DNA from: Methanoregula sp.
Lineage (GTDB): Archaea; Halobacteriota; Methanomicrobia; Methanomicrobiales; Methanospirillaceae
Reading direction: 5' to 3'
Assembly (NCBI GenBank): GCA_022710385.1
Contig: JAKLGZ010000008.1
Span: 1 to 32,613 of the forward strand
Length of the DNA stretch: 32,613 nucleotides
Positions 1-32,613 of this stretch are shown in pieces. Below the pieces are notes generated by a model that had not been told where the DNA came from, made no database searches, and saw only the letters and a program-made list of their open reading frames with translations. The stretch's first letter is position 1. Each line of letters opens with the position of its first letter. The translations under genes and the position numbers were made by a program.

Positions 1-2
1 CA

Positions 3-95
3 GGGTCGATTGCAGGCATGATCCTTTCCACCGAAGTTGCTATTACCGATTTCGATGAGGAGAAGGATAAGCAGAGTGCAGCCATCATCATCTAA
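3..95 (+). CDS. groL: GroEL-type (group I) chaperonin, C-terminal end only
   Basis: Only the last 30 codons are in the window, so the gene is partial at its 5' end. Reading from base 3 gives a tail with [10 protein letters not shown], the conserved C-terminal helix of GroEL (family pattern SIAGxxLTTE). An acidic/basic stretch and a terminal AAIII follow; the Gly-Gly-Met tail typical of bacterial GroEL is absent. The stop is TAA, backed by TAG one codon later. GroEL is a cytosolic ATP-driven folding cage working with GroES. Archaea normally use the group II thermosome, and the matched motif is not the thermosome C-terminus. The call rests on a short stretch but a distinctive motif. Confidence 0.75.
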
Positions 96-114
96 TAGAA
101 AGGAGATTTCACCT

Positions 115-151
115 CATTTTTTTGAGTTTTAGCATCCTGCCGCACGGGCAG
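115..151 (+). terminator. Possible groL terminator region
   Basis: A run of seven T at 117-123 lies about 20 bases after the groL stop and is followed by a small hairpin (CTGCC 137-141 pairing with GGCAG 147-151). T-runs end transcription in archaea. The hairpin comes after the T-run, so it may be incidental. Confidence 0.35.
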
Positions 152-286
152 CTCCCTATAAAAACAGACTTACACTTTTTTACCCACATTTCTGCGCGAG
201 CACAAAAATACTTGATTTACGGGCTCCGTTGCCAACCCGGCTGGGGCTTTTCCGGCATTGAATATGGGACCGTGCACTATACAGGG

Positions 287-805
287 CTATCGCTTAATTT
301 CAACCCCCACCTCATTCCGCCGCATAAATCCCGGAGTATAGGGTGCATTGTAGCGCATTAAAAACGGTGTTCCTACGACCGTGATATTTGACTCTTCGAG
401 TTTTTTGAGGAGCCTCTCACGAATCTGGGCGACATCAATCGCCGAGGCCTTTCCGCTGAAACGGATGACCGCGAGTTCCCGTGGGGGTATCTCCTCGATC
501 TGAATCCGGGTATCAATTGGTCCGGGCACATCCTTCATCCTGTAAGCCGCCGGCAACACAAATGACATCGCGTTCGTCTCTGATATCACAGGGGTTGTCA
601 TGGCAATCTTCTCGGGGGTTATGACCGGGGAGGTCATGGGCACTTTCTTTCCGGAACGGTTATTCCCCGTGATATACCGGAAGAGGATCCAGAAGTTTTC
701 GTTTTCATTCGTGCCAGTAACTGTGGCAAGGATTATGGAAGGATACCTCCGGAACTCCACTTCTCCTGCACCCCCACTCTCTTCGTACCGGATTGTCTCG
801 GTCAT
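287..805 (-). CDS. SOUL family heme-binding protein
   Basis: A 172-residue protein of the SOUL/HBP heme-binding family, a cytosolic beta-barrel fold found in eukaryotes, bacteria and some archaea. The family hallmark VPMTSPV is present around residues 55-61, followed by EKIAMTTPV, and the C-terminal half has the usual RFSGKAS and YNAPYTPGFMRRNEV blocks. The length matches single-domain members. There is no signal peptide or membrane segment. The start is firm: GGAGGA lies four bases before the ATG (809-814) and a TATA-like box is further upstream. The biological role in prokaryotes is unsettled; tetrapyrrole binding or trafficking is the usual suggestion. It is a single gene convergent with groL. 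Confidence 0.9.
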   Translation of the reverse strand: MTETIRYEESGGAGEVEFRRYPSIILATVTGTNENENFWILFRYITGNNRSGKKVPMTSPVITPEKIAMTTPVISETNAMSFVLPAAYRMKDVPGPIDTRIQIEEIPPRELAVIRFSGKASAIDVAQIRERLLKKLEESNITVVGTPFLMRYNAPYTPGFMRRNEVGVEIKR

Positions 806-837
806 GATTCCTCCATCACAGGGATAATTATCTTAGA

Positions 838-847
838 CTATATAATT
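838..847 (-). promoter_or_regulatory. TATA box for the SOUL gene
   Basis: The minus strand reads AATTATATAG here, about 37 bases before the ATG at 805. That predicts a transcript start near 817 and a leader of about 12 bases containing the GGAGGA ribosome-binding site. Confidence 0.5.
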
Positions 848-1200
848 CCGCACACGGCAATCTCCTGGGATCAGGCCGGAGAGAATAGAGTATGCAATTT
901 CATGACCCCGATTTCATGGAATTATTCTGGTTTGGTTCTTTCGTTTCAGGAAGACTCATAATCCTGCCAATGTTCTGAATTATTGTGAAATAGTCTGACC
1001 AACCCCCGTTCGTGAACCTGGTGAACCATGTCTTAGCGGGAGAGTAATGATAAGGATCAAGCATCAGCGAATCTTCGTGTGCATCTCCGTGAATTTTGAG
1101 GAGACCGTCCTATCAGGTTGAGGAGTTGGAAGATCCTATATGCCCGCATCCAAAGGTTGAAAGATTCTGCATCCCTAAAGCCTGTTGTTTTGGTGGGTAT
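848..1200. other. Intergenic stretch with no confident gene
   Basis: About 350 bases between the divergent SOUL and peroxiredoxin genes. It is AT-richer than the flanks and contains an imperfect dyad (GTTC-GTGAAC-CTG-GTGAAC near 1009-1027) that could be an operator, though nothing proves it. The peroxiredoxin frame stays open back to 1096 and would add 35 residues including five cysteines; that extension has no family match I recognise. Confidence 0.4.
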
Positions 1201-1677
1201 ATGACACATGTGCCAATGGTAAAACCCGGCGATCCAGCAAAGAATTTCTCATTAAAAGACCAGAATGACAAAACATTCGGTCTCTATGAACAAACAGGGA
1301 AACACGTCCTCCTCTCGTTTCATCCGCTTGCCTGGACAGATTTTTGTGCAGCACAGATGACATCATTGGAGGACAACCGGGAACTGCTTGCCTCAATCAA
1401 TTGTGTTCCGGTTGGAATCAGTGTTGACTCAAGGCCATGCAAGAGGGCATGGGCTGCGAGCCTCTCGATAAAACATACGCCGTTGCTCTGTGATTTCTGG
1501 CCGCATGGAGCTGTTGCACAGAAATATGGTCTGTTCCGCGATGAGAACGGTTTCTCTGAGAGGGCAAATGTGGTCGTAGATAAAAATCAGCTCGTCGTCT
1601 TTGTGAAAGTATACCCTATTCATTCGATACCGGATATTCAGGAAGTGATCGTGTTTCTTCAAAAATTGGCTGCGTAG
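1201..1677 (+). CDS. Peroxiredoxin (AhpC/TSA family)
   Basis: A 158-residue thiol peroxidase of the AhpC/TSA superfamily, which reduces H2O2 and organic peroxides in the cytosol. The peroxidatic cysteine is C49 in FHPLAWTDFC, matching the PxxxTxxC active-site pattern with T46. A second cysteine, C80 in VDSRPCKRAW, sits where several archaeal members carry one; it is a candidate resolving cysteine and the following Arg/Lys are near the usual catalytic arginine. I chose ATG 1201 because the N-terminus then begins just before the usual V-K-P-G-D-x-A-x-x-F strand. The frame is open back to 1096, but the extra 35 residues look unrelated to the family. The electron donor is not visible here; the nearby tandem rubredoxin is a possible, unproven partner. 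Confidence 0.9.
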   Translation: MTHVPMVKPGDPAKNFSLKDQNDKTFGLYEQTGKHVLLSFHPLAWTDFCAAQMTSLEDNRELLASINCVPVGISVDSRPCKRAWAASLSIKHTPLLCDFWPHGAVAQKYGLFRDENGFSERANVVVDKNQLVVFVKVYPIHSIPDIQEVIVFLQKLAA

Positions 1678-1827
1678 AATTCGGCGGGTCTCTCTCAAAA
1701 TCGACCATTTTTAATTTGATTTTCTGTCCGCGGCAGACCCGTTACCAGCCATCGAACTCTGTTATGAAGAAGGAGGCCTTGTTAAAAAAATTGCAGTTGT
1801 CTGCACAAGAATGGATTACAACCTTCT

Positions 1828-3379
1828 TCACTTCTCTAGGGAATGGGGAGGCATGCCTGTACACGCACCAATAGAATCCAGATATCGTTCAGCCTTTTCG
1901 ATCAGCTGTTGGCGTTTCTCTTCCGGCATGCGGGTGATATAGGTCATGAAGGGAGCCATGCGTGGATTATGCTCAAAGAGATCTCGATGGACATAGAGGA
2001 AGCGCCAGTAGAGTGCATCCCAGAGATCACACCAGGGGCCTTTCGGATAGTCACTCATTTTCAGAATATACCTTGATCCTGAAATGTACGGTTTTGAACT
2101 CATCATTCCGCCATCTGCAAACTGACTCATCCCGTAGACATTGGGCACCATCACCCAATCATAGGCATCGCTAAAGAGCTCAGAGAACCAGTCGTAGACT
2201 CGGCCAGGATGGAATCCGGCAAGGATCATGATGTTTCCCAGCACCATGAGCCGCTCGATGTGGTGACAATATCCTGTCGCGAGGACACGTCTGATTGTGG
2301 TATCGACGGGTTCGATTCCTGTCGATGCATCCCAGAAGCAGGAAGGTATTGGCTGGGTCTGTTCCAGAACATTGGAACTCTGCTCCTTTTTTCCTGCCAG
2401 GAGGTAAACAGCCCTGATAAATTCCCTCCAGCCGATAACCTGGCGGATGAACCCTTCGAGGGATTCGATAGGAACCTCGTGATCCTTTGCATACGCAAGG
2501 GTGGCAGCCACCACATTTCCAGGGGTGAGAAGCCCGATATTCAGCAACGGACTGAGCGCAGAATGAAAAAGAACTGGCTCGTTCCGATGAATCGCATCTT
2601 CATATCGTCCGAAGAAAGGCAGCCGGTTCACGAGGAAATCCTCGAACCAGCGGTTCGCATCCTCGAAGGTCACCGGCCAGAAAAAAGGGGTCACGTTGCC
2701 ACAGGCATACGGAAAATGATCTTTCACATAGCTGATCGCTTCAGGTACATACTCGTTCTCAGCAGGATGCCAGACAGGAGGTACGGGGAAATTTTTTGGG
2801 AGGAGTCTGCGGTTGAGGGTATCAAAGGTCTAGCGATTCCCGACCGGTTTTCCCTCCTGTTCGAGCAGGATGTTATGGCGTTTTCTCTGCGCGATATAGA
2901 ATTCCGTGAGGTAAAACCTCCTCCCTCCTTTTTAAAACTCTGCGAGATAATCACGGGAGCAGAGGAACATTGGACTCTCGTACGTGACCAGCCGGATTCC
3001 CTGCATCGAACAGGCCTTTTCAATCTCTTCACTCATCTTGGTTTCCAGCGGATCGCAGAGGTGGATTTCCGAAATGCCTTTTCGGGCCTGCTGGACGATA
3101 AGGTCCATACTGGTCTCCAGATCTGCTGCTTCGATATACTCAATCCTGAATCCTCCTGCAGCAAGGTGGTCGCGGTATCTCCTCATTGAGGCACGATGTA
3201 AGACGAGCTTCTGGGCATGGAACCGGAAGCGTTTGAAAAACCACGGATCTGGCAGCAAGGACCACCGGACGGTCATTCGCCAATGCAGGGCTTTCCTGAA
3301 AAAGCTGGTGGGGATAGACAACTGTCGCTTCATGGCCCGCTGTGAAATCCGCTCTTTTTTTTCGTGCAGAGGCTCTCAT
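1828..3379 (-). pseudogene. Broken cryptochrome/photolyase-related gene (COG3046, Fe-S photolyase type)
   Basis: Three pieces on the minus strand together cover one protein of about 500 residues, the length of the COG3046 photolyase-related family (Fe-S bacterial cryptochromes and (6-4) photolyases). The N-terminus (3379 to about 3255) contains VVYPHQLF and NDRPVVL. A frameshift near 3251-3262 leads into RFHAQKLVLHRASM. An in-frame TAA at 2932-2934 and a TAG at 2830-2832 then interrupt the region with TEFYIAQRKRHNILLEQEGKP. The C-terminal 299 residues are intact, including YCHHIERLMVLGNIMILAGFHP, KPYISGSRYILKMSDYPKG and WCDLWDALYWRF, so FAD-binding and Fe-S cysteine regions remain readable. 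With three separate lesions, a functional full-length enzyme is unlikely. It follows the DUF523-DUF1722 gene by only a few bases, so the two were probably an operon. Confidence 0.85.
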
Positions 3380-3382
3380 CTT

Positions 3383-4411
3383 TTAACGGGATTCTCTCTC
3401 TGTTTTTTGGGTATTTGATGATTTCAGGGACTTCCAGACATCCCGCCCCCGCTCGATCATGTCGGCAGGCAGGTCTGCAAGCTCAAATGGATACGGCGCA
3501 AAGAACGTCTGATCCATCAGGGCGGATTCGTTGAACCGTATCACCCATGAGCGGAGGAGGTCCCGGGGTTCAGCGAGAGTAGCATGGCCGTTCTTGTATC
3601 GATCTATCAACCTGAGGCAATACGCTTTCTCCTCGCTAGTGACACGATTGCTGAAATGTCCGAGAACGTGCTGGAGGACATTGATATTGTTGGTATATCG
3701 GGGAACGTTTTTGAGTGATATACAGAGCAGCTCATGATACTGAACAAACAGGTCTCCTGGCTCTTTTTTTGACCGCATCGCGACCAGCTGTCCCATTTTG
3801 CGCAGATTCTGCTGATGACATGCCATAAGGATAAGCTTATTGGCCGCGTGAAACCGACCAAGGGCCTCCCGATCCATGGTCTGCTCCACCTCGCGGAATG
3901 CTGCATGCGTGAAGATGCCCGCAAGAAAATGGTCACGGATCCGTGCATTAATCAGTCGAAGTTCATCTTCGATGGGCAGATAAGAGAACCGCTTCAGTAC
4001 TTCCCGTGCAAAAAAGCCTGCACTCCTCTCAATCGCCATCGATTTTTCCGTCGAGGGATAGACTTTCACATTGCTGATCCCGGACGTGGGCGAACCGCCT
4101 TTCAGTATGAAACCATCGACAGGAGGGAGGATATCGAGGAATTGTCCGGTGAACCTGGTCATATCACTAGTCACATCCCGACCTGTCGCGGGCTGGATAA
4201 GGTGGTCCCCTCCCTCTATCCGGACGATCCTTACCGTTGCCCGCGGTATCCCAAGGCCAATCTCAACCTCGGGACATACCGGAATGAAGTCAGCGTAGGC
4301 TTTCAAGCGGTCCACTACCGGAGAAGGTATTTTTGAGCCATCATACCGGCACGGATCGAATTCGATGCACCTGCTGACAACAAGACGGGGTCGGGTAAAT
4401 TTTCTTGGCAT
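3383..4411 (-). CDS. DUF523-DUF1722 (YbgA-like) protein
   Basis: A 342-residue fusion of an N-terminal DUF523 domain (about 1-150) and a C-terminal DUF1722 domain (about 185-310, with FHAANKLILMACH, then YHELL and NVLQHVLGHFS). DUF523 includes the thiouracil desulfurase TudS, which uses a [4Fe-4S] cluster. Cysteines C15 and C21 in SRCIEFDPCRYDG and C46 in PVCPE are present, but the SPSCG motif reads SPTSG, with Ser110 in place of the conserved Cys. DUF1722 proteins often neighbour photolyase genes (ybgA-phrB in E. coli), and here the gene directly precedes the photolyase-related pseudogene. ATG 4411 is chosen because it starts just before the conserved VVSRC block and has GAGGG seven bases upstream; the frame is open to 4480. 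Substrate unknown. Confidence 0.88.
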   Translation of the reverse strand: MPRKFTRPRLVVSRCIEFDPCRYDGSKIPSPVVDRLKAYADFIPVCPEVEIGLGIPRATVRIVRIEGGDHLIQPATGRDVTSDMTRFTGQFLDILPPVDGFILKGGSPTSGISNVKVYPSTEKSMAIERSAGFFAREVLKRFSYLPIEDELRLINARIRDHFLAGIFTHAAFREVEQTMDREALGRFHAANKLILMACHQQNLRKMGQLVAMRSKKEPGDLFVQYHELLCISLKNVPRYTNNINVLQHVLGHFSNRVTSEEKAYCLRLIDRYKNGHATLAEPRDLLRSWVIRFNESALMDQTFFAPYPFELADLPADMIERGRDVWKSLKSSNTQKTERESR

Positions 4412-4512
4412 ACTATCCCTCATTCCTTCTCCATAAGGACAATCATGAAGCCTTTGGCTCCCGATCACCATTATCAACAACCCATGACATAATCAATGCG
4501 AGGAATCGGAAT

Positions 4513-4992
4513 ATGACAACACCGCTAAAAATCCCCAGAATGGCAAAGGCAGAGTATGACTCCCTGATCGCACGGCAGCATGTATCACGGATTGCATTTG
4601 CTGCGGCAGAGCATCCCTATATCGCGCCGTTCATGTACGTTTTTGATGGGAGGTACCTCTATTTCCTTTCCACAAAATATGGCCGTAAGATCGAATATTT
4701 TAAAACAAATCCAAAAGTCTCTGTTGAGATCGAGGAATATGCACCCGACCTGTCTGCATTCACGTTCGTGAGTCTTCAGGGCACCCTAGAAGAGGTTCAG
4801 GAATCCGCAAAGAAGAAGGAGGTGCGGAGCCTCTTTGTCGATATGATCAGGAAGAAAGGGCTCTCACCGCTGGTACTGAGTGCACTGGGGCATTCACCAG
4901 GCGAACCAGTAGAAAAACTGGCCCAGGAAGAACGATCGATGGTGTGGAAACTTGTGGGAGTAAAGGATATTGTTGCCCTGAAAAACCGTTGA
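4513..4992 (+). CDS. Pyridoxamine 5'-phosphate oxidase-fold flavoprotein
   Basis: A 159-residue single-domain protein of the PPOX-like split-barrel superfamily, which binds FMN, heme or F420. Diagnostic strands are HVSRIAFAAAEHPYIAPFMYVFDGRYLYF and TKYGRKIEYFKTNPKVSVEIEE, the usual pattern of a short N-terminal helix, paired strands and the cofactor-phosphate region. No membrane segment. It is divergent from the DUF523 gene with about 100 bases between. ATG 4513 is chosen because it is preceded by GAGGA at suitable spacing and gives the usual N-terminus; the frame stays open to 4405 with unlikely sequence. The reaction cannot be named from sequence; members range from F420-dependent reductases to heme-degrading proteins. 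Confidence 0.85.
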   Translation: MTTPLKIPRMAKAEYDSLIARQHVSRIAFAAAEHPYIAPFMYVFDGRYLYFLSTKYGRKIEYFKTNPKVSVEIEEYAPDLSAFTFVSLQGTLEEVQESAKKKEVRSLFVDMIRKKGLSPLVLSALGHSPGEPVEKLAQEERSMVWKLVGVKDIVALKNR

Positions 4993-5032
4993 ATGGTGGC
5001 GGATCCAAAAAATCTAAGAATTCTATAGTCAG

Positions 5033-5062
5033 CCCTTTTTTTCGTGAGGGAAAAATTAAAAG
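5033..5062. terminator. Shared terminator between convergent genes
   Basis: A T7 run on the + strand (5036-5042) lies about 45 bases past the PPOX gene. AAAAATTAAAAG (5051-5062) gives a T-rich run on the minus strand directly after the rubredoxin stop. This suits a bidirectional archaeal terminator. Confidence 0.5.
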
Positions 5063-5063
5063 A

Positions 5064-5420
5064 TCATTCGGTTGGCACAAAGGCGCTCTTCCCTATCTTT
5101 GCATAGACCCCGCAGACGGGACAGACGTACGTGTCAGGCAAATCTTCAAACGCGGTGTCCGGTTTTATCCCGTTCTTGGGCTCTCCTCGTTCGGGATCAT
5201 ACACATAGCCACAGGCAATGCAGCGATACCGTCCGGATGGAGCATCAAGTGGATTAAAGGCAGTCTTTCCAATCTTTGCCTTTCCACATACAGGACAGGT
5301 GTAGTCCTTGGGAAGATCTTCAAAGGCAGTTCCTGGGGGAATACCGTTCTTTGGTTCTCCCCTCGCTGGATCATAGATATAACCACAGGCTTCACAAACG
5401 TATGATCTCATTCTTTTCAT
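5064..5420 (-). CDS. Tandem (double) rubredoxin
   Basis: A 118-residue protein made of two rubredoxin domains of about 55 residues each. The first has C9-x2-C12 ([10 protein letters not shown]) and C42-x2-C45 (CPVCG); the second has C67-x2-C70 ([10 protein letters not shown]) and C100-x2-C103. Each set should bind one iron through four cysteines. Rubredoxins pass single electrons in the cytosol, in anaerobes often to peroxide- or superoxide-reducing enzymes. The domains are nearly identical, sharing the ARGEPKNGI / ERGEPKNGI loop, so this looks like a fairly recent internal duplication; the second has one extra residue after CPVCG. ATG 5420 is chosen for AGGGT about nine bases upstream. Pairing with the peroxiredoxin or flavoproteins nearby is inference only. 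Confidence 0.93.
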
Positions 5421-5474
5421 AATTATACCCTGGACTGCTAGTTGCTGGTGCAACACAGGGTAAAGAGTGGGTAA

Positions 5475-5486
5475 GTTATTAAAGAT
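5475..5486 (-). promoter_or_regulatory. Possible TATA box for the rubredoxin gene
   Basis: The minus strand reads ATCTTTAATAAC, an archaeal box A-like sequence that would place transcript initiation near 5455, leaving a leader of about 35 bases before ATG 5420. Confidence 0.35.
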
Positions 5487-5705
5487 AACCCTCCGGGAAC
5501 CTCTTCGAGGATATTATTATTCTGTAATATCATTCGTTCGGTAAACCACTAACAATCAAAAGAGGGGGATGGGATTAAGTAAAAGATATCTCGGCCACCT
5601 TACTGTATGGGCGGGTCTTACTCCCGACTTCGTCCTTCTGCAACAAGAATCGGCCTGCCCTCCAGCTGGTCATCGAGATTGAACACAATCGCGAAAGAGC
5701 AAGCT

Positions 5706-6017
5706 CTATCCCCAGATAGGATCATCCCCGAACCGTTCCATCCAGAAATCAGCGGGGCTCTGCTCAAGGTCTCGTGAGAGGTCCTCGATCCGGAACGAGA
5801 AAACATGGTTCATACAATAATCAGCTAGAAGATCGTATGCCCGCTTCAACCGGATGGTCATCTCGTGCGAGGCTGCCGGATCGAGATTTGAGACATCAGG
5901 ATGCCATTTCTTGATCTGTTCATGATATTTCTGCTTGATCTCATAGAGGGAGGCATGTTCCTGGATTCCCAGTTGCTCTGCTGCTTCCCTGAGAACCGCA
6001 GGAGTGACATCGGCCAT
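5706..6017 (-). CDS. Short J-domain (DnaJ-like) protein
   Basis: A 103-residue protein holding little more than a J-domain. The signature HPD is at 39-41 in KYHEQIKKWHPDVS, preceded by the charged helix II and followed by the helix III motif LKRAYDLLADY (about 57-67). J-domains stimulate the ATPase of Hsp70 (DnaK). The Gly/Phe, zinc-finger and substrate-binding regions of full DnaJ are absent, so this is a class C J-protein. The N-terminal 20 residues resemble the usual lead-in helix, and ATG 6017 is the natural start. The tail is acidic and ends FGDDPIWG. It is divergent from the cysteine desulfurase with about 85 bases between. The client is unknown. Confidence 0.85.
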   Translation of the reverse strand: MADVTPAVLREAAEQLGIQEHASLYEIKQKYHEQIKKWHPDVSNLDPAASHEMTIRLKRAYDLLADYCMNHVFSFRIEDLSRDLEQSPADFWMERFGDDPIWG

Positions 6018-6103
6018 GTACTATTTGTTCCGCTCATCCCGCGATAATGGTTCGTGGTACTACCGATCCCTTTTTCCCGGTGATTATCAGATCTTAAAAA
6101 AAG

Positions 6104-7276
6104 ATGCTCCCCACTCAAAAACCACTTATTTATCTCAACAATGCAGCAACCAGCTGGCCGAAACCTCCTGGGGTACTGGCAGCGATTGCGCAATCCCTCT
6201 CCCTCCCGGTCTTCGGCTCCGGGAGAACGACAGGGACCCAGGGTGAGGACTACCTCACACTGGCCCGGGACGGGCTTTCCGCGTTTCTGGGAGGAGCACC
6301 GCCCGAACACCTTGTGTTCACCCATAATGCAACGGATTCCCTCAATATCCTCATATCTGGTTTTCTTGCGGAAAAAAAAGAGCAATGCCATGTCCTTACC
6401 ACGACACTGGACCACAACTCCGTGCTCCGTCCCCTGCATGAATATGAGCAACAAGGCCGCATACGGTTGGACATCATTCCCTTCAAGGACTGTTTTGTCA
6501 GTCCCGACGCCGTTCAAGATTCCATCCGTCCCGACGCCCGCCTCATGGTCATGACCCATGGTAGCAATGTGCTCGGATCGACCCAGGATATCAGGGCAAT
6601 CGGGGAAATCCTGCATGACCATGGTATCTACTTTATCGTGGACGGTGCCCAGACTGCCGGCCATATTCCCATCGGCCTAAAAGATCTTCCGGTCGATGCC
6701 TTCGTTATCACCGGCCACAAGGGTCTCCTTGGCGTTCCTGGGACGGGGGGATTTTTCCTGCGTGACCCGAAAACCATTGCACCGGTCCGGTTTGGCGGGA
6801 CCGGGACGGACTCGTTCTCGCTCCTCCATCCCCGTGGGATGCCGGAGCGGTTCGAGATCGGGACCCACAACTACCCGGGCCTGGCAGCGCTTGCAGCGGG
6901 AGTGGAGTTCCTTAACGAGACGGGACTGGCAATCATCAGGGAAAAGGGGGAAAAACAAACATTGTTTCTCATCAGGGAACTGAAGAAAGAGGAAAATATC
7001 ATGATCTACAATGACCACCCGGACCTGCCCATCATCGCGTTCAATATCAAGGGCCTCCAGAACGATGACGTGGGATTCATGCTGGCCCGGGGATACAACA
7101 TCATCTCTCGGACTGGGCTCCACTGTGCCCCCCTGGTGCACAAGGCTATTGACGGAGGCGAAGGCTGCGTCCGGCTCAGCCTCTCCTGGTTCACGACCGA
7201 TGAAGAATGCCGGTTCGCGGCTGATGCCGTGCGGGAGATAGCCAGGAATGCGGATTCTGCGGTCGGTCCGGCATAA
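6104..7276 (+). CDS. Class V aminotransferase-fold cysteine desulfurase
   Basis: A 390-residue PLP enzyme of the cysteine desulfurase family (NifS/CsdB-like subgroup). The N-terminus has the family opening IYLNNAATSWPKPP, the PLP lysine is K206 in ITGHKGLLGVPGTGG, VDGAQTAGH supplies the cofactor-binding Asp, and the probable persulfide-forming cysteine is C341 in RTGLHCAPLVH. Length and motif order fit a complete enzyme. Such enzymes take sulfur from cysteine for Fe-S clusters, thiolated tRNA or other sulfur cofactors. No IscU/SufBC gene is in the window, so the acceptor is unknown. It leads a probable three-gene run with the 107-residue protein and the methyltransferase. The start follows an A-rich stretch with no clear Shine-Dalgarno. 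Confidence 0.9.
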   Translation: MLPTQKPLIYLNNAATSWPKPPGVLAAIAQSLSLPVFGSGRTTGTQGEDYLTLARDGLSAFLGGAPPEHLVFTHNATDSLNILISGFLAEKKEQCHVLTTTLDHNSVLRPLHEYEQQGRIRLDIIPFKDCFVSPDAVQDSIRPDARLMVMTHGSNVLGSTQDIRAIGEILHDHGIYFIVDGAQTAGHIPIGLKDLPVDAFVITGHKGLLGVPGTGGFFLRDPKTIAPVRFGGTGTDSFSLLHPRGMPERFEIGTHNYPGLAALAAGVEFLNETGLAIIREKGEKQTLFLIRELKKEENIMIYNDHPDLPIIAFNIKGLQNDDVGFMLARGYNIISRTGLHCAPLVHKAIDGGEGCVRLSLSWFTTDEECRFAADAVREIARNADSAVGPA

Positions 7277-7298
7277 GGTCTGTGCTGACGGCTCCTTC

Positions 7299-7622
7299 AT
7301 GAAGGAGTTCCTGCTCGACGTACCGGTTACAAGGGAATTTTTTACCTATCTGGGGAACTTCGGGCAGGTTGAAGCACTCCCGAATGTCGGCAAGGGATTC
7401 TACAAGTTCGAGAAGCCTGACTGGTTTTCCATCAAGGGGTTCGCCGGCGATACCTCGGTAGAAGTCAGGTTTAAGAAGGAGGTGATGGACCTGACCGTCG
7501 ATTTCGTCTATCTCCTCTTTTCTACCTACAGAGGAGACGGGGATAAGTTCGACCTCTCTGTCCTGAAACGGCGGGAGGAGGCCATCGGAGAACGGGTCCG
7601 GAAGCGTCTCTACGAGACGTGA
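7299..7622 (+). CDS. Hypothetical protein between desulfurase and methyltransferase
   Basis: A 107-residue protein that I do not recognise. It is mixed alpha/beta, slightly basic, with no cysteines, signal peptide or membrane segment. A distinctive middle part reads LGNFGQVEALPNVGKGFYKFEKPDWFSIKG and the C-terminus is a charged helix (LKRREEAIGERVRKRLYE). Codon use resembles the neighbours. ATG 7299 is preferred because the protein then opens MKEFLLDVPVTREFF, a plausible first strand. An alternative ATG at 7248 overlaps the desulfurase by 29 bases and has GGGAGAT about ten bases upstream, so it cannot be dismissed. It probably shares a transcript with both neighbours. Confidence 0.7.
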   Translation: MKEFLLDVPVTREFFTYLGNFGQVEALPNVGKGFYKFEKPDWFSIKGFAGDTSVEVRFKKEVMDLTVDFVYLLFSTYRGDGDKFDLSVLKRREEAIGERVRKRLYET

Positions 7623-7633
7623 GAGGTGCATCA

Positions 7634-8209
7634 GTGTCGCGGGATGTATTTGAGGAGTATGCAGAAGATTATGACCGGTGGTTTGATGAGCACCACGATG
7701 AGTATCTCGCAGAACTCTCCCGCATCATGAAGGTGCTCCCGGCACCAGACTCCCGCTCAGTCGAAGTGGGGGTCGGCTCCGGCCGTTTCGCCGCCCCCCT
7801 GGGGATTGGACTGGGGATCGAACCCTCTCGTGCCCTCGGTCGGATGGCACGTCAGAGAGGGATTGAAGTCGTCCGGGGCTTGGCCGAGGCGCTCCCACTG
7901 CGGGATGGCTCATGTTCTTCGATACTCATGGTAACTGTTATCTGTTTCCTTGAAGATCCGGTTCCCGCATTCAGGGAAATCCACCGCATTCTCGTGTCCG
8001 CCGGATTTCTCACCCTCGCATTCATTGAAGACAGGGGATCTATCCATCAGAGATACCTTCGGGAAGGCGGAAAAGGGCGGTTCCTCTCCCGAGCGCGGTT
8101 TTATTCGCAGGAAGAAATCTGTGCACTCCTTGAGGGGACCGGGTTTACCGTGACGGAGGTAGATGCAAGGGCTGGTTTCTGTGTGATTAGGGCACAGCGG
8201 GGTTATTGA
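7634..8209 (+). CDS. Class I SAM-dependent methyltransferase
   Basis: A 191-residue methyltransferase of the UbiE/Methyltransf_11 type. Motif I is SVEVGVGSGRFAAPLG (about residues 41-56), motif II lies around GLGIEPSRALGRMA, and the post-motif regions AEALPLRDGS and FLEDPVPAFREIHRIL follow. The N-terminus FEEYAEDYDRWFDEHHDEY is the common lead-in of this group. GTG 7634 is chosen because GAGAGGTG sits about five bases before it; an upstream GTG at 7619 overlaps the preceding gene by four bases and would add five residues. The substrate cannot be told; the domain is shared by small-molecule methylases of many kinds. It is last in the desulfurase run. Confidence 0.88.
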   Translation: MSRDVFEEYAEDYDRWFDEHHDEYLAELSRIMKVLPAPDSRSVEVGVGSGRFAAPLGIGLGIEPSRALGRMARQRGIEVVRGLAEALPLRDGSCSSILMVTVICFLEDPVPAFREIHRILVSAGFLTLAFIEDRGSIHQRYLREGGKGRFLSRARFYSQEEICALLEGTGFTVTEVDARAGFCVIRAQRGY

Positions 8210-8372
8210 GATTGTTCGCGCTCCAGTAGTGACAAAAAAAAATCAGTTTTGTCATTCTTCAACCCCGTTTCTCCGCGAGAGCAATTATCGCCGATTTACC
8301 ATAGTTCAACAATCCAGGGCTAGGCCGTTTCAGCCTGGGCGACTGCTGGTTTCAGCGCTTCCCGAGGACATG

Positions 8373-9716
8373 TCAATGGCACGGTGAAGTCTGGCCTGCT
8401 TCTGGTGTGGCTTTTTCGCGTATCCGCCGTTCCATGATCGGTTTCAACAGAGCCCCAAGGATCAGGGCGGTGGCCACGGAGGTTACGATAAGCGCCACCA
8501 GGTAGGGTGAAGGATTGCCCAGCACTACTATAAGAATGATCGCGGTTAAGGGAGCACCGAGAGCAAACGCGATGGTTGCAGCCTCGACACAGAGCACAAA
8601 GATGCCGACCGGGATTCCCGGGACAGCGAGTGAGAGCGCAAGGCCGACCAAGGTCGATGCAAAGAGGATGGGGAAGACAGGACCTCCAAGGAACCCCCCC
8701 TTGAAGGACAGGGCGAAGAGTACCAGCTTGAGGATTGCAAGCATAAGGAGCATCCCGATCCCGAACGCCGCAGGATTCTGAACGATGGCATGGATCTGGG
8801 CTTCACCGGAAAATAACAGCTCCGGGAGGAAGTAACAGACGACTGCAATCACAATCCCTGCAGCGACAGTCCGGAGCACAATACCCTCTCCGAAACTCTT
8901 CTCCATGAGTTCCCCAGCTCCCTTCAGGCAGATTCCGGTAAAGATCGCAAGAAGGGACCCGATTATACCGAGGATTATGGCAGAAACCACCATCATGGCA
9001 GAAAGGCTCTCAAGAGGGGGGAAAGGAAGCAGGGCGGCAAAGGAGGTAAATCCAAGGGAGAGGTAGAAGAAATATCCTACGAGCCCTGCCACAAGGTTCC
9101 AGATCAGGAATTTGAACACATTCCTCTCCCCAATCTGGAACTCTGTCGCAAGGACACCGGTAAAGGCCGGGCTCCCGACAATGCCGTTGAATGCCGAGGC
9201 AAGGGCTGCCATATCAAATCCCAGGTGAGCATCATGGGAATCCCGGACGATCCGCATCTTTGTCCGGACCCATATCGCAAGTTGGCTGACCATTGTGGCG
9301 ATGGTGCCCTCTGGCCCGATGCTTGCCCCTGAGAGAAGGGAGCAGATGGACGAAAGGAAGGCTCCCGGAAAAGTCCGGTAGTCGCTCCCGGCCTGTCCTT
9401 TCCGCATGGATTCCATGGCACTTCCGTGGATTACGTTTGGGGCATGGAGGTACTTCTGGCAGAGCCCAACGAGGAGGGAGAAGATCAGCACCCCCGCTGG
9501 TATAGTCCACCGGTTGGACAGTACAAAATCATTCTCCAGCCAGATCACCTTGTCCAGGTATCCATACAGCGTCATAAAAACCGCGGTAAAAGCGATGGCA
9601 ATGAGAGCGATGATAATAATGGCAAGGAGGAATCCGGGTTTCCACAATCGCTGGTAGTCTTCTTTTTCCGATTCTGCCAGGGCCGGGATAACAGGGGTTT
9701 CTTCATCTACAGGCAT
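8373..9716 (-). CDS. ClC family chloride channel/antiporter
   Basis: A 447-residue integral membrane protein of the ClC family with about ten hydrophobic segments. The family motif containing the gating glutamate appears as SGASIGPEGT (equivalent to GREGP in the E. coli protein), so that glutamate is retained. The later GxFxP element appears as KGGFLGGPVFPILF. No cytosolic CBS domains are attached. ClC proteins move chloride, or exchange chloride or fluoride for protons. The start is set at ATG 9716 because a TATA-like ATAT box near 9747-9757 predicts initiation near 9726, downstream of the earlier ATG at 9737. The mode (channel or antiporter) cannot be decided from sequence alone. Confidence 0.87.
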   Translation of the reverse strand: MPVDEETPVIPALAESEKEDYQRLWKPGFLLAIIIIALIAIAFTAVFMTLYGYLDKVIWLENDFVLSNRWTIPAGVLIFSLLVGLCQKYLHAPNVIHGSAMESMRKGQAGSDYRTFPGAFLSSICSLLSGASIGPEGTIATMVSQLAIWVRTKMRIVRDSHDAHLGFDMAALASAFNGIVGSPAFTGVLATEFQIGERNVFKFLIWNLVAGLVGYFFYLSLGFTSFAALLPFPPLESLSAMMVVSAIILGIIGSLLAIFTGICLKGAGELMEKSFGEGIVLRTVAAGIVIAVVCYFLPELLFSGEAQIHAIVQNPAAFGIGMLLMLAILKLVLFALSFKGGFLGGPVFPILFASTLVGLALSLAVPGIPVGIFVLCVEAATIAFALGAPLTAIILIVVLGNPSPYLVALIVTSVATALILGALLKPIMERRIREKATPEAGQTSPCH

Positions 9717-9969
9717 ACAGGATATGTATCTTCTCATCCTTTCCCTAAGATATAAGCATCGCTCTCTGTGTATTAAGATCTGGAGGGGGCTGATCCTCTC
9801 TGAACGTTGGGAAAGGACCGGGATAAACAGGAATGCCGTGATTCTCATTATTGCAGCTGTCGTAACAATTGTAACCCTTTTTCAAAGCTAAGCTTCAGTG
9901 CCTGGAGTTTCAAGGATATGTAGATGGTTCTGTAATGATCGGACCGAGTCCATATCAGAGAGGATTTAG

Positions 9970-9977
9970 TTTAAATA
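9970..9977 (+). promoter_or_regulatory. TATA box of the exporter-PPK2 operon
   Basis: TTTAAATA is a textbook archaeal box A, preceded by a purine-rich GAGAGGA stretch that could act as the TFB element. Its centre lies about 26-27 bases before the ATG at 10001, so transcription should start almost on that codon. Confidence 0.65.
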
Positions 9978-10000
9978 GTTATTCTGCTTCTCAATTCACC

Positions 10001-10099
10001 ATGGAACTTTTCAGAGTGATTAACCAGAGATACTTCCCTCTCTCATTACCCCAGGGTAGCATGAGTATACCAATGCTGCTCCAGACTGGGGGTGGCTGA
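10001..10099 (+). CDS. Candidate 32-residue leader ORF before the ABC exporter
   Basis: A 32-codon frame opens with ATG at 10001, at the start site predicted by the TTTAAATA box, so it would be read from a leaderless mRNA. It ends with TGA at 10097-10099, five bases before the exporter ATG at 10105. The purine run GGGGGTGG at 10089-10096, which could serve as ribosome-binding site for the exporter, lies inside its last codons, so translating the leader would carry ribosomes onto the exporter start. The peptide is mildly basic with LSLPQGSMSIPMLLQ and a terminal GGG. I recognise no family. It may be a regulatory leader, a real microprotein, or chance. Confidence 0.4.
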   Translation: MELFRVINQRYFPLSLPQGSMSIPMLLQTGGG

Positions 10100-10104
10100 C
10101 GACC

Positions 10105-11862
10105 ATGCTTGAGAATCTTCGCCGTCTCCTGGTGGTGTACCGGGAGGTATGGAAATGGATCGCCCTGTCCCAGGTGTTGGTACTCTTCGGGGCACTCTTC
10201 ATGCTCATGATACCGGTCCAGGTGTCCAACCTCCTGGACAACGGGGTGGTTGGCGGTGACGTTGAAGTGGTAGTGGAAAGCTGCCTGAAGATGCTCTTTT
10301 TTGCCATTCTCGCAGGGGCATTCTCGATGGCCAACCTGTACATCGCAGCACGGCTGGGAGAGGGCACGGCACATTACCTTCGCAAGGAAACCTATCGGAA
10401 AATACAGACGTTTTCGTTTGGGAACCTTGACCGGTATCCCACGGGGGAACTCCTTGTCCGTCTCACCAATGACATCTACCAGATCAATATGGCAGTGAAC
10501 TACGCCACACGGTTTATCCTGTACGCCCCTTTCATGATCCTTGCCGCGCTGGTGTTTGTCTACATAGACAGCCCCGATCTGGTCTGGATCTTTCTCCTCG
10601 TCATCGTCGTTACTGCGCTGATATTTGGGGCTGTCGCGATCATGCTCCAGAAACAGTATATCAACCGGCAGAAGATGCTGGATGGGCTGAACAACGTGCT
10701 CCAGGAGGTCTTTGCAGGCGTCCGGGTGGTAAAATCCTTCGTAAGGCAGGGATACGAGAACAAGCGGTTTGAAGGAAAGAATGATGATCTCCGCCAGGCT
10801 TCATTACCCCCGCTCTACTATAGTGCGCTGCTCCTTCCCGCGATTTTTATCATCCTCGGTCTTTCCAATGCCCTTGTCATCTGGTTTGGAGGCACCCAGG
10901 TCCTGGCCGGAACCATGGATATCGGCCAGATCGTCGCGTTCACCCAGTATTTCTTCTTCATCCTGGCCCAGTTGCTGATCCTCTCATTCGTCCTGCCGGC
11001 TATCATCTCTGCAGAAGCGTCTGCTGGACGAATCGTGGAGCTGTTTGATGCCACTCCTGCAATTGCGGACAGTCCCGCCCCACAGCACCTGGATTCGGCT
11101 CTCCTGAAAGGGAGGGTAGAATTCGAGAATGTCTCCTTCAGCTATGATGGTGCCGGGGGGAAAGAATCGGTCAGGAACGTCTCGCTTGTCGCAGAACCCG
11201 GGCAGACGGTTGCCTTCCTCGGTCCGACCGGTTCGGGGAAGACCACCCTCATCAACCTGATCCCGCGATTTTACGACGTCACGACCGGGCGGATCACCAT
11301 CGATGGCACCGATATCAGGGACCTCCCCCAGGATCACCTCCGTTCCCTGATAGGAATCGCCCTCCAGGAGAGTATCCTCTTCTCCGGGACCATTAAGGAG
11401 AATATCGCGTTCTCCGACCCTGAAATCCCCTATGATCACGTTGTGTCGGCAGCAAAGGCAGCCGATGCCGATGACTTCATCTCAGCGATCCCCGGTGGCT
11501 ATGATTCCCGTGTAGCCCGGAGAGGAGCCAACTTTTCTGGAGGGCAGCGGCAACGGATCTCCATCGCCCGTGCGATCGCGTCCCGGCCTTCCATTCTCAT
11601 CCTCGATGACAGTACCAGTGCCGTGGATGTTGTCACCGAAAGCCGCATCCAGGATGCGCTGGGAACCATGATGCCCAATACTACCAAATTCATCGTCGCA
11701 CAGCGGATCAGTACCGTCCTCACCGCAGACACCATTATCCTCCTCGATCAGGGAGCAATCGTCGCGAAGGGAAGTCACCATGACCTGATCCGCACCAATC
11801 CGCTCTACAGGGAAATTTTCGAATCACAACTTGGTGGTGTGCGGAGGGAGGACCTGATATGA
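10105..11862 (+). CDS. ABC exporter half-transporter with degenerate ATP site
   Basis: A 585-residue half-transporter: six transmembrane helices (about 20-310) fused to a nucleotide-binding domain. Walker A is GPTGSGKTT (about 373-381) and the signature is intact (FSGGQRQR). The Walker B region reads ILILDDSTSAVD, with Asp in place of the catalytic Glu, and the switch histidine is Gln (FIVAQRIST). This pattern is known from one partner of heterodimeric exporters such as TM287/288 and BmrCD. The second half-transporter follows with an ATGA overlap, so the two should form one complex in the membrane. Substrate is unknown; multidrug or lipid-like compounds are typical. It is first long gene of an operon ending with PPK2. 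Confidence 0.92.
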   Translation: MLENLRRLLVVYREVWKWIALSQVLVLFGALFMLMIPVQVSNLLDNGVVGGDVEVVVESCLKMLFFAILAGAFSMANLYIAARLGEGTAHYLRKETYRKIQTFSFGNLDRYPTGELLVRLTNDIYQINMAVNYATRFILYAPFMILAALVFVYIDSPDLVWIFLLVIVVTALIFGAVAIMLQKQYINRQKMLDGLNNVLQEVFAGVRVVKSFVRQGYENKRFEGKNDDLRQASLPPLYYSALLLPAIFIILGLSNALVIWFGGTQVLAGTMDIGQIVAFTQYFFFILAQLLILSFVLPAIISAEASAGRIVELFDATPAIADSPAPQHLDSALLKGRVEFENVSFSYDGAGGKESVRNVSLVAEPGQTVAFLGPTGSGKTTLINLIPRFYDVTTGRITIDGTDIRDLPQDHLRSLIGIALQESILFSGTIKENIAFSDPEIPYDHVVSAAKAADADDFISAIPGGYDSRVARRGANFSGGQRQRISIARAIASRPSILILDDSTSAVDVVTESRIQDALGTMMPNTTKFIVAQRISTVLTADTIILLDQGAIVAKGSHHDLIRTNPLYREIFESQLGGVRREDLI

Positions 11863-13694
11863 CCACCGAAACGACAGGAACCCTCTCAAAACCTGAAAAA
11901 ATCCGTCGCCCGAGAAGGATGAGAGCGCTCGGCCGGATGATCGCGTATCTGGGCCAGCGGAAGGCTCTGCTCACCCTTGTTATAGTTCTGTTCTTCGTGG
12001 GTACAGTCTCCTTCATCTTCCTTTCGGTGATGCTCGGGGTCGCGGTCAATACTCTTTCCGGACCCAGTACTACGGCAGATCTGTACCAGCAGGTGATGGT
12101 GATGGCTGGGTTGTCCTTACTCACCTTCATCTCCTACTACTTCGGATACCGGTTCCTCGCGGGCGTCACCCAGAAAGCTTTGTTCCAGATCAGGCAGGAC
12201 CTTTTCGAGCATATGCAGACCCTTTCCCTGCGGTTCTTTGACAGGCAGCCGATCGGGGAGCTGATGAGCAGGGTCACGAACGACATCGATGTGATCACCG
12301 CATTCTTCCAGCAGCCTCTCGGGACTATGCTGATGGGCCTCTTCATGCTGGTTGTTACCCTCGCAGCCATGTTCCTCCTCAGTGTCACGCTCGCTGTTGT
12401 TGCCTGCATCGCTATTCCCCTTATGATGGGGCTTGTGTGGCTGCTTGCGAAGGTTGCCGGGCCTGCATTCGCCCTCCTCCAGGAACGGCTCGCGGACTTG
12501 AACGGGCTCATGGAAGAGACGCTCGCCGGTGAGAAGACGATAATTGCATTCCGCCAGCAGGATGCCATTGCCGGCAGTCAGACCGTGGTGAGTGAAGGGG
12601 CCAGGGAGGTCGGAAGCAGGGCACAGGTCCTCTCGCTGGTGATCAACCCCCTCACGGTCCTTGTGACGAACCTGGATGTCTCGCTCGTTGCGCTCTTCGG
12701 GTCGGTCATGATCATCAATCATGATCTTTCGGTGGGTGTCCTTACGACGTTCCTCTCCCTGACCCTCCTGTTTGCCCTCCCCCTCACCACCATCTTTGCC
12801 AATTATAACTTCATCCTCTCGGCCGCAGTGAGTGCAAACCGGATCTTCCAGATCATCGATGAGGAGCCGGATATCGTCGATAAACCGGGAGCAGTCGATC
12901 TGAAACCGGTGACCGGTCACGTGGTGTTCAGAGATGTGGACTTCAGCTATGTGCCCGGGCGGCAGATCCTCAAAAAGAACAGCTTTGAAGCGCTGCCCGG
13001 CCAGATGATCGGCCTCTGCGGTCCGACCGGCGCAGGGAAGAGCACAATCATCAACATTCTCACCCGCTATTACGATATCGACAGCGGATCGATCGAGATC
13101 GATGGACAGAGTATCTATGATGTCACCCAGGAGAGCCTCCGGAGACAGATAGGGGTGGTGCTCCAGGAGCCGTTCCTCTTCTCAGACACGGTCATGAACA
13201 ACCTGAAATACGGACGGGGGGGAGCCACCGATGAAGAATGTATCCAGGCTGCAAAAGACGCAAACTGCCATGAATTCATCACCCGGCTTCCAAAAGGCTA
13301 CGAGACCATCCTCTCGGATGGCGGGCGGAGTCTCTCGCAGGGACAGCGGCAACTGCTGACCATCGCCCGGGCGATGATTGCCAACCCGCGGATCCTGATC
13401 CTCGATGAAGCAACAAGTAACGTAGACACCCGCACTGAACGATCCATCCAGTCTGCAATCCGGAAACTGCAGGAGGGCAGGACGAGCTTTGTGATAGCCC
13501 ACCGGCTCAGTACGATCACCAATGCCCATCAGATACTTGTGATCAATAACGGGGAGATCGTCGAGCGGGGCACTCATGATGAGATGATGAAAGCAGGGGG
13601 ATTCTATTACAACCTTTACATGAGCCAGTTCAAGGGGAGGGTGGCAGATATCCTGCCGGGTGCCTCTTCACACTCAAAAGGGGCACCAGTATGA
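11859..13694 (+). CDS. ABC exporter half-transporter with consensus catalytic residues
   Basis: A 611-residue partner of the preceding protein, overlapping it by ATGA, which implies translational coupling. It has a six-helix membrane domain (about 35-330) and a nucleotide-binding domain with Walker A GPTGAGKST (about 388-396), Walker B ILILDEATSNVD with the catalytic Glu, and the switch histidine in FVIAHRLST. Its signature is altered to LSQGQRQL. In a head-to-tail heterodimer, the good Walker site here pairs with the intact FSGGQ of the first protein, leaving one active and one degenerate ATP site, as in TM287/288. The basic N-terminal tail before helix 1 is normal for these proteins. It is followed immediately by the 33-codon ORF. 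Confidence 0.92.
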   Translation: MTTETTGTLSKPEKIRRPRRMRALGRMIAYLGQRKALLTLVIVLFFVGTVSFIFLSVMLGVAVNTLSGPSTTADLYQQVMVMAGLSLLTFISYYFGYRFLAGVTQKALFQIRQDLFEHMQTLSLRFFDRQPIGELMSRVTNDIDVITAFFQQPLGTMLMGLFMLVVTLAAMFLLSVTLAVVACIAIPLMMGLVWLLAKVAGPAFALLQERLADLNGLMEETLAGEKTIIAFRQQDAIAGSQTVVSEGAREVGSRAQVLSLVINPLTVLVTNLDVSLVALFGSVMIINHDLSVGVLTTFLSLTLLFALPLTTIFANYNFILSAAVSANRIFQIIDEEPDIVDKPGAVDLKPVTGHVVFRDVDFSYVPGRQILKKNSFEALPGQMIGLCGPTGAGKSTIINILTRYYDIDSGSIEIDGQSIYDVTQESLRRQIGVVLQEPFLFSDTVMNNLKYGRGGATDEECIQAAKDANCHEFITRLPKGYETILSDGGRSLSQGQRQLLTIARAMIANPRILILDEATSNVDTRTERSIQSAIRKLQEGRTSFVIAHRLSTITNAHQILVINNGEIVERGTHDEMMKAGGFYYNLYMSQFKGRVADILPGASSHSKGAPV

Positions 13695-13792
13695 CCTCCT
13701 GGGGCCAATCCTTTCAAAGGGTCATGCATGCCATGGATGCACGAGAGAAGCGCATGTGGATTCAGGATAACTCAATCGGGAGAGATCGATGA
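13691..13792 (+). CDS. Candidate 33-residue ORF coupled to both neighbours
   Basis: This 33-codon frame begins with an ATG overlapping the exporter stop (ATGA at 13691-13694) and ends with a TGA overlapping the PPK2 start (ATGA at 13789-13792). It fills the intergenic gap exactly. The peptide starts MTSWGQSFQRVMHAMDAREK and is polar and basic, probably helical, without cysteines or a membrane segment. No family is recognised. Its job could be a small partner of the exporter or kinase, or simply to carry ribosomes from one gene to the next. The PPK2 ribosome-binding sequence GGGAGA lies within its last codons. The exact double overlap argues for translation; the short length leaves real doubt. 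Confidence 0.45.
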   Translation: MTSWGQSFQRVMHAMDAREKRMWIQDNSIGRDR

Positions 13793-14688
13793 TAAAAAAG
13801 AAGTACATCAGGAGACTCATGGTCAGGCCGGGGAGCAAGGTATCGCTGAAACAATACGATACCGGCTGGGCCCAGGACGACGAACTGAAAAGAGTGGGAA
13901 AGGATGTGATAAAGGAGCGGGCAGCGGAGATACTCGAGGCAAACAGGGCATCCCTCGCGGAATCGCAGGAACTCCTCTGGGCCAGCAATCTGTATTCCAT
14001 CCTTATTGTTCTCCAGGGCATGGACACCTCGGGGAAAGACGGGACCATCAAGCACGTCATGGCCGGTGTGAACCCGCAGGGATGCAGAGTAACAAGCTTT
14101 AAGGTTCCTACCTCGGAAGAGACCGACCACAATTTCCTCTGGCGGTATACCCGTACACTTCCTGCACGGGGAGAGATCGGTATCTTCAACCGTTCCTATT
14201 ACGAGGACGTACTCGTAGTAAAAGTTCACCCGGAAATCCTCGATAACCAACAGTTGCCCCCTGGAAAACGGGGCGATAAATTCTGGAATGCGCGGTATGA
14301 TGATATCAATGCCTTTGAACGCCACCTGGTGCAGAATGGCACTTTCATCATGAAATTTTTCCTTCATATCTCAAGGGAGGAACAGAAGAAGCGGCTCCTG
14401 GACCGTCTCGAGGACAAAAAGAAATACTGGAAGTTTGCCCTGTCCGATCTGGCAGAGCGCCAGTTCTGGGACGATTACCAGGCCGCCTATGAGATGATGC
14501 TCTCCAAGACGAGCACCGATACAGCGCCATGGTACATCATACCTGCAGATTACAAGTGGATAGCCCGTAGCCTTATCGCGGATATCATCTCCACAAAGAT
14601 CCGGTCACTCGATCTCATGTATCCTGAAGTTGCAGAAGAAACCCTCAAACAACTCGAAATTGCCCGGGAAAAACTGGCCAGTGAGTGA
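13789..14688 (+). CDS. ppk2: Polyphosphate kinase 2 family enzyme
   Basis: A 299-residue PPK2 enzyme, which transfers phosphate between polyphosphate and nucleotides. It has Walker A GMDTSGKDG at 77-85, followed by the family block HVMAGVNPQGCRVTSFK. Walker B is FNRSYYEDV (about 133-141) and the lid region is DKKKYWKFALSDLAER. Length and motifs look closest to the class III group (AMP/ADP phosphorylating), but class is inferred by eye. The start is supported by GGGAGA before the ATG. It is last in the operon with the ABC exporter, with T-runs after its stop. Polyphosphate-driven nucleotide supply near an ATP-consuming exporter is a possible link, not shown. Cytosolic. Confidence 0.92.
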   Translation: MIKKKYIRRLMVRPGSKVSLKQYDTGWAQDDELKRVGKDVIKERAAEILEANRASLAESQELLWASNLYSILIVLQGMDTSGKDGTIKHVMAGVNPQGCRVTSFKVPTSEETDHNFLWRYTRTLPARGEIGIFNRSYYEDVLVVKVHPEILDNQQLPPGKRGDKFWNARYDDINAFERHLVQNGTFIMKFFLHISREEQKKRLLDRLEDKKKYWKFALSDLAERQFWDDYQAAYEMMLSKTSTDTAPWYIIPADYKWIARSLIADIISTKIRSLDLMYPEVAEETLKQLEIAREKLASE

Positions 14689-14690
14689 CT

Positions 14691-14768
14691 CTTTTTTTGT
14701 GTCTGATACATTACCAGTAGGTTTCATAAGGATATTATAAGAGATGAGGCTAATTTTCCATTTTTTTT
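14691..14768 (+). terminator. T-run terminators after the PPK2 operon
   Basis: T7 at 14692-14698, a few bases past the PPK2 stop, and T8 at 14761-14768 further on. Poly-T tracts are the usual archaeal termination signal. The rest of the stretch up to 14962 shows no gene. Confidence 0.55.
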
Positions 14769-14962
14769 GAGGATATAAGATAGTCAATTCCCCTTCGGAA
14801 AGCAAGGATAGCCTCCTCCACCATGACCGTTTTCATTCTTTGCTGATCGGTATCATTCGGTCAGCAGGAAGGATATTTACCCAGAATCTATTCTGCCAGA
14901 TGCCACCCAGGGTGGTTTCAGACCATTTCGTGAAGGTTGAAGGGAATGGCAATCGTGAGGAT

Positions 14963-17554
14963 TCAGGTCTTCCTGATTCTTGGTTCGGTGATCTTGTAGA
15001 TCTCGAACCATCCAACGGTGAGCATCCCCCCGAGGATACAAAGGAGGAGGAATCCAGGAGAGACTGGTGCAAACTGGAACAGAGATCTTAGTCCAGGGAG
15101 GAACAAGACCGCGGCAAGGAAGAACACCGTTCCCGCGCTGACCAGCCAGAATGCCTTGTTGGGTTTTCTGGAAATGGATACGATACTCTCTGTCCAGGAA
15201 CGGTTGGTAAATATCAAAGCGATATTGGCAACCACGACCGTGACAAATGAGAGGGTGCGCAGCTCATCCGCTGAAAGTCCCCTCATCATTCCGTAGACAT
15301 ATATCGAGAATGCAATCCCGAGAACGACAAATCCCTGGATAAGTGCAATTGCCACCGTGCGGCGATCAAGGATATGCTCTTCCGGATCTCGTGGTGGCTG
15401 TCGCATGATGTCCGGCTCCTCTTGTTCGGCTTCAAACACGATCGAACAGGCAGGGTCGATGATCAGTTCAAGGAACACGATCTGGACAGGGAGGAGGATC
15501 AATGGCCATCCGAAAAGGACCGGAATCAGTGACAGCCCTGCAATGGGGACATGGACGGAGATGATATATGCCATCGCCTTCTTCAGATTCGCATAGATCC
15601 TCCTCCCCATTCGTATCCCTGCAACAATCGATGCAAAATTATCATCCAGGAGTACCAGCGAAGAAGCTTCCCTGGCTACATCGGTCCCTCTCCCTCCCAT
15701 CGCAATGCCGATATGGGCAGCCTTCAATGCCGGGGCATCATTCACTCCATCCCCGGTCATGGCAACGATCTCACCGCCGGCCTTTAATGACTCAACGATC
15801 TGGAGTTTCTGATCAGGAACCACCCGCGCAAAGACAGAGGTGGACTGGATCTTCGCATCTCTCTCATTTGCCGGTAATGCCGCAAGTTCAGAGCCGGTGA
15901 GCACCATCTCACTATCCGAAAGCCTAATCTGCCGGGCAATGTTCTGAGCCGTGGCAGGGTAATCACCAGTAATCATAACAACCCTGATACCTGCGGTTCT
16001 GCATTCGTGTATTGCCGCTGCTGCATCTGGCCGCACGGGATCGGCAAATCCGATCATGCCGAGGTAAGTGAAGGGGAATGCGTGCTGGCCATCGGGCAGT
16101 TGTCCCGGCTGAAAATGGGATTTTGCGACTGCCAGGACGCGAAGTCCCTGCGCTGCAAGATCCACAACCTGGGTAGTCAGTGCCGAGCTCACCCTGTCTC
16201 CCAGATGGCAGAGATCGAAGATCGCTTCAGGTGCACCTTTCGCAGCGATGATGTATTCATTCCCCTTTCTTGACCGCCACACATTGGACATTGCCAGGAG
16301 CTCGCGGGAGAGCGGGTATTCGAGCAGGAGTTCCCAGTCATCATGAAGATGCTCGGTAAAAGATCGATCGTCAGTCCCGGTCTTCAACAGTGCCTGCTCC
16401 ATCGGATCGAAGGGATCTTTCTTGCAGGAGAGGATCGCATACTCGAGGAGCTCATGGAACGGTTCCGGCAGCGGATTGCCGGCCTCGGCAAGGCAGTCAA
16501 AAGAAGAACCGGCCACAACACACTCTGCAACGGTCATTCGGTTCACGGTAAGAGTACCGGTTTTATCGGTGCAGAGCACCGTTGTTGCGCCGAGGGCTTC
16601 GAGTGCAGGAACATGCCGGGAAAGGACGTTAATCTTTGAAAGCCTCCAGGCACCAAGGGCAAGAAAAACCGTCAGGACAACGGGAAATTCCTCCGGGAGG
16701 ATAGCCATGGCAAGGGTGATTCCCGCAAGGAGCCCGTGGAGCCAGTCCCCCCGTGTCAAGCCATAGACGATAACGACGATAAGGAACAGGAACAGGCCGA
16801 TGAAGGCAATGCTCCTGACGATATGTGCTGTCTCGGAATGGAGCCTGGTCTCTTCCTGATTGACGGTCTGCAGTGCCTTTCCAATCTCTCCCATCCGTGT
16901 GTGCATTCCTGTTGATACCACCTCTGCAACACCCTGTCCCTGGACGACGAGAGTTCCAGAGTACAGCCACGGCTGGTCATCCCCTCCCGGTCTGCGCTCA
17001 CCGGTTGTGCCTTCCGCAGGGAGTTTCCGTACGGGGACCGATTCTCCGGTGAGGAGGGATTCATCCACTGAAAGGTTAGTGGATGCAAGGAGAAGGGAGT
17101 CTGCGGCGATACGGTCTCCCTCGCTCGTAAAAAGGAGATCGCCCCGGACTACGTCCCGTCCGGCAATCCTCACCAGCTGCCCATCCCTGATGACCAGTGC
17201 CCTGGGGCTGGATAGGTTCCTCAGTGCCTCAAGGGCACGTTCGGTCTTCCGTTCCTGGTAGACCGTGATGCATATGATAACCAGGACAAATGAGAGGAGG
17301 AGGGCACCTTCCTCTATGTCACCGAGGATAAAATAGACGGAGCCTGCTCCCACGAGCAGGAGGAACATGGGCTCCCGGATGACATCGAGAATGATGCCGA
17401 TTATTCCGCGGGTCTCGCGTGAAGGGAGTTCGTTCGGACCATCACTGAGTAACCGCAGCTGAGCTTCTTCGGACGATAATCCGGTAAATCGAGCAAGGTC
17501 AAGGGGGGGCATGCAGCAATTCGATACTTCATACGATAAGTTGGCCTGACCCAT
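14963..17554 (-). CDS. P-type cation-transporting ATPase (P2 type)
   Basis: An 863-residue pump with all core P-type ATPase parts: actuator motif TGES at 169-172, phosphorylated Asp D330 in CTDKTGTLT, nucleotide-domain KGAPE, hinge TGDGVNDAP, and about ten membrane helices. Helix M4 carries PEEFP (287-291) rather than the PEGLP of classic Ca2+ pumps, and M6 reads FLELIIDPACSIVFE. These resemble a prokaryotic group annotated as calcium or general cation pumps; the ion is not settled. There is no N-terminal heavy-metal domain. It is a single gene convergent with the PPK2 operon. ATG 17554 is used; a second ATG at 17512 would still leave the full first domain. Confidence 0.9.
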   Translation of the reverse strand: MGQANLSYEVSNCCMPPLDLARFTGLSSEEAQLRLLSDGPNELPSRETRGIIGIILDVIREPMFLLLVGAGSVYFILGDIEEGALLLSFVLVIICITVYQERKTERALEALRNLSSPRALVIRDGQLVRIAGRDVVRGDLLFTSEGDRIAADSLLLASTNLSVDESLLTGESVPVRKLPAEGTTGERRPGGDDQPWLYSGTLVVQGQGVAEVVSTGMHTRMGEIGKALQTVNQEETRLHSETAHIVRSIAFIGLFLFLIVVIVYGLTRGDWLHGLLAGITLAMAILPEEFPVVLTVFLALGAWRLSKINVLSRHVPALEALGATTVLCTDKTGTLTVNRMTVAECVVAGSSFDCLAEAGNPLPEPFHELLEYAILSCKKDPFDPMEQALLKTGTDDRSFTEHLHDDWELLLEYPLSRELLAMSNVWRSRKGNEYIIAAKGAPEAIFDLCHLGDRVSSALTTQVVDLAAQGLRVLAVAKSHFQPGQLPDGQHAFPFTYLGMIGFADPVRPDAAAAIHECRTAGIRVVMITGDYPATAQNIARQIRLSDSEMVLTGSELAALPANERDAKIQSTSVFARVVPDQKLQIVESLKAGGEIVAMTGDGVNDAPALKAAHIGIAMGGRGTDVAREASSLVLLDDNFASIVAGIRMGRRIYANLKKAMAYIISVHVPIAGLSLIPVLFGWPLILLPVQIVFLELIIDPACSIVFEAEQEEPDIMRQPPRDPEEHILDRRTVAIALIQGFVVLGIAFSIYVYGMMRGLSADELRTLSFVTVVVANIALIFTNRSWTESIVSISRKPNKAFWLVSAGTVFFLAAVLFLPGLRSLFQFAPVSPGFLLLCILGGMLTVGWFEIYKITEPRIRKT

Positions 17555-17674
17555 AGGTTTTACCCTGCGCTGAAATCATGACAGGCGTGCCCGGTGTATT
17601 TCTCCTCCCCTGTCAGTGTCAACAGGGTATTGAAAAAAATAACATGATTCCTTTGAGGGCCACAAGCATAAAAG

Positions 17675-17699
17675 ATGAAAATGCCGGAGGCATTTTCAT
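17675..17699. terminator. Perfect 11-bp hairpin, probable terminator or processing site
   Basis: ATGAAAATGCC (17675-17685) pairs perfectly with GGCATTTTCAT (17689-17699) around a three-base loop. It lies between two minus-strand genes, about 75 bases past the stop of the PEP-mutase family gene and 120 bases before the P-type ATPase start. On the minus strand it is followed by CTTTTATG, a weak U-tract. Confidence 0.55.
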
Positions 17700-17749
17700 A
17701 TAAAAAAGAATCCGGGGTCTTTTCCCCATTCGGTTCAGGGATTGTCAAG

Positions 17750-17765
17750 GGAGCTCCAGAGCTCC
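17750..17765 (-). terminator. Short inverted repeat after the PEP-mutase family gene
   Basis: GGAGCTC and GAGCTCC separated by two bases, seven bases past the stop codon. A second small stem (GGGG/CCCC) lies at 17714-17726, so three hairpins follow this gene. Confidence 0.35.
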
Positions 17766-17772
17766 AACCCCA

Positions 17773-18645
17773 TCACTCCATTCCTGAATAGTAGAACTTC
17801 TCGGCCTCCCTGATCTCCTGAAGACCAACCAGTCGGTTAAACTCATCGAAGAGGATCATGCGATCGGTCAATCCTGCAGAAGATCCGCTCCCGGATATCT
17901 CGGTGAACAGTTCCCGGACCGCCTTTGCTATCACATAGGTGCATGAAGTGGCATCGGCGACGACTGCATACCCGATATCCTCCAGCTCCTTCGCAGGAAG
18001 ATACGGTGATTTACCCCCGGGAAGGTTGTTGGCAAAGACAGGCCCTTTAACTTCAGCACATATCCTCCGCATCTGTTCTACCGATTCGGGGGCCTCGACA
18101 AACAGAAGATCAGCACCTGCATCATGGTAGCGGTTAGCCCGCTGAATCGCCTCATCAATTCCTTCGATTGCGATTGCATCCGTCCGTGCCATGATCACGA
18201 GATCGGGATCTTTTCTGGTAGCGACTGCAGCACGTATCTTTGCCACCATCTCCCTCTCCGGAATCACCCGTTTTTCATCCATGTGACCACACCGTTTGGG
18301 AAAAACCTGGTCTTCGATGAAAATACCCGCCACTCCTGCTTTCTCATATTGTTCTATGGTCCTGATGACATTCGTCACGTTCCCGTATCCGGTATCCCCG
18401 TCTGCGAAGACCGGGATGGTGACAGCATCGACGATCCGGGATGCACAACTGACCATCTCGGATAACGACATCAGGGATACGTCAGGTTTTCCGAGATAGG
18501 CAGCCGAGTTTGCATACCCTGCCGAAAAAACGGCTTTAATTCCTGCCTGTTCGGCTATCCTCGCGCAGAGAGGGTCATGAACGACAGGAATGACGAGAAT
18601 TTCAGGAGCATGGATAAGGGTTCTCAGGAGTGTGGTCTTCCTCAT
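17773..18645 (-). CDS. Isocitrate lyase / PEP mutase family enzyme
   Basis: A 290-residue single-domain TIM-barrel enzyme of the isocitrate lyase/PEP mutase superfamily. The catalytic loop is KRCGH (about residues 115-119), the Mg2+-binding segment is FADGDTGYGN, and IFIEDQ and MARTDA are also conserved. The KRCGH form is typical of 2-methylisocitrate lyase and carboxy-PEP mutase-like members; this family also includes oxaloacetate decarboxylases and C-C lyases of unknown substrate. No methylcitrate cycle or phosphonate genes are nearby, so the substrate is left open. The start is ATG 18645, with AGGGAT about eight bases upstream and a good N-terminus; an upstream in-frame GTG at 18675 is less likely. 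Cytosolic. Confidence 0.87.
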   Translation of the reverse strand: MRKTTLLRTLIHAPEILVIPVVHDPLCARIAEQAGIKAVFSAGYANSAAYLGKPDVSLMSLSEMVSCASRIVDAVTIPVFADGDTGYGNVTNVIRTIEQYEKAGVAGIFIEDQVFPKRCGHMDEKRVIPEREMVAKIRAAVATRKDPDLVIMARTDAIAIEGIDEAIQRANRYHDAGADLLFVEAPESVEQMRRICAEVKGPVFANNLPGGKSPYLPAKELEDIGYAVVADATSCTYVIAKAVRELFTEISGSGSSAGLTDRMILFDEFNRLVGLQEIREAEKFYYSGME

Positions 18646-18788
18646 GGCAATATCCCTGATCAGCATCAGGGCCACGGCATATGTACGTTTCGAAAAAGAG
18701 AGAAACTGGGAATGACCCTTCTGCAGCCAGGAAGCACGGAGGAATATCTTTATCGGGATGAAAAAGGGGTTCTGGAATCCTTCGCTTC

Positions 18789-19193
18789 TTATACCAGCCG
18801 GTCACCGGCATGTTCGCCGGGCATGCATTCGTAGATCTCTGTGATCCTCATCACAAGGAGCGATCGGCAGACAAGCCCTGGCTTTGCCTTTGCCACTTCC
18901 CGGCGCATCGTCTCATACTCGTCTCCCGCAGTCTTTATCATCACATCCCCTTTGATCTTGTAACATCCCTTTATTCCGGGGCCCCAGACATAGAGACATG
19001 CCCTTGGATTCTCCATGATATTCCTGATCGTTGTCTTCATGAACTGGTTCCCTATCCAGATCGTAGCAGGATCGCGGGGGAAGACAGCGCCCATGGGTGC
19101 TACATTCGGTTCGCCATCCCTCGATGCGGTTGCCAGCGGGAAAATTTTGCATGATCTGAAGGCTTCCATGATATCGGGTGTCATCTGTACCAT
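18789..19193 (-). CDS. Small PPOX-fold flavin/F420-type protein
   Basis: A 134-residue member of the pyridoxamine 5'-phosphate oxidase-like superfamily. It has the characteristic IFPLATASRDGEPNVAPMGAVF strand pair, then DPATIWIGNQFMKTTIRNIMENPRACLYVW, where the cofactor phosphate contacts lie. In methanogens this fold is used with FMN, FAD or F420. The start is ATG 19193 or the ATG three codons later (19184); the frame is open up to 19472, but the extra 90 residues are Arg/Ser-rich and lack family resemblance. No clear ribosome-binding site is seen. It differs from the other PPOX-fold protein at 4513-4992 and is not a recent copy. Reaction unknown. Confidence 0.83.
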   Translation of the reverse strand: MVQMTPDIMEAFRSCKIFPLATASRDGEPNVAPMGAVFPRDPATIWIGNQFMKTTIRNIMENPRACLYVWGPGIKGCYKIKGDVMIKTAGDEYETMRREVAKAKPGLVCRSLLVMRITEIYECMPGEHAGDRLV

Positions 19194-19449
19194 GGGTATT
19201 TTGTCTGTCGAGGAGCCCGATAAAATGAGCGAAATGGCTGGCGTATCCACGGCACTCATCCAGCGGGATTTCCCGTCGGGGATACTAGGACGGATGCGGA
19301 AGAGAGTTTGCATCCAGGATTCAGTCCTTTTTATCGGGTCATCATCCCGGGATCGGGAAAATCTGAAAACAGGGAAAGGCATCGTAGTTTTAATCGGTTC
19401 AGACATATGATGTATACTCACAGCCAGAATGCGATGGAAATAATTCCTT

Positions 19450-20259
19450 ATGGATCCTAATCCCGATACCAATTACCCCCCCCTCCTGGAATTCAGGAAT
19501 GTCACCATTATCAAAGGGGGGAAATCAGTGCTCGACAATATCTCGGTAACCCTTCACCAGGGTGAGCATATTGCCATCCTCGGTCCGAACGGTGCGGGAA
19601 AGTCCTCATTCATCAAGACCATCAACAGGGAGTACTACCCGGCGGTGCAGGATGAGAACGGCCTGATATTCCGGATGCGGGGTCGCGATGTCTGGAACGT
19701 CTGGGATTTAAGAGCACTGTTCGGGATCGTGTCAAATGACCTGTTGTTCACTTTTACACGGGATATTTCCGGGCGCGAGGTGGTATTATCCGGGTTCTTT
19801 TCGAGTATAGGACTCTTCCGGCATGAAGTAACGGCAAGCATGGAGGAGAAGACCGATGAGATCCTCGAGTTCCTTGAAATAGACCACCTGCAGCAACGGC
19901 CGATGACCTCGCTCTCCTCCGGTGAAGCCCGTCGGTTTCTTATCGGCAGAGCCCTCGTCCATGATCCAAGGACCCTCATTTTTGATGAGCCCACCAACAG
20001 CCTCGATCTCCATTCACTGCATACGTTCCGTTCGATGCTGAGAAAGATTGCGCAATCCGGCACCGGGATCATCCTCGTGACCCATAACCTCCATGATATA
20101 ATCCCTGAAATCAGACGGGTGATTCTGATGAAGGATGGCAGGTTCTGGAAGGATGGGCTGAAAACCAGGATTCTCACTGATGAGAATCTGACGGAGCTGT
20201 TCAGGGTTCCCCTCCATGTGCTGAAGGAAGGAGGATACTTCTACGCGATGGGATACTGA
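19450..20259 (+). CDS. Stand-alone ABC ATPase (COG1119/ModF-like)
   Basis: A 269-residue single nucleotide-binding domain. Walker A is GPNGAGKSS (about 44-52), the signature is LSSGEARRF, Walker B is TLIFDEPTNSLD, and the switch histidine is in ILVTHNLHDI. It resembles the COG1119 group (E. coli ModF, yeast-like repressors), which often lack a cognate permease; none is adjacent here. All catalytic residues are present, so it should hydrolyse ATP. It may serve a permease elsewhere or have a non-transport role. The start ATG 19450 has only a weak upstream purine stretch. It is divergent from the PPOX gene and convergent with the radical SAM gene. Confidence 0.85.
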   Translation: MDPNPDTNYPPLLEFRNVTIIKGGKSVLDNISVTLHQGEHIAILGPNGAGKSSFIKTINREYYPAVQDENGLIFRMRGRDVWNVWDLRALFGIVSNDLLFTFTRDISGREVVLSGFFSSIGLFRHEVTASMEEKTDEILEFLEIDHLQQRPMTSLSSGEARRFLIGRALVHDPRTLIFDEPTNSLDLHSLHTFRSMLRKIAQSGTGIILVTHNLHDIIPEIRRVILMKDGRFWKDGLKTRILTDENLTELFRVPLHVLKEGGYFYAMGY

Positions 20260-20281
20260 TCCTTATTCCCCCTCCTCTCCC
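20260..20281 (+). terminator. Pyrimidine-rich end of the ABC ATPase gene
   Basis: The sequence after the stop is strongly C/T-rich (CTTATTCCCCCTCCTCTCCCC), with further T-runs at 20333-20337 and 20347-20353. Pyrimidine-rich tracts commonly end archaeal transcripts. Confidence 0.35.
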
Positions 20282-20512
20282 CTAATACACCTCCTCTGTT
20301 GTGGGAAGGCTCTGGTGCTTTTGAGACACCTCCTTTTTGAAATACCTCTTTCTTAATACACCCCCTGTTCGACAGTATTCTTTTGCACGATGCATCACCA
20401 ATGGTATCGCAATTATCCCAGCCCATTGTGGGACGTTCAGAAAAGAGAACCCATAGAGGCAGGAATACAAAATACTGGGAACCAGGTACCCCGGGATTTT
20501 TTTGCCGTGCAC
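20282..20512 (-). CDS. Doubtful 76-residue membrane protein after the radical SAM gene
   Basis: A GTG-started frame opening eight bases after the radical SAM stop on the same strand. The peptide is coherent: two short hydrophobic segments (GYLVPSILYSCLYGFSFL and WAGIIAIPLVM), then a basic tail with one cysteine region (KEYCRTGG) and a polar end. GAGGAT lies directly before the GTG, closer than usual for a ribosome-binding site. It contains two cysteines in all, one in the first hydrophobic segment. It could be a small membrane partner or a precursor peptide for the radical SAM enzyme, a remnant, or chance. No family match is known to me. Confidence 0.28.
   Translation of the reverse strand: MHGKKIPGYLVPSILYSCLYGFSFLNVPQWAGIIAIPLVMHRAKEYCRTGGVLRKRYFKKEVSQKHQSLPTTEEVY
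20283..20365. repeat. Degenerate short direct repeats
   Basis: TAATACACCTCC (20283-20294) and TAATACACCCCC (20354-20365) match at 11 of 12 bases, with a weaker copy GAGACACCTCC at 20323-20333. They lie in the convergent end of the ABC ATPase and radical SAM genes. Significance is unclear. Confidence 0.3.
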
Positions 20513-20520
20513 ATCCTCAT

Positions 20521-21681
20521 TTATGGCGATAGTACTTTATGCATCAGCGTCATTACCCCCGGCCTCTTTCGTGCACCCTGTTCTCTCTGGAATGATGAAA
20601 CCCCATCTAGGAATGAAGTACCCATCATCTCATCGTTGAGCCGTGTGCCTATCTCATTGAAAATCCGTGTATACGCCCTGCAATGGGGATCAACGCCTGC
20701 AATCTTCCCTCCCGTGGGGACGATAGCGTTATATGGGCATCCCCCGCGGCAGTAACGGAGGTGTTTGCACTCCTTGCACGCTTCATCCACGTACTCCTCA
20801 TACTGGTGCATTCTCTGCCACGGACCTGAACATGACAATTCCTCCATTGTTGGCGCATCCCGGACATGACCCATTACCCATTCCGGCATCCCGACAAACC
20901 GGTAACAGGGATAGATACTCCCGTCAGGGCCCACCGCAAATGTGTTTCCCGTGCAGTTCACGAACGTACAGACCGATCCCCTCCTTGTGAAAATACACCG
21001 GCAGAGATCATTGATGTTCATGATCTCGATCGAATCCAGATTATCCAGATATTTATCAAGGAGGAAGACGAGCAAATCGCCATAGTCATCCGGATCGAGT
21101 GCCCATTGTTCCGGATTTTTATCACGCAGCGAGGGAAGGGCCGGATGCAGTTTCAACCTGAAACGGTTCTCAAGGAAGAAGTTGAAAATTTCCTCACGAA
21201 ATCGGACGGAATAATTGGTAAAGGTACAGATGAAGCTGACCCGCAGGCCATGGGCTCTTGCGATCTCATACCCCCGCATCGTCTTTACAAAATAGCCTTC
21301 TCCCCTCTGGAGATCGTTTAATTCCTCCGGACCATCGATGCTGGTCCCCAGGGGGACCTGGTACTCTGCAAGTATAGCGGCAATTTCCGGGGTGAGGAGC
21401 CACAGGTTGGACTGCATCGCAAACTCGGGCTTGAGGTGGCTGAGCTCTCGGGAGATCATGGGAAGGGCCTGCCGGTAGAAATCGGCACCGGCCAGGAGGG
21501 GTTCGCCCCCGTGGAAGGTGAATGTGGCACGATCATTCCTGAACTCTTTCAGCCAGGTGACAACATCCCTGACGGTGTCGATACTCATTTTTGGTGATCC
21601 TGCATCAGAGCTCCAGCAGTAGCTGCAGTGTGCAGGACAACCCAGGGTCGGAATGAGCATCACATGGAACGGATTTTTCAT
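20521..21681 (-). CDS. SPASM-domain radical SAM enzyme, putative peptide maturase
   Basis: A 386-residue radical SAM protein. The SAM-cluster motif CxxxCxxC is C15-PAH-C19-SY-C22, early in the chain as expected. FHGGEPLL supplies the SAM-binding GGE motif. The C-terminal third is a SPASM domain with cysteines in VCTFVNC, GPDGSIYPCYRF, CKECKHLRYCRGGCPYNA and DPHCRAY, enough for two further Fe-S clusters. This layout is shared by anaerobic sulfatase maturases and peptide-modifying enzymes; it resembles the methanogen Mhun_1560-type family, a match made from memory. No sulfatase is nearby. ATG 21681 is chosen because it begins at the conserved KNPFHVMLIPT strand; upstream GTG codons are possible. 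Small candidate partners lie on both sides. Confidence 0.88.
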   Translation of the reverse strand: MKNPFHVMLIPTLGCPAHCSYCWSSDAGSPKMSIDTVRDVVTWLKEFRNDRATFTFHGGEPLLAGADFYRQALPMISRELSHLKPEFAMQSNLWLLTPEIAAILAEYQVPLGTSIDGPEELNDLQRGEGYFVKTMRGYEIARAHGLRVSFICTFTNYSVRFREEIFNFFLENRFRLKLHPALPSLRDKNPEQWALDPDDYGDLLVFLLDKYLDNLDSIEIMNINDLCRCIFTRRGSVCTFVNCTGNTFAVGPDGSIYPCYRFVGMPEWVMGHVRDAPTMEELSCSGPWQRMHQYEEYVDEACKECKHLRYCRGGCPYNAIVPTGGKIAGVDPHCRAYTRIFNEIGTRLNDEMMGTSFLDGVSSFQREQGARKRPGVMTLMHKVLSP

Positions 21682-21800
21682 GGCAGCGTACACCACTGTC
21701 CCTTTTCAAAGATGTTAACGGTTTTCTTCTTTCCCCCGTTCCCCTGAAAAAAGGTAATCAATGATCGCTTCGTGCAGAAAGAGGCCTCATCTGGAGGGAT

Positions 21801-21811
21801 AGTATTTTATT
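21801..21811 (+). promoter_or_regulatory. Possible TATA box for the 64-residue protein
   Basis: AGTATTTTATT, preceded by purine-rich GGAGGGAT, is centred about 28 bases before ATG 21834. That spacing fits a leaderless mRNA starting at the codon. The same GGAGGGAT could instead be a ribosome-binding site for an in-frame TTG at 21810. Confidence 0.4.
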
Positions 21812-21833
21812 GAACTCCGGTAATCGCTATCAT

Positions 21834-22028
21834 ATGAAAGACATCGTGGCAACCAGAAAAATGGAGAACGGGGTTGCAGTGTATTATCCCGAAGGGAACG
21901 ATACAAAACTGGAATCATTCAACTATTCAGAACTGATCGATCTGAAAATTAATGCCCTTGATCTCCTGGAAAATCCGAAGATGTACCAGGTGGACCCTCA
22001 AAAGCATAGGATTGTAATGAAAAAATAA
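21834..22028 (+). CDS. Small hypothetical protein upstream of RuBisCO
   Basis: A 64-residue protein I do not recognise. It is highly charged, without cysteine, tryptophan or hydrophobic segments. It opens with a strand-like MKDIVATRKMENGVAVYYP, then KLESFNYSELIDLKINALDLLENPKMY, probably one helix, and ends with a basic tail. Codon use fits the neighbours, so I believe it is real. ATG 21834 is chosen on the spacing to the TATA-like box; TTG 21810 in the same frame, adding eight residues, is the alternative. It is divergent from the radical SAM gene and 200 bases upstream of the RuBisCO gene, so it could be linked to either. Confidence 0.65.
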   Translation: MKDIVATRKMENGVAVYYPEGNDTKLESFNYSELIDLKINALDLLENPKMYQVDPQKHRIVMKK

Positions 22029-22228
22029 TCTCCTTCTCTTATTCCCACGCCGGATTGCACCGGCAGGACATCTGGATGAGCATCCTGGCCGTCTCATCAG
22101 GAATCGTTCTCCTGTAGTCTGCCAGGGTTTCTCTCCCTCAATTTGGAAGAGCTGCATCGGACCCGGTGAGGGACCAGAATTTCTGTGCAGACTTATCAGG
22201 TTTCAGATCCTTTTAGTAGTGAGATGCA

Positions 22229-23521
22229 ATGGCAATCGACTGGTACATGGATTTTGTGGACACCGGCTATATCCCGGCAAAGGATGAGCTGATCTGTCTT
22301 TATCGTTTCGAGCCTGCAGCAGGGATCAGCAGGGAGGAAGCGGTAGGCCGGATTGCATCCGAGAGTTCAACGGGCACATGGACGACCCTCTACTCCCTTC
22401 CCCCAATGATGAAAGCGCTGCAGGCAACAGCGTTTGAAATCGAGGGCACCTTTGTGAAGATCGCGTATCCACTCGCTCTTTGGGAGGAAGGGAACGCCTC
22501 CCAGCTGCTGAGCGGGATTGCCGGAAACATCTTCGGTATGAAGGCGCTGAAACACCTCAGGCTGATCGATGTGACCCTTCCTCACGAGTATTTACGGCAT
22601 TTCAAAGGCCCTCACTTCGGCATGGACGGTATCCGGGAAATGATGAAGGTCCATGGGCGACCCCTTACAGGGGCTGTCCCGAAACCCAAGGTTGGATTCT
22701 CTGCGAAAGAACACGCTTCAGTCGGATTCGAAACCTGGATGGGGGGATTTGATTTTGTCAAGGATGACGAGAACCTGACCTCGACCTCCTTCAACCGGTT
22801 TGAGGATCGGGTATCAGCCCTCGCAAAAAAGAGGGACCGGGCTGAGCAGCTCACCGGAGAGAGAAAATCGGCGTTCATCAATATCACTGCCGATACGGCG
22901 ACCATGGAACGTCGCGCCGCCCTCCTCGCTGAGTACGGTTGGACTTATGCCATGATCGATGTCGTGGTCGCAGGTACTTCTGCGGTCTCGACACTCAGGG
23001 ATTACTGTTCAGATCTCGGGCTGGCGATCCATGCCCACCGTGCCATGCATGCTGCATTCGATCGGGATCCAAAACACGGCATCTCGATGCAGTTCATCGC
23101 AAAACTGATGCGGCTTATCGGCGTGAGCCAGATCCATACCGGTACAGCGGTTGGAAAGCTGATCGGATCGAAAAAAGAAGTGCGACTCCTTGCTGATGTC
23201 CTTCGCAATTCACTGACAAAGCCCTCGGGCACTATCCTCCTTGAACAGGACTGGGGGAGCATGAAGAGCGCCTTTCCGGTCTCGTCTGGAGGTCTCCATC
23301 CCGGCCTTGTCCCGGATGTTCTGGATATCTACGGTGAGGATCTCGTTCTTCTCGTAAGCGGTGGAATCCATGGACATCCTGACGGGACAAGGGCCGGGGC
23401 GGAAGCGACAATGCAGGCCATCGAAGCATGGAAGGAAGGGATCTCTCTCCGTGAGAAAGCAGCGGGATCAAAGGAACTCGCACGGGCGCTCGAAAAGTGG
23501 GGATACTATAAGCCGAAATAA
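22229..23521 (+). CDS. rbcL: Form III ribulose-bisphosphate carboxylase, large chain
   Basis: A 430-residue archaeal RuBisCO, which carboxylates ribulose 1,5-bisphosphate to two 3-phosphoglycerates. All key residues are visible: the KPKVG lysines (152/154), the carbamylated lysine K178 with metal ligands D180 and E181 in GGFDFVKDDE, H270 in HAHRAMHA, loop 6 lysine K310 in GTAVGKLIG, the phosphate-binding SSGGLHPG (352-359) and GG at 378-379. This rules out an inactive RuBisCO-like protein. There is no small subunit gene, as expected for form III. In Thermococcus-type archaea the enzyme acts in AMP salvage; in Methanospirillum-type methanogens in a reductive hexulose-phosphate pathway with phosphoribulokinase. 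Neither set of partner genes is in the window. Start ATG 22229. Confidence 0.95.
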   Translation: MAIDWYMDFVDTGYIPAKDELICLYRFEPAAGISREEAVGRIASESSTGTWTTLYSLPPMMKALQATAFEIEGTFVKIAYPLALWEEGNASQLLSGIAGNIFGMKALKHLRLIDVTLPHEYLRHFKGPHFGMDGIREMMKVHGRPLTGAVPKPKVGFSAKEHASVGFETWMGGFDFVKDDENLTSTSFNRFEDRVSALAKKRDRAEQLTGERKSAFINITADTATMERRAALLAEYGWTYAMIDVVVAGTSAVSTLRDYCSDLGLAIHAHRAMHAAFDRDPKHGISMQFIAKLMRLIGVSQIHTGTAVGKLIGSKKEVRLLADVLRNSLTKPSGTILLEQDWGSMKSAFPVSSGGLHPGLVPDVLDIYGEDLVLLVSGGIHGHPDGTRAGAEATMQAIEAWKEGISLREKAAGSKELARALEKWGYYKPK

Positions 23522-23632
23522 TTACCCGGCGCTGCCTGCCCCGGAGGCATATCCCGCAGAATCAGTATTCAATGCTTAACTAAAACAATGTGTCCCAAAA
23601 GACTCATTGTTCAGGAAAAAGGACGAAAAAAG

Positions 23633-24079
23633 ATGCCCGATACCGGAAATGAGCCTGATAATCAGACCGAGGAGTGCAAACAGTGCGGGCTGTGTTGCAG
23701 GATATTCGGGAATTCTGTCACGCCTACGGTGTTGAATCTCTACTCCTGGCTTGAGCAGGGCAGGACTGATATACTCCGGTATTTTTTTGCCGCAGAGGAG
23801 GACGGGGTCTGGATCAACTGTGCCGATCTCACCCCCGAAGATCTCGGGACTGTCATCCGGATCGAGATGAGGGATCCCGTCACAGGAGAATATCTGACCG
23901 TCTGCCCATTTCTAAAAAGGCATGGGAAAGAGACCTACTTCTGCGGCATCCATCTGGTAAAACCGGATATGTGCCGGAATTATCAGCCCTGGATATGGGG
24001 TGAAACATATTTCGGACGGTGTAAATCGCTGAAAGAGCGTGATAACCAGTATGTCTGGAGGTATATCTGTGAACGATGA
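23633..24079 (+). CDS. YkgJ-like CxxCxxCC protein (COG0727)
   Basis: A 148-residue protein of the YkgJ/zinc- or iron-chelating family (COG0727). The signature CKQCGLCCRIFG lies near the N-terminus (about residues 15-26), and later cysteines occur in TVCPFL, YFCGIH and DMCRNYQPW, the usual positions. The eight or so cysteines probably bind an Fe-S cluster or zinc. The function of the family is unknown. ATG 23633 is preferred because an AAAGGA stretch precedes it; the frame is open to an earlier ATG at 23588, which would add a Lys/Arg-rich 15 residues. It follows RuBisCO on the same strand with about 110 bases between, so co-transcription is possible. Confidence 0.85.
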   Translation: MPDTGNEPDNQTEECKQCGLCCRIFGNSVTPTVLNLYSWLEQGRTDILRYFFAAEEDGVWINCADLTPEDLGTVIRIEMRDPVTGEYLTVCPFLKRHGKETYFCGIHLVKPDMCRNYQPWIWGETYFGRCKSLKERDNQYVWRYICER

Positions 24080-24204
24080 TCCCCTCCCTCTCTTTCCTTG
24101 GTGAACCATCAGCTGGAGTGCGTCCCCCATGTTCCCTCATGGAAAGATGGTGGCAGGGCTTTTTACCTCGCTTACCAAAGATCAGGGATTGGGAATGATG
24201 ACCA

Positions 24205-24774
24205 ATGAAAAAACCTGCACTCCTCATCATCGACATGCAGAATGATTTTATTCGCGATGGTGCCCCGTTGAAGGTGGAAGGGGCAGATCGTATCATGGGA
24301 AATATACGGTCGGTACTTGCATTATTCAGGAAAGAACACCTCCCGATATTCCATGTCATCCGTGTTCACCGCCAGGATGGATCGGATGTGGAGCTCTTCA
24401 GGGAAGATCTCTTCAGGAACCACCCGTTTGCTGTTGCAGGAACGAAAGGAGCTGAGATCATCAGTGAGCTGGAACCAAATGAGGGCGAGTATATCCTCCG
24501 GAAGACCCGGATGAGTGCATTCATGCATACCGAACTCGACCTGATGCTCCGGACAATCGGGACCGACACCCTCTTTGTTACCGGGATCCAGACGCCGAAT
24601 TGCATCCGCACGACCGTTTTTGATGCCTGTGCCCTCAATTACTCTGTGTATCTGGTAAAGAACGCTGTTGCAGCAAAGAACGAGGAGATTCACCGTTCGA
24701 ATTGTCAGGACATGGCTTCGATTGGGGTGGGTATGATCAGGTCCTCAGAAGTTGGCAGGATCCTGATCTCCTGA
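24205..24774 (+). CDS. Isochorismatase-family cysteine hydrolase
   Basis: A 189-residue hydrolase of the isochorismatase/nicotinamidase superfamily. The catalytic triad is visible: D10 in LLIIDMQNDF, K100 in YILRKTRMSAF and C133 in GIQTPNCIRTT, with the usual cis-peptide region before the cysteine. The length is typical of a single-domain member. Substrates in this family include nicotinamide, isochorismate, carbamates and ureides, and the sequence does not identify one. The metal-binding histidines of true nicotinamidases are not obvious, so a plain amidase of the YcaC/YecD type is more likely. The ATG follows GGGAATGATGACCA. Convergent with the uracil-DNA glycosylase gene. Confidence 0.88.
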   Translation: MKKPALLIIDMQNDFIRDGAPLKVEGADRIMGNIRSVLALFRKEHLPIFHVIRVHRQDGSDVELFREDLFRNHPFAVAGTKGAEIISELEPNEGEYILRKTRMSAFMHTELDLMLRTIGTDTLFVTGIQTPNCIRTTVFDACALNYSVYLVKNAVAAKNEEIHRSNCQDMASIGVGMIRSSEVGRILIS

Positions 24775-24821
24775 GAAAACCTTCAGGCTATACCTATAAC
24801 AACCCCCTCAGGTTATTTTAC

Positions 24822-25427
24822 TCATTTTACCTGCCTGAATCTCAGACCGTTCTCCTCTATTATTCTCCCGAGAGCCTGAACATCCTCAAAAATTGTTCCT
24901 TTGAGGGGGGGATTATGGGTCACTGCAGCAGGGTGATAGACTGGGAATATCGTGAGATCCCTGCATGATGGCCCGGCATGTACCGGCTGCCCGTGAATAC
25001 GGCCAATAGGGATGTTCGGCAGCCCGAAGTGGGAGAAGACCAGTTCGGACGCAAGCCGTCCCATAGGGATGAGTATCCTTGGAAATGCAAGGTCGATCTG
25101 TTTTTGGAGATACCCTTCACAGGCCGCTATTTCATCTTTTTTTGGAACCCGGTTTTCTGGTGGCCGGCATTTGACAATACTTGTGATAAATACCCTGTCC
25201 CGCTGAAGACCGATCGTAGCGAGCAGATCTTCGAGCACGGTACCTGCACGTCCAACAAAAGGCCTTCCTGTGAGATCCTCATTTCTCCCAGGAGCTTCTC
25301 CGATAAAAAACAGTTCGGAGGGTACCGGGCCTTCACCAGGGACGGCATTGGTGCGGGTCAGGGAAAGCCTGCAACGGGTACATGTCGTGATATGAGCGTT
25401 GAGTTGCCGTACGGCCTCCTTTTCCAT
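24822..25427 (-). CDS. udg: Family 4 (Fe-S) uracil-DNA glycosylase
   Basis: A 201-residue type 4 uracil-DNA glycosylase, which removes uracil from DNA to start base-excision repair. Cluster cysteines are C16 and C19 in TTCTRCRL, with two more in VKCRPPENR and AACEGYL, matching the [4Fe-4S] pattern. Motif A is GEAPGRNED (the GEAPG catalytic loop) and motif B is the HPAAV segment near the C-terminus. This family is common in archaea and in some bacteria. The N-terminus (MEKEAVRQLNAHI) is the standard lead-in helix, so ATG 25427 is likely correct. It appears to be a single gene and lies downstream of the Fe-S flavoprotein gene on the same strand. Confidence 0.93.
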   Translation of the reverse strand: MEKEAVRQLNAHITTCTRCRLSLTRTNAVPGEGPVPSELFFIGEAPGRNEDLTGRPFVGRAGTVLEDLLATIGLQRDRVFITSIVKCRPPENRVPKKDEIAACEGYLQKQIDLAFPRILIPMGRLASELVFSHFGLPNIPIGRIHGQPVHAGPSCRDLTIFPVYHPAAVTHNPPLKGTIFEDVQALGRIIEENGLRFRQVK

Positions 25428-25541
25428 ACATGGTATTCGCCGGTCCCAGTGATTATGATATTCGTTGGATAGTACTGCAGGTTGGCCGGAAGTATACGCG
25501 TTGTTTCCCTGTTATCGCGACCGTTCCATCGACAACCCCAT

Positions 25542-26432
25542 TCAGGTATCCATATCCTTCAGAACTTTTTTCATGGCATCCCGGACTTTCTCCTCTGCAT
25601 ACGGGATGTTCCGGATATCCCCAATCCTGTCGAGATCATCAAAAAAGACACTTCTGACGGGTTTTATGTGGATATTTTTTAAAAATGCATCAATAACACG
25701 GGTAATACATGAGAAATTCTCCTGTCCCTGACGCCCAGCCACAGAGAAGAGGACCCCCGTTTTCCATGACTTCCTTCCGGTAAGGGCCTGCTCCGCATGA
25801 TAGGCCTGGCAGCGATCGATCATGATCTTAAGACTTCCGGGGACGGTGTTGGTGAATACAGGGGTGCAGACGACGATAATCCGGGCATGGGAGATTGATC
25901 GGATTATCTCTGTCATATCATCTTCAAAGATGCAGGTGCCGGTATTATAACACTGGTAACATCCGATGCAGGCCCGGATCGTAAGATCATCGAGATAAAC
26001 CACCCGTGCACTCCTCTCAGCACGGTCGGCCTCTGCCTGAGCCCATGTTGCGAGGACACTACAGTTCCCTGCCGGTCTCGGGCTCCCCTGGAAGATCAGG
26101 ACGTCATGGGCAGGGAGATCATCCGGCTCCCTGATTGCCCACCCCTCCCGTGATTCCAGGAACAGGGTTGGATCCGAGAGCAGCTCTCTCTCCCATTCAT
26201 CCGATCTGGCCTGAATGAACCCTGATGCGCTAATAGGGGATGAAGGGGGGTATTCGTAGGTATTCGTCCGGAAACAGGCGATAACATTCCCCCCAGACAC
26301 GACCTGGAGGGTATAGATCATCATCCCCGGATACTGACCCCCCAAATCCCGGCCTGTTAGAACCAGGTGGTAGGTCTGCCCCTGTGCATCAATCACTTTT
26401 TCGGACAGTATCTTCTCCTCACCGGCCGTCAT
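25542..26432 (-). CDS. Fe-S flavoprotein with an extra N-terminal domain
   Basis: A 296-residue two-part protein. Residues about 108-296 form a flavodoxin-like NADPH-dependent FMN reductase domain: LIFQGSPRPAGNCSVLA is the FMN-phosphate loop, and C155, C158, C161 and C167 in ACIGCYQCYNTGTC form the compact cysteine cluster of iron-sulfur flavoproteins; PVFTNTVPGSLKIMIDR is the usual dimer segment. Isf proteins in methanogens pass electrons and help against O2 and peroxide. Residues 1-105 are a separate domain rich in beta strand (TYHLVLTGRDLGGQYPGMMIY) that I do not recognise and that simple Isf proteins lack. ATG 26432 leads the chain. Divergent from the GntP gene. Confidence 0.87.
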   Translation of the reverse strand: MTAGEEKILSEKVIDAQGQTYHLVLTGRDLGGQYPGMMIYTLQVVSGGNVIACFRTNTYEYPPSSPISASGFIQARSDEWERELLSDPTLFLESREGWAIREPDDLPAHDVLIFQGSPRPAGNCSVLATWAQAEADRAERSARVVYLDDLTIRACIGCYQCYNTGTCIFEDDMTEIIRSISHARIIVVCTPVFTNTVPGSLKIMIDRCQAYHAEQALTGRKSWKTGVLFSVAGRQGQENFSCITRVIDAFLKNIHIKPVRSVFFDDLDRIGDIRNIPYAEEKVRDAMKKVLKDMDT

Positions 26433-26545
26433 TTATGAAACTATCATTCGTCCCAGCCATTATGTTCTTTGTGTCGGTCCTGGAACGGGGCTGATCTGTG
26501 CAATACCCCTGTATTTATTATCCTGAAAATAATGAAGTGTATCAG

Positions 26546-27826
26546 ATGGATCCCCTCCCCTCCTTTTTCCTGACACTCCTCCTCGTCTCATTTCTCGGGA
26601 TACGATTCCGGATCCCGCCAATGTTTAACCTTGTCGGGGGGGCACTTTTTCTTGGCATCCTGATCGGGATGCCCCCTGATCAGCTGATCAGCGTGATTAC
26701 GACAGGTCTTGGGAGGATATTTGCCATGTTTGCCCTCATCATCCTCTCGGGAGCCATCATTGCAGCTATCCTCGAGGAGCAGGGGGATATTCAACAGATT
26801 GTGCATGATATCAGGAACCATTCGGCCAACCCGTATACGATATCCGGCCTCTCAGGCTACCTGCTGGCTCTCCCTGTGGCATGCAGTGTAACCGCATTCA
26901 TCATCCTCTCCCCTGTTGTGAAAGGGCTCGGGAGTGGAGAAAAGACCAGAACGCTGCTCCTGTATTGTGTAGCCATAGGGAGCCTCATCTCATTCGGACT
27001 GGTCTATCCCACTCCTGCGGTTATCCCTCTTGTCCAGTCTCTCGCCCCCGATCTGTCACCCGCCTTATATGATGCCCTGGCTCTCCCTCTCTCGATTCTT
27101 CTGCTGTTCTGTTTTCTTCTCTTGTTCCGTTTCTGGTTCGGATCCTGTGACAAACCTGAGAGCATGGCCAATGGCCCTGGCAACTCCCCCCAGAAAACCG
27201 TTTCATCCTCTGAAAAGAGAAACCTCCGTGCATATGCACCCTTCATCACGATCCTCCTCGCGATCCCGGTCGGACTTGCCATTGGCATTTCGCACGGTGC
27301 ACTGATACAGGTGATCATGCTCGCGGGTGCTGCTACCGCCATTATGACAGCGGCTCCCGGAATCCGGGCAGCCGGATTGCAACGCGGAACAAAGCATGCG
27401 GGCGTGATTATCTTCGACATCTGCGGTGCGGGGGCCCTTGCAGGAGTCATCCTTTCGAGCGGTTTTTCTGAAACAGCACTGGGGCAGATCACGGCAATCA
27501 TCCCTGTTCTCCTGGTGCCCTTTGTCCTTGCTTCCCTGATTCAGACAGCCCAGGGTTCCAGGGTTGTTACCGCGGTACTGACAGCCGGGATCCTTGCGGG
27601 AACTCAGGTTACTGAAGTGATTCATCCGGTTGCACTCATCATCATGATCGCAGCAGGGTGTTTTGTCTTCTCGTTTGTGACCGATCCTTTCTTCTGGATA
27701 GTAAGCCGGACTACCGGGGATGACTTCGCACAGGTGATTCGCCGGTATACAATTCCGCTCGCGCTCTGTGGAGCGGCCCTCTATCTTGCTGCCCTCGGAA
27801 TGCAGCTGGTAGTGTCAGGAGGGTGA
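26546..27826 (+). CDS. GntP-family permease
   Basis: A 426-residue membrane protein with about 12 hydrophobic segments, of the GntP gluconate:H+ symporter family. The family blocks are CGAGALAGVILSSGFSE and LIQTAQGSRVVTAVLTAGIL. GntP proteins import gluconate or similar organic acids; the substrate of archaeal members is not known. The internal polar loop near residues 210-230 (NGPGNSPQKTVSSSEKRN) splits the two halves. ATG 26546 is chosen because it begins at the first helix (MDPLPSFFLTLLL); the frame is open to 26498 with no membrane character. Its 3' end overlaps the convergent nitroreductase-like frame by 116 bases. Confidence 0.87.
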   Translation: MDPLPSFFLTLLLVSFLGIRFRIPPMFNLVGGALFLGILIGMPPDQLISVITTGLGRIFAMFALIILSGAIIAAILEEQGDIQQIVHDIRNHSANPYTISGLSGYLLALPVACSVTAFIILSPVVKGLGSGEKTRTLLLYCVAIGSLISFGLVYPTPAVIPLVQSLAPDLSPALYDALALPLSILLLFCFLLLFRFWFGSCDKPESMANGPGNSPQKTVSSSEKRNLRAYAPFITILLAIPVGLAIGISHGALIQVIMLAGAATAIMTAAPGIRAAGLQRGTKHAGVIIFDICGAGALAGVILSSGFSETALGQITAIIPVLLVPFVLASLIQTAQGSRVVTAVLTAGILAGTQVTEVIHPVALIIMIAAGCFVFSFVTDPFFWIVSRTTGDDFAQVIRRYTIPLALCGAALYLAALGMQLVVSGG

Positions 27827-28907
27827 TCCACTGGGGTGCAGCGGCCTCATCATCTCCCGAAAAATCCTGTACTGCCCATCTCCTGGATTGGGCAGGGGAA
27901 GGTGAGTATCCAAGCCGGAACAGCATCTGGACGGTGTGCGTGTCAGGGATGCCGAGAAGATCGAGCACCCTCCTGTAGTGGTCATCCATCCCGGGATAGG
28001 ACTCGAGGACGCACGTCATGGGCTGGAGGGACACGCCTGCCGAAGCAGCAGTGAGATGTACTCGCTCATAGGTGCGTCCCGCCCGAATCTGGTCGTGCCG
28101 GGAGTTGCCCTTCGTCGCGATCCAGCCGAACGCAGCGGCTGATTCCGTCCCTTTTCGTGCCAATCGGAGAAGCAGTTCCCTTGCTAGGCCATTTCTTCTT
28201 CCTGCCGGGCTTATCCGGAGGGGGAGGAATGAGAGCCAGCCTCGAACCCCATGAAGTCCAATCTCCCTCGCCCCATACCCGTCCGGGTACTGATAACCGG
28301 AAATCGGGGGAATCCGGACATAGGAAAGAAACTCGGAGAAGCGATCTGGGGCAGAGAATGCTACCTCAACTGCATTCGTGATGTGCCCTCCGAGTTCCTG
28401 CCGGAATGAGGGATCGGCTGAGAATCCCAGAGTGGTGAAAGGCTGGTTGGCTGCATCCGCGAGTGAGGAGATGATCTCTGCCGGGATAGGATCGTTTGTA
28501 AAGACACTCCTGTTTGTATGGCGTTTTTCGAGCCATGAAAAGAGGGGATCAGTCACAATCCCTGGATCAGGCATGAGCTCGATCCTTGCAAGAGGCTGCC
28601 CGAGATCGATATCAGCACCTGGCAACGAGGATGGCAAAAGTGAGATCTCAGCCATGAATCCTGCCTCCCGTGCAGCGATATCCAGGTTCTCGATGAATGC
28701 GCCGCAGGAGACACAGGCCTGGCGGGATGCCGGATCCATATGGGACAGGAGACGCTTTTTTTCCAGATACAGGTCAATCCCGCATGGGTCCCTGCAGAGT
28801 ACCGACCAGGGCTGGGTATTCAAGGGGCTGGGTGCCATGATGGCATACCAGAGGATTTGTCTGCGGATATCCCCGGATCTGCCACCCTGATCGGAGGGAA
28901 GGATCAT
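27711..28907 (-). CDS. Acg-type nitroreductase-like flavoprotein, C-terminus extended
   Basis: A 398-residue protein with two degenerate nitroreductase-fold halves, like the Acg family of FMN-binding proteins. Features include APSPLNTQPWSV near the N-terminus, RLLSHMDPASRQACVSCGA, RHTNRSVF in the middle, and LQPMTCVLE and LFRLGYSP near the end. Family members usually stop soon after the last block, roughly at residues 345-350 here. Residues 361-398 are instead encoded antisense to the end of the GntP gene and are Arg/Pro-rich, suggesting the ancestral stop was lost. Acg proteins bind or sequester FMN; catalytic activity is uncertain. ATG 28907 is used; no strong ribosome-binding site. Transcribed from the same side as SemiSWEET. 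Confidence 0.82.
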   Translation of the reverse strand: MILPSDQGGRSGDIRRQILWYAIMAPSPLNTQPWSVLCRDPCGIDLYLEKKRLLSHMDPASRQACVSCGAFIENLDIAAREAGFMAEISLLPSSLPGADIDLGQPLARIELMPDPGIVTDPLFSWLEKRHTNRSVFTNDPIPAEIISSLADAANQPFTTLGFSADPSFRQELGGHITNAVEVAFSAPDRFSEFLSYVRIPPISGYQYPDGYGAREIGLHGVRGWLSFLPLRISPAGRRNGLARELLLRLARKGTESAAAFGWIATKGNSRHDQIRAGRTYERVHLTAASAGVSLQPMTCVLESYPGMDDHYRRVLDLLGIPDTHTVQMLFRLGYSPSPAQSRRWAVQDFSGDDEAAAPQWITLLTLPAAFRGQQDRGPLHRARAELYTGESPVRSHPR

Positions 28908-28968
28908 TGCAGTTCACGCTCCTCCGGGTGGAGACAAGACCGCACCTTTGGGTGAAAGCCGGGTGTCA

Positions 28969-29259
28969 TCATGCCTCTCCAGGTATGTCAGGTCTTTGTA
29001 AAGTGCCCCGGTAATGAAAATAAAGACCCAGTGCGACTATCAGAGTGGAAAGGCTCACCATATTTGCACCAATAACAATCAGATCATTGATAAAGACGCC
29101 GTAAACCGCCCATAGCGCAACTCCAAGAGTAAACTGGACCAGGGTAAGGACACTGATGTCTTTGACCGATCTCGTTCTGTACATCCTGATTATCTGCGGG
29201 ATGAAACCAAACATTGTCAATACGGCGGCCACGATACCAACAGAGAACCAGAAGATCAT
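28969..29259 (-). CDS. SemiSWEET/PQ-loop small sugar transporter
   Basis: A 96-residue membrane protein with three transmembrane helices, the single-unit form of SWEET transporters. The PQ motif is in MFGFIPQIIRMYRTRSVKDIS on helix 1, with the conserved basic and SVKDIS segment after it, and the third helix ends in a basic tail. Two copies form the pore, which usually passes sugars by facilitated diffusion. ATG 29259 is preferred to an in-frame TTG two codons earlier. The substrate is not known. The gene lies between the Acg-type gene and the MFS exporter, all on the minus strand. Confidence 0.9.
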   Translation of the reverse strand: MIFWFSVGIVAAVLTMFGFIPQIIRMYRTRSVKDISVLTLVQFTLGVALWAVYGVFINDLIVIGANMVSLSTLIVALGLYFHYRGTLQRPDIPGEA

Positions 29260-29552
29260 GGACAATCAGCTACCGTTTAAAATAGTGCGTCCTTCAGCAA
29301 ATGCATTGTGACCTCCTCGTTGCACTCATCCCCGGATCCTCATACGATATCCCGTCGCCGATTTCAAGTGAAGGCTTCCAGTATTTTGACCGTATAAAAA
29401 CGCGTGTTTCCATGCGGGAATCATATAATTTTTTCGACTTCCGGTATTGCTGCCCAGATACATTGGGGGGAACTCAATCCTGGTGGAGGAGATCGAAAAA
29501 GGAGATGCTACCGCAGTAAGTGGGCCGTCCCAGGATTCAATCGAAGCCCACA
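29260..29552. other. Gap between MFS and SemiSWEET genes
   Basis: About 290 bases with no gene I can support. AT-rich CATATAATTTTTTCG at 29423-29437 and T-runs are likely termination or start signals. A + strand frame from about 29452 (ending 29604) contains NSILVEEIEKGDATAVSG, which reads like protein but has no start codon and overlaps the MFS gene. Confidence 0.3.
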
Positions 29553-30944
29553 TCATGCTTTACTGCTCCGATCGGGACTTTTCTTGTCCAGGGAGATGAG
29601 GGCACCAAGAACGGTGAGCACGAAAAACACGAGGAAGATCTGCTGCATGCTTGCCAGGAATCCAGGAGCCATTTCCGGTGTGATTGAAGTACTGCCGAGC
29701 ATGAATGAAAAGACGATCATGACGATACCCATCGAGAGCATCATCCCCGTGCTCCGCATCGTTGCCAGGAATGAGGACGCGATGCCATAATGGCTCTTTT
29801 CCACACTCCCCATGACGACGGTGGTATTGGGAGTTGAGAAGAGCCCCAGGCCGCAACCGAGCAGGATAAGGAAGAGAACGACCCATGAAAGCGCCGTATC
29901 CATCCCGAGGAAAGCCAGGCCGAGAAGCCCGACAGAAGAGGTAAAGAGACCGATCGCTGCCAGCTTTGAGGTATCGGTCCTGTCAGAGAGCCTTCCTGCG
30001 ACCGGCGCGATGATCATCTGGACAAAGGGCTGGATGAGGAGGATTGATCCTGCGGTAGCGGGGGACATACCCCGGACAATCTGGAGATAAAGGCTGAGCA
30101 GGAATGTGACTGCGAAGGTAGCACTGTAATTGATGAGAGCGGCGAGATTTGAGAAAGAGAAGATCCTGTTTGAAGAGAGTAGCGTGATCGGAAAAAGGGG
30201 CGAGGCTTTCCTGGACTCCACCAGATAAAAAGTGAGAAACGTCAGCCCCGATAGAAGGATCAATATGAAAGCATCCGTATTGGGGATTCGGGAGGTGCCG
30301 ATAAAGAAGAGGACGAGGGCACCAGCGGAGAGCACCGCACCCTGATAATCGAATAATCCCCGCCGGTTTTCGTTAAGGATTGCAGGGAACCTCCTGACAA
30401 AAAGGAGGACCGTGCAGCCAAGGAGAACCGTGATAAAAAATATACTCCTCCATCCGAAGAGCTGGGTGAGGATCCCCCCGATGAAGGGGCCGAGGGTCAT
30501 GCCCCCGTATACCGCCATCACGTTGATGCCGACAGCCCGGCCTCTCTCCCCTGGGGGGTACAGTTCTGCGATGATTGCGATTGCCGTGGAATACAGCATC
30601 GCCCCCCCGATTCCCTGAAGGAACCGGCAGGCAAGAAGGAGGGATGCAGAAGGGGTGAAAAAGGCAAGGAGTGATGCAAAGGTGTACACCAGGGTTCCGG
30701 TGGAAAATACTTTGGCTCTCCCGATGATATCGCCGAGCATTCCGGCAGGGAGCAGGAAGATCGCTGAAGAGAGAAGATATGCTGCCGGGATCCAGGACAG
30801 CATGATGGCATCAATGGCAAACTCCTCGCCAATAAGCGGAAGGGCTAGGTTGATGCTCGAACCGGTGAATGGATTGAGGAACGTGCCTATCGTTACGATG
30901 ACAAGGATGACTCCCCTGGAGCTGTAGTTTGCCTGATCAGACAT
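29553..30944 (-). CDS. MFS drug/proton antiporter (DHA2-like)
   Basis: A 463-residue major facilitator superfamily exporter with about 14 hydrophobic segments, as in the DHA2 (EmrB/QacA) family. Motif A in the loop after helix 2 reads GMLGDIIGRAKVF; motif C-like GGMTLGPFIGG and LGWRSIFFI-type LFGWRSIFFI follow, both usual in antiporters. The cell would use the proton gradient to expel drugs or metabolites. The start is supported by GGGGAG about nine bases before the ATG. The C-terminal tail is short and basic. Substrate unknown. A single gene with about 100 bases before the CBS protein gene. Confidence 0.9.
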   Translation of the reverse strand: MSDQANYSSRGVILVIVTIGTFLNPFTGSSINLALPLIGEEFAIDAIMLSWIPAAYLLSSAIFLLPAGMLGDIIGRAKVFSTGTLVYTFASLLAFFTPSASLLLACRFLQGIGGAMLYSTAIAIIAELYPPGERGRAVGINVMAVYGGMTLGPFIGGILTQLFGWRSIFFITVLLGCTVLLFVRRFPAILNENRRGLFDYQGAVLSAGALVLFFIGTSRIPNTDAFILILLSGLTFLTFYLVESRKASPLFPITLLSSNRIFSFSNLAALINYSATFAVTFLLSLYLQIVRGMSPATAGSILLIQPFVQMIIAPVAGRLSDRTDTSKLAAIGLFTSSVGLLGLAFLGMDTALSWVVLFLILLGCGLGLFSTPNTTVVMGSVEKSHYGIASSFLATMRSTGMMLSMGIVMIVFSFMLGSTSITPEMAPGFLASMQQIFLVFFVLTVLGALISLDKKSPDRSSKA

Positions 30945-31049
30945 CAGGTGCTCCCCTGAACCTGGAAATAAAAATTCCGGTAATCGTGATGAAATCTTGC
31001 ATCAGGGCTTTTATTAATCTTTACCGGCAAATCCTGAAAAATGGTCGTA

Positions 31050-31472
31050 TCAGAGAGCGGGGCTCTCTTTTCCGATAATACGTGCGATATCAGCCATTTC
31101 GCGGGCAAGGAGCCTGATGAGGTCATCAACGGTGAGCAGTCCCACAAGACGGCCTCCCTGGTCAACGATCGGCATCCTTCGGATCCCTGAGGCTTTCATC
31201 TCCTGGATGGCATCAAATATTCCTGTATCTTTCCGAATAGTCTTGAGATCCCGGGTCATAATGCTCTCGATCAGGGCCGATTCAGGATCCCCACAGAGTG
31301 TTTCACTCCGGAGTGCAATGTCCCTGTCGGTCACAATCCCCACTGGCTGGTGGTTATCGGTAACCACCACACAGCCGATATTCTTGTCTCTCATCAGCTT
31401 CGCTACGAACTGGACGGTGGCATCAGGTTTGACGCTCACCACATTGGTCTGGCAGCATGCATACACGGTCAT
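31050..31472 (-). CDS. Two-CBS-domain protein
   Basis: A 140-residue protein of two CBS domains. The first (about 5-60) includes VKPDATVQFVAKLMRDKNIGCVVVTDNHQPVGIVTDRDI, the second (about 70-130) VSIMTRD-like IMTRDLKTI, GIRRMPIVDQGGRLVGLLTVDDLI. CBS pairs bind AMP, ATP or SAM and commonly act as energy or cofactor sensors. No enzymatic domain is attached. Two adjacent cysteines near the N-terminus (YACCQT) are uncommon. GGGATA precedes the ATG. Partner unknown; stand-alone CBS proteins are numerous in methanogens. Confidence 0.92.
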   Translation of the reverse strand: MTVYACCQTNVVSVKPDATVQFVAKLMRDKNIGCVVVTDNHQPVGIVTDRDIALRSETLCGDPESALIESIMTRDLKTIRKDTGIFDAIQEMKASGIRRMPIVDQGGRLVGLLTVDDLIRLLAREMADIARIIGKESPAL

Positions 31473-31538
31473 AGGTAGTATCCCGGTTCTAAGAAAAATG
31501 ACGTGACAGTATTAAGTTATGATCCTGAATCCTGCAGT

Positions 31539-32321
31539 TCAGACGATGAGTCTCCGGCGCATAAGCCGCAGAGAGAGGATGAAGCAGAGGGCGGTCACCA
31601 TGATTATCCAGAGAAGGCTGTAGAGGAAGAGGGGGGAGAGGGATGAGAGGGTAAGTGAACGGGTGATGATAACGAGCTGTGTAAGCGGCAGGAGGGTAAT
31701 AGCAATGACCTGTACTGTCTGCGGCAGCACCTCAAGCGGGAAGAAGGTCCCCGAGAAGAGAAACATGGGGGTGATGAAGAGGAACGCCGGATAATTGAGT
31801 GCATCGATACCCGGGGTGATCGCGGTAAAACACATTGCAATGCAGGCAAAGAGCAGGCCTGCGAGGAATGAGAACGGGATAATGAGAAGGGATAACGGGA
31901 GGTCGACCACGCCAAAAAGAATGAGAACGAGCAGCATCACTGATGAGTAAATGAGACTTCTTGTTGCACCCCACAGGAGTTCACCTGTTATCACATCATC
32001 CAGCGAGAGTGGTGTCGCGATCATAGCATCAAACGTCTTCTGGTAATACATCCTCACATAAGAAGAATAGGTACATTCGAAGAACGACGCGTTCATGATG
32101 GAGATGGCGAGCAACGCGGGGGCGATATAATTTACATAGGGAATGCCATTGATCTCCCCGACATACATCCCGAGTCCGAAACCAATTGCAAGGAGATAGA
32201 GGACCGGTTCTATGAAGGGGGGGAGGAAATTGACCTGGTAGGTCTTGAAGAACACATCCCAGTTCCTTCTCCACACGTTGAGGGACAGTCGTGATATCCG
32301 GGGAATCAGATAGGTATCCAT
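31539..32321 (-). CDS. ABC-2 type permease (NodJ/DrrB-like)
   Basis: A 260-residue membrane protein with six hydrophobic segments, the ABC-2 exporter family. The N-terminus has an amphipathic lead (NVWRRNWDVFFKTYQVNFLPPFIEPVLYLLAIGFGLG), and the block NYPAFLFITPMFLFSGTFFPLEVLP is the ABC-2 signature near the fifth helix. This group (NodJ, DrrB) exports lipids, polysaccharide precursors or drugs with a separate ATPase. GAGGGGGAC precedes the ATG, and the ATPase gene ends seven bases upstream, so the two form an operon. The substrate is not known. Confidence 0.92.
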   Translation of the reverse strand: MDTYLIPRISRLSLNVWRRNWDVFFKTYQVNFLPPFIEPVLYLLAIGFGLGMYVGEINGIPYVNYIAPALLAISIMNASFFECTYSSYVRMYYQKTFDAMIATPLSLDDVITGELLWGATRSLIYSSVMLLVLILFGVVDLPLSLLIIPFSFLAGLLFACIAMCFTAITPGIDALNYPAFLFITPMFLFSGTFFPLEVLPQTVQVIAITLLPLTQLVIITRSLTLSSLSPLFLYSLLWIIMVTALCFILSLRLMRRRLIV

Positions 32322-32328
32322 GTCCCCC

Positions 32329-32613
32329 TCACTCCCTAAGGATCCTCCCAGTCAGTTTCAGGAACACATCCTCAAGCGTTGCCTGTCGTGCATATACCCG
32401 GCCGGGATTGCAGCGTTCAAACAGCTCTTTTGCTATCTCTCTCGGCTTATCGGTATGAACCTGAACAATGTCTCCGAATATTTCGTATCGCACATGCATA
32501 GTGTCCAGGCATTCGATTACAGGACGGGTGTGTTCCACCTCAAGAATGTCAGCACCCACGTATTTCGAGATGAGATCCTGCGGGGTTCCTTCAACAAGGA
32601 TCTTCCCACCCTC
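32329..32613 (-). CDS. ABC-2 exporter ATPase, C-terminal part
   Basis: The 95 C-terminal codons of an ABC ATPase; the rest lies past the window edge. The sequence begins EGGKILVEGTPQDLI, the conserved stretch after the switch histidine in drug-type ABC ATPases (NodI/CcmA type), and continues in a regulatory C-terminal domain ending GRVYARQATLEDVFLKLTGRILRE, the standard tail of that group. It stops with TGA seven bases before the ABC-2 permease, which it should power. The Walker motifs cannot be checked. Confidence 0.9.
   Translation of the reverse strand, partial: EGGKILVEGTPQDLISKYVGADILEVEHTRPVIECLDTMHVRYEIFGDIVQVHTDKPREIAKELFERCNPGRVYARQATLEDVFLKLTGRILRE

Follow-up and report, generated by a model that had tools for sequence, protein, structure and literature searches.

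A TIGR04083 radical SAM/SPASM protein from a Methanoregula genome as a candidate didehydroaspartate synthase of methyl-coenzyme M reductase

Introduction

Sulfatase maturases carry out the two-electron oxidation of a Cys or Ser residue, with Asp277 as the catalytic base. Those of the anaerobic type (anSMEs, structures 4k36-4k39) combine a radical SAM and a SPASM domain in a layout of three plus eight cysteines. Radical SAM enzymes also act on McrA, the alpha subunit of methyl-coenzyme M reductase (MCR), the enzyme that produces almost all biological methane and catalyses the first step of its anaerobic oxidation. Mmp10/MamA forms 5-methylarginine and MgmA 2-methylglutamine; both are cobalamin-needing methyltransferases according to the accessible parts of the sources, and the Mmp10 gene adjoins the mcr operon in most methanogens, as stated in the available portion of one report (PMC5943407). 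In M. acetivorans, YcaO-TfuA (thioglycine) and McmA (S-methylcysteine) modify the McrA stretch LGFFGFDLQDQCG, as given in the accessible sections of PMC5589413 and PMC7058361.

MCR can also carry a didehydroaspartate (DDHD). In its accessible part, a 2020 review states that no enzyme is known for this residue (PMC7581889), and in the available text of a structure paper from 2021 the machinery is described as unknown (PMC8070964). Our literature search, which left most subscription journals outside its reach, found no paper naming the enzyme, and prior publication is possible. TIGR04083 (rSAM_pep_methan), a hypothetical equivalog of NCBIfam called 'peptide-modifying radical SAM enzyme', is not mentioned in any searchable paper. 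Here we describe a full-length member of this family and present evidence that TIGR04083 is the enzyme making DDHD in McrA, a reading that we consider likely, with a probability of roughly 85%.

Results

The window is a stretch of 32,613 nucleotides from a Methanoregula sp. assembly (GCA_022710385.1, contig JAKLGZ010000008.1). A first-pass annotation of this DNA had recognized a complete SPASM radical SAM enzyme without a known substrate, and both statements agree with our results: NCBIfam assigns TIGR04083 no function, and the gene, for which no strand had been given, lies on the minus strand (Table 1) and encodes an intact TIGR04083 radical SAM/SPASM protein, real beyond doubt. The protein scores 667.6 bits against TIGR04083 (cut-off 300) over profile positions 1-376 of 376, and both Pfam PF04055 (Radical_SAM) and PF13186 (SPASM) match above their cut-offs. 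An upstream GTG at 21696 offers an alternative start that would add 5 residues.

Table 1 Features of the enzyme locus, in window coordinates
Feature	Position	Strand	Remarks
TIGR04083 radical SAM/SPASM enzyme, 386 aa, ATG start	20521-21681	-	NCBIfam TIGR04083, Pfam Radical_SAM and SPASM; proposed McrA didehydroaspartate synthase
CxxxCxxC of the radical SAM [4Fe-4S] cluster (C15, C19, C22)	21616-21639	-	Invariant in 36/36 rows of alignment A1
SPASM region with eight Cys (C238, C243, C259, C302, C305, C311, C315, C334)	20680-20970	-	All eight invariant in 36/36 rows
Y260-R261	20899-20904	-	Invariant in 36/36 rows; Tyr aligned with Asp277 of 4k36/4k37 (printed residue numbers)
Y337, Tyr three residues past the last Cys	20671-20673	-	Invariant in 36/36 aligned homologues; TAG at the homologous codon in Methanothermobacter wolfeii
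Conserved block 5' of the enzyme, candidate promoter/leader	21700-21735	-	Kept in 4/4 window-clade loci
76-aa frame, GTG start, two Cys	20282-20512	-	Starts 8 bases after the enzyme stop; judged spurious and outside the system
64-aa protein, divergent	21834-22028	+	dN/dS ~0.1; real gene with no general link to the enzyme by neighbourhood and genome searches

In a profile search against solved structures, the anSMEs 4k36-4k39 were the nearest (E 2.8e-48). Ten of the 11 cysteines of the window enzyme fall on anSME columns, and the eleventh, C243, lies one residue beside Cys261 of 4k36. The eight cysteines of the SPASM region are expected to hold two auxiliary clusters. Y337 is aligned with a Tyr of 4k36 (351 by count). 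The structure predicted from the window protein alone was too poor for use, with a mean pLDDT of 36.6.

Two small frames neighbour the enzyme, both present as first annotated. One of them, most likely the 76-residue membrane frame, had been proposed as the precursor or partner in an archaeal modified-peptide system, and neither behaves as a precursor. The conserved-neighbourhood check suggested at the time gave no tblastn match (E ≤ 1e-3) to the 76-residue frame when the loci of 55 other enzyme copies were searched. Even next to a 95%-identical enzyme the frame is unconserved, and in the three nearest relatives (L031, L032 and L033) the stretch is full of indels and not alignable as a frame; judged by this comparison, it is spurious and no more than chance. 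The 64-residue protein, which has no Cys, is a real gene, because its dN/dS of about 0.1 between four genomes indicates purifying selection. A match to it was found in 71 of 121 genomes (its own included), and among the 55 other enzyme loci it lies within the enzyme's span only in L031, L032 and L033, which form a four-genome clade with the window. Across 56 enzyme neighbourhoods, no recurring small family appeared beside the enzyme among the listed clusters (frames of at least 30 residues, blastp E ≤ 1e-4, a clustering blind to shorter or faster-changing peptides); those present in at least 18 loci were all inside the enzyme gene itself.

We set the distribution of TIGR04083 against the DDHD entries of PMC9081873 Table 1, together with the accessible part of PMC12413448. 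On the DDHD-positive side, the family is present in M. marburgensis (G467, whose McrA is identical to 1mro at 546/546 and to 5a8r at 549/549 positions), in M. acetivorans, a named control, in ANME-2c- and ANME-2d-type genomes, and in 12/12 genomes of the genus Methanosarcina, which stand for M. barkeri at genus level only. On the DDHD-negative side, at group level, none passed the cut-off among 36 Methanococci and 5 Methanopyri, a comparison that places M. kandleri, M. formicicus and M. thermolithotrophicus at class level only, or among the 15 listed genomes of family f10, which have an ANME-1-like McrA. M. shengliensis, not among the genomes examined, and Ca. Ethanoperedens were left out. Some ANME-2-type genomes of f31/f34 (e.g. 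G557; G547, G549-G551) lack a TIGR04083 match, which counts against the fit. Within Methanoculleus, the gene is present in G050 (Methanoculleus sediminis), and G040 and G045 gave no match above the cut-off. As far as gene content can tell, the presence, absence and breakage of TIGR04083 follow the published DDHD profile in every case open to testing. The other McrA modifications of PMC9081873 Table 1 all fail to fit: methyl-His, methyl-Arg and thio-Gly are found in organisms without the gene, methyl-Gln and 6-OH-Trp are lacking in organisms that have it, and methyl-Cys is present in M. wolfeii.

The MCR of M. wolfeii (G474, McrA 546/546 identical to 5a8k) is DDHD-negative (PMC9081873 Table 1). 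Compared with the M. marburgensis protein, this McrA shows few differences, none of them in the target motif. In its TIGR04083 gene, a TAG replaces the codon of the invariant Tyr337, a one-base lesion in one assembly, past the last Cys, that costs 39 of 375 codons. Since the rest of the gene is under strong constraint (dN/dS 0.06-0.10), the lesion appears to be recent. The stop could be an assembly error, and the truncated enzyme might retain activity. TIGR04083 also carries an apparent frameshift in the genome taken as M. thermautotrophicus Delta-H, and a decayed copy was found in G276. Judged from their sequences, these three broken copies would explain the scatter of DDHD between close relatives.

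Across 295 genomes of the phylum, 114 combine an McrA match with a TIGR04083 protein that exceeds the cut-off, 1 has TIGR04083 only, 64 have McrA only and 116 have neither; these are raw genome counts that include kinship, and the McrA match is partial in some (e.g. G163, G175). The sole TIGR04083-bearing genome without an McrA match (1/115), G265, is in 50 contigs. That 64 of the 178 McrA-bearing genomes have no TIGR04083 gene is a point against the assignment. The enzyme gene begins within 500 bases downstream of mcrA in some members of four families. The order mcrBDCGA-enzyme is seen in Methanomicrobiales, in 10/10 TIGR04083-bearing genomes of genus g62 (Methanosarcina family f8), and, at a distance of 180 bp, in an ANME-2c-type genome. 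Likewise, all six same-genus genomes that have the gene outside the window clade carry it after mcrA. Two observations count against the assignment: the window copy does not adjoin mcr, its own McrA being on another contig (G000:C124), and the enzyme gene is not beside mcr in M. marburgensis or the Methanosarcina genomes.

The target motif is kept in the McrA of the window genome: LGFYGFDLQDQCGS. Of 32 McrA rows, 27 were readable by pattern, and all 27 kept the target Asp, in gene-positive and gene-negative genomes alike, so that the substrate motif does not discriminate between genomes with and without the enzyme. Taken together, gene linkage, co-occurrence and the published profile of modifications indicate McrA, and not an adjacent peptide, as the substrate. 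The first-pass annotation had itself named a partner elsewhere in the genome as the outcome that would speak against its peptide proposal, and the McrA at G000:C124 is the partner to which these lines of evidence lead.

Discussion

The proposed substrate residue is the Asp of the GF(Y/F)G(Y/F)DLQDQCG motif of McrA, which is Asp470 in M. acetivorans and Asp450 in M. marburgensis. The 31-residue tryptic peptide Leu461-Arg491 used in PMC5589413 spans this residue of the M. acetivorans protein. The first [4Fe-4S] cluster would cleave SAM, and the resulting 5'-deoxyadenosyl radical would take a beta hydrogen from the target Asp. A Calpha=Cbeta double bond would then result once the alpha proton is lost and one electron has passed to an auxiliary SPASM cluster. 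Such a two-electron side-chain oxidation would follow the logic of sulfatase maturases, with a Tyr in place of Asp277, an Asp in McrA as the substrate and an alkene instead of an aldehyde as the product. In the window genome, the McrA encoded on the other contig would be modified in trans. Mmp10/MamA and MgmA likewise act on McrA, whereas the window enzyme is of the SPASM type and predicted to dehydrogenate. YcaO-TfuA and McmA modify the same McrA stretch as proposed here, but by unrelated chemistry and through unrelated families, and their modifications are distributed differently. While the name of TIGR04083 guesses at a peptide, the evidence gathered here suggests that this SPASM enzyme probably acts on a large metabolic enzyme and not on a sulfatase or a RiPP precursor.

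Linkage and co-occurrence indicate MCR as a whole without naming a residue, and the enzyme might make a different, perhaps unreported, modification of McrA or another MCR subunit, its fit with DDHD being coincidental. MCR modifications are indeed still emerging, such as the 3-methylhistidine on the gamma chain of ANME-2d (PMC12413448, in its accessible part). We regard this reading as unlikely, given that the remaining modifications of PMC9081873 Table 1 mismatch the distribution and that the M. wolfeii lesion coincides with missing DDHD; moreover, Pfam shows no cobalamin-binding domain in this SPASM enzyme, which fits dehydrogenation better than C-methylation. It is considerably less probable that the substrate is a subunit of tetrahydromethanopterin S-methyltransferase (Mtr). 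This is suggested by mtrE/mtrD lying within about 8 kb of the enzyme in 16 of 55 Methanomicrobiales loci, seven of which have no mcrA in the span (L034, L036, L041, L043, L044, L070, L077), but in this order the mcr genes have mtr genes as neighbours in any case. Mtr is also used by Methanococci, Methanopyri and M. wolfeii, which again counts against it. We set Mtr aside because eight loci of families f8, f21, f31 and f34 (L087, L099, L302, L303, L304, L305, L307, L308) show mcr beside the enzyme and no MtrE/MtrD match at E ≤ 1e-10, in spans of 10-19 kb and with no positive control for Mtr outside Methanomicrobiales.

Equally improbable is a modified-peptide system with the 76- or 64-residue product as its precursor. 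Both frames do lie close to the enzyme in the window, purifying selection acts on the 64-residue gene, which remains next to it in four genomes, the name of TIGR04083 refers to peptide modification, and the NCBIfam model that ranks second is that of a RiPP maturase, the dynobactin maturase DynA (NF041298), at 161.9 bits of the 450 of its cut-off. However, one frame is not conserved, the other belongs to a Cys-free family that was not seen near the enzyme outside the window clade, and the listed clusters of frames of at least 30 residues show no conserved small ORF beside the 56 enzyme copies. Least probable of all is that the protein is an archaeal member of the anaerobic sulfatase maturases. 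Although anSMEs are the closest solved structures by profile and share 10 of the 11 cysteine columns, the window enzyme reaches only 160.9 bits against TIGR03942 (cut-off 349.45), and the position of the catalytic Asp277 is taken by the invariant Tyr260. In addition, Pfam reported no sulfatase domain among the 31 window frames scanned, in agreement with the earlier remark that no sulfatase is nearby.

With TIGR04083 as the candidate McrA didehydroaspartate synthase, the naturally disrupted gene of M. wolfeii and M. acetivorans as a tractable host, the question of what makes DDHD becomes testable. If the assignment is true, the enzyme would be one more part of the kit for fully modified recombinant MCR.

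The sequence immediately upstream of the enzyme, kept within the window clade (Table 1), is a possible promoter or leader. In the tree, the window-clade enzymes group with another genus and not with the mcr-linked copies of their own genus, a further point against the assignment. The window genome also holds a second TIGR04083 copy, on contig C35, which nests with genus g5, so this contig is probably a contamination of the metagenome assembly.

The enzyme and its surroundings

The radical SAM enzyme that the first-pass annotation described in the window is a full-length member of TIGR04083, scoring 667.6 bits in NCBIfam against a cut-off of 300. The family has already been named, with a function that is only putative, as rSAM_pep_methan, a 'hypothetical equivalog'. 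Our best reading of the comparisons below, to which we give a probability of roughly 85%, is that it is the synthase of the didehydroaspartate (DDHD) in McrA, the alpha subunit of methyl-coenzyme M reductase (MCR). The target motif, LGFYGFDLQDQCGS, is present in the McrA of the window's own genome (G000; order Methanomicrobiales; an assembly of 197 contigs). The original DDHD papers are reportedly those of Wagner in 2016 and 2017. TIGR04083 is a specific and cheaply testable candidate for an enzyme whose machinery is called unknown in the available text of a 2020 review (PMC7581889) and of a 2021 paper (PMC8070964). A literature search, with subscription journals outside its reach, found no link between TIGR04083 and MCR in the partial texts it covered.

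Features of the enzyme locus in the window
Feature	Position	Strand	Remark
ABC ATPase	19450-20259		neighbour of the enzyme
76-residue frame	20282-20512	-	
TIGR04083 enzyme	20521-21681	-	386 aa from ATG
64-residue frame	21834-22028	+	neighbour of the enzyme
Type III RuBisCO	22229-23521		575.8 bits, cut-off 497.45
CxxCxxCC-type protein			neighbour of the enzyme
Isochorismatase			neighbour of the enzyme

RuBisCO lies within 1.6 kb of the enzyme solely in the window clade; at three other loci (L048, L056 and L080) a RuBisCO match is found about 5-8 kb away. Upstream of the enzyme, at 21700-21735, a block around AAGATGTTAACGGTTTTCTTCTTTC is retained in four genomes while its flanks diverge, and could be a promoter or a regulator site. 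Methanoculleus sediminis (G325, named locus L166) carries the enzyme at 88,915-90,039, and so does contig C14 of genome G050, also a member of the Methanomicrobiales.

The small frames as precursor candidates

It had been suggested that one of the two small frames might encode a peptide precursor; neither makes a plausible one, the first being unconserved and the second widespread and seldom near the enzyme. The 76-residue frame gave no tblastn match at E<=1e-3 across 55 loci of other enzyme copies. Aligned with the three nearest relatives, the stretch shows many indels and a broken frame, and the frame is not retained in L031 although the enzyme there is 95% identical to that of the window. 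A stretch so rich in indels, its frame lost in relatives, is a chance frame and implausible as a precursor.

The 64-residue frame is a real gene; the protein is 78-97% identical in three relatives, and the gene has dS of 0.19-1.45 and dN of 0.02-0.14 relative to the window copy. The charged protein has a match in 71 of the 121 genomes searched across the order, its own included, and lacks cysteine. The expected conserved neighbourhood is seen at only three of the 55 other loci, where the gene falls within the fetched span of the enzyme (L031, L032 and L033, from genomes G011, G008 and G010 respectively). A protein that is widespread, rarely beside the enzyme and free of cysteine is implausible as its precursor. 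Pfam and NCBIfam gave nothing for it at E<=0.1. Its family in the order is strongly constrained, and a second match in the window's genome lies at G000:C90:6967-7146.

Co-occurrence and linkage with mcr

In a phylum survey of 295 genomes, almost all of them 90% complete or better, 115 carried TIGR04083 above cut-off, with bimodal scores (570 bits or more, then 210). A McrA match, partial in some, accompanied it in 114 of these, the exception being G265; 64 genomes had McrA without TIGR04083 and 116 had neither (Fisher p = 2e-33, a statistic that ignores kinship). By class, the family is above cut-off in 131 of 151 Methanobacteria and 151 of 237 Methanosarcinia, and in none of 36 Methanococci or 5 Methanopyri.

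Mmp10 was found through mcr-operon neighbourhoods, according to the accessible part of a 2018 paper (PMC5943407). Within the order, 55 of 61 genomes hold an enzyme copy of at least 500 bits, and the families listed from clustering the frames around 56 copies include mcr and mtr proteins. A targeted search of 55 loci (54 in other genomes plus the copy on contig C35 of G000) placed mcrA inside the fetched span in 11 and mtr genes in 16. Nine of those 11 have the enzyme on the same strand, 3' of mcrA at 139-1327 bases, and the remaining two have mcrA on the opposite strand; all six same-genus genomes that carry the gene outside the window clade show the same-strand, 3' arrangement.

Across the phylum and class searches, at least 29 genomes carry the two genes on a single contig no more than 7 kb apart; the enzyme lies 3' of mcrA in all 29 (gaps of 144 to 6635 bases) and on the same strand in 25. 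Eighteen combine the same strand with a gap under 500 bases; they come from families f1, f3, f8 and f34, and include all ten TIGR04083-bearing genomes of genus g62 (f8, the family of Methanosarcina) as well as G544, for whose McrA the best PDB match is the ANME-2c chain 9qm5 (1202 bits). At eight loci of f8, f21, f31 and f34, mcrB, mcrD, mcrG and mcrA are visible, with mcrC in five, and MtrE/MtrD were not found. The enzyme gene is distant from mcr in M. marburgensis and in 12 Methanosarcina genomes. In the window's own genome, two proteins of the dinitrogenase-FeMo-cofactor family, along with two ferredoxin-domain ATPases of ParA/Mrp type, separate the mcr operon from the AtwA-like/mtr genes (L086, 4676-7948).

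Agreement with the occurrence of didehydroaspartate

The available portions of two sources (PMC9081873 Table 1; PMC12413448) record DDHD in M. marburgensis (both MCR I and II), in M. barkeri and M. acetivorans, and in ANME-2c and ANME-2d, and its absence from M. wolfeii, M. kandleri, M. formicicus, M. thermolithotrophicus, M. shengliensis, ANME-1 and Ca. Ethanoperedens. With genomes assigned to organisms through McrA identity, TIGR04083 presence agrees with DDHD in each organism or group testable. M. marburgensis (G467; McrA 546/546 to 1mro and 100% over 549 to 5a8r) has an intact gene, and M. acetivorans is the only one of 14 named controls above cut-off. M. barkeri was tested at genus level, in g77, where 12/12 phylum-survey genomes carry the family and McrA is up to 97% identical to its own. 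Family f31 has it in 3/3 phylum-survey genomes, with the McrA of G289 closest to 9qqt and 9qr1, taken as ANME-2d chains; the Methanosarcinia search gave no match in some members of f31 and of f34 (ANME-2c-type), for example G557, G547 and G549-G551. None of the 15 genomes listed for family f10 has it, and the McrA of one of them (G064) is closest, without being identical, to ANME-1 3sqg (1013.8 bits). For M. kandleri, M. formicicus and M. thermolithotrophicus the class results stand in, and the comparison leaves out M. shengliensis (best McrA identity 77%) and Ca. Ethanoperedens.

The other McrA modifications of Table 1 each mismatch the TIGR04083 distribution: as far as the accessible text goes, Methanococci have thioglycine, methylhistidine and methylarginine, Methanosarcina lacks methylglutamine, M. 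marburgensis lacks 6-hydroxytryptophan and M. wolfeii has methylcysteine (PMC9081873).

Apparently broken copies of the gene

The genome of M. wolfeii (G474) encodes McrA I identical at 546/546 residues to 5a8k and McrA II identical at 549/549 to 5a8w. We take 5a8w to come from this organism. Its McrA differs little from that of M. marburgensis and not at all in the target motif, and the lack of DDHD is therefore not explained by the substrate. Codon 337 of its 375-codon TIGR04083 gene is TAG, which reads TAC in six sister genomes; the tyrosine is invariant in all 36 rows of the enzyme alignment and aligns with a tyrosine of the anaerobic sulfatase-maturating enzymes (anSME). This single-base change, seen in one assembly, lies downstream of the last cysteine codon and cuts 39 codons from the gene. 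What remains is under constraint (dN/dS 0.06-0.10) and the stop is therefore recent; the gene would amount to a natural knock-out.

In G472, presumably M. thermautotrophicus Delta-H, the gene is frameshifted within a G run near codon 235 (L213). The shift may be real, which would predict an MCR free of didehydroaspartate, or else an old sequencing error. A degenerate remnant of 210 bits with a TGA (G276:C47:64335-65450) and a copy that is complete apart from a single TGA (G385:C278:1613-2725) suggest that the gene may decay repeatedly.

Relation to sulfatase maturases

The top match of a profile of 36 homologues is the anSME structure 4k36 (E 2.8e-48). Ten of 11 invariant enzyme cysteines coincide with anSME cysteines, and C243 lies one residue off Cys261. 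Asp277 is the base in sulfatase maturation; an invariant tyrosine takes its place in TIGR04083, which would thus not be a sulfatase maturase. By NCBIfam score the enzyme stands equally near the dynobactin maturase DynA (161.9 bits) and the sulfatase maturases (160.9 bits), far under the cut-off of each. By analogy, a DDHD synthase could use the anSME reaction scheme: the 5'-deoxyadenosyl radical would abstract a beta-hydrogen, a proton would then be lost and one electron passed to an auxiliary cluster, leaving a Calpha=Cbeta double bond on the aspartate.

Evolution of the gene

The window copy forms a clade with those of G008, G010 and G011, separate in the tree from those copies of its own genus that are linked to mcr and grouped with G025 of another genus (99/92, the bootstrap not having settled). 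Horizontal replacement or relocation of the enzyme in this clade is likely. In G103 the enzyme is flanked on one side by a full mcrA and on the other, directly 3' of it, by an mcrA fragment, a 121-residue frame (L305, 9836-10201, + strand) duplicating the C-terminal part of McrA; this resembles a horizontal-transfer scar and suggests that the enzyme was transferred along with mcrA 3' sequence. A second TIGR04083 copy in the window's assembly, at a contig end (G000:C35:8-1039, L068), is placed by the tree within genus g5, and the C35 contig is probably a contaminant.
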